DNA of 46,752 nt. Source: Anaerolineae bacterium (GTDB lineage: Bacteria; Chloroflexota; Anaerolineae; Anaerolineales; Villigracilaceae). Of this stretch, positions 1 to 46,752 are shown one piece after another. Below the pieces are notes generated by a model. The model was given only the letters and a program-made list of their open reading frames with translations, was not told the origin of the DNA and did no database searches. Every line of letters begins with the position of its first letter. The stretch's first letter is position 1. A program made the translations under genes and the position numbers. The stretch spans positions 1-46,752 of the forward strand of contig JAJPIZ010000043.1 of the NCBI GenBank assembly GCA_021324435.1, in the 5' to 3' direction.

Positions 1-47
1 ACGACAGCCTTTTCCTTTTTACTACCAACTATTATCTTGTCACCGCT

Positions 48-485
48 TTACTTCGTCACCGCAATGGCCAGCGTCATTCCATCTTGATAGTGACGGGGGA
101 TCAGGCAGGAAAATTCCAACTGCTGTCCCGCCGCGGACTCGGGGAATGTGTACGTCACGGTCGCTGTCGCGCCGGGGCTGAGTTTGTCGCGCGTCACAAC
201 CAAAAGCGCCTGCGCCAGCGATGCATCGAGACTGCCGGAAACCGAAACCGGCGGAGCGATATTGAAATTGTGCACGTGTGTGCCCGTGTTCCTGATGACA
301 AATGTATATGGCACTCCGACCTGGAATGCTGTCAGCGAAGATTCAATCGTGTTGTCTGCCAGCGTCACGTTCACTTCGGTTCCACTGTTGGAAGAAGTCT
401 GCGATTGAGATGATTGACTCGACGTAGATTGCGCGATTGGCGCTTGCGTGGCCGGGTCCTGCGAGGCGGCAGGCGCGGGAGTCCC
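48..485 (-). pseudogene. Cupredoxin-like domain protein, 5' end missing
   Basis: The last ~108 residues look like a cupredoxin-type beta-sandwich: a His in a HVHNFNI stretch, a Cys near CLIPRHYQ and a His/Met pair towards the C-terminus (H95 and M100 counting from the GTG at 374), the usual arrangement of type 1 copper ligands. Upstream in the same frame, 375-485 encodes a Ser/Gln/Ala/Pro-rich linker typical of an exported, membrane-tethered cupredoxin. No signal peptide or credible start follows. The frame runs on into sequence that in another frame encodes the beginning of an AlkD-like protein and hits a stop at 555-557. I therefore read it as a 5'-truncated gene. A GTG at 374 could start a shorter polypeptide, but it would lack any export signal. 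Copper binding is inferred from the residues only. Confidence 0.6.
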
Positions 486-643
486 TGCACGGCGATGAAT
501 CCTTTGAGCAGTTCTCCCATTTTTGGGCTTTTGATTCCCAAATAGTCGAATTGGTCACGCATGTAACGCTTCATCGGCGCGGCCTGCTCCGGGTCGGCGT
601 TATCTTTGAAAAGTTTTTGCAGTGACTTTACATAAGGATGCAT
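476..643 (-). pseudogene. AlkD-like DNA glycosylase, N-terminal fragment only
   Basis: From the ATG at 643 (GGTGAG just upstream) the frame gives about 56 residues that read like the start of an AlkD-family HEAT-repeat alkylpurine DNA glycosylase: MHPYVKSLQKLF, then ADPEQAAPMKRYMRDQF, then YLGIKSPKMGELLKGF. Family members are about 220-240 residues long. Here the similarity stops near position 476 and the frame continues into Arg/Pro-rich nonsense that overlaps the cupredoxin linker frame. All catalytic HEAT repeats are missing, so the product cannot be a working glycosylase. The start lies 2 nt after the stop of the cysteine peptidase gene at 646, so an intact alkD-like gene was probably once the last cistron of that operon. 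Confidence 0.6.
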
Positions 644-645
644 TC

Positions 646-1218
646 TCACCACATGTCGTATTGACCGGCGTCTTCGACGTTGTTGGAGAGGAAGTATGTC
701 TGCGCGGGCAGAAGCACGTGGACGCGCCTGCCAATGGGGTACACCGTGGTGCAACTCGTGCGCGGCAGGCGTTTGATCAGCGCTGAATCGTACAGCATGA
801 TCGAACGATTCGTGATGGTTTCGATGACTGTCCAGTGATCGTGGAAACCGTTGAGGCCGAGGATGATGGCGCGGCCGGGCGTGCCATCCAGAAAATATTG
901 CATCGAACGCCAGAAGGTATCGAGGTCCGGGTTGGGCACGCCGCGGAAGGGAATGTGCACGTTGGAGATGCGTTGCTTGCCCACCACTTTATCGAGGATC
1001 GTCAACATCTGCGTGTGGATGATGCCGCCGATCAGCATCTTGCTCAACAGACCGCGCCGCGAAAGAAAATGGATCAGGTCGTCGAAGAGTTGCTGGCTTT
1101 CCTCGTCCGACGAGTGATTGATGAAGCGTTCCGCGTTGACGATGCTGTACAATCCGCAGAGCGAATCGAGACCGCCTTGTTGAAAGGGAGGAAGTTCGGA
1201 GGCGGGTTTAGTGTACAT
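646..1218 (-). CDS. Putative papain-like (C39-type) cysteine peptidase
   Basis: A 190-residue protein. The start chosen is the ATG at 1218; further upstream the frame overlaps the MFS gene and turns Arg-rich. Near the N-terminus the motif GGLDSLCGLYSIVNA resembles the catalytic Cys helix of papain-fold peptidases. Near residue 140 GFHDHWTVI could supply the catalytic His and LYDSALI the Asp, giving the Cys-His-Asp order of papain and C39 enzymes. There is no signal peptide or membrane segment, so the protein is probably cytoplasmic. It lies 32 nt after the MFS gene on the same strand and 2 nt before the alkD fragment. The fold is inferred from motifs, and the substrate is unknown. It could also be a non-peptidase papain-fold enzyme such as a transglutaminase or acyltransferase. 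Confidence 0.5.
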   Translation of the reverse strand: MYTKPASELPPFQQGGLDSLCGLYSIVNAERFINHSSDEESQQLFDDLIHFLSRRGLLSKMLIGGIIHTQMLTILDKVVGKQRISNVHIPFRGVPNPDLDTFWRSMQYFLDGTPGRAIILGLNGFHDHWTVIETITNRSIMLYDSALIKRLPRTSCTTVYPIGRRVHVLLPAQTYFLSNNVEDAGQYDMW

Positions 1219-1250
1219 AACAAGCCAGTGACCTCGATGATTGTCATGAA

Positions 1251-2471
1251 TTATTTCACCAGGCGCCAGAACAAAATCCCGGCGAGCAGGGCCAGCGACG
1301 CGCCGAAGAAGAACGGAGCCGAGGCGCCGAAACCGGTCCATGAACCCGCGCCCTGCCAGAGCAGGCCCGCGATCACAGAAGCAGGCAGAACGGTAATTCC
1401 AATCGCCGCGTTGTAAAGTCCGTACGCGGCGCCGCGTTGCGCCTCCGGGACAAAGTCTGCGACCAGCGCTTTGGCCACGCCTTCGGTCGCGGCGTAGTAA
1501 ACGCCGTAGAGCGCGAATAAAACCCACACGTGCCAGCCGGTATGTGAGAACGCGAAGCCAAGATAGACCAGCCCGTACGCGATCCAGCCGCCGATGATCA
1601 GTTTGCGCCGCCCAATTTTATCCGAGAGTGAGCCGAGCGGCCCGGCCAGCGCGGCATAGATGAAGTTGAAGGTCATCAGCATCAGCATGATCTGCAAAAC
1701 GTCCAGCCCGCGATTTTGCCCAAGCAGGATGATGAACGAGTCCGAAGAGTTGCCGAGCATGAACAAGACCGCAACGAAGAGAAAGACCTTGAAGCGCGCA
1801 TCCATGCCTGTGAAACTCAACCGCATCGGCGCGGACCCTTTGCCGGCGTTCGTTACATCTGCCGCGCCCAACACCAAAGCCAGGACTCCCAACACCGCCG
1901 GGACAATGCTGACCAGCACCGCGATTTGAAATGTTCGCCGCGAGAGTTCCGCGGCCCCAGATTGAGTCAGCCACACGATAACGGCGGCCGCTAAAAGTCC
2001 AAGAAAAGCGCCGGCGGTGTCGCCCGCGCGATGAATGCCGAAGGCCAGTCCGCGTTGGTTCTCGTTGATGCTGTCCGCCACCAGCGCGTCGCGCGGCGCG
2101 GTGCGAATCCCTTTGCCCATGCGATCCGCAAAACGGACTCCCAACACCCAGCCCCATGCGTTCGCAAAATAAAGAAACGGTTTGGAAATCGTCGAAAGCG
2201 CGTAGCCCGCGACGGCCAGCCATTTGCGCCTGCCAAGTTTATCCGAGAGCGCGCCCGAATAAACTTTCATCAGGCTGGCAGTGGTTTCGGCGATGCCGTC
2301 AATCAGGCCGATGACCGCTGTCCTCACGCCCAGCACGTTGGCGAGGAAGAGCGGAACGAGATTGAAGAGCATCTCGGAGGAGATGTCGGTGAAGAACGAG
2401 GTGAGTGTGACTGCCCAGATGTTGCGCGGCAAAGTGCGGCGCGAGGAGGCGTTTTCGATGTCGGCTTCCAT
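1251..2471 (-). CDS. Major facilitator superfamily transporter
   Basis: A 406-residue polytopic membrane protein with about 12 hydrophobic segments. The MFS loop 2-3 motif appears as GALSDKLGRRKW in the N-terminal half and is repeated as GSLSDKIGRRKL in the C-terminal half, marking the two six-helix bundles. FADRMGKGIRTAPRDALVAD matches a subgroup often annotated as multidrug or YfkF-like MFS permeases. The substrate cannot be told from sequence. The start is the ATG at 2471, because a TATAAT box lies exactly 7 nt before it; the longer frame up to 2531 would place that promoter inside the gene. This gives a probable leaderless transcript that also covers the cysteine peptidase. It sits 60 nt after the conserved hypothetical gene. 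Confidence 0.85.
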   Translation of the reverse strand: MEADIENASSRRTLPRNIWAVTLTSFFTDISSEMLFNLVPLFLANVLGVRTAVIGLIDGIAETTASLMKVYSGALSDKLGRRKWLAVAGYALSTISKPFLYFANAWGWVLGVRFADRMGKGIRTAPRDALVADSINENQRGLAFGIHRAGDTAGAFLGLLAAAVIVWLTQSGAAELSRRTFQIAVLVSIVPAVLGVLALVLGAADVTNAGKGSAPMRLSFTGMDARFKVFLFVAVLFMLGNSSDSFIILLGQNRGLDVLQIMLMLMTFNFIYAALAGPLGSLSDKIGRRKLIIGGWIAYGLVYLGFAFSHTGWHVWVLFALYGVYYAATEGVAKALVADFVPEAQRGAAYGLYNAAIGITVLPASVIAGLLWQGAGSWTGFGASAPFFFGASLALLAGILFWRLVK

Positions 2472-2478
2472 GCGGGTG

Positions 2479-2484
2479 ATTATA
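2479..2484 (-). promoter_or_regulatory. -10 box of the MFS gene, leaderless arrangement
   Basis: A perfect TATAAT on the minus strand is followed by 7 nt and then the ATG at 2471. Transcription would begin at or next to the A of the start codon. No convincing -35 box is seen, and there is no Shine-Dalgarno sequence between the box and the ATG. Confidence 0.6.
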
Positions 2485-2531
2485 GTGGGAAAAGATGAGA
2501 AGTGTGCGGAATGCCTCACTTCTCGCTTCAA

Positions 2532-2960
2532 TCATTCCTCCCCGCCCTCATCGCTGGGAGCGCTGGGCTGATCCACGCGCAGAACCTCCCCGTGATAATT
2601 GATCACCACTTTGAAACCGAGCATCCCGAGATAGACGCGCCCCGATTCGGGGATACCCTGATCCATCAACGCCTCGAATTGTTTATCCATGTTCTTGAGT
2701 TGATTTTCGATCATGGCCTTCGTGAAAATATCTTCCTGCCCCATCATTTTGGCGGCCTGCTCCGAGATAAGCCCTTCACTGCCTTTCATCATATCCTGCA
2801 TCTGACCCAGCACCTGACGATCCACCTGCTCGGCGGGGATATGACGGCGGAAGCCCGCGTCGTCAATCACGTAAAACGCCTCATCGCCCACCGTCGTCGT
2901 TTCCACGGCGCGGTCGTTTTCGTCCACCACCAAACCTTCAAATAGCGCTTTCTTCGACAT
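2532..2960 (-). CDS. Conserved hypothetical protein, acidic, 142 aa
   Basis: I do not recognise a named family. The protein is soluble, acidic and mixed alpha/beta, with no signal peptide or membrane segment. Residues 1-45 look like a small beta domain (FEGLVVDENDRAVET, then FYVIDDAGFRRHIP). The middle is helical and Met/Gln-rich (VLGQMQDMMKGSEG), and the end is a beta hairpin with an acidic tail (SDEGGEE). The ATG at 2960 has a GAGAAG Shine-Dalgarno 6 nt upstream. It starts 9 nt after the stop of the L,D-transpeptidase at 2970, so the two are probably co-transcribed. The context says nothing firm about its role. Confidence 0.75.
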   Translation of the reverse strand: MSKKALFEGLVVDENDRAVETTTVGDEAFYVIDDAGFRRHIPAEQVDRQVLGQMQDMMKGSEGLISEQAAKMMGQEDIFTKAMIENQLKNMDKQFEALMDQGIPESGRVYLGMLGFKVVINYHGEVLRVDQPSAPSDEGGEE

Positions 2961-2969
2961 GAATTCTTC

Positions 2970-4004
2970 TCACGAATTCGATGAAACAATCTGGACGCGC
3001 GTTCCTTCGCCGGGTTTATAAAGATACTGCGTTTCGCGCGGGACGTTCGGGCGGGTCCAGCGATAAATGAATTTCGCGTCGCTGGGAGTTAAGTTCACAC
3101 ATCCATGACTGCGCGGCTTGCCATAATCGTTGTGCCAGTATGTTCCGTGAAACGAGACTCCCGTGCTGGTGAAGAAACTGACCCACGGCACGCCGGGCAG
3201 ATCATAACCGCGGCCCGCGCCGGCTTCGCCGTCGTTGGTCATGTGAATCGTCGGGCCTTTGTGGAAGGTCTGGAAATCGCCGAGCGGAGTCTTGGTGCCT
3301 TTGCCGCCGCTCGAACAACGCGCGATCAAAACAGCCTTATCATCCTCGAACGCAGTGACCGATTGCGTGGCAGTATCCACAAAAATATGCTTGCGTTCTT
3401 CGGGAATGTCAGGAGAAAGCAAAGTCAATTCATCGTCCGGGACGAGGCGCATGTCCATGGCCGGGACGTGATACGACTTCTGCAAATGGCTGTCGTAGAT
3501 TTGATACCACACACCTTTTTCGTATTTATTGACGCTGACGCCTGTGACCCAATGTGTCGTTCCGAAATAAACACGATAGCCGGTTTCAGCCCACATACTG
3601 GGATCGGTTCGCGTATCGCTGAACGGGACGGTGATCTCACCGAGTTGTCCTTCGTTGGGAATTTGAAACACAGGCCGCTGATAATTTGATTCGACCGGTT
3701 GCACCCAGCCAGAATAAGTGTAGCCTTCGCCATTAATTTGATACCACTTGCTGTTGTAGGGGTTGCCCGCCTCACCGTCTACTTCAGCGGTGACCTTCAC
3801 CACCTCGTCGCGGCCAAAGATATGAAGCTTCTTCGCATTGAACGAGGGATCGCTGTACAAGTTGAGGCCGCTGAGAGTCATGCGTCCCTGCGTGACAGGC
3901 GCGGCGAGAGCGCGGTCGAATTTCAACTCGGCGAGGAACATTCCAAGCACCCCTGCGCTGGAGAGTTTGAGAAAGTCCCGGCGGGAAAACGGTAAGTTCA
4001 TCAT
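2970..4004 (-). CDS. L,D-transpeptidase (YkuD domain), Tat-exported (copy A)
   Basis: A 344-residue exported enzyme predicted to form 3-3 cross-links in peptidoglycan or attach proteins to it. Residues 7-35 are a twin-arginine signal (SRRDFLKL followed by a hydrophobic core and an Ala-rich cleavage region). Residues ~40-200 hold SH3-like beta domains. The YkuD catalytic domain is C-terminal, with HGTYWHNDYG at 286-295 and the signature SHGCVN at 299-304; Cys302 is the expected nucleophile. The Tat motif next to a YkuD domain is unusual, since most family members use Sec. The protein is closely similar in layout to copy B at 5980-7017. A TACAAT box at 4015-4020 lies 10 nt before the first of two adjacent ATG codons. 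Confidence 0.9.
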   Translation of the reverse strand: MMNLPFSRRDFLKLSSAGVLGMFLAELKFDRALAAPVTQGRMTLSGLNLYSDPSFNAKKLHIFGRDEVVKVTAEVDGEAGNPYNSKWYQINGEGYTYSGWVQPVESNYQRPVFQIPNEGQLGEITVPFSDTRTDPSMWAETGYRVYFGTTHWVTGVSVNKYEKGVWYQIYDSHLQKSYHVPAMDMRLVPDDELTLLSPDIPEERKHIFVDTATQSVTAFEDDKAVLIARCSSGGKGTKTPLGDFQTFHKGPTIHMTNDGEAGAGRGYDLPGVPWVSFFTSTGVSFHGTYWHNDYGKPRSHGCVNLTPSDAKFIYRWTRPNVPRETQYLYKPGEGTRVQIVSSNS

Positions 4005-4014
4005 CGTGGTATAG

Positions 4015-4020
4015 ATTGTA
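4015..4020 (-). promoter_or_regulatory. Probable -10 box of L,D-transpeptidase A
   Basis: TACAAT on the minus strand, 10 nt before the ATG at 4004 and 13 nt before the second ATG at 4001. The leader would be only a few nt long. The rest of 4005-4159 holds no ORF or clear hairpin that I can see. Confidence 0.4.
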
Positions 4021-4136
4021 TCTGATTTACGGAATTGAGTAGATGAGGCATGGGAAAATCTAATAGAACTCTTATTGCTCTTAGCACCAAGGACGATAGT
4101 GCAAGGGGATTATAGATCGTGTATGACTCTTAATCA

Positions 4137-4165
4137 TTAGCATTGTTTCAAAAGGTAGGTATAAT
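4137..4165 (+). promoter_or_regulatory. Promoter of the restriction-modification operon, leaderless
   Basis: TTAGCA (4137-4142), a 17-bp spacer and a perfect TATAAT (4160-4165). The methyltransferase ATG at 4174 follows after 8 nt, so the mRNA would start at or just before the ATG with no room for a Shine-Dalgarno. The promoter sits within the AT-rich segment and probably belongs to the acquired module. Confidence 0.65.
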
Positions 4166-4173
4166 TAGAACAA

Positions 4174-5265
4174 ATGACTACAAAGGTAAATTTTATGGCT
4201 GAGCATACTCTGACCGCTTTTAAAATAGAGAGACTTCCTAAAAAACTGCAAAAGACTTTCCACGCGCTCTACTCCAATGGAGACACGACGGAGACTTATT
4301 TGAAGGTTAATGAAATTCATCAAGGAGACGCCAGAGAGTTGCTTGCAAGAATTGAGCCAAACAGTGTGTCGGTGAGCGTTTGGTCTCCGCCGTATTTTGT
4401 CGGTAAAGAATATGAGGCTTATTTGACCTTTGAGGATTGGCAAAACCTTCTCAGATCTGTGATCCTTCTTCATTTTCCAATTATTAAGCCAGGTGGATTT
4501 TTAGTTATAAACATCGCTGACATTTTAGTCTTCAAAGACCCTGAGATGCCTCGCGTACAAGCAGATGCAATCAACAAAAAACGTTCACCTGTTACTCGGG
4601 AAGATGTCTTGAATGCGATGAAAAAACATCCAAATTACAGTCGCTACCAATTGGCTGAATTGTTGAATTGTAGCGAGCAAACCATTGACCGTCGACTTCA
4701 TGGCAATAATATTCGCGGTGGCAAGCATGAGCCGCAAACAAGAGTCAAAATTGTAGGCGGAATGGTTGAAGATTGGGCATTAGAAGCGGGCTTTTATCCC
4801 TATGATCGCAGAGTTTGGGTAAAGGACGCGGCTTGGGAAAACTCGCGTTGGGCGAGTTTATCTTATCGTTCTGTTGATGAATTTGAATATCTTTACTTTT
4901 TCTGGAAACCTGGAATTACAAAATATGATAGGAATAGACTCTCTGCTGATGAGTGGAAAGAATGGGGCTCGCGAGGCGTCTGGGAATTTCCCTCCGTCCG
5001 AGTCAATGATGATCACGAGGCAAAATTTCCATTGGAATTGCCACGGAGAGTCATCCGTCTGCTTACTGATCCTGGTGAAGTTGTTCTTGATTGTTTCATG
5101 GGTAGCGGCACTACAGCACTTGCCGCAATTCAGGAGAATCGACAATATATTGGCGTTGAACTTGAAAAGAAATATGTCGAATTAGCCGAATCGAAAATCA
5201 AATCGGGAATTCAGAAAAGCCTCATCTCCGAATCAAGGCACAAAAACTATGCTGATAAACCCTGA
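4174..5265 (+). CDS. Site-specific DNA methyltransferase (probable N4-cytosine, beta class) of a type II system
   Basis: A 363-residue SAM-dependent methyltransferase that would protect host DNA from the neighbouring nuclease. Catalytic motif IV is SPPYF at 71-75. The SAM-binding motif I, DCFMGSGTT, is at 306-314 and is followed by GVELEKKYVELAE. Motif IV before motif I is the beta-class order; an S-P-P-Y motif is usual for N4-cytosine enzymes, though some N6-adenine enzymes share it. Between them, residues ~154-176 (YSRYQLAELLNCSEQTIDRRL) look like a helix-turn-helix, perhaps part of target recognition or autoregulation. The gene is clearly AT-richer than its flanks and starts from a leaderless promoter. 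It overlaps the endonuclease gene by 17 nt. Target specificity is inferred only from the partner. Confidence 0.88.
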   Translation: MTTKVNFMAEHTLTAFKIERLPKKLQKTFHALYSNGDTTETYLKVNEIHQGDARELLARIEPNSVSVSVWSPPYFVGKEYEAYLTFEDWQNLLRSVILLHFPIIKPGGFLVINIADILVFKDPEMPRVQADAINKKRSPVTREDVLNAMKKHPNYSRYQLAELLNCSEQTIDRRLHGNNIRGGKHEPQTRVKIVGGMVEDWALEAGFYPYDRRVWVKDAAWENSRWASLSYRSVDEFEYLYFFWKPGITKYDRNRLSADEWKEWGSRGVWEFPSVRVNDDHEAKFPLELPRRVIRLLTDPGEVVLDCFMGSGTTALAAIQENRQYIGVELEKKYVELAESKIKSGIQKSLISESRHKNYADKP

Positions 5266-5962
5266 AGAACTCCGTCACAACCTTGACCGGCTTGAAGAAA
5301 TTGAAAAGGTATCTCTAAGGTTGGTAACTCAAGCAATCTACGATTATCGAATAACCGCTCAAGAAATCTTTCAAGCAGAAAGCGATCAAGTTGCCGATAT
5401 TGGTGAGGACATAACTCGAGAGGCATTAGATCGACTTGGAATGCCCAAAATAGATCAAAGATTGTTTGGTAAAGTTGATTACAAACGCGCCTGCTATCTC
5501 TTCCAGCCTGAATATGCCCTCAAGCAGGCTTTGTTTGTTGACTCAAAAGCTGAGAAAGTAGGTGGACAAGGTACTGCCACTTTGCAGATTTCACAGCTTT
5601 CAATGATAGTGAAGCAGGTTCGGTTTGAAAAGAATATGGAAGTTCCCGGTAAATTGCCGGTGATTGTGAATCTGAAGGGCGAGTCTTATCTAACGACAAC
5701 CATATTTGTCAAATACAACTACGAAGAAGAAAGCTCTGCGAATGTGTTGAAAAGTATTACCATCGCGGCTGTGCCGAATGGCATGTTGCAAGACAGATAT
5801 AATTCCAACGCGCAAGATACGATTTGGATCGCAGGTCGTAATGCGCCGACTTTGGGGGAGGAATTCAGGGTTCGGCTGAGTTTTCATCGTTTGAAGGAAA
5901 AGGCAAATTGGCGGGTTCAATACATTTCTTTGGGCGGAGACAGTTTTGCTTGGGATAAATAG
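5249..5962 (+). CDS. SfiI-like type II restriction endonuclease
   Basis: A 237-residue protein that resembles SfiI, the tetrameric type IIF enzyme cutting GGCC(N5)GGCC, as I recall its sequence. Shared stretches are an N-terminal LEEIEKVSLRLV helix, DITREAL, VDYKRACYL, then ALFVDSKAE, SIFVHF-like TTTIFVKYNY, and a C-terminal RVRLSFHRLKE with WRVQ. Asp77 and the pair Asp98-x-Lys100 are spaced like SfiI Asp79, Asp100 and Lys102, which I remember as its active site. SfiI is about 269 residues, so this copy is slightly shorter. It overlaps the methyltransferase gene by 17 nt, as expected for co-expressed partners with the methylase made first. The stop lies 17 nt from the stop of the converging L,D-transpeptidase B. 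The recognition site may differ from that of SfiI. Confidence 0.82.
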   Translation: MLINPEELRHNLDRLEEIEKVSLRLVTQAIYDYRITAQEIFQAESDQVADIGEDITREALDRLGMPKIDQRLFGKVDYKRACYLFQPEYALKQALFVDSKAEKVGGQGTATLQISQLSMIVKQVRFEKNMEVPGKLPVIVNLKGESYLTTTIFVKYNYEEESSANVLKSITIAAVPNGMLQDRYNSNAQDTIWIAGRNAPTLGEEFRVRLSFHRLKEKANWRVQYISLGGDSFAWDK

Positions 5963-5979
5963 AGCAGAAAAACAGAAAT

Positions 5980-7017
5980 TTACTTTATTATCTCCACCAG
6001 TGTCCCTTTATCTTTGTAAGCAAATTGCTCGCTCGGCTTCACAACAGGATTTGTCCAACGGAAGAGCCATTTCGCCGCGGAGGGAGTCAGGTTCACGCAA
6101 CCGTGACTCTTGGGGTGGCCAAAGTCGTTGTGCCAAAACGTGCCGTGAAGCGAGATACCCGCCTCGGTGATGTACATCACCCACGGCACGCCGGGCAGAT
6201 CGAAGCCGTTGGCGGTGATGTCGCCGGCGGCCATGTGACGCGTGGGACGTTTGTGGTAGGTCATGAAGAGGCCGGTCGGCGTGGAATAGGATCCATCGCG
6301 ATAAATGCCACCGGTCGCGGCGCGCGTGACGAAGACCGGATTCCCGTTTTCGTAAGCGAATACCAACTGATCGCTGAGTCGCACTTGGATTTTTTTATCA
6401 GCGTCGGGAATGTCCGGGGAAAGTGGAGCCAGTTCATCGTCCGGGATGAGGCGGAGATGTTCGCCGGGCGCGTAATACAACTTGTTCCATTTGTCGTCCA
6501 GCACCTGATACCAAATCCTTCCGTCCGGCGCGATGATCGCCGACATGACCCAATGTGTGGTCTCGTAATACATGCGATACGCGACGAAAGAATTCAAGTC
6601 GGTTTGCAAGTGCGCGTCGGTGTACGGCACACTGACCTCGCCGAGCACGCCACCCTTTGGAATGTTTGTCACGGGCGTGTTGAGAATCGTTTGCACGGGT
6701 TGAAGCGTGCCCGAATAGGCAAAGCCCTGATCGCCAATCTCGTACCAGACGCGGTTGTAATCCGAAACATCCTCGCTGACGGTGGCATTGCTGATGGACA
6801 AGACGCTGTCACGCCAATACATCTTGAGGCGATTGGCATTGAACGAAGGTTTGTCGTACAGCCAGATCAAGCGCGAAGTGACGCGTCCCTGTTGGGTTTC
6901 GTATGCGTCTTGAAAAAGCGAATTGAGCGGAAGCCCGCGAGCGAACAACCCAAACAGACCGACCCCGCTCAATTTGAGAAAGTCGCGGCGCGAGAGGAAG
7001 AAGTTGTTTGACTTCAT
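5980..7017 (-). CDS. L,D-transpeptidase (YkuD domain), Tat-exported (copy B)
   Basis: A 345-residue paralogue of copy A with the same order of parts. A twin-arginine signal (LSRRDFLKLSG) lies at residues 8-18 with a hydrophobic core behind it. SH3-like beta segments follow. The YkuD domain carries HGTFWHNDFG and SHGCVN at 304-309, with Cys307 as nucleophile. It would remodel peptidoglycan outside the cytoplasmic membrane. Both copies share short blocks such as LRLIPDDEL/MRLVPDDEL and LSPDIP, so they descend from one duplication. Copy B is now separated from copy A by the AT-rich restriction-modification pair. The ATG at 7017 has no strong Shine-Dalgarno; a dispersed repeat lies directly upstream. 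Confidence 0.9.
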   Translation of the reverse strand: MKSNNFFLSRRDFLKLSGVGLFGLFARGLPLNSLFQDAYETQQGRVTSRLIWLYDKPSFNANRLKMYWRDSVLSISNATVSEDVSDYNRVWYEIGDQGFAYSGTLQPVQTILNTPVTNIPKGGVLGEVSVPYTDAHLQTDLNSFVAYRMYYETTHWVMSAIIAPDGRIWYQVLDDKWNKLYYAPGEHLRLIPDDELAPLSPDIPDADKKIQVRLSDQLVFAYENGNPVFVTRAATGGIYRDGSYSTPTGLFMTYHKRPTRHMAAGDITANGFDLPGVPWVMYITEAGISLHGTFWHNDFGHPKSHGCVNLTPSAAKWLFRWTNPVVKPSEQFAYKDKGTLVEIIK

Positions 7018-7025
7018 GATAACTT

Positions 7026-7101
7026 AACGCGAAGGCGCCAAGACACAAAGAATCTTTTATTTCGGTTTGAAATTCTCCCGGCGACTTTGCGTCTTTGCGT
7101 T
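7026..7101. repeat. Dispersed inverted repeat, CGCGAAGGCGC/CTTTGCGTCTTTGCG type
   Basis: An imperfect palindrome: AACGCGAAGGCGCCAAGACA on the left and CTTTGCGTCTTTGCGTT on the right. A second member with the same arms lies at 17014-17091. It occupies most of the gap between L,D-transpeptidases B and C. It could form a long RNA hairpin. Confidence 0.5.
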
Positions 7102-7127
7102 GGAATTACAACTCTCTCAACGATCAT

Positions 7128-8297
7128 TTAATAATGCACATTCACCAGTGTCCCCACCGAGGCCCAGTTATACAACCAGGCCGCATCGTTGGTATCGAGA
7201 TTCACACAACCGTGACTCATTGGCGTGCCGAAGTTATGATGCCAATACGTTCCGTGTAAACCATATCCTTGATAAAAGTACATCGTGTATGGAACATTGG
7301 GCAAATAATAACCCGGCCCGGTCATATCCGTGTAGCGCAACTTCACGTAAATGTGATATCGCCCGGTCACGGTGGGGGTTTCCCATGTGCCGGTCGAAAC
7401 CAAAAATGAATTTACCACTGCGTTGCCTTCATAGGCATACACCATTTGCTGTGAAAGGTTCACGTCAATCCAACGCTCACCGCCGGATGAAACATAACTT
7501 GTGTTCGGCGCGGGGGTCGGCAGTTCCGCGGTCGGCGTATCGGGCACGACCTCAACGGAGATCGAACCGGTCCAGGTCGGCGCGGCGGTTGGCGGTTCGG
7601 GCGTATTGGCCTGCACTGCCTGTACCGTGCTCTCCGGTGTGTTCTCCAGTGTCGGGATCACAACCGCCATTTCTGTTGGAAGGTCAGTGGGCAGATCGGT
7701 GGGGATTTCCGTCGGCAGATCGGGCAATGCGAAAGTCGGAGTGGCTGTGGCTTCGATGATGGTCTGCGCCAGCGATTGCGGTGTATACGTCGGTTTTGGA
7801 ATATAGACCTGTGCCCATGATGGCGGATGAGTGGGCATGGCCGCGACCGGCGCGGGTCTTTCCATAAAAGACGCCAGCACAGGCGACGCCGACCAGGCCG
7901 CGACTCCGCAAACGAGAATCCCCAAACCGAATAACAAGATTGGAAACAGCAGACTTCGTTTCGATGTGGATTGCTTTCCGCTTCTTTCTGGACCTTTGCC
8001 CGGCGCGCTGACATCTGAACTTTTCCTCGGCTGAGACTCGCGCAAACGTTGCGTCGCCCATTCCATTCCCTTGCGCGCTCGAGGACTCGTGGGGTTGATC
8101 TTCAACGCGCGCTGAAGATATTCCAGGCTGGCGCGCGGGCTGGCGATGGCCGCCAGAATCAACCATGGATCTTCCATGTGCGGAGCAAGCATGGCCGCGT
8201 GTTCCGCCCATTGACGCGCTTCGGTGCGATTGTTCGCGCGCATGGCTTCACGCGCTTTTTGGACTGCTGACCGAGCCTCGTCGAATCGTGTGTTCAT
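7128..8297 (-). CDS. Membrane-anchored L,D-transpeptidase with N-terminal TPR region (copy C)
   Basis: A 389-residue protein. From the ATG at 8297, residues 1-85 are TPR-like helices (AREAMRANNRTEARQWAEHAAML, then YLQRALKINPTSPRARKG). A single transmembrane segment follows near 115-140 (FPILLFGLGILVCGVAAW). After it comes a long Pro/Thr linker with a repeated PTDLPTDLPTE stretch, then a YkuD domain with HGTYWHHNFG and SHGCVN; Cys364 is the nucleophile. The TPR part is predicted cytoplasmic and the catalytic part outside. Unlike copies A and B it has no Tat signal. Its ATG overlaps the TGA of the upstream amidase gene as ATGA, so the two are translationally coupled. The longer frame to 8351 lies inside the amidase gene and is rejected. 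Confidence 0.88.
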   Translation of the reverse strand: MNTRFDEARSAVQKAREAMRANNRTEARQWAEHAAMLAPHMEDPWLILAAIASPRASLEYLQRALKINPTSPRARKGMEWATQRLRESQPRKSSDVSAPGKGPERSGKQSTSKRSLLFPILLFGLGILVCGVAAWSASPVLASFMERPAPVAAMPTHPPSWAQVYIPKPTYTPQSLAQTIIEATATPTFALPDLPTEIPTDLPTDLPTEMAVVIPTLENTPESTVQAVQANTPEPPTAAPTWTGSISVEVVPDTPTAELPTPAPNTSYVSSGGERWIDVNLSQQMVYAYEGNAVVNSFLVSTGTWETPTVTGRYHIYVKLRYTDMTGPGYYLPNVPYTMYFYQGYGLHGTYWHHNFGTPMSHGCVNLDTNDAAWLYNWASVGTLVNVHY

Positions 8298-9097
8298 GGC
8301 GATGGAGTTGGCATGGGAGTCGGTTCGACGTTTTCGTTGTTCATAAAACACAGGATTCCGTTGACGATTCCGTCGGCGACTTGATCAGTATGCTGGGTGA
8401 GGATTTCGCGGTCGAGATTCAAGAACCCGGTCTCGATGATGGCCGCGATGGTGTTCGGGTCAATTTCACTGAAGGCATGGTAACTGGTCATGTCAGTGGT
8501 GATACTACCCGGGTGGAATTGCAATCCGGTCGCTGTGTGGTAGCGGTCAATCAGGCAGGCCTGCAGGCGGCCGGCCCGGTTGGTATCACGTGTGTTGAGC
8601 GCGGCGGCCACTTTGAAGCCGGTGGCTTCGTCATTGATGTATTCGCATGAGTCGTTGTGAATGGAAACAATCGCGACGGCGCGATAGCCGTTCAAGCGTG
8701 TGTCAAATTCATTGAGCAGGTCCACCTGGAATCCGCGGTCGTTCAATTTTTTCTGGACCAAACTTGCGATTTGATAATTGACGTCCGCCTCAGTCAGTGT
8801 GACTTTGCCGGTGTCATCCACGCAGACCGCGCCCGAGTCATTCCCGCGGTGACCGGCCACGATCCCGATGCGAAGCGGTTGCTGGACAGGAGCCGAGGGG
8901 TTGTTGACTGCTTGTGGCGTCAGCAGTAAGGCCAATTTGTCCGCGAAAGAAGCGGCGGTGAAACTGGCCGGAGTCCACATCACGAAAACAGTCGCCAGCA
9001 GAACCGCCACAAGGAGCGTGGTCTCGACCGCGCGCAGAGGTTTCGCGCGCGGGGGTGGAGGTGGAAAAGGCTGAGGCCGAACCGGATGTGTATTCAC
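8294..9097 (-). CDS. N-acetylmuramoyl-L-alanine amidase (amidase_3 family)
   Basis: A 267-residue zinc amidase that cleaves the bond between N-acetylmuramic acid and L-alanine in peptidoglycan. A Pro-rich cytoplasmic N-terminus and a transmembrane segment at ~25-45 anchor it. The catalytic domain shows AGHRG with zinc ligand His83, TEADVN with Glu103, SIHND with His147, and the catalytic Glu222 in IIETGFLNLDRE. The start is GTG at 9097. A possible promoter TTGCCT-17 bp-TACCAT lies just upstream with 8 nt before the GTG, again a leaderless layout but weaker than the others. It ends with an ATGA overlap into L,D-transpeptidase C, placing a hydrolase and a cross-linking enzyme in one operon. Confidence 0.88.
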   Translation of the reverse strand: MNTHPVRPQPFPPPPPRAKPLRAVETTLLVAVLLATVFVMWTPASFTAASFADKLALLLTPQAVNNPSAPVQQPLRIGIVAGHRGNDSGAVCVDDTGKVTLTEADVNYQIASLVQKKLNDRGFQVDLLNEFDTRLNGYRAVAIVSIHNDSCEYINDEATGFKVAAALNTRDTNRAGRLQACLIDRYHTATGLQFHPGSITTDMTSYHAFSEIDPNTIAAIIETGFLNLDREILTQHTDQVADGIVNGILCFMNNENVEPTPMPTPSP

Positions 9098-9175
9098 TTC
9101 GCGTAATGGTACTCAATTGCAAAACAAAAGGCAAGGCCACAAAAATCAGATAGAGACTGGTCAATTTTATGGTTA

Positions 9176-9256
9176 GCCTTGTCTCTTATCCGCTAATCTC
9201 CGCGAATTTTCGCTAATTTCAAAAATAATTCGCGACCATTAGTGTAAATTCGCAGA
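9176..9256. repeat. Inverted-repeat-rich intergenic sequence
   Basis: The gap between the divergent amidase and flavin reductase genes holds mirrored pieces: CCGCTAATCTCCGCGAATTT on the left and ATTCGCG, ATTAGTG and ATTCGCAG on the right. This resembles a degenerate palindromic element. No ORF is present. Confidence 0.35.
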
Positions 9257-9268
9257 TGGTTTTTTGCC

Positions 9269-9297
9269 TTGACGCTCCCTCGCCTCGACAGTATGAT
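9269..9297 (+). promoter_or_regulatory. Sigma-70-type promoter of the flavin reductase gene
   Basis: TTGACG (9269-9274), a 17-bp spacer and TATGAT (9292-9297). The ATG at 9319 follows after 21 nt, which include a GGAGA Shine-Dalgarno. This is a conventional leadered promoter, unlike the leaderless ones elsewhere in the window. Confidence 0.65.
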
Positions 9298-9318
9298 GAC
9301 AACCGATGGAGACACACA

Positions 9319-9804
9319 ATGACGCTTAGCCCTGAGCAATTACGCGCCGCCATGCGAGCCTGGACCTCGGGCGTGGTGATCGTGACCGCCGCGCACGAGG
9401 GCGAAAAACATGGGATGACGGTGAATTCGTTTACATCCGTTTCGCTCGAACCGCCGCTGATTATCATTTCTTTGCAGGACAACACTCATACGCGCAAACT
9501 GGTCGAGCGCGCCCAGGCCTTCGCAGTGACCATTCTGTCTTTCGATCAACGCGAACTGGCCGATCGCTTTGCAGGCCGCACCCCGGAATCACAAGATCGA
9601 ATGGCCGGCATCGAAACAGAGACACTTGTCACGGGCGCGCCGCTCATCAAGAATGGACTGGCCTGGTTCGACTGCCGCGTAAAACAAAGTATAAACGTTG
9701 GACCAAACACAATGTTTGTGGCCGAAGTGGTGGCGGCGCGCGGGACGGGCGAGGGCGAGCCGCTGGTGTATCACAACCGTCTGTATCACAGATTAGCTGA
9801 ATGA
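9319..9804 (+). CDS. Flavin reductase-like FMN-binding split-barrel protein
   Basis: A 161-residue protein of the flavin reductase-like domain family (HpaC/RutF type). Typical features are LRAAMRAWTSGVVIVTA at the N-terminus, HGMTVNSFTSVSLEPPLIIISL in the flavin-binding region, a helix-rich FAVTILSFDQRELADRFAG, and a C-terminal EPLVYHNRLYHRL. Members use NAD(P)H to reduce FMN or FAD for a partner oxygenase, or act as oxidoreductases themselves. No oxygenase is next to it here, so the partner is unknown. The start is the ATG at 9319, supported by a good promoter and a GGAGA box; the frame upstream to 9256 overlaps the promoter. It is soluble, with no signal peptide. Confidence 0.82.
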   Translation: MTLSPEQLRAAMRAWTSGVVIVTAAHEGEKHGMTVNSFTSVSLEPPLIIISLQDNTHTRKLVERAQAFAVTILSFDQRELADRFAGRTPESQDRMAGIETETLVTGAPLIKNGLAWFDCRVKQSINVGPNTMFVAEVVAARGTGEGEPLVYHNRLYHRLAE

Positions 9805-9843
9805 TCCTGAATGATTGCGTTGCCATCGTCCAATCTTTAACAT

Positions 9844-9948
9844 GTCATTCTGAGTGGCGCTTCAGCGCCGCGAAGAATCCCGCCGCGAGGCGGCGTAGAC
9901 CCTTCGCCAGTCCCTTCACTTCGTTCAGGGCTTCGGCTCAGGGTGATA
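9844..9948. repeat. Dispersed palindromic repeat, GTCATTCTGAGC family (copy 1)
   Basis: It begins GTCATTCTGAG and ends GGCTCAGGGTGATAC, which is close to the reverse complement of the beginning. Internal smaller hairpins are present (GGCGCTTCAGCGCC, CCGCCGCGAGGCGG). Related copies lie at 12727-12808 and 40482-40564, and a fragment lies inside the gene at 28893-29810. Confidence 0.6.
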
Positions 9949-9978
9949 CATGGAGTTGCAAGAAAGGAGGGATGAGGC

Positions 9979-10551
9979 ATGAGTGCTGATCAACTTTCAG
10001 ACGAAGAAAAAAAGATCCTGCTTCGGCTTGCGCGCGAAGCAATGGAACATGGCGTGCGGCATGAAAAACTCCCGCCGTTGAATCTTGATTCATTGACGCC
10101 GCCGTTGAAAGCGCATGGCGCGTCGTTCGTCACGTTGACTGTTGACGGGAACCTACGCGGATGTATCGGCGCGCTGGAACCGTATCAGCCGCTGGCGCAG
10201 GATGTGCGCGAACACGCCATCGCCGCTGCGCTGGAAGACCCGCGCTTCCCCCCGGTCACGCCGTCAGAGTTGGATCAGATCGAAGTCGAGGTTTCCCGTC
10301 TCACGGTCCCGGAAAGACTCGAATACAAAGACGCTGAGGATTTGCTCGCGAAACTGCGTCCAAACATTGACGGGGTGGTCCTGCTTGATGGAGTCCGCCG
10401 CGCTACGTTCCTTCCTCAAGTCTGGGAAAAGATTCCAGAGAAGGCCGAGTTCCTCGACAATCTGTGTTACAAGATGGGCGTCGCTCCCGACACGTGGCGG
10501 CGTAAACATTTGGATGTGTTGATTTATCAGGTGGAAGAGTTTCGAGAATAA
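9979..10551 (+). CDS. AMMECR1-domain protein (AmmeMemoRadiSam system protein A)
   Basis: A 190-residue protein covering the whole AMMECR1 domain. The family hallmark LRGCIGALEPYQPLAQDV is seen at ~56-73, followed by DPRFPPVTPSELDQIEVEVSRL and a C-terminal LCYKMGVAPDTW. The ATG at 9979 has a strong AAAGGAGGG Shine-Dalgarno. In many bacteria and archaea this domain is encoded with a Memo-like protein and a radical-SAM enzyme, sometimes fused. Neither partner is next to it here. Biochemical function is poorly known for the family, though the conserved Cys and Arg suggest an enzyme active site. It is soluble, with no export signal. Confidence 0.88.
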   Translation: MSADQLSDEEKKILLRLAREAMEHGVRHEKLPPLNLDSLTPPLKAHGASFVTLTVDGNLRGCIGALEPYQPLAQDVREHAIAAALEDPRFPPVTPSELDQIEVEVSRLTVPERLEYKDAEDLLAKLRPNIDGVVLLDGVRRATFLPQVWEKIPEKAEFLDNLCYKMGVAPDTWRRKHLDVLIYQVEEFRE

Positions 10552-10561
10552 CAATTCTGTA

Positions 10562-10591
10562 TTGCAGTTTCCTCTCCGCATGTAATACAAT
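10562..10591 (+). promoter_or_regulatory. Probable promoter of the TPR membrane protein
   Basis: TTGCAG (10562-10567), an 18-bp spacer and TACAAT (10586-10591), with the ATG at 10613 after 21 nt. A weak purine-rich GGCAGGG lies between them. Confidence 0.45.
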
Positions 10592-10612
10592 CAGGCAGGG
10601 TAGTTTTGAAAC

Positions 10613-12394
10613 ATGGCCGAAGAAATAGACAGCCCGTTCGATGAGGCGGTAAACGCGTTGCGGCAGGGGGATAAAGCCCGCGCCAAGGATATTCTGACGC
10701 GCCTGCTTAAAGAGGATCAAAACAACGCGACGTATTGGATCTGGATGAGTGCCGCGGTGGATACCGCCAAAGAACGCGTCTATTGTCTGGAAACTGCGCT
10801 CAAACTGGACCCTGAAAACGGGACTGCCAAACGCGGCCTGATCCTGCTCGGCGCGTTGCCTCCCGACGAAAACACAAAGCCCTTCCCGCTCAATCGCCCG
10901 CGTCCGTGGGAGGACAAAATTCTGCTCGCGCATGAACGGCCCAGGGAAACCGGCCTGCGCGGCAACCCAGTCCTGCGTTTGGCGGGTGTCCTGATCATCG
11001 GCCTTGCAGTGGTTGGCATTGTGATCTATGGATTTATGACACCGCGCGGTGTAACATTCCGCCCATCCATCACATACACGCCGGGGCCATCCCCCACTTT
11101 CACACTCACTCCAACTCTCATCGGCGCGACCGCGCCGCCCACAAAGAAAAGCGCAGGCCCAACTCCGCTGGCTGTTTTGCTTGGCGTTTCGTACACGCCC
11201 ACGCCGCTTTACTTCAATACGCCGCGCTCGCCTCTTTCACAGGATATGTATCGCGGCGCGAAGGCCGCGTATGCCAAAGGCGATTGGGACACCTACATCG
11301 CCGACATGAAACAGATCATGCAAGCCGAACCCAACGCGGCGGATGTACCTTACTACATCGGCGAAGCCTATCGCTTCAAGGGTGAATGCCGAACGGCGCT
11401 GGAGTATTACAACGACTCGCTCAAGGTTGACAATAACTTTGCGCCCGGTTACCTCGGCCTGGCGCGCGCCCGCATCTGCATGGACCCGGGAGCGGGCACA
11501 CTTCCTCTGTATGACCTCGCGCTTCAGGCGGATCCCAACTACGGCGAAGTCTATCTCGACCGCGCCAACTTTAATTTGGTGCGCAAAGATTTCAACGCGG
11601 CCCTGCCTGATCTTGATAAAGCCGCGCAGTTACTGCCCAACTCGGCGCTGGTTCAACTCGCGTATGCCCAGGCGTATCTGCTCGCAGGCGATAATGAAAA
11701 AGCGCTGACCGCCGCGCAAAGAGCCAACAGCATTGACCTGACCCTCCTGCCTTCCTATTATTATCTCGGCAAGACTCTCATCGCAGATGGACAATATGCG
11801 CAAGCCATCAAGCCGCTGGAAACATATCTGATCTATGAACCGGAAGATGGCAGTGCCTATGCCCTGCTCGGACAGGCCTACACCAAGACCGGCGCATACA
11901 AGACCGCCGCGGATACGCTCAGCAAGGCGCTCGATCTCGATTCGACCCAGCGGCAGGCCTGGGTTTATCTCGCCACCTGCGATCTGAAACTCGATAATCT
12001 TGTGGATGCGGAATATAACTTCGGCAAGGCCATACAGTATTACCCCGATTCGTTCGATGCCAACATCGGTCTGACGGAAACGTATTATCGAGAAGGAAAA
12101 TTTGGAAGCGCGTATTTGCAGGCGGAGACCTCCAAGTCCAAAGCGACCAACGATACACAACTGGCGCTGGCGATTTACTGGCGCGCCCTCAGCCAGGTGG
12201 GACGCGGCGCCGTCGGCGACGCCATCAAGGATTTCAAAACGTTACTCGCCATGCCTGAGAGTGTGATGACCCCGCAGATGCGCCAGGACGCGGAAAATTA
12301 CCTCAAGACCCTGCTCACGCCCACTCCCACGCCCAAGGGCGGAGTCAAAACGCCTACGCCGACGAGGACCCCAACGCCAACGAAGAAGCCGTAA
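10613..12394 (+). CDS. Tetratricopeptide-repeat membrane protein
   Basis: A 593-residue protein. A short N-terminal TPR region (residues ~5-75: ALRQGDKARAKDILTRLLKED, then CLETALKLDPENGTAKRG) is followed by a transmembrane segment at ~125-145 (LRLAGVLIIGLAVVGIVIYGF) and a Thr/Pro linker. A large C-terminal array of about nine TPR units runs from ~215 to 565, for example ALEYYNDSLKVDNNFAPGYLGLA and AIKPLETYLIYEPEDGSAYALLGQA. A Pro/Thr/Lys-rich tail ends it. The TPR array is predicted to lie outside the cytoplasmic membrane and to scaffold protein contacts; partners are unknown. The N-terminal half resembles that of L,D-transpeptidase C in layout (TPR, membrane helix, P/T linker). No enzymatic motif is seen. 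Confidence 0.8.
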   Translation: MAEEIDSPFDEAVNALRQGDKARAKDILTRLLKEDQNNATYWIWMSAAVDTAKERVYCLETALKLDPENGTAKRGLILLGALPPDENTKPFPLNRPRPWEDKILLAHERPRETGLRGNPVLRLAGVLIIGLAVVGIVIYGFMTPRGVTFRPSITYTPGPSPTFTLTPTLIGATAPPTKKSAGPTPLAVLLGVSYTPTPLYFNTPRSPLSQDMYRGAKAAYAKGDWDTYIADMKQIMQAEPNAADVPYYIGEAYRFKGECRTALEYYNDSLKVDNNFAPGYLGLARARICMDPGAGTLPLYDLALQADPNYGEVYLDRANFNLVRKDFNAALPDLDKAAQLLPNSALVQLAYAQAYLLAGDNEKALTAAQRANSIDLTLLPSYYYLGKTLIADGQYAQAIKPLETYLIYEPEDGSAYALLGQAYTKTGAYKTAADTLSKALDLDSTQRQAWVYLATCDLKLDNLVDAEYNFGKAIQYYPDSFDANIGLTETYYREGKFGSAYLQAETSKSKATNDTQLALAIYWRALSQVGRGAVGDAIKDFKTLLAMPESVMTPQMRQDAENYLKTLLTPTPTPKGGVKTPTPTRTPTPTKKP

Positions 12395-12483
12395 CGTTTA
12401 GATAAGACGGGCTCCGATATTTGGTATCATAACTGGCAACATAAACAAATTCCAAACGAAAACAATTTGCAAAAGAGGAGTTT

Positions 12484-12705
12484 ATGTTTGATTTAATCAT
12501 GTCTGTTCTTCTTGCTCTATTTGCCCTTCTCATTGCTCTAGATGCTTTTCAAAAATGGAGAAAGAACAAAGCTATATGGCTTATTCTAGCTTCGGTTACG
12601 GGCTTACTTTCCGCATTGGCAGCGTTCATAAATTGGTCAAACGCCTTCTATGGGTTATTCCTAACAATAATTTTCTACTTGATCGGGCGAAGCAAGAAGA
12701 ATTAG
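12484..12705 (+). CDS. Small hydrophobic membrane protein, 73 aa
   Basis: No family is recognised. Three hydrophobic segments fill the chain: MFDLIMSVLLALFALLIALD, then AIWLILASVTGLLSALAAFI, then FYGLFLTIIFYLI, with a basic RSKKN tail and a basic first loop (KWRKNK). Two or three membrane passes are likely. An AAGAGGAG Shine-Dalgarno ending 4 nt before the ATG supports expression. The base composition is AT-richer than the neighbours, which hints at acquisition or a distinct origin. Confidence 0.6.
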   Translation: MFDLIMSVLLALFALLIALDAFQKWRKNKAIWLILASVTGLLSALAAFINWSNAFYGLFLTIIFYLIGRSKKN

Positions 12706-12726
12706 GTCTGTACACGAATTCAAATT

Positions 12727-12808
12727 GTGTCTCTCTGAGCGAGGCAAAGAGTCCCGTTCTTCTAGCAAAAAGCGAGATTCTTCGCCGCTTTGCGGCTCAG
12801 AATGACAT
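12727..12808. repeat. Dispersed palindromic repeat, GTCATTCTGAGC family (copy 2, reversed)
   Basis: It lies in reverse orientation to copy 1: the right end GCGGCTCAGAATGACAT is the reverse complement of the family start. Inner GAAGAATC-type sequence appears as GCGAGATTCTTCGC. It occupies the gap after the small membrane protein gene. Confidence 0.55.
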
Positions 12809-12892
12809 GCCAAAAGTATTTTCACGTGCCCTCAAGCATTTCCGGAATTGAATTGTGTTGCGCAGTTTTGTAATTGGATAACACTGATAACG

Positions 12893-12924
12893 GGTGGTCA
12901 CTTTAAAAGTGACCACCGGTTTTA
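12893..12924 (+). terminator. Hairpin between convergent genes, probable terminator
   Basis: GGTGGTCACTTT pairs with AAAGTGACCACC across a tiny loop (stem of about 11 bp), followed on the plus strand by GGTTTTATTT. It lies between the small membrane gene and the DUF971 gene and could act on both. The U-tract is better on the plus strand. Confidence 0.6.
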
Positions 12925-13269
12925 TTTCCCATACTTCGCTCGATCTTCCTCGCAGGGACATAATGCCCGCAGATAATGCCAATTATAAATCCCATAATCG
13001 TGGCCGTCCTCCCAGACGATGGTCAGCGCGTAGGAGCCAACGGCTTTGACATTGCTGATGCGCGTGGCGGGCGTCTCCGCCATCGGCAATTCAAAGACCT
13101 CCGGGTCCGGTTCAGGCCTCATGTTTTCGTGCCCGCCGCGGCACGAGGCGCACGGACAGGCCGCGCGCAATAATCCAAATGGATAGATGCTCACGTGTCC
13201 ATCGTCCCATTGGATGGTGAACTCGCGCGTCTTTTTATTGGCGGTGATGTTGGTGGGTTTTTCGGTCAT
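12922..13269 (-). CDS. DUF971 / GBBH-like N-terminal domain protein
   Basis: A 115-residue single-domain protein. The pattern of the domain (N-terminal domain of gamma-butyrobetaine hydroxylase, DUF971) is clear: FTIQWDDGHVSIYPFGLLRAACPCASCRG at residues ~17-45, then VKAVGSYALTIVWEDGHDYGIYNWHYLRALCPC near the end. In hydroxylases the domain carries Cys ligands for a structural zinc; here Cys-x-Cys-x2-Cys and a C-terminal Cys-x-Cys are present. Stand-alone bacterial versions lie near iron-sulfur or respiratory genes in some genomes, but their function is not established. The ATG at 13269 is preceded by AAGGA. A hairpin directly follows the stop. Confidence 0.85.
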   Translation of the reverse strand: MTEKPTNITANKKTREFTIQWDDGHVSIYPFGLLRAACPCASCRGGHENMRPEPDPEVFELPMAETPATRISNVKAVGSYALTIVWEDGHDYGIYNWHYLRALCPCEEDRAKYGK

Positions 13270-13282
13270 ATCGTCCTTGGTT

Positions 13283-13319
13283 CCCCTCTCCCTTCAAGGG
13301 AGAGGGGTTAGGGGTGAGG
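13283..13319. repeat. CCCTCTCC...GGAGAGGG hairpin repeat (copy 1)
   Basis: An 11-bp perfect stem CCCCTCTCCCT/AGGGAGAGGGG with a tiny loop, followed by TTAGGGGTGAGGG. A second member with the same order (stem, then GGTGAGG) is at 27984-28019. It lies between two co-directional genes and could dampen read-through. Confidence 0.55.
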
Positions 13320-13324
13320 GTCAA

Positions 13325-13801
13325 TCATGGTGATGGCACGACCGCCAGAAAATCTGCGGCGGCCCAACCGGCGCGCGTATCATCATACGGCGCGACCAGA
13401 TACCACCATGTGTATCCGTCGGCTTGTTGAGGGCCATCCTTCACTTGAAATGTTTCGGATTCTTCACCGCGGAAGACGGTGTCGCTGTTGAGGCCGGGCG
13501 CAGAACGGATGCGCAGACCGGAACCTTCCGTCCCGCTGATTTGCACATACGCCCCGATCGCGATCTGACCCGGAGGCGGAGTCAGCGTCCCCGCGGGAGT
13601 CGCCGTCGGTTGCGGGAGCACGGTCGCGGTTGGGGGCGCGATCACGGTCACATCCGCGGGAGCAAGGCCAACGTCCGGGCCTTGATGCGGTCCAAGCCAT
13701 CCAATCAAAAGTAAAGTGATCAGCAGGAGCAAGCCCGCGAAGACGACCGCGCCGCCGACTGTCCAAATATTAATCAGAGAAGGCCAATCGTTGCGATTCA
13801 T
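13325..13801 (-). CDS. Membrane-anchored SH3-like (bacterial SH3) domain protein
   Basis: A 158-residue protein. One transmembrane segment lies at ~14-35 (VGGAVVFAGLLLLITLLLIGW). A Pro/Thr linker follows at ~50-75, then a bacterial SH3 domain at ~80-155 with GAYVQISGTEGSGLRIRSAPG and WWYLVAPYDDTRAGWAAADFL, the classic SH3b pattern. SH3b domains often bind cell-wall material, so an extracytoplasmic wall-binding role is likely, but there is no catalytic domain. The start codon overlaps the stop of the antiporter gene as ATGA, so translation is coupled to it. Confidence 0.8.
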   Translation of the reverse strand: MNRNDWPSLINIWTVGGAVVFAGLLLLITLLLIGWLGPHQGPDVGLAPADVTVIAPPTATVLPQPTATPAGTLTPPPGQIAIGAYVQISGTEGSGLRIRSAPGLNSDTVFRGEESETFQVKDGPQQADGYTWWYLVAPYDDTRAGWAAADFLAVVPSP

Positions 13802-14871
13802 GTCAGCAGGAAAAAGGCCAATCCGAAAATGAGATAGACCGCCAGCAAGCCCGCGCCTTCGAGCCAGGTTGATTCGCCGTCTGCTGAGACGAGCGCGGAA
13901 ATGGCAACCGCTGTTAACAGGGCGAGCAATTCAAATTGATTGAAGATGATCTGCAGAGGGTGGCCGAGCACGAGGCTGATGAAGACCAACAGCGGCGCGA
14001 CGAACAGCGCAATTTGCAGACTGGATGAGATGGCGATCTCGGTGCTCAAATCCATTTTGTTTTTGTGCGCCATCTGCACCGCGACCAGATGCTCGGCCAC
14101 GTTGCCGATCAGCGGGACGAGGATGATGCCGAGAAAAAATTCCGAGATGCCGAGGCCGGTGATCACATCTTCGGCCGCGTGCACCAGCGATTCACTCAAC
14201 CATACCACGCCCAAAGTTGACAATGTGAGAATCAGGATGGCTTGCCAGAGCGTCCAATTGGGAAGATCGCCTTTGGGGAGAGTGTGTGAGAGCGGACTCT
14301 CTTTGGACCGCGAAGAATCAAACAGACCCAGACCATACAGCACGAGCATGATGATGGCTACGCCGATGCTCAATACCTCGACCTTGAAACTGCCCTCCGG
14401 GCCAATCGAATGACTGAACACGGATGGAATTGCCAGCGTCACAACTGCAAGGATGAGCAGGATGGCATTGCGGGCCGCGTTGCGTTTGTTGAAGGTTTGT
14501 ATGCCGTGGCGCGCGCCGCCCACGATCATCGAGAATCCGAGCACGAGCAAAAGGTTGCCGATGATCGAACCGGTGATCGAAGCCTTGACCAGTTCGAGCA
14601 GTCCCGCTTGGACAGCGGCAATGGTGATGATTAGTTCAGCAGCGTTGCCGAGCGTGGCGTTGAGCAACGCGCCGAGACGCGGGCTGGTGTACGAGGCCAG
14701 GTCTTCGGTCGCTTCGCCGATGTATGATGCGAGCGGGATGATTCCGATCGCGGCGAGGATGAAGATCGCAGTCGGCGACCAGCCCAGCAGTTGCGCGGCC
14801 AATGTGAATGGCAAGGCGAGAAGCAGAAAGATAAGCGGATTTTGGGCGATGAATTTTTTGAATGACTTCAT
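13798..14871 (-). CDS. Calcium/proton antiporter (Cax/ChaA type)
   Basis: A 357-residue integral membrane protein with about 11 hydrophobic segments and the two alpha-repeat motifs of the cation/Ca2+ exchanger superfamily. The first is LGALLNATLGNAAELIITI with GSIIGNLLLVLG behind it. The second is LVPLIGNVAEHLVAV with ISSSLQIALFVAP. The GNAAEL and GNVAEH glutamates are the expected cation ligands. It would export Ca2+ in exchange for protons. Its ATG overlaps the stop of the lipid kinase gene and its stop overlaps the start of the SH3 gene, both as ATGA, so the three form one coupled operon. The family assignment is secure; the cation preference is inferred. Confidence 0.9.
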   Translation of the reverse strand: MKSFKKFIAQNPLIFLLLALPFTLAAQLLGWSPTAIFILAAIGIIPLASYIGEATEDLASYTSPRLGALLNATLGNAAELIITIAAVQAGLLELVKASITGSIIGNLLLVLGFSMIVGGARHGIQTFNKRNAARNAILLILAVVTLAIPSVFSHSIGPEGSFKVEVLSIGVAIIMLVLYGLGLFDSSRSKESPLSHTLPKGDLPNWTLWQAILILTLSTLGVVWLSESLVHAAEDVITGLGISEFFLGIILVPLIGNVAEHLVAVQMAHKNKMDLSTEIAISSSLQIALFVAPLLVFISLVLGHPLQIIFNQFELLALLTAVAISALVSADGESTWLEGAGLLAVYLIFGLAFFLLT

Positions 14872-15812
14872 GATCGTTTCTCTTTGAGCAATTCCAATGC
14901 TTTGGGTGGGATGATGACTTTCAGAGCCTGCTTCTGAACTTTGAGTTCGGCCTGCGTACCGCCGAGCATTGGCTCGCCGTCCATTTGAATCGAGAAGGCC
15001 GTGTCCGATTCTACCCGCGCCGAGCGGAAAGGCAAACGACGAGCCTGATCGCTGGTTAAATGGCGGCCCGCCAACAGGTCGAAAAAGTGGCGGAAGGCGT
15101 CGGCCACGTTGTTGCCGCTCATCAGCCAGATGTCCATTTCACCGTCGTCGAGGAAGGCGTTCGGCGAAAGAATTGCCATACCGCCAACGTAACGACGGAT
15201 GTTGGTCGTAATGGCCAGCAGAAAATGCCCGTCCACGCGCTGATCATCTGCCCAGACGCGCAGGTCCATGCCGTGCCAGATGGTCGCGTTCCAAACGGTG
15301 GCCGCGAAGTATTCGGGCACTGAAACATACTTGACGAAGCGCGGACGCGGCTCGAGCGCATGGATCGTGATCGCGTCAAGGCCGATGCCGGCCCACAACA
15401 AAAAGGGATGGCCGTTGCACATGCCCACATCCACGCGATGAATCGGCGCCTCCGCCAGCAGGCGTGCGTTCTGACGCAAAGCCGCATTGTGCAGCCAGTC
15501 AAAAGTGGGCAGACCCAGTTCGCGCGCCCACACATTTGTTGTGCCCGCGGGCAAAACAGCCAGAGCGGTCTCTGTGTCGAGCAGTCCGCTCGCGACTTGA
15601 CCCACAGTTCCATCGCCGCCGATGGCGAACACCGCCTCATATTTCTCGACCGAGGCCTGCCGCGCAACTTGTGTGGCGTGCGCGCCGCTGAGAGTCTCGG
15701 CGACATCCACCTGCCAGCCTGCCGCGTTCAACGGACGAACGATGCCGCGTACAAACGGTCGCACGGGCACGCGTCCCGCCGCGGGGTTGTAGAGTAGAAG
15801 TCCCTTGCGCAT
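14868..15812 (-). CDS. Diacylglycerol kinase-family lipid kinase
   Basis: A 314-residue cytoplasmic or peripheral enzyme of the DAGK catalytic superfamily (YegS/DgkB type). The N-terminal NPAAGR at 9-14 and the nucleotide-binding AIGGDGTVGQVASGL at 63-77 are diagnostic, followed by AVLPAGTTNVWARELGLP. The C-terminal beta domain has PFLLWAGIGLDA and ILSPNAFLDDGEMDIWLM. It would transfer phosphate from ATP to a diacylglycerol or related lipid, recycling lipid for phospholipid synthesis. It is the first gene of the coupled operon with the Ca2+ antiporter and SH3 protein; the overlap at 14868-14871 is ATGA. The exact lipid substrate cannot be read from sequence. Confidence 0.87.
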   Translation of the reverse strand: MRKGLLLYNPAAGRVPVRPFVRGIVRPLNAAGWQVDVAETLSGAHATQVARQASVEKYEAVFAIGGDGTVGQVASGLLDTETALAVLPAGTTNVWARELGLPTFDWLHNAALRQNARLLAEAPIHRVDVGMCNGHPFLLWAGIGLDAITIHALEPRPRFVKYVSVPEYFAATVWNATIWHGMDLRVWADDQRVDGHFLLAITTNIRRYVGGMAILSPNAFLDDGEMDIWLMSGNNVADAFRHFFDLLAGRHLTSDQARRLPFRSARVESDTAFSIQMDGEPMLGGTQAELKVQKQALKVIIPPKALELLKEKRS

Positions 15813-15909
15813 GAAGCAGATTATAAGGGATAAGGGATGGAGAATAGTGAATGGAGGATGGTGAATAGTAAATTAGTTTCATCCTTCATTCCTCACACTT
15901 CATCCCTGA

Positions 15910-15915
15910 TATAAT
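15910..15915 (+). promoter_or_regulatory. -10 box of the Ser/Thr kinase gene, leaderless arrangement
   Basis: A perfect TATAAT lies 7 nt before the ATG at 15923. An in-frame ATG at 15914 is inside the box itself, so it would not be in the transcript. No strong -35 is seen. Confidence 0.6.
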
Positions 15916-15922
15916 GCCCTCG

Positions 15923-17011
15923 ATGCCTGAAAACGGTGAAGGACGTTTACTCAACAATCGTTACCAACTGCTCGAAAAATTTGGATCGGGCGGCATGGCC
16001 AACGTATACAAGGCCCGCGATAATCTCCTGGGCCGCTACGTTGCCATCAAACTTTTGCGCGACGATCAGGAACGCAGCGCGGAATTCAACGACCAGTTCC
16101 GCTACGAAGCGCGCGCCGCGGCCAATCTTTCGCATTCCAACATCGTCACTGTTTATGATTTTGGTTTCGATAACGGTCAGCCTTTCATCGTGATGGAACT
16201 TGTCCCCGGCACGGACTTGAAATCCCTGCTTCGCAAGCGCGGCCGCTTCACGGTCGAGGAAGGCGTAGCGCTGCTGGTGCAGGCCTGCGCGGGAATTGGA
16301 TACGCTCATCGCGCTGATCTCGTGCATTGCGACGTCAAGCCGCATAACATGCTGGTCACGCCGGATGGCCGCCTCAAGGTCACGGACTTTGGAATCGCGC
16401 GCGCCCTCGCCACCATCACACCTGGCGAAAAAACAGATGTGGTTTGGGGCTCGCCGCAATACTTCTCGCCGGAGCAGGCTGCGGGGCATGCACCCAGCCC
16501 GGCCTCGGATGTCTATTCGCTGGGCGTCGTTTTATATGAAGTGTTGACGGGCACGCTTCCATTCACCGGCTCCACTGCCGAAGAACTGGCGCGGCTTCAT
16601 CTCAACGCCGAGCCGATTCCGCCGAGCGAATACATTCCGGATATTCCTCCGACACTGGAGGAAATCATCTTGAAAGTTTTATCGAAGGAACCCTCCGCGC
16701 GCTACCGCACCGCAGACCAGCTCGGACGCGTGCTGATGAAATTCGGGACTCAGCGTGACGGACAGAAGACCGTTCCTCCTGCCCCGATCACGGTTTCTGA
16801 ACCCGCGCCGCCTCAAGTCTGGGAACAACTCCCGTCTCAAACCGAATCGGTTTCGCGTCCGCGGATAACCTTGGAATCGACCGAAGCCGAATCAATTGCA
16901 GACATTGATTGGTGGTCGGTCGGACTTGGTTTGTTGGCCTTGATCGCGGTGGGCGGCTTGATTCCGTTTTGGATCATGATTTACTTCACCTACAACCCAC
17001 CGATAAAATAA
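15923..17011 (+). CDS. PknB-family serine/threonine protein kinase
   Basis: A 362-residue Hanks-type kinase. The glycine loop FGSGGMANVY is at 20-29, the ATP lysine is Lys43 in YVAIKLL, the catalytic loop is HCDVKPHN at 135-142 and DFG is at 155-157. The APE-equivalent segment reads YFSPEQ. The usual HRD is HCD, making it a non-RD kinase with respect to the loop arginine. After a linker, one transmembrane segment at ~335-357 ends the protein. There are no extracellular PASTA or other sensor domains, unlike PrkC or PknB, so the signal input is unclear. The start at 15923 is chosen from the TATAAT spacing. It lies just before rpe, as prkC does in Bacillus. Confidence 0.88.
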   Translation: MPENGEGRLLNNRYQLLEKFGSGGMANVYKARDNLLGRYVAIKLLRDDQERSAEFNDQFRYEARAAANLSHSNIVTVYDFGFDNGQPFIVMELVPGTDLKSLLRKRGRFTVEEGVALLVQACAGIGYAHRADLVHCDVKPHNMLVTPDGRLKVTDFGIARALATITPGEKTDVVWGSPQYFSPEQAAGHAPSPASDVYSLGVVLYEVLTGTLPFTGSTAEELARLHLNAEPIPPSEYIPDIPPTLEEIILKVLSKEPSARYRTADQLGRVLMKFGTQRDGQKTVPPAPITVSEPAPPQVWEQLPSQTESVSRPRITLESTEAESIADIDWWSVGLGLLALIAVGGLIPFWIMIYFTYNPPIK

Positions 17012-17013
17012 CT

Positions 17014-17091
17014 CACCGCGAAGGCGCTAAGTCCACAAAGTTTTTCTTTGTGAACACACAGAAATTCTGTGTTCATCGTGTCTTTGTGGTG
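17014..17091. repeat. Dispersed inverted repeat, CGCGAAGGCGC/CTTTGTGGTG type
   Basis: Outer arms CACCGCGAAGGCGCTAAG and TCTTTGTGGTG pair imperfectly; an inner hairpin pairs GAACACACAG with CTGTGTTC. It matches the element at 7026-7101 in its left arm. It ends 9 nt before the rpe start codon, so it makes up nearly all of the rpe leader. Confidence 0.5.
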
Positions 17092-17099
17092 AAACGAAA

Positions 17100-17792
17100 A
17101 TGAACAAATATCTGATTGCCCCCTCGATTGTTTCTGCCGATTTCCTCGAATTGAAATCTGCGATTGCCGCGTGCGAATCCGCAGGCGCAGACTGGCTTCA
17201 CGTGGATGTGATGGATGGTCACTTCGTCCCGAACCTTACGATGGGACCGTTTCTGGTTGAGACCTTCCAGCGCGCCACAAAACTTCCGCTCGATGTGCAT
17301 CTGATGATCGAACAGCCCGAGCGTTATCTCGAAGGATTTGCAAAAGCGGGCGCGTCGCATCTAACAGTTCACGTCGAGACGTGCCCGCATTTGCATCGCA
17401 CGCTTCAACACATCAAATCGCTCGGTTGCAAAGCAGGCGTGACGTTGAATCCCGGCACGCCGGTCTCAGCCATCGAGCCGGTCCTGCATCTGGCCGACAT
17501 TGTTTTGGTGATGAGCGTCAACCCGGGATTTTCCGGCCAGGCCTTTTTGCCGGAAACGGTCGGCAAAGTTTCGCATCTCCGCGCATTGTTGCAAGTTTTG
17601 AATCCCGCCGCCTGGATTGAAGTAGATGGCGGCATCAGCGCTGAAACTCTGCCAAAGATGAAAGACGCCGGCGCGAATGTTTTCGTGGCGGCCAGCGCGG
17701 TGTTCCATCATCCAGAGGGAATCGAAGCGGGGATCAAGGCGTTGCGCGATTCGATCAACCAGTTCCCTCCAAACCGCACGCGCAACATCTAG
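17100..17792 (+). CDS. rpe: Ribulose-phosphate 3-epimerase
   Basis: A 230-residue TIM-barrel enzyme interconverting D-ribulose 5-phosphate and D-xylulose 5-phosphate in the pentose phosphate pathway. All family blocks are seen: APSIVSADF at 7-15, HVDVMDGHFVPNLTMGP at ~34-50 with metal ligands His and Asp, LDVHLMIEQPERY near 64-76, VMSVNPGFSGQAFLP near 140-154, and IEVDGGISAETLP near 177-189. Length is typical. The ATG at 17100 directly follows a dispersed repeat. It is followed by a hairpin terminator and the convergent rpmB. Confidence 0.95.
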   Translation: MNKYLIAPSIVSADFLELKSAIAACESAGADWLHVDVMDGHFVPNLTMGPFLVETFQRATKLPLDVHLMIEQPERYLEGFAKAGASHLTVHVETCPHLHRTLQHIKSLGCKAGVTLNPGTPVSAIEPVLHLADIVLVMSVNPGFSGQAFLPETVGKVSHLRALLQVLNPAAWIEVDGGISAETLPKMKDAGANVFVAASAVFHHPEGIEAGIKALRDSINQFPPNRTRNI

Positions 17793-17805
17793 CATTAAAC
17801 AAAAA

Positions 17806-17823
17806 TCACGGCCAGAGCCGTGA
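17806..17823. terminator. Bidirectional hairpin terminator between rpe and rpmB
   Basis: TCACGGC pairs with GCCGTGA around a CAGA loop. On the minus strand the stem is followed by TTTTTGTTT, a good U-tract for rpmB termination. On the plus strand only CTTTG follows, so it is weaker for rpe. Confidence 0.75.
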
Positions 17824-17848
17824 CTTTGCTGGTGCATGAGAGCGGGTC

Positions 17849-18034
17849 TTACGCCGCAGACTTGCTCAGCGACTTGATGCACTTGGCGCACAGCACCTGC
17901 TTGACGATGCGGCCATTCTTCATAATGGTCACTTTTTGCAGGTTGGGCTTGAAGTCGCGGTTGGTGGCGCGCTGAGAGAATGAGCGATTATGCCCAAAAG
18001 TGGTCGTCTTTCCGCAGTTTGCACATTTAGCCAT
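17849..18034 (-). CDS. rpmB: 50S ribosomal protein L28
   Basis: A 61-residue protein of the large ribosomal subunit. It starts MAKCANCGKTTTFGHNRSFSQ and carries the L28 core RDFKPNLQKVT. Two Cys pairs (Cys-x2-Cys near residues 4-7 and VLCAKCIKS near 46-49) would form a zinc ribbon, as in the zinc-binding form of L28. The ATG at 18034 has AAAGGA 10 nt upstream; the earlier frame start at 18043 lacks support. It is transcribed opposite to the surrounding block, yet sits in the place it holds in Bacillus between rpe and the yloU/yloV pair. Confidence 0.93.
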   Translation of the reverse strand: MAKCANCGKTTTFGHNRSFSQRATNRDFKPNLQKVTIMKNGRIVKQVLCAKCIKSLSKSAA

Positions 18035-18192
18035 CGTACACAATCCTTTCTTGCAATGATTCCAATTCTGTTCCCGCTTTTAGGCAGGAAATGCTCCCGC
18101 ATCTTTCGACAGGCACGGCATTTTACCACAGAACGTATCCAACCTCAACACAATTTGTTAAAATAGATGCACAAGAGATAAAGAGGACAATC

Positions 18193-18549
18193 ATGGGCGA
18201 AGAAACCACTTCATTGGGCGGGATTCATATTTCACCAAGCGCTATCGCGGCGATTGCTTATCATGCCACGCGTCAATCGTATGGCGTGGTAGGACTGGCG
18301 CCGAAGAATCTGGCGGAGGGACTGGCGCAGACCATCACGCACGAACCGGCGCGCGGCGTATCCGTGCGGTACGACGGGGAGAACATAGACATTGATATTT
18401 ACATCATCGTTGAATATGGTACGCGCATCACTTCTGTGGCAGATAGCGTCGCCAACACGGTTAAATTCCATGTGGAAAAGGCGCTGGGGATGCCGGTCCA
18501 CGAGATCAACGTCCACGTGGCGGGACTGCGCGTCAGCAACACGGACTAG
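18193..18549 (+). CDS. Asp23/Gls24 family protein (YloU-like)
   Basis: A 118-residue soluble protein. GGIHISPSAIAAIAYHATRQSYGVVGL at residues ~9-35 and VKFHVEKALGMPVHEINVHVAGL near the C-terminus are typical of the Asp23 (alkaline shock) family. Members are small cytoplasmic proteins linked to envelope homeostasis, and in some Firmicutes they attach to the membrane through partners. Immediately upstream of a DAK2-domain gene, the position matches yloU before yloV. The start ATG at 18193 has AAGAGGA upstream; the frame extends further up but lacks a ribosome site there. A TAAAAT-like -10 box lies about 20-30 nt upstream. The gap to the next gene is only 12 nt. Confidence 0.88.
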   Translation: MGEETTSLGGIHISPSAIAAIAYHATRQSYGVVGLAPKNLAEGLAQTITHEPARGVSVRYDGENIDIDIYIIVEYGTRITSVADSVANTVKFHVEKALGMPVHEINVHVAGLRVSNTD

Positions 18550-18561
18550 GAGACATGCCTG

Positions 18562-20265
18562 ATGCCCCCCGATAACCTCCGCACTTCATCGCTGGATGAT
18601 GAAACCATGAAACGATTGATGAAGGCAGGCCTGCGGCCATTCGATGGTCAGGCGGTTAAACGTCTGGTTGAAGCCGGTTTGACCTGGCTGAAGACCAACC
18701 AGCAGATCGTCAACTCATTGAATGTGTTTCCGGTTCCTGACGGCGACACCGGCACGAACATGACTCTGACCATGACCTCCGCCTGGAATGAGATCAAAGA
18801 TTCAGGGGAGAAACATGCAGGCCGAATGATGGCGCTGGTCGCCAAAGGCGCGCTGATGGGGGCGCGCGGCAATTCGGGCGTGATCCTTTCCCAACTGTGG
18901 CGCGGCTTTGCGCGCGCCATGCAAGACTCGGCTGTGATGGACGCGGACTCTGTAGTGCGCGGGTTTGACGAAGCGCGCGACACCGCGTACAAAGGCGTGG
19001 TCAAGCCGGTCGAGGGGACGATTCTGACCGTCGCACGCGAAGTCGCCGAGGCAACGCAGGCCGCTTCAGGGTCCACGAAAGATTCGATCAAAATTTTGGA
19101 GATCGCAGTCAAGGCCGCGGATGAAGCCGTCCAGAAAACTCCGGACTTGCTTCCCGTCCTCAAACAGGCCAACGTGGTTGATTCGGGCGGCAAAGGTCTA
19201 TTCTTCATCCTTGAGGGAATGTTGCGCCATGTGTATGGTCAGCCATTGGATACGCCGCTCGCAACTCTTCAGCCGCTGTCATCGTTGAATTTCGAGAACG
19301 CCATGCAGGAAGTGGAAGAGGGACAGGATTACGAAGTCGTGGTTGACTTTTTCCCGAACAATCAATTTGAACTGCAAAAGTTTTACAACAAACTTGAAGA
19401 GATGGGCACGTCCATTCAAGTGGGTGAGGGCGAGGGGATGTATCGTATGCACATCCACGTGCCGCTTGATAAACGTTATGAGCCGATTGATTACATCATG
19501 AGCCTCGGCACCATCACCAAGGTCGCCATGGAAAATTTGATGGCGCAGATGAATGAGATTGACGCCAGGACCAAAGGCTCGAAAATTGAATTTGCAAAAG
19601 TGGAAGCGGGCCAGATCGCGGTCGTGGTCGTTTCGCCGGGCGCGGGCTTGAGCCGTATCTTTGCCAGCCTCGGTGTGGCCGCGGTAGTCGAGGGCGGGCA
19701 GACCATGAACCCATCCACGCAGGATATTTTGAATTCGTTCGAAAATTTGCCCACGGACAAGATTATTATTTTGCCGAACAATAAGAATATCATCATGGCC
19801 GCCAATCAAGCCAAAGATGTGACGGTGAAAAAAGTGGCTGTTGTGCCAACGCGCACCGTTCCGCAGGGATTGGCCGCCATGCTCTCGCTCAACCCGGACG
19901 GGGAATTGGATTCCATTGCTGAAAAAATGACCAAAGCGATGAACGCGGTCAAGAGTGGGGAGATCACGGTTGCGACGCGCTCGGTGGAAATTGACGGGGT
20001 CAAAGTCCAGACCGGTCAGGTCATCGCGTTGCTGGATGGAAAACTCGTGCTTTCTGCCTCTTCGGTGGAAGAGGGAGTGCTCGGCCTGCTCGAAAAGGCG
20101 GACGCCGCGAATCATGAACTCGTCACGTTGTTCTATGGCGAAGAGATGAATCAGGCCGAAGCGAATCGCATCGCGGACCGGGTGCGCGAAAAATATCCCT
20201 CGCTCGAGGTCGAACTCCAGGACGGCGGGCAACCGCATTATCAATTTATTATTTCGGTGGAATAA
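18562..20265 (+). CDS. fakA: DAK2-domain fatty acid kinase subunit (FakA/YloV-like)
   Basis: A 567-residue protein. The N-terminal DAK2-like kinase domain has VNSLNVFPVPDGDTGTNM at ~48-65, which gives the Asp residues for Mg-ATP, and LMGARGNSGVILSQLW at ~97-112. A middle DAK1-like part and a C-terminal domain (ALLDGKLVLSASSVEEG) complete the FakA layout. FakA phosphorylates fatty acids held by a FakB (DegV family) protein; the acyl-phosphate then enters phospholipid synthesis. The FakB candidate lies 80 nt downstream, so the pair is encoded together. Length matches Bacillus YloV (about 550). It could act on another DegV ligand; the fatty-acid role is known only from homologues. Confidence 0.88.
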   Translation: MPPDNLRTSSLDDETMKRLMKAGLRPFDGQAVKRLVEAGLTWLKTNQQIVNSLNVFPVPDGDTGTNMTLTMTSAWNEIKDSGEKHAGRMMALVAKGALMGARGNSGVILSQLWRGFARAMQDSAVMDADSVVRGFDEARDTAYKGVVKPVEGTILTVAREVAEATQAASGSTKDSIKILEIAVKAADEAVQKTPDLLPVLKQANVVDSGGKGLFFILEGMLRHVYGQPLDTPLATLQPLSSLNFENAMQEVEEGQDYEVVVDFFPNNQFELQKFYNKLEEMGTSIQVGEGEGMYRMHIHVPLDKRYEPIDYIMSLGTITKVAMENLMAQMNEIDARTKGSKIEFAKVEAGQIAVVVVSPGAGLSRIFASLGVAAVVEGGQTMNPSTQDILNSFENLPTDKIIILPNNKNIIMAANQAKDVTVKKVAVVPTRTVPQGLAAMLSLNPDGELDSIAEKMTKAMNAVKSGEITVATRSVEIDGVKVQTGQVIALLDGKLVLSASSVEEGVLGLLEKADAANHELVTLFYGEEMNQAEANRIADRVREKYPSLEVELQDGGQPHYQFIISVE

Positions 20266-20275
20266 TTCTCTGCTT

Positions 20276-20331
20276 CCTGCGCCGTCCTCGGCGCAGGATT
20301 GTTTCAAGCAATCGCCGCCGGAGACGGCGGC
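20276..20331. repeat. Two adjacent hairpins between fakA and degV
   Basis: CCTGCGCCG-TCCT-CGGCGCAGG (20276-20297) and GCCGCCG-GAGA-CGGCGGC (20314-20331) are perfect stems of 9 and 7 bp. No U-tract follows, so they are more likely RNA stabilisers or mobile repeat remnants than terminators. Similar GCCGCC/GGCGGC pieces occur at 46369-46420. Confidence 0.5.
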
Positions 20332-20345
20332 TAACGCAAACTTAA

Positions 20346-21182
20346 ATGAAACTCGGCATCGTCACAGATTCAACCTCCGACCTCCCGCAAACTCTCGTTG
20401 ATCAACACGACATCGAGGTGGTATCATCCATTTTGATTCTGAGTGGAGAAGAATACGCGGATGGACGCGGCATCTCTCGCGAAGAGTTTTACAAGCGATT
20501 GCCCTCGCTTCAAACCCCGCCGACAACGGCCGCGCCTTCCATTGGCGAATTCTCATCCCGTTATGAAAGACTCTTCAGCCGAGGCTGTGACCACATCCTG
20601 TCCATCCACGCCGCGGGGACATTGACCTCCATCATCAGCGCCGCGCGACAGGCCGCGCAGGAATTTCCAAATCGCGTCACGGTCGTGGACAGTCTCTCCC
20701 TTTCGCTGGGACTCGGCTTTCAAGTGCTGGCTGCGGCTGAAAATATCGAAAATGGACTGGACGCCTCGCTGGCCGCGGTTGAATCCACTCGCAAACGACT
20801 GCAGGTCTATGCCGCGCTGGATACGATGGAATATCTGCGTCGCAGTGGACGCGTGCCGGGCGCAGTCGCCATGCTGGGCGGATTACTGTCCATCAAGCCG
20901 CTGATCGAATTGACCGAGGGCGAGGTCAAAGCTATGGGCGCAGTGCGAACCGCGAAACAAGCCAACGAGCGATTGCTGGCTTTCTTCAAATCGGGCAGTG
21001 GATTTGAACGTCTCGCCATTTTGCACACCGGCGCCGAGGCGCGGGCGCGCGAATTTTTGAATCAACTGATGATGGAAGTCAGCCAGTCCCTGCCGCGCGA
21101 CATTCTGATGGTCAATGTGACCACGGTCATCGGCACACACGTCGGGCCGAATGGTCTCGGTTTCGCGGCGGTGAGGAAATAA
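20346..21182 (+). CDS. DegV family fatty-acid-binding protein (FakB-like)
   Basis: A 278-residue protein that covers the whole DegV fold. MKLGIVTDSTSDLP starts it. The family blocks ILSIHAAGTLTSIISAARQA at ~83-102, TVVDSLSLSLGLGFQVLAA at ~112-130, LDTMEYLRRSGRVPGAVAMLGGLLSIKPLI near 158-187 and IGTHVGPNGLGFA at the end are all present. DegV proteins bind one fatty acid and present its carboxylate to FakA. Encoding next to fakA supports this partnership. It is cytoplasmic, with no signal peptide. The stop is followed within 60 nt by recG. Confidence 0.88.
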   Translation: MKLGIVTDSTSDLPQTLVDQHDIEVVSSILILSGEEYADGRGISREEFYKRLPSLQTPPTTAAPSIGEFSSRYERLFSRGCDHILSIHAAGTLTSIISAARQAAQEFPNRVTVVDSLSLSLGLGFQVLAAAENIENGLDASLAAVESTRKRLQVYAALDTMEYLRRSGRVPGAVAMLGGLLSIKPLIELTEGEVKAMGAVRTAKQANERLLAFFKSGSGFERLAILHTGAEARAREFLNQLMMEVSQSLPRDILMVNVTTVIGTHVGPNGLGFAAVRK

Positions 21183-21223
21183 ATAATGGAGGGGCGCGAT
21201 ATATCATGCCCTTATCCCCATGA

Positions 21224-21229
21224 TAAAAT
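21224..21229 (+). promoter_or_regulatory. -10 box of recG, leaderless arrangement
   Basis: TAAAAT preceded by TGA, which gives an extended -10 (TGnTAAAAT), lies 7 nt before the ATG at 21237. There is no Shine-Dalgarno between them. Confidence 0.5.
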
Positions 21230-21236
21230 AACTTCC

Positions 21237-23735
21237 ATGCAGTCATCATTGGAGAAACTACGTAAATTCTTCCGTCTCGAACATGAGAACGGATACAGCA
21301 ACAGCGCGATTATCGGTGGGTTGGCCAAGATGCTCGACTTCTGGGAAGGCGAGGCGCGCGCGGATGGCATCAACGAAGAAGTGATTCAAGCCGTCGTGCA
21401 GAGACTCCGCTCGTATGACGGACTCAGCCCGCAGTCCCGCGCCGACGCGTTGAAAGGCCTGTGGAAACGCATCGGGGATGTCTATCCCGAAGCCGCGCAA
21501 AAGCCGCGAAGCGTCCCGGGCGCAAGTGAGGGAACTCCCAGACCGCGTCCGGCGACCTCCGAAGCCGCATCTACCAGACCGAACCCGACGCTCGCTCGTC
21601 GCCCCGCGCCTCAACCGCGATCTGAATCCATGCCCGGCGCGAAACACAGTCAGACTCCCGCCGCGCTCAACGCGCCGTTGACGGTGCTTCAGGGCGTCGG
21701 CCCCAAACATGCGCAGACGCTCGAAGGCCTCGGCCTGAAAACACTCGGCGACATGCTATATTATTTCCCGCGCCGTTATGAGGATTATTCACAACTCAAA
21801 CCCATCAAGAGTTTATGGTACGGCGAGCAAGTGACCGTGATCGGCACGATCCAATCCGTGCACACGCGGCCCATACGCGGCGGCGCGGCCACCATCATCG
21901 AAGCCATCCTCAGCGATGGCACCGGCTCACTGCGACTCTCGTGGTTCAATCAACCCTGGATGGCGAATCGACTCAAAGAGGGCGAGCAGATTTCCGTCTC
22001 CGGCAAAGTGGATCAGTATCTCGGACGCCTCGTGATGAACCAGCCCGATTGGGAAGCGGTGGACATCGAACATCTGCACACCAATCGCATCGTGCCCATT
22101 TATCCGCTCACAGCCAAGATCACACAGAAGTGGTTGCGCGGCCTGATGAATCAAGTCGTCACCTATTGGGCGCCCGCAGTCGTGGACTCTCTGCCCGAAA
22201 GCGTGCGCTCCTCGGCGCGGCTGATGAATTTGGGAGAGGCTTTGTTACAAGTTCATTTTCCTGATACACAAGATTCGCTCAAGTCTGCGCGGGAACGTCT
22301 GGCCTTCGACGAAATTTTTTATTTGCAGATGGGTGTGCTGAGACAAAAGCGCGATTGGAAATCAGTCGAAGGCCGCCGCTTCTCTGTCTCGGACGAATGG
22401 CTGGGCGCGCGTTTAAACGGCCTTCCCTTCACTTTGACCTCAGCCCAGCAACGCGCCATCACCGACATCCGCGCCGATTTGGATTCAGGCAAGCCCATGA
22501 ATCGACTCTTGCAGGGCGATGTCGGCTCCGGCAAAACCGTAGTTGCGGCTTTAGCCGCTAGTATTATCGCGACAAACGGCGCGCAAGCCGCCATCATGGC
22601 TCCGACCTCCATTTTGGCGGAACAGCATTATCGCAACTTCAAAAGCCTCCTGGCAAGTGAAAACGGAATCATGAGTGAGGCGGAGGTCCGCCTGTTAACC
22701 GGCGACACGCCCGAGGCGGAGAAAGACGCGATCCGCGCCGGTCTTGCGGATGGTTCGGTCAAAGTTGTCATCGGGACTCACGCGGTCATCGAGGGTCCGG
22801 TCCAATTCAAAGATTTGCAACTAGCGGTGATTGACGAACAACATCGTTTCGGCGTCGAACAACGCGCCGAACTGCGCTCGAAGGGGACCAATCCGCACTT
22901 ACTGGTGATGACCGCCACGCCCATCCCGCGCTCGCTGGCGCTGACGGTGTATGGCGATCTCGATCTCTCCGTGATGGACGAAATGCCCGCGGGCCGCCAA
23001 CCGGTCAACACCTATGTGCTTCGTCCGCAGGAACGCGAGCGCGCTTACACATTGATTCGCGGGCAGATCAAAGAAGGGCGGCAAGCCTTCATTGTTTATC
23101 CGTTGATCGAAGAGAGCGAAAAAATGGAAGACCTGCGCGCCGCGGTGGACGATTACGAGGTGCTGTCAAAAGAAATCTTCCCGGATTTGAAACTTGGACT
23201 TTTACATGGCCGCATGAAACCGGATGAAAAAGACGAGACCATGCTCAAACTTCGCGACCGCCAGTATGACATTTTGGTTTCCACAACCGTCGTGGAAGTC
23301 GGCGTGGATGTGCCGAACGCGACCGTGATGTTGATCGAAGGCGCAGACCGATTTGGTTTGGCGCAATTGCATCAATTGCGCGGCCGTGTGGGACGCAGTT
23401 CGGCGAAATCGTATTGCCTGTTGATTCCCAGCAACGACAACGCCACCGAGAACGAACGCCTGCAGGCCATGGCCGAGACCAACAATGGTTTCATTCTCGC
23501 CGAACGCGATTTGCAACAGCGCGGCCCCGGCGAGTTCCTCGGCACGCGGCAATCGGGGTACGCTTCTGGTTTGCGCATGGCAAGCCTGACCGATGTGCAA
23601 CTTATTGAAAAGGCGCGCCTTCAGGCACAAAAGTTGTTTGAAGAAGATGCTGATTTGAAAAAACCCGAACATTCCTTGCTGGCTGAGTCTCTGCAACGAT
23701 TCTGGGGCGAAAGCGGTAAAGGTGATGTTTCATAA
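21237..23735 (+). CDS. recG: ATP-dependent DNA helicase RecG
   Basis: An 832-residue helicase that remodels stalled replication forks and branched DNA. Residues ~140-190 hold a helix-hairpin-helix-like LQGVGPKHAQTLEGLGLKT and the start of the wedge domain (YFPRRYEDYS), with an OB fold to ~300. Walker A is GDVGSGKTVVAAL at ~427-439, motif II is VIDEQHRFGVEQR near 531, motif III is VMTATPIPRSLA, and the C-terminal RecA-like domain carries LHGRMKPDEK, TTVVEVGVDVPNA and LHQLRGRVGRS. Before the wedge there is an extra ~130-residue N-terminal extension rich in Pro/Arg, longer than in E. coli RecG (693 residues). The start is chosen from the leaderless -10 spacing. Confidence 0.95.
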   Translation: MQSSLEKLRKFFRLEHENGYSNSAIIGGLAKMLDFWEGEARADGINEEVIQAVVQRLRSYDGLSPQSRADALKGLWKRIGDVYPEAAQKPRSVPGASEGTPRPRPATSEAASTRPNPTLARRPAPQPRSESMPGAKHSQTPAALNAPLTVLQGVGPKHAQTLEGLGLKTLGDMLYYFPRRYEDYSQLKPIKSLWYGEQVTVIGTIQSVHTRPIRGGAATIIEAILSDGTGSLRLSWFNQPWMANRLKEGEQISVSGKVDQYLGRLVMNQPDWEAVDIEHLHTNRIVPIYPLTAKITQKWLRGLMNQVVTYWAPAVVDSLPESVRSSARLMNLGEALLQVHFPDTQDSLKSARERLAFDEIFYLQMGVLRQKRDWKSVEGRRFSVSDEWLGARLNGLPFTLTSAQQRAITDIRADLDSGKPMNRLLQGDVGSGKTVVAALAASIIATNGAQAAIMAPTSILAEQHYRNFKSLLASENGIMSEAEVRLLTGDTPEAEKDAIRAGLADGSVKVVIGTHAVIEGPVQFKDLQLAVIDEQHRFGVEQRAELRSKGTNPHLLVMTATPIPRSLALTVYGDLDLSVMDEMPAGRQPVNTYVLRPQERERAYTLIRGQIKEGRQAFIVYPLIEESEKMEDLRAAVDDYEVLSKEIFPDLKLGLLHGRMKPDEKDETMLKLRDRQYDILVSTTVVEVGVDVPNATVMLIEGADRFGLAQLHQLRGRVGRSSAKSYCLLIPSNDNATENERLQAMAETNNGFILAERDLQQRGPGEFLGTRQSGYASGLRMASLTDVQLIEKARLQAQKLFEEDADLKKPEHSLLAESLQRFWGESGKGDVS

Positions 23736-23738
23736 TTT

Positions 23739-23765
23739 GTAGGGGACGGCGATGCCGCGCCCTAC
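23739..23765. repeat. GTAGGGG...CCCTAC hairpin between recG and coaD
   Basis: GTAGGG and CCCTAC pair across an inner GGC/GCC pair. The element fills most of the 54-nt gap between the two genes and lacks a U-tract. Confidence 0.45.
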
Positions 23766-23789
23766 CGACCACAATGATTTGGAGAATGC

Positions 23790-24308
23790 ATGGTTAGAGC
23801 ACTCTTTCCCGGAACGTTCGACCCCATTCACTATGGCCACATGGATATCGCCGAGCGCGCTTCCCGCCTGTTCGACGAGGTGGTCATGGCGGTGTACGAC
23901 AAACCGCTCAAAAGCCTGATGTTTGACCCCGAAGAGCGCATGGCGTTAGTGAAACAAGCTGTCAACGGGAATTCCAAAATCAAGGTCACAGGCTACAGCG
24001 GTCTGACAGTGGACTTCGCGCGCAAGGTCAATGCGCAGGTCATCGTGCGCGGTCTGCGCGTCTTTTCGGACTTTGAGTTTGAGTTCCGTATGGCGTTGGC
24101 GAATCAACGCCTGAAGCCGGACGTCGAGACAATTGCCCTGATCACCGCCGAGGAACACACTTTCCTTTCCTCGAGCACGGTGCGTGAGATTGCCATGCTT
24201 GGTGGGGATGTTTCCTCCATGGTCCCGCCGCATGTAGAGAAAGCACTCAGGGCAAAAGTGACCAGTCTGGGGGATCAACATTCCCCTCCCAACGCCCTGC
24301 GAGATTGA
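23790..24308 (+). CDS. coaD: Phosphopantetheine adenylyltransferase
   Basis: A 172-residue enzyme of coenzyme A synthesis that adds AMP to 4'-phosphopantetheine, giving dephospho-CoA and pyrophosphate. The nucleotidyltransferase motif is FPGTFDPIHYGH at 6-17, with the His14-x-Gly-His17 pair binding ATP. VRGLRVFSDFEFEFRMALANQ at ~88-108 and FLSSSTVREIAMLGGDVSSMVP at ~129-150 match CoaD closely. Family length is about 160 residues, so the C-terminal tail is slightly long. The ATG at 23790 follows a TTTGGAG Shine-Dalgarno. It lies 54 nt behind recG and ahead of the coiled-coil protein. Confidence 0.95.
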   Translation: MVRALFPGTFDPIHYGHMDIAERASRLFDEVVMAVYDKPLKSLMFDPEERMALVKQAVNGNSKIKVTGYSGLTVDFARKVNAQVIVRGLRVFSDFEFEFRMALANQRLKPDVETIALITAEEHTFLSSSTVREIAMLGGDVSSMVPPHVEKALRAKVTSLGDQHSPPNALRD

Positions 24309-24349
24309 TATATAATATGTCTAGCCGCCGCGACTTTGCGGAGTAACCT

Positions 24350-24859
24350 ATGGACATCCTGCAACTGATTGATCGCCTCGAAGAACTATTCAACGAAAGC
24401 AAAGCCATTCCCCTGACGCGCAACGTGATGGTGGATGAAGACCGCATGTTGGAGATCATTGACCAGATGCGCATCGTCATCCCCGATGAAGTGAAGAAGG
24501 CGCAACAGATCATCGGTCAGCGCGACCGCTTCCTCGCTCAGGCACAGGAGGAGGCAGATCGGACGATTGCGCTTGCCCGCGAAAAGGCGGACCAATTGAC
24601 GACCAAGGACATGATTGTTCAGGAGGCCCAGCGCCGCGCCGAACAGATCATCGCGCAGGCCCGCGCAGATGCCGAAGCCACCCGCCGCGAAGCGGACGAT
24701 TATGTGGTGGACACACTAATGCAATTGCAAGACAACCTTGATAAAATCTTGAATCAGGTGCGCAATGGAGTTCGTGTGGTGCAGGAAGAGCAGATGCGCA
24801 AAGGAGTGTCCATCTCTTCGCCGGTGATGCCGGAAAAAGAGAAGATCAGTACGAAGTAA
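24350..24859 (+). CDS. Coiled-coil protein, unknown function, 169 aa
   Basis: The sequence is largely helical and highly charged. Residues ~45-145 form a long coiled coil resembling the stalk of ATP synthase subunit b or a DivIVA-type protein (AQAQEEADRTIALAREKADQ, then AQRRAEQIIAQARADAEATR). The N-terminal segment MDILQLIDRLEELFNESKAI is amphipathic. There is no transmembrane helix, which argues against a real subunit b. A TATAAT box at 24311-24316 and a GGAG before the ATG at 24350 support expression, and a strong terminator follows the stop. A role in cell division or scaffolding is possible but not shown. Confidence 0.72.
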   Translation: MDILQLIDRLEELFNESKAIPLTRNVMVDEDRMLEIIDQMRIVIPDEVKKAQQIIGQRDRFLAQAQEEADRTIALAREKADQLTTKDMIVQEAQRRAEQIIAQARADAEATRREADDYVVDTLMQLQDNLDKILNQVRNGVRVVQEEQMRKGVSISSPVMPEKEKISTK

Positions 24860-24864
24860 ATGAA

Positions 24865-24890
24865 ATCCCCGCCACGGCGGGGATTTTTTA
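24865..24890 (+). terminator. Rho-independent terminator after the coiled-coil gene
   Basis: ATCCCCGC/GCGGGGAT stem around a CACG loop, followed by TTTTT. It sits 6 nt after the stop codon and also lies at the end of the converging SMP-30 gene, closing the housekeeping block. Confidence 0.85.
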
Positions 24891-25745
24891 TCCGCCGAAC
24901 TCGAACGTTGGCATCCCGGTGACATCGGTTTGCATTCGGAAGACACCGCCCGCCTGCGGATATTTTTTCAGCGCGGCCGCGTCCATGCCGACGCGGGCGG
25001 TGGTGATGAACAATTCGTTCATATCCGGTCCGCCGAAGACGCAGGACGTAACGTTCAGCGCCGGGACCCCGAATTGTTCGAGTAAAACTCCCTTTGCACT
25101 CCACTGCGAGACGCGCGCGCCGCCCCACAGCGCGATCCACAGATTCCCTTTCATGTCGGTGGTCATGCCGTCCGGCCAGCCGAATGTGTCTGCGAGACGA
25201 ATCAACACACGCGGATTGGCAATTTGACCGGTCTCGATGTCATAGTCAAATGCTTTGACCTCGCGCGTGGGTGTGTCAATGAAATACATGGTCTTATGAT
25301 CCGGCGACCACGCAATGCCATTTGAAATGCGGACTTCTTTTAGTAATTTCTTTACGCGGCCTTCGGTCGAAAGCGAATACAGCGCGCCGGAAGCTTCCTG
25401 TTCGTTGTGATCCATTGTGCCGGCCACAAAGCGACCAGCCGGGTCACACTTCCCATCGTTGAAGCGGTTGTTTGACGGTTCACCTTTCGGAGACGCAAGC
25501 GTGGTTAATTTATTGGTCGTCGGCTCAAAGGTCCAGAAGCCGAAGCGTTGCGCGATGACTAATCCGCCATCTTTACGCGGCGCAAGACATCCAACGTAAT
25601 CATCTAATTGGAGAAATAATTTCGATCCCGCGTAGATACGTTTTTCGAGGATGTCCACCCAATAGAGCGTTTGCGTTTTCGCGTCCCAGGCGGGGCCTTC
25701 GCCGAGTGTGGCCTTGGCGTTGTAAAGAAGTTCAGGGAGCATCAT
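24888..25745 (-). CDS. SMP-30/gluconolactonase family sugar-lactone hydrolase
   Basis: A 285-residue six-bladed beta-propeller. The family residues are all present: Glu16 in LGEGPAWD, RFNDGKCDPAGRF near 95-105, Asn142 in ISNGIAWSPD and Asp192 in GWPDGMTTD. Glu16, Asn142 and Asp192 are the expected divalent-metal ligands. The enzyme would hydrolyse aldonolactones or related lactones in the cytoplasm; no signal peptide is seen. Two adjacent ATGs (25745 and 25742) are possible starts. No sugar-utilisation genes flank it, so the pathway is not defined by context. Confidence 0.87.
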   Translation of the reverse strand: MMLPELLYNAKATLGEGPAWDAKTQTLYWVDILEKRIYAGSKLFLQLDDYVGCLAPRKDGGLVIAQRFGFWTFEPTTNKLTTLASPKGEPSNNRFNDGKCDPAGRFVAGTMDHNEQEASGALYSLSTEGRVKKLLKEVRISNGIAWSPDHKTMYFIDTPTREVKAFDYDIETGQIANPRVLIRLADTFGWPDGMTTDMKGNLWIALWGGARVSQWSAKGVLLEQFGVPALNVTSCVFGGPDMNELFITTARVGMDAAALKKYPQAGGVFRMQTDVTGMPTFEFGG

Positions 25746-25810
25746 AACGATTTTTTCTGCGATCCAATTTTGTTTCCAATGTTACCACTTCTTTTTCATC
25801 TGAAGATTGC

Positions 25811-25839
25811 TTGTCTAATCTTATGTTCCTGCGTATACT
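25811..25839 (+). promoter_or_regulatory. Promoter of the amidohydrolase gene, leaderless
   Basis: TTGTCT (25811-25816), a 17-bp spacer and TATACT (25834-25839), followed by 7 nt and the ATG at 25847. This is one of the clearest leaderless layouts in the window because both boxes are recognisable. Confidence 0.65.
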
Positions 25840-25846
25840 GCAAGAC

Positions 25847-27118
25847 ATGGATGCGCTGATTGCCTTTCAGAACATCACATTGATTGACGGCGCCGGGCGC
25901 GAACCTGTTGCGAATGCAACTGTTGCAGTGCGCGATGGAAAAATTATTTATGCGGGCAAGGCGAAGAAGTGGCAACCCTCACATAATGAGGACATCATCA
26001 ATCTCGATTATGGCGGGAAATATCTTTTACCGGGACTCATTGATTGTCATGTGCATCTTTCGGGGAGCGGCGAGCCGGACAGCCAGTTCAAAGTGGATGA
26101 CGGTTCGATGGCGTTGAAGATTCTGAGCAACGCGCGCAAGAATCTGGCGGCGGGCATCACAACTGTCCGCGATCTGGGCGGATGGAATGAGTTGGAATTC
26201 GCAGTGCGCCGCTGGATTCAGCGCGGTGAGTTCACGGGGCCGCGCATGATGCTGGCGGGGCGATTTATTTCCATCACAGAATCGGGCGCGGATTATTATG
26301 AGGGCATGTATCGCGTCGCGGATGGAGTGGAGCAGGTTCTCAAAGCGGTGCGCGAGCAAATCAAGAATGGCGTTGATCTCATAAAGCTCGGCGTCACAGG
26401 CGCGGTGCTGGTCGAAGACGGCGTGCCGGGCGCGACCCACTTTAACTTCGATGAAGTCCGCGTTGCAGTGGAGGAAGCGGCTAAGTTCGGCAAGCGCGTC
26501 GCGGCCCACGCGCATGGTATTGATGGGATTCGCAAGGCAGTGCAGGCCGGAGTGCACACCATCGAGCATGGCACGTTTCTGCATCAAGGCCCGGATGTGA
26601 TCGAAGAAATGGCGCGGCGCGGAGTCTTTCTCGTGCCAACCCTCAGCCCGGGCATGGCCGTCATCAACGGCGACCGCTCAAAGGTCCCGGCATGGATCGT
26701 GGATAAATTGATCGAAACGCAGGACGCGGCAAAAGAATCTCTGCGTCGCGCACTGGAGGCGGGAGTCCCCATCGCCATGGGAAGCGACGCAGGCACACCG
26801 CTCAATTATCACGGGGAGAATGGGCAGGAAGTCCATTGGATGAATGAGGCGGGCATGAAGCCGATGGACGCGCTGGTTTCGTCAACCTCGCGAGCGGCCA
26901 AGGCGCTTGGTTGGGATTCGCGGCTTGGCACCATTGAAGAAGGCAAGACCGCCGACATTTTGATTCTGGATGAAAATCCACTTGAGGATTTGCGGCGGCT
27001 GACCGACAAGAAATTGATTCGTGCGGTCTTTCTGGACGGGAAGCTGGCCGCGCGTCACCCAACCGATTCCTATCCCAAAGCGATCCTTGCCAAAGACTGC
27101 CTGCAAGTGGGAATGTAA
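25847..27118 (+). CDS. Metal-dependent amidohydrolase (imidazolonepropionase/prolidase-like group)
   Basis: A 423-residue enzyme of the amidohydrolase superfamily. The N-terminal beta-sandwich (NITLIDGAGREPVANATVAVRDGKI) leads to the metal site HVH in LPGLIDCHVHLSG. Lys in DLIKLGVTGAV may be the carboxylated bridging lysine, His in AAHAHGIDGI and His in TIEHGTFLH are further ligands, and Asp in MGSDAGTPL is the catalytic aspartate. C-terminal LGTIEEGKTADILILDENPL closes the sandwich. The subgroup includes Xaa-Pro dipeptidase-like enzymes and hydrolases of unknown substrate. The start at 25847 fits the promoter; an upstream frame exists but lies inside it. Confidence 0.87.
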   Translation: MDALIAFQNITLIDGAGREPVANATVAVRDGKIIYAGKAKKWQPSHNEDIINLDYGGKYLLPGLIDCHVHLSGSGEPDSQFKVDDGSMALKILSNARKNLAAGITTVRDLGGWNELEFAVRRWIQRGEFTGPRMMLAGRFISITESGADYYEGMYRVADGVEQVLKAVREQIKNGVDLIKLGVTGAVLVEDGVPGATHFNFDEVRVAVEEAAKFGKRVAAHAHGIDGIRKAVQAGVHTIEHGTFLHQGPDVIEEMARRGVFLVPTLSPGMAVINGDRSKVPAWIVDKLIETQDAAKESLRRALEAGVPIAMGSDAGTPLNYHGENGQEVHWMNEAGMKPMDALVSSTSRAAKALGWDSRLGTIEEGKTADILILDENPLEDLRRLTDKKLIRAVFLDGKLAARHPTDSYPKAILAKDCLQVGM

Positions 27119-27129
27119 AAATTCGCCTC

Positions 27130-27157
27130 TTGACAAATAGAACAAACGTTCTATAAT
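27130..27157 (+). promoter_or_regulatory. Consensus promoter with embedded LexA-type operator
   Basis: A perfect TTGACA (27130-27135), a 16-bp spacer and a perfect TATAAT (27152-27157). The spacer contains GAACAAACGTTC (27140-27151), which fits the Gram-positive LexA (DinR) box GAAC-N4-GTTC, including the purine/pyrimidine preferences in the middle. A repressor bound there would block RNA polymerase. The gene starts at 27201 with a GAGAGGAG Shine-Dalgarno. Confidence 0.6.
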
Positions 27158-27200
27158 ATAAGCAACCTTCGCTCTCACTGTTTACCGAGAGGAGTTGCTT

Positions 27201-27899
27201 ATGAACCGTTCACCTAATGGCAATCTGATGCCTTTCCTGCGCGGAACTGTCCTCAAGCGCGGCGCGATCTTCGGCGCGATTCTTGTGACCGCCCTGCTGG
27301 CGTTTGAAGTGTTCAATTTTTCCACCACTGCTTTTGCATTGCAGGATGTGCTTGGTGATTTGAAATCCGCGGGCATGCAATGGTCCACAATTTTGGCGAT
27401 TGCTTTCTGCGGAATTGACTTTGCCGGAATCGCCCGCATCTTCACCCCGCAACGAGGACGCGACGAACCGGCTGAAGTCTGGTATCTCTTTGGGGCCTGG
27501 TTGCTGGCCGCGGGCTTCAACGCCACGTTGACGTGGTGGGGAGTCTCTGTTGCAATCATCAATCACACTGCCGAAGGAAGCGTTTTGGTTGGTCAAACTT
27601 TTCTGGCGAAAACCGTGCCGGTCTTTGTGGCTGTGATGGTTTGGATGATCCGTGTGTTGATCATCGGCACGTTCTCGCTCGCGGGCGAAAACATGTTCAG
27701 CGTGGCTGATGCTCGATCATCTTCTCGCTTGCCCATGCAACGCCCGGTTGTCTCCACTCAACGCGTGCAACCGGCTTCATCGTATCCGCGCCCTTCGCCG
27801 AAGCCATTGCCTCGTCCTGTGGCGCGCCCCGAGCCGACGTATCATCCTGTTGGCATGAGCGCGCAATCTTACGAAGACAATCCATCCACGCGGAGGTAA
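27201..27899 (+). CDS. Multi-pass membrane protein behind a LexA-type promoter
   Basis: A 232-residue protein of no named family that I recognise. Four hydrophobic segments are visible: AIFGAILVTALLAFEVFNF, MQWSTILAIAFCGIDFAGIA, YLFGAWLLAAGFNATLTWWGV and VPVFVAVMVWMIRVLIIGTF. The N-terminus is basic. The last ~60 residues are a hydrophilic Pro/Ser/Arg-rich tail. The ATG at 27201 has a strong GAGAGGAG box; a TTG two codons upstream is less likely. The promoter carries a LexA-type operator, so induction by DNA damage is inferred. A strong hairpin follows. The protein could report on, or respond to, a mobile element or envelope damage, but nothing in the sequence shows which. Confidence 0.7.
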   Translation: MNRSPNGNLMPFLRGTVLKRGAIFGAILVTALLAFEVFNFSTTAFALQDVLGDLKSAGMQWSTILAIAFCGIDFAGIARIFTPQRGRDEPAEVWYLFGAWLLAAGFNATLTWWGVSVAIINHTAEGSVLVGQTFLAKTVPVFVAVMVWMIRVLIIGTFSLAGENMFSVADARSSSRLPMQRPVVSTQRVQPASSYPRPSPKPLPRPVARPEPTYHPVGMSAQSYEDNPSTRR

Positions 27900-27925
27900 C
27901 CGCTGTTCTCTCTCCATCCAACCGC

Positions 27926-27968
27926 TGAGACGACCTTCCCCTACGGGGTGCTTCGCGAGGTCGTCTCA
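27926..27968 (+). terminator. Long hairpin after the LexA-controlled gene
   Basis: TGAGACGACCT pairs perfectly with AGGTCGTCTCA (11 bp), with a smaller CCCC/GGGG pair nested in the loop. It lies 26 nt after the stop. The U-tract is weak, so it may be a terminator or an RNA-stabilising element. Confidence 0.55.
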
Positions 27969-27983
27969 TGCGTTAAATTGATG

Positions 27984-28019
27984 CCCTCTCCTTTTAGGAG
28001 AGGGGCCGGAGGTGAGGTC
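27984..28019. repeat. CCCTCTCC...GGAGAGGG hairpin repeat (copy 2)
   Basis: A 9-bp stem CCCTCTCCT/AGGAGAGGG around TTT, followed by GGAGGTGAGGTC. Same organisation as the element at 13283-13319. It abuts the stop of the GINT1-like gene. Confidence 0.5.
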
Positions 28020-28020
28020 G

Positions 28021-28896
28021 TTATTTCGATCTGCGGATGATTGCGTCAATCACAGTCAGCTCCCCGGCTTGATTGAAGGTATGCGCGCCCAAGATTTTTC
28101 CGCGCGGCGCGAAGGTGGACTCGGTCACTTCTTTGTATTCGTTTTCATTCAACTTCAGGATTCGATTAAATTTAAGAGCGTAACCGTATCGTTTCGATGA
28201 ATCCTGAGAAGGGCGGATCAGGTTTCCATTTCGGGAGAAAACGCGCCCTGCGGGCCGCGCCGAGCGAAGATCGCGCACAATCGGGTTGCGCGGGTGTGGC
28301 GTCCAATGAGATGAAAGCGGATCGTCCGCATAAAACAGATGCAGAGCATTCAGGCTGGAGCCGCTTTCGGTCTTCACGTTGGCGAACAGCCAGAATCTGT
28401 TTTCGTGTTCGAGAAGAGTGGCATCCACCGCGTAAATATCTGTGATTAGGTTCTTGACAAATTCCCATCGGTCAGGAAAACGCACACAGCGATACAACTC
28501 AATCGCCCGATTGCCCGCCGTTTCGGGGATCATGTACATCTGGCCGCGATCATCAAAGATGAACGGATACGAAAGATGATACGGTCGTTCCAGCACAACT
28601 TGATTTGACAGCAACTTTCCTTCTTGATCCAGGGTAAGACAGGCAATATGACCGAGGCCGGTCGCGTAGATTTTCTCTTCGATGAAGATGTAATACTGAT
28701 TCTCTTTTTGAATAATGAAAGGGTCTGCCCAGTAACGGTCTTTGTCCGGGACAAGGGGCTGGAACGCTGACCAATCCAGCGAATCATAGTCCGAGCCTTT
28801 TGCGAACATGATGACCCACTGGTCGAGGAAGAAGCGAGAAGCGATCTCTTTGTTGATGCGACGGACGATTCGCTGAAACAATGAAGGTTGTATCAT
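28021..28896 (-). CDS. GINT1-type beta-propeller domain protein
   Basis: A 291-residue protein resembling the N-terminal domain of glucosamine inositolphosphorylceramide transferase, a five-bladed beta-propeller also found alone in bacteria. Characteristic pieces are KDRYWADPFIIQKENQYYIFIEE at ~51-73, HLSYPFIFDDRGQMYMIPETAGNRAIELYRC at ~105-135 and a HLFYADDPLSSHWTPHPRNPIV stretch. In bacteria this domain is often encoded in surface-polysaccharide clusters, but its catalytic role is not settled. The ATG at 28896 overlaps the stop of the GNAT gene as ATGA. The cassette with an epimerase upstream suggests sugar-nucleotide or envelope-glycan metabolism; this is inference. Confidence 0.68.
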   Translation of the reverse strand: MIQPSLFQRIVRRINKEIASRFFLDQWVIMFAKGSDYDSLDWSAFQPLVPDKDRYWADPFIIQKENQYYIFIEEKIYATGLGHIACLTLDQEGKLLSNQVVLERPYHLSYPFIFDDRGQMYMIPETAGNRAIELYRCVRFPDRWEFVKNLITDIYAVDATLLEHENRFWLFANVKTESGSSLNALHLFYADDPLSSHWTPHPRNPIVRDLRSARPAGRVFSRNGNLIRPSQDSSKRYGYALKFNRILKLNENEYKEVTESTFAPRGKILGAHTFNQAGELTVIDAIIRRSK

Positions 28897-29810
28897 CGCG
28901 GAGATTCCAGCGTACTTTCGCCATCAGTGAGAATGTAGAAACTGCGTTGACTGGCCTGATCGAAAATGAAATCGGTGACGATGTAACCTTGTGCAAATGC
29001 AGTTTCAAAGAGTTCGCGCGAGAAGAAGCGCCAATCGCGGGCGAGAGAGAAGTCCGCGGCTTTGAGCGCCATGAAATCGGACGGAATCTCAGTCATGAGC
29101 AGTTGAGTTTCCAGCGGGGGGACATGCTCGGGCGGGCGCGGCAAGCCTGCCCTGAGCGAAGCCGAAGGGTCACCAGGTCCGATTTGAAGCGAGTAGAGAG
29201 GGCGGACGCCGAGGCGCATGACGTGGTTCAATTTCAATGTGGGGCGCGCGTTCTTGCTCAGTCTGCGCTTCACGCGCGCAGTGTTGATCCACCAGTCCAC
29301 TTGAAAGCGATCGGAGGGAAGGCCGGCATTCAGGCCGTCGCGCATGTCGCCATATTCGGAGCGGCGATACGTGGAACACACCGCGCCGAGGCGCGCGATG
29401 TTGAGAAACGCGTTGCGGCTGAGAAGCGGATCGTACGTCCACGTGATGTGATCGAGTCCCTGATGCCGCACCATTTGCCACTGCGCGCGTTTGAGGGCAA
29501 AGCCCACGCCGCTGTCGCGATGATCGGGGTGGACACCGGCCATGTGAGAGCAATGTTTTGGACGCGGACCATCGGGAGTGAACTCAAGGCCGGGAAACCC
29601 GAAGACGAAGCCGATGAGCAGGGACGACTCGTAACTCGTCCCCGCATCTTTGAACGCCCCCAGCACTACTCCCCCGTTGTGTACGGCTGTAATCAACAAG
29701 TGGGCAGGGACAATATCTGTCTCACTGCCGGGCCAGACTTCGCGTTGCAAGGCCTCCACTGCCGACATTTCTTCGGGGGTTTCCAAAATGCGAATGGTCC
29801 AGTCGGGCAT
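28893..29810 (-). CDS. GNAT-superfamily acetyltransferase-like protein carrying a repeat insertion
   Basis: A 305-residue protein of the COG3375-type GNAT group. The N-terminal domain has IRILETPEEMSAVEALQREVW at 6-26 and the acetyl-CoA-binding stretch CSHMAGVHPDHRDSGVGFALKRAQW at ~87-111. The C-terminal half is the less conserved extension of the group. At residues ~213-223 the peptide PSASLRAG interrupts it, encoded by a fragment of the dispersed palindromic repeat at 29146-29174; the frame is kept. The start at 29810 lies 2 nt after the epimerase stop, and its own stop overlaps the next start as ATGA. Substrate unknown. Confidence 0.75.
   Translation of the reverse strand: MPDWTIRILETPEEMSAVEALQREVWPGSETDIVPAHLLITAVHNGGVVLGAFKDAGTSYESSLLIGFVFGFPGLEFTPDGPRPKHCSHMAGVHPDHRDSGVGFALKRAQWQMVRHQGLDHITWTYDPLLSRNAFLNIARLGAVCSTYRRSEYGDMRDGLNAGLPSDRFQVDWWINTARVKRRLSKNARPTLKLNHVMRLGVRPLYSLQIGPGDPSASLRAGLPRPPEHVPPLETQLLMTEIPSDFMALKAADFSLARDWRFFSRELFETAFAQGYIVTDFIFDQASQRSFYILTDGESTLESPR
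29146..29174. repeat. Fragment of the GTCATTCTGAGC-family repeat inside a coding region
   Basis: CCTGAGCGAAGCCGAAGG followed by GTCAC matches the terminal arm seen as GCTACGCTCAGGGTGACA at 40549-40564 and GGCTCAGGGTGATAC at 9934-9948. It is translated on the minus strand as PSASLRAG within the GNAT protein. Confidence 0.65.
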
Positions 29811-29812
29811 AA

Positions 29813-30796
29813 TCAGGAACGAAACGTGCGCACGGATTCCAAAACTTTTTCGGTGGTCCTGGAGACGCGCTTTGCAATTTCTCTCCAGGCGGTTTCATAC
29901 CAGGCCGTATGCTTGAGGTAATCGAGGCGATAGGTGAAACGCGCCGGCATCAAGCCGAAGATGCGCGGCAGATTATCCACCGGGCAGGTGCGGCTGATGG
30001 AGATGTAATCGAGCCAGAACGAGGAAATCGGATAATTGGGGAAGAAGGTTTCCAGCGTGACAATCAAAGCGCGCAGAAGGACCGGCGGGAGTTCATAAAG
30101 GATGCGTTGTCTGCGCGTGACTTGCATGATGATCTCAACCACCTGCCGAACAGTGAAATATTCGCTTCCGCCGATTTCATAAGTGTGATTGATCGTCTCA
30201 TCGTTATCGAGCGACCAAAGCAAAACTGTGATCAAATCTTCCACCCACAGCGGTTGGACCACGGTCCGACCGCTGAGAGGCAGTGGAAAGAAAAACGGCG
30301 ACATCTGTAACAAGCGCGCCACCGCAGTGGTGAAGTGATCCTCGGGTCCAAAGACCAGCGAGGCGCGAAAGATTGTATGTGGCACACCCGAACGGCGGAT
30401 GTGTTCTTCGGCGATGCCCTTGGCTTTGAAGACCGGATAGCCTGAGGAGCGACTCGCGCCAATGTGACTCAAGTAAATCATGCGCTCGATGCCCGCCTCC
30501 GCCGCGACGCGCGCCAGATGTTCAGTGCCTTGCATGTCCACGCTTAGTAAGTTGGCATTGCGGCCTTGCGACTCCGCGCCCGCCAGATGGATGATCGTAT
30601 CCACATTTTTGAGAGCGGCACGGATGGCGCTTTCGTCGGAGAGGCTCACCACTGCTACCTCCACCGGGACTCCCTTCGGGAGGCGAGGCGAACGCCTGGA
30701 TGGCCGAATCAACACGCGGACCTGTCGGCCGGTTTCGAACAAATGGCGGATCAACGCGCGTCCGATAAATCCGGTTGCGCCGGTGACTAAAATCAT
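29813..30796 (-). CDS. NAD(P)-binding epimerase/dehydratase (atypical SDR family)
   Basis: A 327-residue Rossmann-fold protein. The dinucleotide motif TGATGFIG is at 5-12. AGAESQGRNA near 68-77 and IYLSHIGASRSSGYPVFKAKGIAEEHIR include the YPVFK form of the SDR YxxxK pair. RASLVFGPEDHF is the usual block after it. It resembles the NmrA/NDUFA9-like atypical SDR group, which includes sugar-nucleotide epimerase relatives and quinone-complex assembly factors. The start ATG at 30796 is 7 nt after an extended -10 box. The frame to 30994 runs far past it without a plausible start. It leads the three-gene cassette with the GNAT and GINT1-like genes. Confidence 0.82.
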   Translation of the reverse strand: MILVTGATGFIGRALIRHLFETGRQVRVLIRPSRRSPRLPKGVPVEVAVVSLSDESAIRAALKNVDTIIHLAGAESQGRNANLLSVDMQGTEHLARVAAEAGIERMIYLSHIGASRSSGYPVFKAKGIAEEHIRRSGVPHTIFRASLVFGPEDHFTTAVARLLQMSPFFFPLPLSGRTVVQPLWVEDLITVLLWSLDNDETINHTYEIGGSEYFTVRQVVEIIMQVTRRQRILYELPPVLLRALIVTLETFFPNYPISSFWLDYISISRTCPVDNLPRIFGLMPARFTYRLDYLKHTAWYETAWREIAKRVSRTTEKVLESVRTFRS

Positions 30797-30803
30797 GGAA
30801 TGG

Positions 30804-30809
30804 ATTATA
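30804..30809 (-). promoter_or_regulatory. Extended -10 box of the epimerase operon, leaderless
   Basis: TATAAT preceded by CTGC (TGn extended -10) on the minus strand, 7 nt before the ATG at 30796. It drives the cassette away from the divergent giant sensor gene. Confidence 0.65.
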
Positions 30810-30885
30810 GCAGAGTAGGAAACCTGCATTTCTGGAATGAAATTGAAAGCCAGCCGTAAAATCCAGCCGATGAACAGGGAGTAAA

Positions 30886-30936
30886 ATGAATTGTGCAGAA
30901 GTCTTCCATTTATTAATGCAGATAAGATCAGAATGA
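30886..30936 (+). CDS. Possible 16-residue leader ORF coupled to the giant sensor gene
   Basis: ATG at 30886 with an AGGGAG box 4 nt upstream opens a 16-codon frame ([16 protein letters not shown]) whose TGA at 30934-30936 overlaps the ATG of the sensor gene as ATGA. The sensor ATG has no good Shine-Dalgarno of its own, so translation may be coupled. It is too short to judge by composition, and expression is unproven. Confidence 0.4.
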
Positions 30937-33900
30937 AACCACGGTCCAAACCCGTACCCGCTGCTCGTCCACGCGGAAATCGCGTGAGCGCCAATTCTGA
31001 TTTGCTCTTTCAAAAAAATCCACTTCCCATGTGGATCTGTGACCTCGAGACTCTGTGTTTTCTGGATGTCAACGAGGCGGCAGTGGAGCAATACGGATAC
31101 ACGCGGGACGAATTCCTGAACATGCATGTCACGGACCTCCTGTTTGAAAAGAAGGCTCCGCGTCCGAGGGCGCATGTAAAAAGCACATCGCGGCGCCTCA
31201 AGCTCTCGGGGGAAATACCGAATCGCAAAAAAGACGGTTCCACTATTTTAGTAGAACTCACTTCGCGCTCCATCACTTTTGAAGGGCGGAAAGCCGCGCT
31301 GGTTGCCGCACAAAAAGCGAATAGACAAAAACGAGATGAGGAAAAATTCCGCAGTCTGCTCGAAGCCGCGCCGGATGCTGTGGTCGTGGTGGATGAAAAA
31401 GGCAGGATTGTCATCGTCAATTCGCAGACGGAAAAGCTCTTCGGCTATCAACGATCCGAGATTCTGGGTCGGCCCGTTGAAGTTCTGATCCCGAAACGAT
31501 TTCGCGGCAGGCATCGCAAACATCGCGCCGGTTACTTTGCAAATTTGCACTTGCGCTCCATGAGGAGCGAACTCGAACTATTTGGGTTGCGTCGTGATGG
31601 AACGGAATTCCCGGCAGAGATCAACCTCAACCCGCTCCAAACCGAAGAAGGAAAACTGGTCTCCGCCGTCATCCGCGATATCTCTGAACGCAAAAGCATT
31701 GAAGAAGCCCTCAGACAGTCGGAAGAAAAATTCTCGAAATCCTTCTCTGCCAGCCCCATCGCGGTTGCGATTGTCTCGTTCCCAGATGGAAAGTACATTG
31801 AAGTCAACGATGCCTTTGTGCGTCTGTTTGGCTATTCGCGGGAGGAGGCTATAGGCCGTACTGCAAGCGAACTCAACATATGGGTAAAAGGCTCTGACCG
31901 CCTTCGGTTGCTTAAGGCGGTGAAAAAACAGGGTCGTCTGCGCGACTATGAGGAAACGATCCGCACAAAGTCCGGGGAGTTGCGGCGTATTCAAGGTTCC
32001 GCTGAACTGGTTACGATAGCGGGCAAACCTCATCTGCTTGGCTTGGCGCAGGACATCACAGAACGCAAACAGACCGAGCAACTGCTTCGGGAAAGCGAAG
32101 ACCGCTTCCGCAATTTGTATGAAAATGCCACCATTGGGATCTACCGCACCACGCCGGACGGCGAAATTCAAATGGCCAATCCGGCCCTGGTCAAAATGCT
32201 GGGGTATGCCTCTTTTGAAGAACTTGCCCGTAAAAACCTTGAGCGGGACGGGAGCGAGGCAGGTTACCAGCGCAGTGAATACAAAGAGCGCATCGAGCGG
32301 GACGGTGAAATTCGCGGCCTGGAGGCGATGTGGCGTAAAAAAGATGGGACTCCCATTTATATCCGCGAGAGTGCGCGCGTCGTACGGGATGCGAATGGCA
32401 GGGTCTCATATTATGAAGGTACGGTGGAGGATGTTACAGATCGTAAACTGGCCGAGGCCGCGCTGGCTGAGAGTGAGACGCGCCTGCGTACCATTGTTCA
32501 ATCAGAGCCTGAGTGCGTCAAACTGGTGGATGCAAGCGGAAATCTTTTGGACATGAACCCGGCAGGCTTGCAGATGATCGAGGCGGACTCGCTGGAACAG
32601 GTAGTAGGGAAACCCCTGATTAGCCTTATAGCGCCCGACCATCGCGCCGCGTTCAAGGATTTGCATGACCGCGTCTTTGCAGGAGAATCCGGCATACTTG
32701 AGTTTGAAATGGTGGGACTCAAAGGCACGCGCCGCTGGCTTGAAACACATGCCGTGCCTTTGAAGGATTCAGAAGGCCGCATTGTTTCGCTGTTGGGCGT
32801 TACGCGCGAAATCACGGAACGAAAGATTGCCGAGAAGGAAATTTACCGCCGCAGTCAGGACCTGAGTCTGGTCAACTCCATCAATGATGCCATCAACCGC
32901 GGCGAGAGTTTGCAGTCCATCGTCCAGCTAATTGCCGACGGAACGAAAGACGCCTTCGATACGTTCGGCGCGACCTTCCTTCCGCTGAGCGCGGATGGAA
33001 AACGCCTGACTCTGCAGAATCTTGTCATCTCTTCGGAAATGGTGAACCAGATTGAAAAGATGATTGGTCACAAGGTCCCTCCGATTGAGCTCAGCATGGA
33101 AACGGACCATGTATACAGCCGCGCACTCCGCGAGCGAAAAGCGATCCTTTCCAACAGCGAATCAGAAATGGCCGGCATTATCGGTTCTTTTTTGGAGGTA
33201 GCGCCAATTCCTGAAACCATCCGCGCGAAAGTTCGGAAGGCCATTCCCCTCCTGATCAAGATGATGGATTATCGGTCTCAGGTAACCATTCCGCTCATTT
33301 CAGGAGATGAGCTCCTGGGCACACTTAGCCTCGGCAGTCGCCGGCATCTCAATGAGGATGATTTACATCGTCTGGAGAACATCGCGGGCCAATTGACCAC
33401 TGCATTGAAGCGCAAACAAACAGAGGAAGCTCTGCGCGCTTCAGAGAGCGAGATGCGCGCCCTATTTCAAGCCATCCCCGATGTGATTTTGGTGCTGGAT
33501 AAAGACGGGCGCTATGTAAAGGTGGCCCCTACCAGCGCCAGCAATTTGCTCTATCTGCCGGAACAAAACCTGATTGGCAAACGATTGCACGAAATCTTCT
33601 CGCGCCAGAAGGCCGACGAGTTCCTCGGCCACATTCATCAGGCATTGAAAACACAAAAGCCGGTGCAGTTCGAATATGCTTTACTCATCGAAGATCACAT
33701 TGCCTGGTTCTCCGGCGCGGCGGCTCCGCTCACGCAGGACACCGTTATCTGGGTGGCGCGCGATATTACGACGCAGAAGCAGGCCGAGGAACAGGTTCAA
33801 CGCCGCTTGGCCGACTTGGAAGTTTTGTACGAAGGCGGCCTCTCTCTCAGTAGTTCGCTCGAGCCGCACGTTATCGGCGAAAAAATCATCACCGTTCTTT

Positions 33901-36900
33901 CAAAGCGGCTCAACTGGCATCATGCCGCGGTGCGCGTGCGCCGCGCAGACAGCGATGAAGTGGAACTGCTCGCGTTCAGTGAGTCTGAAAACTTAATCGG
34001 TCGAGGCGACGACAACGTTCAAACCGTTGAAAGAGCCATCACTCATGTTGGCGTGGGATTATCCGGCTGGGTCATCAAGCATGGGCGAACGATCAACAGC
34101 GGCGATCTCGAGAACGATCCCCGTTATCACGAAACGTTTCCCGGAATGCGTTCCGGTTTGTATGTGCCGATCTGGAGCGGCGGACGCACGCTGGGATGTA
34201 TCAGCGTGGAAAGCAGCCAGCGCGAGGCGTTCAATGAAGATGATGAACGTTTGCTGACCACGCTGGCATCGCAGGCCGCGGCGGCTTTGGAAAATGCGCG
34301 TCTATTCCAGGACGCGGTGCGGTCCGCTGACCGACGAGCCGCTCTGCACGCCGCGGGCCGGGAGATGAGCCAGATCAGCCAGGACCTTGAACAGGTCTAT
34401 GCTTCGATCCATCGCGCCGCCACGCGTTTGATGCCAACGGAGGCCTTCATCATTACGCTGGCTGATGAAGAACGTCAGGAAATCGAGGGCGTTTACTTAT
34501 TCGACCGCGGCGGACGCAGTTCTGCAGTTCGAATCCCATTCGGGCAGGGACTTTCGAGCCGGGTGATCACAACCGGCGAATCGATTCTCGTCAACGACGA
34601 TCTGGAAAAACAGGTGGATGGAATCCATTTCGGTTCTCCGGACGCGGTGCGTTCGATTGTGGCTGTGCCCATGCGTGTCGGTGGAAAAATGATCGGCGCG
34701 ATCTCTGCGCAAAGTTATCAGCCCGGAGTTTATACCGAAGAGGATCAACTCCTGCTCGAATTGCTCGCCGCGCAAGCCGCCACCGCCATTCAGAACGCGC
34801 GCTTGTACCAGGAGGCCTTGCGCGCCGCAGAGCGCCGATCTGTGCTGTATCAGGTCAGTCAGGATATTGCCAAGTTAAACCAGGATTCCGAACAATTGTA
34901 TGATGCGATCTATAAAGCCGCTCAGCAATTGATGCCGACCGACATGTTCACGATTGCGCTGGTGAATGAAGCCAAGAATCAAATTGATGGCGTGTGCGGA
35001 ATTGACCGGGGTGTGCATTATCCCGTGAAAAGTTTCCCGCTCGGCGCGGGGATCGCCGGCCGCGTAATCGAGACGAAGGAGACGCTCCTGCTCGACGATT
35101 ATGACGAGCAAAGCGACATCGAGCGCATTCGATTCTCAAAAGAGGGCGGCACGCGCTCCGTTTTGGCGGTCCCGTTGCGCTCTGGCGAAAAAGTGATCGG
35201 CGCGATGTCTGTGCAGAATTACCAGCCCCGGCAATATACAAAAGAAGATAGCGCCATCCTCGAGATGCTCGGCGCGCAGGCGGCGGTCGCCATTCAGAAT
35301 GCGGATTTGTTTGATCAAATCCGCCGGCGCGTCAACGAGCTGGAAGCGCTGACCAACGTGGGCGGCGCGCTGACCTCCACGCTTGATCTGCGTTCTTTGC
35401 TCGAGGATATTCTCAAAGCCGCGCAGAAAGCCATCCCCGCCGCGGAGAAGGGCGCGATCCTTCTGCGTGAACTGGATGGACATGGACATTTGCACATCCG
35501 CGCGCAAATTGGCTATCAGGACAAGCGTTTGATGGAACTTCCCTTTGATGACAACAAGGGCTATTCGGGCCGCGCCTATCATGAGAAGCGCCCGATGTTG
35601 GTCGCTGATTCTATTGCTGAATATGAAATTCCCTTCGACGAACAGCTGGAGGAAGTGAATAGAGTACAAAGCGCCATCGCGGCCCCGCTCATCGTCAAGG
35701 ATGAAGCGATAGGCGTGATCTCGTTGGACAATGTATCGCGCAGATCCGCCTTCAGCGAAAACGATCTGCGGCTGTTGACGGTCTTTGCTTCCTCCGCCGC
35801 GGCGGCCATCGAAAAAGCGCGTCTGTTCGACGAGACGCGCCGGCGCGCGCAGGAATTTGAAACTTTGTACGACACGACGCGCGACATCACGCTTCATCAA
35901 CAAGATCTGCCGACGCTGTTGCAGACATTGGTGGAACGCGCTGTCCGCCTGCTGGGAGCCTATGGCGGCGGAATGTATCTATATGATCCTGCGCGGAACG
36001 ATCTGGAACTGGCTTATGTTGCTCACGACCCGAAGGGCCGCGGTCAGCGTGTAAAACTTGGCGAGGGAGGATCCGGCCGCGTGGCGCAGACTCAAAAGCC
36101 GTTGATCATCGAAGATTATCAGACCTGGGAAGGCCGCCAGCCTGCAACTGAAGGGCTTCCTTTTCGAGCAGTGCTCCAGGTGCCCATGCTGTATAGCGGC
36201 GAGCTGGTCGGCGTGCTGGATGTTTTTGAGTATGGGGATTCTGAACGAAAATTCAACGAAGATGATGTGCGGTTGCTCTCGGTCTTCGCGGCGCACGCCG
36301 CCGGCGCGATCCACAACGCGCGCCTATTTGAAGAAACTCGCGCGCGCGCCGATCAATTTGCCGCGCTCTACGAGGTGACGCGTTCGGTCGCTTCCAAACG
36401 CGACCTGGATGAATTGCTGAACAATATTGTTCGACGGGCCTCTGAACTGCTCCACACGGGGGGAGGCGGCATCTATCTGTACAATGCGGAACGCAAAGAC
36501 CTTGAATTAATCACCAATGTTGGCCTTAAAGCGCCTCCCGATGTGAAGCTGAACCTGGGAGAGGGCATGGCTGGCCGGGTAGCTCAAACGCGCGAATCCA
36601 TGATCATAGATGATTACCAGGCATGGGAAGGGCGCTCTGCAAAATATCAAGGCGTACCCATCCGTGCGGTGCTGGAAGTACCCATGCTTCACGGCGGAGA
36701 ATTGATCGGCGTGTTGACCGTGGAGGAACATGGGGATTCAGAACGAAAATTCACCGAGGTTGATGAACGCACCCTCTCGCTGTTTGCCGCACACGCCGCC
36801 AGCGCGGTCTACAATGCGCGCCTGTTCGAGCAGGTCAGCTTGCGCGCTGCGGAATTCGAGGCGCTGTATCAGACCGCCTCGGACGTGTCCTCACAAACCG

Positions 36901-39476
36901 ATCTGTACATTCTTCTGAATACCATCATGGAACGCGCTCGCGTTCTATCCGCCGCCACCGGCGCGGCCATCTCCCTGTATGACTCTGAACGCGGCGATCT
37001 CGAACTCGTGTCCGCGCTCGACCCCGACCTGCCGTTGGGAACCCGGATTCGCATGGAAGAAGGATTGATCGGCCGCGTTGCGCAAACCAGACAGCCCGTC
37101 ATCATCAACGATTATCCCAACTGGGAAGAACGTTCAGACCGCTTCGAGGATTTCGAGTACGCTTCCGTAGTTGGAATTCCCATGGTTTACAGTGGTGAAC
37201 TGGTGGGTGTATTGAGCGTGTATAACCGGCTCGGTAAAGAGAATCACCATGCAGATCACGCATTCAACGAGCGGGAAATTAACTTATTGACCTTATTCGC
37301 CAATAGCGCGGCGGGAGCGGTTTACAGCGCGCGCCTGATGGATCAGACACGCCGCCGACTGGCGGAATTGAGCGTTCTCTCGGATGTCTCTTCGGCCTTG
37401 CGCATCGCCTCCACGCGGGCTGAAATGATACCCATCGTCCTCAGCCAACTGCGGCGGATTTTGAATGCAGATGGAGCCATGTTCGTTACGTTCAAGGCCG
37501 AAGGTCCGGACCTGATCGTTGAAATGGGTCAGGGCAGTCTTGAGAACCGAACCGGTCAGGTCATCCCTGCAGGTCAGGGACTATCCGCGCAAGTCATGGC
37601 TTCGCGCCAAATCTACGTGACCTCCGATCTGCATGCGGAGGCGAACGTCTTCATGCCTCAACTGCTCGAAAATGTCCGATGCGCGGCGGTTGTGCCTCTC
37701 GTGACCCAAGAGAAGTCCATTGGGGTATTGTGGGTCACGCGTGATGAAAGGGAAGATTATCCGCCTCCTCCTTTCTTTGATAGTGAGATTCGTCTGCTGG
37801 TGGCAGTAGCCGACATTGTTGCCAATGCCATTCAGCGCGTCTCTTTGCATGAGAAGACCATGCATTATGCCGAACAATTGGTGACGATCAACGCCACGGG
37901 ACAAGCGCTCTCGGAAACCCTCGACCTGCATGCGATTTATGAAAAGGTTTCCCGTTCGGCCCTTGACCTTTTGCCGGGCACCGCCAACGTTTATATTTCC
38001 ATCTTCGATTGGCAGACCCGGACCATCGTGCCCGGCTATGCACTGCGCGGCGGAGAAACGGCAGACGTTTCCAAATTAACCGCTGTCAGTGTGGACGAGA
38101 CCAAAGAATGGAATCAGGCTCAGGTCGTTTTGAACGGCCAGCCGCTGATCATCTCCGAAGTGGATGAAGCGCGCGCCGGATTCCGATCCATGGACGGATG
38201 GGGCACAGGCGACAAAGTCCCGCGCTCTGCGCTGTATGTTCCGCTGAAAGCCGAGGGGCGCGTGATCGGCGTTATGCAATTGCAAAGCCTTGAAAAGAAT
38301 CGATACAGTCAGAGCGATGCCGAATTGCTTGAACTGGTGGCAAACACAGCCGGGATTGCGATTCAGAACACGCGGCTCTTCTCTCAACTTCGCCGCCGGG
38401 TGGATCAACTCTCCGCGCTTCACACAGTGGATACAGCCATCGGCTCCACCACCGACCTGCGCGTGAGTCTGCAGGCTGTGCTGGAGGGCGTCACCCGTCA
38501 ATTGGATGTGGACGCGGCCGCGGTGCTCTTGTTGAATCCCGCCACGTTGTTCCTGCAATACATCGCCGGTAATGGTTTCTATACTTCGGAGATCACGCGC
38601 ACCACGCTGGCGATTGGCAGGGGGCGCGCGGGCAAAGCCGCGCTGGAAAGACGGATCATCCGCATTCCCGATATGGCCTCGGCGGATGTGAGTTTTGCGC
38701 AATCGAACCTTGTGCGGGCCGAGAGATTCGTCGGATATATCGCCGTGCCGCTTGTGGCCAAAGGCGAGGTCAAAGGCGTGTTGGAACTCTTCCATCGCTC
38801 GCCCCTCGATCTGGACGCGGAACGCACCTCCTATCTTGAAATGCTGGCCGGGCAGGCCGCGTTGGCCATAGACAATGCTCTGCTCTTCGAGAGCCTCGAA
38901 AAAACCAACATCGAATTGACAATGGCGTATGACGCCACCATCGCAGGCTGGTCTCAGGCGCTGGAATTACGCGATCAGGAAACGCAGGGACATTCCGCCC
39001 GCATGCTTGACATGACCGTCCGCCTCGCCTCCATGATGGGAATCCCGGACAAGGAGTTGCAGGATGTCCGCCGCGGCGTGCTCCTGCACGACATTGGCAA
39101 GATGGGCATCCCCGATTCCATCCTGCACAAAGGCGGCTCGCTCACCGAGGAAGAGTGGATCATCATGCGCAGGCATCCCCAATTTGCCTACGACATGCTC
39201 TCGCCGATTGCCTATCTGCGCGGCGCGCTCGATATTCCCTACTGCCATCACGAAAAATGGGACGGCTCCGGCTACCCGCGCGCCTTGAAAGGCGAGACCA
39301 TTCCGCTGACGGCGCGTATCTTCGCAGTAGTGGATGTCTATGACGCGCTCACCTCCGACCGGCCATATCGAAAGGCGTGGTCGAAGGAAAAAACCATCGA
39401 GTATATTCGCTCCGAAACGGGCAAGCACTTCGACCCGCGTGTGGTGGAAGTCTTCCTCGAGTTGATCAAAACATAA
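30933..39476 (+). CDS. Giant multi-PAS/multi-GAF HD-GYP signalling protein
   Basis: A 2847-residue soluble protein with no membrane helix. By eye there are five PAS domains at ~20-640, a GAF-like domain at ~643-840, a sixth PAS at ~840-960 and ten GAF domains in tandem at ~962-2660, each ~165-175 residues and joined by an [10 protein letters not shown]-like helix. The C-terminal HD-GYP domain has [20 protein letters not shown], the second metal site [15 protein letters not shown] and [12 protein letters not shown], all intact. It should hydrolyse cyclic di-GMP to pGpG or GMP under control of many ligand-binding inputs. GAF3/GAF4 and GAF6/GAF7 are close internal copies. The ATG at 30933 is preferred over the upstream TTG at 30891, and a short leader ORF may be coupled to it. 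Confidence 0.92.
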
Positions 39477-39486
39477 CCCGGCGTGG

Positions 39487-39492
39487 TACACT
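39487..39492 (+). promoter_or_regulatory. Probable -10 box of the mevalonate decarboxylase gene
   Basis: TACACT ends 6 nt before the ATG at 39499. TTGATC lies 19 bp upstream as a weak -35, inside the end of the sensor gene. The layout is leaderless. Confidence 0.4.
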
Positions 39493-39498
39493 GACCGT

Positions 39499-40476
39499 AT
39501 GGAGCCTGTGACCGCGCTCGCGCATCCGAACATTGCCTTCATCAAATATTGGGGCAACCGCGATGACGAACTGCGTCTGCCGTCCAACGGCTCGCTGTCC
39601 ATGAATCTGGATGGACTGTTCACGCGCACGACGGTCAGTTTTCAACCTTCCCTGCCGCTCGATGAATTGATCATCAATGGACATGAGATCACCGGCCCGG
39701 CGCTGGAACGCGTCTCGTTCATGCTGGACCTCGTGCGGGGCGCGGCCAAAATGAATCAGCGCGCCGAGGTCATCAGCGAGAACAACTTCCCCGCGGGCGC
39801 GGGGATCGCCTCGTCTGCGTCGGCGTTCGCGGCGCTGGCTTTGGCGGCGACCAGGGCCGCGGGTCTGGATTGGAGCGAGCGCGAGCTCTCGCGTCTGGCG
39901 CGGCGCGGATCGGGGTCCGCCTGTCGTTCCATCCCCGGCGGATTCGTCGAATGGCAGGCGGGAACGAGCGATGAAGATTCGTTTGCCTTTTCGATTGCGC
40001 CCGCCGATCATTGGGCGCTGGCGGATTGCATTGCCATTGTCAGCGCCGCGCACAAGAAGACCGGTTCGACCGAAGGCCACGCGATTGCAGAGACAAGTCC
40101 GTTGCAGGCCGCGCGCGTAGCCGATGCGCCGCGCCGACTCGACCTGTGCCGCGCCGCGATCCTCAACCGCGATTTTGATTCTCTGGCATCCATCGTCGAA
40201 TTGGATTCAGACATGATGCACGCGGTGATGATGACCTCCTCGCCTGCTTTGCACTATTGGCAATCGGCTTCCATCGCGGTGATGGAATCCGTTCGTTCCT
40301 GGAGGCGGGATGGCACACCGGCTTGTTACACCGTTGATGCCGGAGCGAATGTGCATGTGTTGTGCCCCGAAAACGACGCGCAGGAGATCGCTTCGCGCTT
40401 GCGCGAGATAGATGGGGTCAAAGATGTTCTTACCGCGCGCGTCGGCGGGCCTGCGGAGATTGTCGAGAATTCTTAG
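39499..40476 (+). CDS. Mevalonate (di)phosphate decarboxylase family enzyme
   Basis: A 325-residue GHMP-fold enzyme of isoprenoid synthesis. NIAFIKYWGN at 11-20, LPSNGSLSMNLD, GAGIASSASAFAALA near 97-111, GSGSACRSIPGGFVEW and the catalytic Asp in YTVDAGANVHVL match diphosphomevalonate decarboxylase. In the canonical enzyme the first motif is IKYWGK; here the last Lys is Asn20. That Lys contacts the diphosphate, so the substrate might be mevalonate 5-phosphate, as in the alternative mevalonate pathway reported for the chloroflexote Roseiflexus. Other mevalonate genes are not nearby. It starts 22 nt after the sensor gene. Confidence 0.87.
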   Translation: MEPVTALAHPNIAFIKYWGNRDDELRLPSNGSLSMNLDGLFTRTTVSFQPSLPLDELIINGHEITGPALERVSFMLDLVRGAAKMNQRAEVISENNFPAGAGIASSASAFAALALAATRAAGLDWSERELSRLARRGSGSACRSIPGGFVEWQAGTSDEDSFAFSIAPADHWALADCIAIVSAAHKKTGSTEGHAIAETSPLQAARVADAPRRLDLCRAAILNRDFDSLASIVELDSDMMHAVMMTSSPALHYWQSASIAVMESVRSWRRDGTPACYTVDAGANVHVLCPENDAQEIASRLREIDGVKDVLTARVGGPAEIVENS

Positions 40477-40481
40477 TGCGT

Positions 40482-40564
40482 GTCATTCTGAGCGAACCGC
40501 TTTGTGGCGAGCGAAGAATCTCGCTACGAAACGGTGGAGACCCTTCGCTACGCTCAGGGTGACA
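40482..40564. repeat. Dispersed palindromic repeat, GTCATTCTGAGC family (copy 3)
   Basis: GTCATTCTGAGC at the left and GCTCAGGGTGACA at the right form the outer arms; GCGAAGAATCTCGC lies inside. It is the most regular copy in the window. Confidence 0.65.
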
Positions 40565-40611
40565 TGCTTTTTGTTAACTGTCCTCTTCATCTCCCGCTAA
40601 TTTAAACAAGA

Positions 40612-40617
40612 TATAAT
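40612..40617 (+). promoter_or_regulatory. Probable -10 box of the site-2 protease operon
   Basis: TATAAT 17 nt before the ATG at 40635, giving a leader of about 10 nt with GAG as the only ribosome-binding sequence. It would drive the protease and HEAT genes. Confidence 0.5.
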
Positions 40618-40634
40618 CTGTCCACGAGTTAAAA

Positions 40635-42074
40635 ATGAATACTTCCCTGCTTTCCGGTTTGATCTTTATTGTGGTGTTCGCGGGCGTGGTCTTTATCCAC
40701 GAGTTCGGGCACTTTATCGTTGCGCGGCTTCTCAAAGTGGAAGTCGAGGAATTCGGATTCGGTTTTCCGCCGCGCGCGTTGACCTTCTGGCGCGAAAAGG
40801 GACATCTCTTTTTGCGAAGCGGCAAACGCGTCGAAATCCCGCGCCAGTTCAACATGCCATTCGAATGGTCGCGCCTGCTCGACCGCGAGCTGGCATTCAC
40901 TGCCGACCCAATGGAAGACAAACTTGTTCTGCGCTCCATCGAAATGACCGAGTACGATGAAAAGAAACGAAGCGCTGCTAACCCGATCAAGTCTGATCAC
41001 GTTCTCGTGGATCAGACCGGCAACGTCGTCCAGCCGCAAAAGGATTCGGAACGCGTGGCGGTCAAAGTTGTCATCGGCGATCAGAAACAATCCGGCTCAG
41101 AAAAGTTTACAGACTTCATCCGCGAAGCGCATCCCGGCACGGCCTTCACGTTGAACTGGCTTCCGATTGGCGGCTTTGTCCGCCCGATGGGCGAAAATGA
41201 TCCGGGCATTCCCGGCGGCTTGGCCGCCTCCAGCCCGTGGACGCGGCTCTCGGTCTTGTTTGCCGGGCCGGTGATGAATCTTTTGCTGGGCATGATCGTG
41301 TTCAGCGTGCTCTTTTATCAAATGGGTGTGCCCGATTACAACCAGGTTCAGATCAACGACGTGATGGCCGGTTCTCCCGCGCAGATGGCGGGCATTCAGG
41401 TCAATGACGTGATTCTCACCGCGAACGGCGCGGCCATCACGGACCCGGCTCAATTGCATGACATCATTTACGCCAACCTCGACAAGCCGATTGTGTTCAC
41501 GGTGCGCCGCGGCGCAGAAACCGTTGAACTTACGGCCACGCCTTCCAGCACGCGGCCAAAAAATCAGGGCGCGCTGGGAATTTCCATGGGGCCTGCACTG
41601 GTGCGTTCGGGTTCGATCACAGAATCGCTGAAATATGGAACGCTGGCTGTCTATGCACAGACGCGCGGCCTGATCCTGCTTCCCGCGCAAATGTTGCGCG
41701 GCCAGACCAGCCCCGAGGAGGGCCGCGTCATCAGCCTCAAAGGAATCTACGACATCTTTGGTCAGGCCGTCAGCCGCGATGTACAGAGCCGCGAGCCGGT
41801 GTCATCCTCATCTCCACCGCAAACGCCGACCTTCTTCACGCTTCAATTGATCGGCGCGTTGACCATCAGCCTTGGCGTGCTCAATCTGTTTCCCTTCCCG
41901 GCCCTCGACGGCGGTCGCATCATCTTCGCGCTTCCCGAAATCATCTTTCGCCGCCGCGTGCCGCCTCAATTTGAAAACATTGTCCACGCCGTGGGCATGG
42001 CAGTATTGCTCATCTTCATGATCTACGTCAACGTGATGGACTTCGTCAACCCGGCTGTGGTAAATTTGCCCTGA
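40635..42074 (+). CDS. M50 family site-2 intramembrane metalloprotease (RseP-like)
   Basis: A 479-residue zinc protease that cuts membrane-embedded substrates such as anti-sigma factors or signal-peptide remnants. The first helix carries HEFGH at ~22-26, which gives two zinc ligands and the catalytic Glu. The third ligand is in LFPFPALDGGRIIFAL near 418-433. A PDZ domain at ~235-315 (AGSPAQMAGIQVNDVILTANG) lies between them. Between the first helix and the PDZ there is an insertion of ~110 residues not seen in E. coli RseP (450 residues). The substrate cannot be told. The stop overlaps the next start as TGATG, sharing one base, so the HEAT protein is translated with it. Confidence 0.9.
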   Translation: MNTSLLSGLIFIVVFAGVVFIHEFGHFIVARLLKVEVEEFGFGFPPRALTFWREKGHLFLRSGKRVEIPRQFNMPFEWSRLLDRELAFTADPMEDKLVLRSIEMTEYDEKKRSAANPIKSDHVLVDQTGNVVQPQKDSERVAVKVVIGDQKQSGSEKFTDFIREAHPGTAFTLNWLPIGGFVRPMGENDPGIPGGLAASSPWTRLSVLFAGPVMNLLLGMIVFSVLFYQMGVPDYNQVQINDVMAGSPAQMAGIQVNDVILTANGAAITDPAQLHDIIYANLDKPIVFTVRRGAETVELTATPSSTRPKNQGALGISMGPALVRSGSITESLKYGTLAVYAQTRGLILLPAQMLRGQTSPEEGRVISLKGIYDIFGQAVSRDVQSREPVSSSSPPQTPTFFTLQLIGALTISLGVLNLFPFPALDGGRIIFALPEIIFRRRVPPQFENIVHAVGMAVLLIFMIYVNVMDFVNPAVVNLP

Positions 42075-43054
42075 TGACCGATAAGAAACTTCCCTTTCAA
42101 AAAGTAATTGACGAACTGGAGAACGGCACACAGGAACTCTCGCGTCGTTCCTTGCAGGATTTCTCCGATATTGACCCGGCTTCGCTCGAGGCTTTGATGG
42201 AAGCCTGGCCCCGCATCAAACCGGACCGCAAACGGACTCTGCTCGAGGGGCTTCAATCCCTCGTTGACAGCGACACGCTCGTCTCGTTCGACGACTTCGC
42301 GCGCGCCGTGCTCAACGATGACGACGCGCAAGTCCGCGCCCGCGCCATCCGCCTGCTGGATGAATGCGACGACGTAAAACTCACGCCCGTCTTCATCAAG
42401 ATTCTCAACAATGATCCCGACGAAAATGCCCGCGCCGAGGCCGCCTTCGCGCTCGGAAAATATGTGGAACTGGGCGAACTCGAAGAACTCACCGAAGACG
42501 TTCAACGTCAAGTGGAAGATGCGTTGCTCGCCAAAGAGAACAGCGACGATAAATTGATCGTGCGCCGCAACGCGCTCGAGTCGCTTGGTTACTCATCGCG
42601 CGCTGAAGTAACGACCTTGATCCAGTCCGCCTTCCATCGTGAAAATCCGGATTGGCAGGCCAGCGCGCTATTCGCCATGGGACTCTCAGCCGATGATCGC
42701 TGGGAGGAAGACATTCTCTCGAGGCTGGATGATCCCAACCAGAACGTGCAGGTGGCCGCCATCCGGGCCGCAGGCCAGTTGGGTCTGAGTTCAGCGCGCC
42801 TTACTCTGCTCAAAATGCTGGAAGACCTCGAAGACGACGATGTGATCACGGCGGCCATCTGGTCGCTTTCGCAGATCGGCGGCGAGGATGTGCGCACATA
42901 CATCGAAAGCCTGCTCGATCTGGCGACCGACGATGAACAGATCGCGTTCCTTGAAGAGGCGCTGGATAACCTGGCCTTCACTGAAGACCTGAACCGCTTC
43001 GACTTTCTGTCCTTCGATGCGGATGAAATTGATACAGACGATGAGGAAGAGTAA
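42074..43054 (+). CDS. HEAT-repeat protein, acidic
   Basis: A 326-residue soluble protein made of HEAT/PBS-lyase-type helical repeats, for example RARAIRLLDECDDVKLTPVFIKIL, RAEAAFALGKYVELGELEEL, RRNALESLGYSSRAEVTTLI, QASALFAMGLSADDRW and QVAAIRAAGQLGLSSARLTLLKML. The C-terminus is very acidic (DTDDEEE). Such proteins act as scaffolds or adaptors; no catalytic motif is seen. It overlaps the site-2 protease gene by one base, so the two are probably made together and may work together; this is inference. Confidence 0.85.
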   Translation: MTDKKLPFQKVIDELENGTQELSRRSLQDFSDIDPASLEALMEAWPRIKPDRKRTLLEGLQSLVDSDTLVSFDDFARAVLNDDDAQVRARAIRLLDECDDVKLTPVFIKILNNDPDENARAEAAFALGKYVELGELEELTEDVQRQVEDALLAKENSDDKLIVRRNALESLGYSSRAEVTTLIQSAFHRENPDWQASALFAMGLSADDRWEEDILSRLDDPNQNVQVAAIRAAGQLGLSSARLTLLKMLEDLEDDDVITAAIWSLSQIGGEDVRTYIESLLDLATDDEQIAFLEEALDNLAFTEDLNRFDFLSFDADEIDTDDEEE

Positions 43055-43055
43055 C

Positions 43056-43224
43056 GTCATTGTGAAGGCGGCGGTTGAGATGCAGGCAATCGAAACCCCG
43101 CACCAAGCAATCTCGCATCGCATCCAATTGATCCTTTGAAGTTAACAGGGGATGGCTTCGTCGCCGCCGGTTGAGTAGCGAGCAAAGCAAGCGTATCGAA
43201 ACCGGCGCGGCTCCTCGCAATGAC
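43056..43224. repeat. Dispersed repeat with GTCATTG...CAATGAC ends
   Basis: The element starts GTCATTGTGAAGG just after the HEAT gene stop and ends CTCCTCGCAATGAC just before the AEC gene. Inside are GCAATCTCGCATCGC and GGATGGCTTCGTCGCC, typical of a widespread type of bacterial repeat. It fills almost the whole 178-nt gap and reaches within 8 nt of the AEC start codon. Confidence 0.55.
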
Positions 43225-43232
43225 ATTTGCAT

Positions 43233-44150
43233 ATGAACATCACCGACCTGCTCAATACCTTCGCCAACAACCTGCTCCCGATTCTCATTTTGAGCGCGGC
43301 GGGTTTCACGCTCGGCAAGACCCTCTCCATTGACTCACGCAGTCTGGGGCGGGTCGTTTTTTATATCTTCAGTCCAATCCTTGTCTTTGACCTGCTCCTC
43401 AACACCCAACTCAATTCGGCTGAAATCTTCACTACGATGGCTTACACTGTTCTGGTTTGTTCTTCGGTCGGCGTGCTGGCCTTCGCGCTTGGAAAATTAT
43501 TTCATTTTGAGCGGCCGGTGCTGATGGCGATCATCCTCACCTCCGCTTTTGGCAACACAGGGAATTACGGTCTGCCGGTCGTCTCGTTTGCCTTCGGCGA
43601 GGACGCGCTGGCCTTTGCCACATTGTTTTTTGTCACAACGTCTATTCTTTTCAACACGGTCGGTGTGTTGATCGCCTCCCTCGGCCACATGGACTTCAAA
43701 ACCGCGCTGGCTGGAATCGTAAAGGTCCCAGCCGTGTATGCCGTGACTTTGGCGGCGTTGTTGAATCGCTTTCATCTTATTTTGCCAATTCCCCTCGCCC
43801 GCACCGTTGATCTGGCCTCGAATGCCAGCATCCCGGTGATGATCGTTCTGCTCGGCCTGGAACTCTCGCGCGTGCAATGGTCACACAGCTTCAAAGCGCT
43901 CGGCGTGAGCGCGGCGTTGCGCCTGCTGGCCGGGCCGATCATCGGACTCCTGCTGGCAAGCCTGTTCGGATTCAAAGATGCGGCGCGGCAGGGAACCGTG
44001 ACCGAATCCGCCATGCCGGCCGCGGTGACCAGCACCGTGCTGGCCACGGAATACGGCCTCGATACCTCGCTGGTCACCGCGATTGTTTTTATCGGCACGA
44101 TTCTCAGTCCGCTCACGCTCACGCCGTTGTTGGTATATTTGGGGAAATAA
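43233..44150 (+). CDS. AEC (auxin efflux carrier) family transporter
   Basis: A 305-residue membrane protein with about ten hydrophobic segments in two similar halves. SAFGNTGNYGLPVVSFAFG at ~104-122 is the AEC family block; FYIFSPILVFDLLL and ASIPVMIVLLGLELSRV are also typical. Bacterial members carry malate, malonate or other carboxylates, or are uncharacterised, so the substrate is unknown here. The ATG at 43233 is preferred because the upstream in-frame ATG lies in the repeat. No clear Shine-Dalgarno is seen. One base separates its stop from the next gene's ATG. Confidence 0.87.
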   Translation: MNITDLLNTFANNLLPILILSAAGFTLGKTLSIDSRSLGRVVFYIFSPILVFDLLLNTQLNSAEIFTTMAYTVLVCSSVGVLAFALGKLFHFERPVLMAIILTSAFGNTGNYGLPVVSFAFGEDALAFATLFFVTTSILFNTVGVLIASLGHMDFKTALAGIVKVPAVYAVTLAALLNRFHLILPIPLARTVDLASNASIPVMIVLLGLELSRVQWSHSFKALGVSAALRLLAGPIIGLLLASLFGFKDAARQGTVTESAMPAAVTSTVLATEYGLDTSLVTAIVFIGTILSPLTLTPLLVYLGK

Positions 44151-44151
44151 C

Positions 44152-45393
44152 ATGCAACCGCCTTCTGCCTCCTGCATACTGCATCCTGTTTGCCTCATCC
44201 TGCTTTCTCTAACAGTCGCCGCGTCCACTTTGGGGTTTACGCGCCCGCCTCAAGTCCCGCCCGGACTCGATGTGAGTAATATCGGCGTTTATTACACCTT
44301 CGGTCAGCAGATCACGTTTACAGCGCGGCTCACCTCCTCGATTCCCATCACGCAGGCCGCGATTTCATTTCGCGACATCAATGAACAGAACACGCGCGTC
44401 GAGCCGCTGGTTTTGAACCCCGATGGTTCTGTGAGTTATCAATACGACGCGTCGCAAAAAAACATTCGTCCGTTTGCGACGATTCTTTTTTCGTATCAGG
44501 CTACGCTGGCCGATGGCGAGACTGTGACCAGCGGCCTGTTCAATTTCAAATACGAAGACAATCGCTTCCCGTGGAAATCGCTGGTGCAAGACTCGCTCAC
44601 GGTGCATTGGTACGAGGGCAACGACGCGTTCGGTCAGGCCGCGCTGGAGGCGGCGCGCATCGGCTTGCAAAACATGAGCACACTTTTGCCGGTCGCATCG
44701 CCCGCGCCGCTGGATGTTTATGTTTATTCCACGTCGGGCAATCTGCAAAACGCGCTGGCGCTCGGCGGCTCGCCGTGGATCGCGGGACACGCCGATCCCG
44801 CGTTGGGTGTGGTGCTGGTTGCAGCCGCGCCCGGCGACGCGCAGACGATTGAACTGCAAAGACAAATCCCTCATGAACTGGCGCGCGTGATGTTGTATCG
44901 AAGCCTCGGTGTTGGATATGCTCACCTGCCCGCATGGTTGAATGAAGGCATCGCTTCGATGAATGAACTGAATCCGAACCCGGATTATGCCATTGCCCTC
45001 CAGGCCGCAGACGCCAGTGATGCGTTGATTCCCATCTCGGATTTGTGCGCCTCGTTCCCCGCCGATAGCGGACGCGCCTTTCTGGCCTATGCCGAGTCTG
45101 GATCGTTTGTCCGTTATCTGCGCGACACGTACGGCAGTACCGGCCTCGTGGCGTTGACCCGTGCCTATGCCGACGGCCTCGATTGCGACCTCGGCGCGAC
45201 GCGCGCGGTCGGCTCGCCGTTGAATCAACTGGACGCGCGCTGGCGCGAATCCGCGCTGGGACAGAACATGATGAGCGTTGCCATGCGAAATTTATCGCCG
45301 TATCTTTTGATTCTGGGGTTGATCCTGATCGTGCCGATCACCGGCGCGGTGATCATGTCCATTCAACGGAGGCGGGATGCCAGAGCCAAATGA
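44152..45393 (+). CDS. Peptidase MA-like protein with degenerate zinc motif
   Basis: A 413-residue exported membrane protein. A signal or anchor segment lies at ~8-30 (HPVCLILLSLTVAAS) and a C-terminal transmembrane helix at ~385-408. The exposed middle resembles the peptidase MA group: a beta-rich domain, then PHELARVMLYRSLG near 238-251 and LPAWLNEGIASMNE near 257-270. The usual motif is HExxH with a downstream Glu. Here the second His is Arg (HELAR), while the downstream NEG Glu remains. The protein may thus be inactive or use an altered metal site. The gene starts 1 nt after the AEC stop and overlaps the acylphosphatase gene by 17 nt. Confidence 0.7.
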   Translation: MQPPSASCILHPVCLILLSLTVAASTLGFTRPPQVPPGLDVSNIGVYYTFGQQITFTARLTSSIPITQAAISFRDINEQNTRVEPLVLNPDGSVSYQYDASQKNIRPFATILFSYQATLADGETVTSGLFNFKYEDNRFPWKSLVQDSLTVHWYEGNDAFGQAALEAARIGLQNMSTLLPVASPAPLDVYVYSTSGNLQNALALGGSPWIAGHADPALGVVLVAAAPGDAQTIELQRQIPHELARVMLYRSLGVGYAHLPAWLNEGIASMNELNPNPDYAIALQAADASDALIPISDLCASFPADSGRAFLAYAESGSFVRYLRDTYGSTGLVALTRAYADGLDCDLGATRAVGSPLNQLDARWRESALGQNMMSVAMRNLSPYLLILGLILIVPITGAVIMSIQRRRDARAK

Positions 45394-45673
45394 AATCGTA
45401 CGCGTCCACATTTGGGTGAAGGGACGCGTGCAAGGCGTGGGCTTCCGCGCTCACGTGGAATTCTACGCGCGCCAGATCGGCGTGAGGGGCTGGGTGCGCA
45501 ACGTCGGTGCGGACACGGTTGAATCCGTGGCCGAGGGCCAGCGCGTCAACGTGGAACGCTTCATCGAGATGGTCAAGCAAGGCCCGCGCGGCGCGCGCGT
45601 GGATGAGTCAAAAGTGGACTGGGAAAACCCGACGGGGGAGTTCATGGAATTTGGGGTGAAGAGAAGTGCGTAG
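45377..45673 (+). CDS. acyP: Acylphosphatase
   Basis: A 98-residue enzyme that hydrolyses the carboxyl-phosphate bond of acyl phosphates. The family signature GRVQGVGFRAHVEFYARQIGVRGWVRN at ~16-42 includes the catalytic Arg in VGFR and Asn in WVRN. PTGEFMEFGVK near the end is the usual last strand. Length is normal. It overlaps the upstream gene by 17 nt. The acyl-phosphate made by the FakA-like kinase elsewhere in the window is one conceivable substrate, but no direct link is shown. Confidence 0.92.
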   Translation: MPEPNEIVRVHIWVKGRVQGVGFRAHVEFYARQIGVRGWVRNVGADTVESVAEGQRVNVERFIEMVKQGPRGARVDESKVDWENPTGEFMEFGVKRSA

Positions 45674-45756
45674 GAAATCGCCCTATGTCAATGACGTTTA
45701 GCTTTTTGTATCACACAAGAATTAGTATTGGCAAATGTAGTCGACAACAAATTTGA

Positions 45757-46338
45757 TTACCATGGAAATATGTATGTTCGAAAAATGCGCCAGCTCCCAA
45801 ACAGAAAGCACCAAATTGTAGGAGATTCTTTTGCGGCTAGGTAAAGTGAGGATAGTACAGTCTCGACAAATCCGATAGGATAGACTTTGACGGCGCTCAT
45901 TGTGGCGCAATATTCATCATTTTCACACTCCGTATCCACTCCATTATGGATAAAGGCGTGCTCTAATTCATGTCTGGCGACAAAATATTTTCCTTCATTA
46001 CTTAGACTATCTCTCACAAAAATCATACCATCTCCGCATAAGACGCCGTTGAGTCCAGGCATGTCTTCATATTTTACTACGTTGATTACTTGGTCCAAGT
46101 CCTCCCTGGAAGGCTCTATACCCTGTTGTTTTAGCTCAATCAATCTCTGAATAGTTTGGAGTTTTCTTTGATTTACAGAATAATAATTCGAATCACATAC
46201 GAATATATTTTGTGGGGGTTGATCTGATATTGGACATTTGTAATATTTGCTCCCTATTTCCAGGAATACGATAATAGCTACAATAAACACTATTATGCTT
46301 ATGAAGAAATTCCTTAATAGTTTTGACGTTCTTTTCAT
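45757..46338 (-). CDS. Membrane-anchored putative zinc metalloprotease, AT-rich orphan
   Basis: A 193-residue protein of no named family that I recognise. One N-terminal transmembrane segment lies at ~10-30. The rest is predicted outside the membrane, with Cys residues that could pair (Cys35, Cys48, Cys101, Cys138 and Cys144). ARHELEHAFIHN holds HELEH at 123-127, a zincin motif, and Glu139 or Glu142 could be the third ligand. The ATG at 46338 is chosen over the TTG at 46347. The gene is far more AT-rich than its neighbours and lies between acyP and the RadC end, so horizontal acquisition is likely. Protease activity is inferred only from the motif. Confidence 0.6.
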   Translation of the reverse strand: MKRTSKLLRNFFISIIVFIVAIIVFLEIGSKYYKCPISDQPPQNIFVCDSNYYSVNQRKLQTIQRLIELKQQGIEPSREDLDQVINVVKYEDMPGLNGVLCGDGMIFVRDSLSNEGKYFVARHELEHAFIHNGVDTECENDEYCATMSAVKVYPIGFVETVLSSLYLAAKESPTIWCFLFGSWRIFRTYIFPW

Positions 46339-46368
46339 AATGTCCAAGATTTAGAATACCCTTTCTGC

Positions 46369-46420
46369 TCAAGCCGCCGTCCTTGGCGGCGAGGACGCCG
46401 CCTAGAGCGCAGAAGCGAAT
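46369..46420. repeat. GCCGCC/GGCGGC hairpin element between genes
   Basis: GCCGCCGTCCTTGGCGGC forms a short hairpin followed by GAGGACGCCGCC. It is a GC-rich island in AT-rich surroundings and resembles the second hairpin at 20314-20331. Confidence 0.4.
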
Positions 46421-46441
46421 ATCGGACATTCTAATATCGAA

Positions 46442-46752
46442 TCACGAGAATCCCAAGCCTCTCTCTTTCATCGAAACATATTTTCCCTGCCCGATGATCA
46501 AGTGATCCAGCACGTCCACATCAATCAATTTGCCGGCCTGCACGAAGGCGCGCGTCACGGCCACATCGTCCGGGCTGGGCGTTGGGTCGCCGCTGGGATG
46601 GTTGTGCACCACGATCATGGAGGCGCAGTTCTCGCGGATCGCATCGCGGAAAACCTCGCCCACCCGCACCTGTGACGAATTCAGGCTGCCCTTGTACACC
46701 ACGGGGATGCCGACGACATGGTTCTTGGTGCTGAGAAGGACCACGCGCAACT
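46442..46752 (-). CDS. radC: RadC-family JAB-domain protein, C-terminal part
   Basis: The last ~103 residues of a RadC/DUF2466 protein; the N-terminus is outside the window. The JAMM metal site reads [21 protein letters not shown], with two His, a Ser and an Asp in the family positions. [25 protein letters not shown] is the usual end. The family was once linked to DNA repair, but its role is unsettled. Cannot be judged for start or regulation. Confidence 0.9.

What the first reader, a model, noticed from the sequence alone, without database searches (positions are those of the whole stretch)
4137..5962. SfiI-like restriction endonuclease with a leaderless methyltransferase partner carrying an HTH insert
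The 237-residue endonuclease shares collinear blocks with SfiI as remembered, including Asp77 and Asp98-x-Lys100 at the same 21-residue spacing as SfiI Asp79 and Asp100-x-Lys102. SfiI homologues are uncommon. The methyltransferase has beta-class motif order and a predicted helix-turn-helix between motifs IV and I. The transcript appears leaderless, with the methylase first and a 17-nt overlap. Family knowledge: SfiI is a tetramer that cuts two copies of an interrupted GGCC palindrome. Specificity and activity here are inference.
Basis: partly seen in the sequence, partly recalled or inferred. Interest (0 to 1): 0.65.

Follow-up and report, generated by a model that had tools for sequence, protein, structure and literature searches.

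The report
SfiI-like restriction system, BglI-type target predicted
A bacterium has acquired a small two-gene DNA-defence cassette whose cutting enzyme is built like the laboratory enzyme SfiI, but comparison with its relatives suggests that it reads the shorter DNA site of another enzyme, BglI.

Summary
The core observation is right. ORF 5249-5962 is an SfiI-family endonuclease (Pfam E 2e-58; SfiI structure 2EZV E 3.5e-29) with SfiI's catalytic residues, preceded with a 17-nt overlap by a beta-class methyltransferase carrying a helix-turn-helix (HTH). 'Leaderless' is not supported: relatives start at the second ATG (4195), which has a Shine-Dalgarno. The cassette is a low-GC insertion between two genes that adjoin in four congeners.

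SfiI specificity is probably wrong. The residue modelled to read SfiI's outer base pair, and the Tyr68-Gln30 contact between SfiI's dimers, are not kept in this clade. The same methyltransferase lineage also partners BglI-type endonucleases, and its recognition-helix segment is its best conserved stretch (0.948, n=29), also where no such endonuclease lies nearby. In Roseiflexus, where all six genomes carry the system or its remnants, GCC-N5-GGC is the most depleted of 18,699 bipartite motif tests (384 observed, 717 expected), in contexts SfiI could not cut.

I predict GCCNNNNNGGC as target and the HTH as the methyltransferase's site reader. The window's own genome shows no depletion, so specificity rests on relatives about 60% identical. 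A second depleted motif, GAC-N5-GTC, is unexplained.

The parts
4077..5979 (.). Inserted cassette (boundaries by eye, within some tens of bases)
   Evidence: The two flanking L,D-transpeptidase genes lie 78-203 bp apart in congeners G160, G248, G028, G506; GC 0.416-0.426 against 0.531-0.584 in neighbouring kilobases
4137..4165 (+). Promoter-like TTAGCA-17-TATAAT
   Evidence: 10 of 12 matches (the scan found 5 promoter-like sites against 4.0 expected, so the scan alone is no evidence); TATAAT kept at this place in 10 of 29 relatives, window included
4168..4179 (+). Degenerate half of a LexA-type box (GAAC kept, right half lost)
   Evidence: Compared with exact GAACN4GTTC in 6 of 29 relatives
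4182..4187 (+). Shine-Dalgarno AAAGGT for the start at 4195
   Evidence: Sequence; similar purine-rich stretches in relatives
4195..5265 (+). Beta-class amino-methyltransferase; upstream ATG at 4174 less likely as start
   Evidence: PF01555 7.1e-41; starts of relatives
4597..4701 (+). Helix-turn-helix (residues 142-176 of the 363-residue frame), proposed target-reading module
   Evidence: AF2 helices, weak Pfam HTH matches in 9 of 9 members scanned, segment 166-183 conservation 0.948
5249..5265 (+). 17-nt overlap of methyltransferase and endonuclease frames
5249..5962 (+). SfiI-family endonuclease; catalytic E53, D77, D98, K100
   Evidence: PF11487 2.1e-58, 2EZV 3.5e-29, Foldseek 2ezv 8.4e-10 and 1dmu 3.7e-5 on a low-confidence model

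Best explanation
A two-gene Type II restriction-modification cassette acquired by horizontal transfer. The endonuclease has the SfiI/BglI fold and SfiI's catalytic residues (shown by homology) and by inference cuts unmodified GCCNNNNNGGC, the BglI site, rather than SfiI's GGCCNNNNNGGCC. The methyltransferase marks the same site, by inference as G(m4C)CNNNNNGGC as M.BglI does, and reads it largely through the helix-turn-helix inserted after its catalytic motif (inferred from invariance). The methyltransferase is translated first and the endonuclease follows across the 17-nt overlap (inferred). The same methyltransferase lineage is found with SfiI-like and with BglI-type endonucleases (shown).
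For: SfiI family. Insertion. Clade lacks SfiI Arg109 (Thr in 19 of 21 covering rows, Arg in none), modelled in PMC548270 to contact the outer G. Methyltransferase shared with four BglI-type nucleases. M.BglI product: PMC4882945. Segment 166-183 conservation 0.948, highest of 15 segments, 29 rows, kept in L157 and L162 where no SfiI/BglI-type nuclease was found in the stretch held. GCC-N5-GGC rank 1 of 18,699 in 1.08 Mb from five Roseiflexus genomes, 384 against 717; 301 against 635 in contexts without GGCC; ratio 0.49-0.66 in each genome; whole-genome N5/N6 0.448-0.555 against 0.571-0.99 in the 20 other genomes counted.
Against: The window's genome shows no depletion (N5/N6 0.815; congeners without the system 0.736-0.805). 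Other long-branch hosts do not stand out (G222 0.655 against congener G260 0.663); G238 is the top palindrome in the sampled scan (0.72, rank 1 of 569) but not by whole-genome N5/N6 (0.868; congeners without it 0.731-0.967). Contexts containing GGCC are not depleted (83 against 82). GAC-N5-GTC is also depleted in the same genomes and unexplained. The Arg109 role is from a 2005 homology model; the crystal-structure contacts were not seen. The scan was restricted to spacings 4-12 after a first scan with spacings from 1 ranked the motif 38-61.
Confidence: 0.65

Rival explanations
1. A plain SfiI isoschizomer: tetrameric, cutting two copies of GGCCN5GGCC, with a methyltransferase of the same or a broader specificity.
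For: 35.5% identity to SfiI over 220 columns, catalytic residues and the core arginines kept. A methyltransferase of BglI specificity would also protect SfiI sites. The 8-bp site cannot be tested by avoidance in Roseiflexus because GGCC is nearly absent there.
Against: Arg109 absent and loop two residues longer in the clade, Tyr68-Gln30 not kept; avoidance in Roseiflexus falls on sites that lack the outer G:C pair.
Confidence: 0.2
2. The avoidance of GCCN5GGC in Roseiflexus belongs to another, unseen restriction system; this clade's specificity is then open.
For: Roseiflexus also avoids GGCC (0.66-1.74 per kb against 15-23 for GCGC) and GAC-N5-GTC, so it has a history of several systems.
Against: Each of the six genomes has one PF11487 match, and that model also detects the BglI-type nucleases, so no separate BglI homologue of that kind was seen; the depleted motif is the site expected from the shared methyltransferase lineage.
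Confidence: 0.15
3. The HTH of the methyltransferase is an operator-binding domain that regulates the operon, not the target reader.
For: A palindromic GAACN4GTTC box lies two bases after the -10 in 6 of 29 relatives; other methyltransferases are known to regulate their operons (recalled).
Against: The helix segment is invariant in members without that box and in L157 and L162 without an SfiI/BglI-type nuclease. The box has the form of the hosts' lexA and recA boxes, so LexA is a candidate.
Confidence: 0.15

Closest known systems
SfiI (Streptomyces fimbriatus, GGCCNNNN^NGGCC, PDB 2EZV)
   Same: Family PF11487, collinear over residues 11-232, catalytic E/D/D-x-K, core arginines 218 and 220
   Different: 35.5% identity; recognition loop two residues longer, Arg109 to Thr, Lys208 to Arg, Ser210 to Ala, Tyr68 to Pro, Gln30 to Asp; predicted 6-bp target
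BglI (Bacillus globigii, GCCNNNN^NGGC, PDB 1DMU)
   Same: Same superfamily (Foldseek 3.7e-5; PF14562 exactly at cut-off, 25.0 bits); predicted target; methyltransferase lineage shared with BglI-type nucleases
   Different: The endonuclease is SfiI-like, not BglI-like, in sequence (198 against 25 bits); gene order methyltransferase-endonuclease in tandem rather than convergent
PADLOC MTase_II PDLC03260 (identity of its founder not known here)
   Same: 529.1 bits over residues 40-348, HTH included; all seven family members scanned hit it best
   Different: No functional information attached; that it stands for M.BglI is a guess

Membership tests
SfiI endonuclease family (PF11487) | Match above the Pfam cut-off and collinear alignment to SfiI | tested here: met
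   198.4 bits against cut-off 25; 2EZV 3.5e-29
SfiI endonuclease family (PF11487) | Catalytic E55, D79, D100, K102 | tested here: met
   E53, D77, D98, K100; kept in 20 of 20 covering rows each
SfiI proper (Type IIF, 8-bp site) | Outer base-pair contact Arg109 (homology model, PMC548270) | tested here: not met
   Thr in the window; 19 Thr, 1 Ser, 1 Trp in 21 covering rows
SfiI proper (Type IIF, 8-bp site) | Tyr68-Gln30 contact between dimers (PMC2082129) | tested here: not met
   Pro66 and Asp32; Tyr in 1 of 19 and Gln in 0 of 20 covering rows
SfiI proper (Type IIF, 8-bp site) | Tetramer cutting two sites together | not testable with these tools
   Needs protein
SfiI proper (Type IIF, 8-bp site) | Target GGCCN5GGCC | tested here: inconclusive
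   No avoidance in the own genome (133 against 107 for the reversed pattern); in Roseiflexus 6 against 9.2, too few
BglI specificity (GCCN5GGC) | Depletion of this site in long-term hosts | tested here: met
   In Roseiflexus, rank 1 of 18,699; not in the window's own genome
BglI endonuclease family (PF14562) | Best match to the BglI model | tested here: not met
   25.0 bits, at cut-off, against 198.4 for SfiI
Beta-class amino-methyltransferase | Catalytic SPPY before SAM motif; N6_N4_Mtase | tested here: met
   PF01555 7.1e-41, sequence
m4C (rather than m6A) methyltransferase | Product on DNA | not testable with these tools
   SPPY and the BglI/SfiI analogues (PMC4882945, PMC3874165) point to m4C
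Leaderless transcript | Start codon at or next to the transcription start | tested here: not met
   Relatives start at the Met8 position, with a Shine-Dalgarno; no RNA data

The most novel reading that the evidence does not exclude
One methyltransferase lineage, reading GCCN5GGC through an inserted helix-turn-helix, has been partnered by both SfiI-fold and BglI-type endonucleases, and the SfiI-fold enzymes of this clade cut the 6-bp BglI site. SfiI's 8-bp site and coupled tetramer would then be a speciality within the family and not its rule.
Probability: 0.5. Interest if true: 0.6.

Novelty: new variant of a known kind. Interest (0 to 1): 0.5.

Why it matters
SfiI and BglI are standard examples of related folds that read 8-bp and 6-bp interrupted sites. 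A natural clade with SfiI's body and, as predicted, BglI's site would show which residues add the outer base pair and which couple two dimers. It also warns against reading SfiI specificity or two-site behaviour from a family name, and shows that site avoidance in long-term hosts can point to the target of an enzyme that nobody has assayed.

Tried and rejected
Leaderless start: not borne out by the starts of relatives. SfiI 8-bp avoidance: none in the own genome; spacing-6 and reversed-pattern controls show that GGCC counts are ruled by other forces. AF2 models were poor (means 46.8 and 51.4, seven sequences each); the endonuclease model still found SfiI and BglI first, and of the methyltransferase model only the HTH was used. 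PADLOC PDLC03260 as M.BglI: BglI-type partner L042 scores highest of seven scanned (535.6 bits), but this proves nothing. The endonuclease gave no relative in viral contigs although the methyltransferase scan later found one (L158), so one search missed it. Methylome data: passages of PMC6329791 show other motifs for Chloroflexi; a term search of PMC4752239 found none of my terms. Searches for GGCCNNNNNGGCC, M.SfiI, BglI methyltransferase and GCCNNNNNGGC listed no paper that I recognised as describing this variant; REBASE and subscription papers were not searchable. LexA control of the operon: suggestive in relatives, half box only in the window, left as a side note. GAC-N5-GTC as degenerate recognition by the same enzyme: disfavoured because mixed half-sites are mostly not depleted (0.81-1.55). 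First unbiased scan, with spacings from 1, ranked GCC-N5-GGC 41, 38 and 61 in three Roseiflexus sets (596 in G238, 1842 in G118) because motifs at spacings 1-2 dominate; one search repeated it for spacings 4-12, a choice made. The conservation segment 166-183 was also drawn after looking at the alignment; the whole HTH (140-182) averages 0.798.

Full report
WHAT IS THERE. GC is 0.416-0.426 in 4001-6000 against 0.531-0.584 in the neighbouring kilobases. The flanking genes on the minus strand are L,D-transpeptidases (YkuD 1e-20 and 1e-19); their best matches lie 78-203 bp apart in four congeners G160, G248, G028 and G506. So about 4077-5979 is an insertion that holds these two genes and no other gene that I recognised. 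None of the three same-genus genomes searched has a PF11487 match, while 18 of 400 Chloroflexota genomes do, and 18 of 158 genomes of the class of G166.

ENDONUCLEASE. PF11487 2.1e-58, SfiI 2EZV 3.5e-29, PADLOC 4.7e-31. Even a low-confidence model finds the two SfiI chains first and BglI next. E53, D77, D98 and K100 match SfiI's catalytic set and R207 and R209 match SfiI Arg218 and Arg220 (kept in 21 of 21 covering rows). Three things differ from SfiI across the clade (24 rows, several of them fragments): the recognition loop is two residues longer in most rows and SfiI Arg109, modelled in PMC548270 (parts 1-2 of 5 read) to contact the outer G, is Thr in 19 of 21 covering rows and Arg in none; Lys208 is Arg in 21 of 21 and Ser210 is Ala in 19 of 21; and the Tyr68-Gln30 contact between dimers, whose loss makes SfiI most active at a single site (PMC2082129, passages), is Pro66 and Asp32 in the window (Tyr in 1 of 19, Gln in 0 of 20 rows). 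SfiI's two-site behaviour should therefore not be assumed. The Arg109 role rests on a homology model; I did not see the crystal-structure paper.

METHYLTRANSFERASE. Beta order, PF01555 7.1e-41. The best solved relative aligns to residues 42-120 and 244-342; the unaligned stretch between them holds the helix-turn-helix: helices at block means 80, 88, 77 and 67 in a model with mean 46.8, and weak, sub-cut-off HTH matches in 9 of 9 members scanned. Over 29 relatives the segment 166-183 has mean conservation 0.948, the highest of 15 segments compared, above the SAM motif (0.902); the whole HTH 140-182 is 0.798 (segments were drawn after seeing the alignment). The segment is unchanged in kind in a Geoalkalibacter subterraneus plasmid and in viral contig L157, where no SfiI- or BglI-type nuclease was found in the 8.9 and 10.9 kb held; the plasmid gene does follow a NERD nuclease-like gene. 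An operator-binding domain would have less reason to stay so constant there, so I read it as the target reader (inference). The start is most likely Met8 (4195): in L002, L004, L005, L030 and L033 the frame opens 1-5 codons before that place, and AAAGGT precedes it.

SHARED METHYLTRANSFERASE. Four loci (L042, L043, L075, L076) carry the same methyltransferase lineage (59-65% identical to the window's) convergent with BglI-type endonucleases: PF14562 2.6e-62 to 1e-80, and 1DMU 5.7e-45 and 1.3e-37 for the two that I searched. In the tree the four stand together (87/98, not a starred fork) among rows with SfiI-like partners (midpoint root, several long branches, so the direction of any swap is open). 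A viral contig, L158, holds an SfiI-like endonuclease (PF11487 5e-67) before its methyltransferase. M.BglI makes G(m4C)CNNNNNGGC in B. globigii (PMC4882945, whole text); I could not compare its sequence.

TARGET. If that lineage kept one specificity, its SfiI-like partners should share GCCN5GGC. Site avoidance gave an independent test. All six genomes of the genus of G166 have one PF11487 match: G166, G323, G341 and G433 have endonuclease and methyltransferase, in G335 the endonuclease frame has one stop, and in G432 only the end of the endonuclease was found, with no methyltransferase in the 4 kb taken. In 1,081,923 bases sampled from five of them I counted every pair of trinucleotides at spacings 4-12 against the same pair at other spacings of the same codon phase. 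GCC-N5-GGC is rank 1 of 18,699 tests, 384 against 717, z -11.5. By genome the ratio is 0.49, 0.54, 0.66, 0.49 and 0.56. Eight of the nine palindromic one-base variants give 0.85-1.06; the ninth, GAC-N5-GTC, gives 0.45. GC-N7-GC without the full half-sites gives 1.00 and three classes with one changed half 1.00-1.08. By outer base, contexts without GGCC sum to 301 against 635, sites that SfiI could not cut; contexts with GGCC sum to 83 against 82, among them the SfiI site itself, 6 against 9.2 (sums). The lack of depletion there may reflect recently arrived DNA or a GGCC methylase (inference); GGCC occurs at only 0.66-1.74 per kb. Whole-genome N5/N6 ratios are 0.448-0.555 in five Roseiflexus genomes and 0.571-0.99 in the other 20 counted.

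RESULTS AGAINST OR WEAK. The window's genome shows no depletion (0.815; congeners 0.736-0.805), which fits a recent arrival but gives no support. G238, a host in another genus, has GCC-N5-GGC as its most depleted palindrome in the sample (1 of 569, ratio 0.72; G118 without the system 5 of 549, 0.83), but by whole-genome N5/N6 (0.868) it does not stand out from five congeners without it (0.731-0.967). G222 (0.655) equals its congener G260 (0.663). GAC-N5-GTC, which I recall as the AhdI site, is depleted in the Roseiflexus samples (0.30-0.60) and in G238 (0.47), less in G118 (0.83). Mixed half-sites mostly are not, so a second system is the simplest reading, but I did not find one. The scan's spacing range was narrowed. 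Transfer from Roseiflexus enzymes (58-64% identical) to the window is inference, helped by shared core recognition residues.

REGULATION. In 6 of 29 methyltransferase loci an exact GAACN4GTTC box starts two bases after TATAAT, with near copies in a few others. It has the form of boxes before lexA (GAACGCATGTTC) and recA (GAACATCTGTGC) of the window's own genome. The window keeps the left half only. SOS control in those relatives is possible and untested.

VERDICT. The predicted BglI-type target and the HTH as site reader make it a variant worth a bench test.

Noticed in passing
Upstream of the methyltransferase in L007, L029, L030, L032, L034, L036; half box at window 4168-4179: GAACN4GTTC box two bases after the -10, of the form of the hosts' lexA and recA boxes: possibly an SOS-controlled restriction system in those relatives.
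   Followed up: partly
Roseiflexus samples L163-L182 and L223-L262; G238 sample L203-L222: GAC-N5-GTC is the second most depleted bipartite motif (105 against 235 in Roseiflexus) and is at 0.47 in G238; the owner is unknown, an AhdI-like system is a guess.
   Followed up: partly
Roseiflexus samples L163-L182 and L223-L262: GGCC is nearly absent (0.66-1.74 per kb against 15-23 per kb for GCGC), as if under long restriction at GGCC.
   Followed up: no
L158:4238-5975 and L157:4974-6029 (IMG/VR contigs): A viral contig carries an SfiI-like endonuclease and methyltransferase pair, and another carries the methyltransferase without such an endonuclease in the stretch held.
   Followed up: partly
L034, L046, L077, L074: Interrupted or partial endonuclease frames in relatives, as if the system decays; some are low-quality assemblies.
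   Followed up: no
G000:C50:19144-19163 (L078): TATAATTAGAACAAATGTTC before an ATPase-like ORF in the window's own genome, sharing its first 17 bases with the window's promoter.
   Followed up: no
window 12001-13000: A second GC dip (0.472).
   Followed up: no
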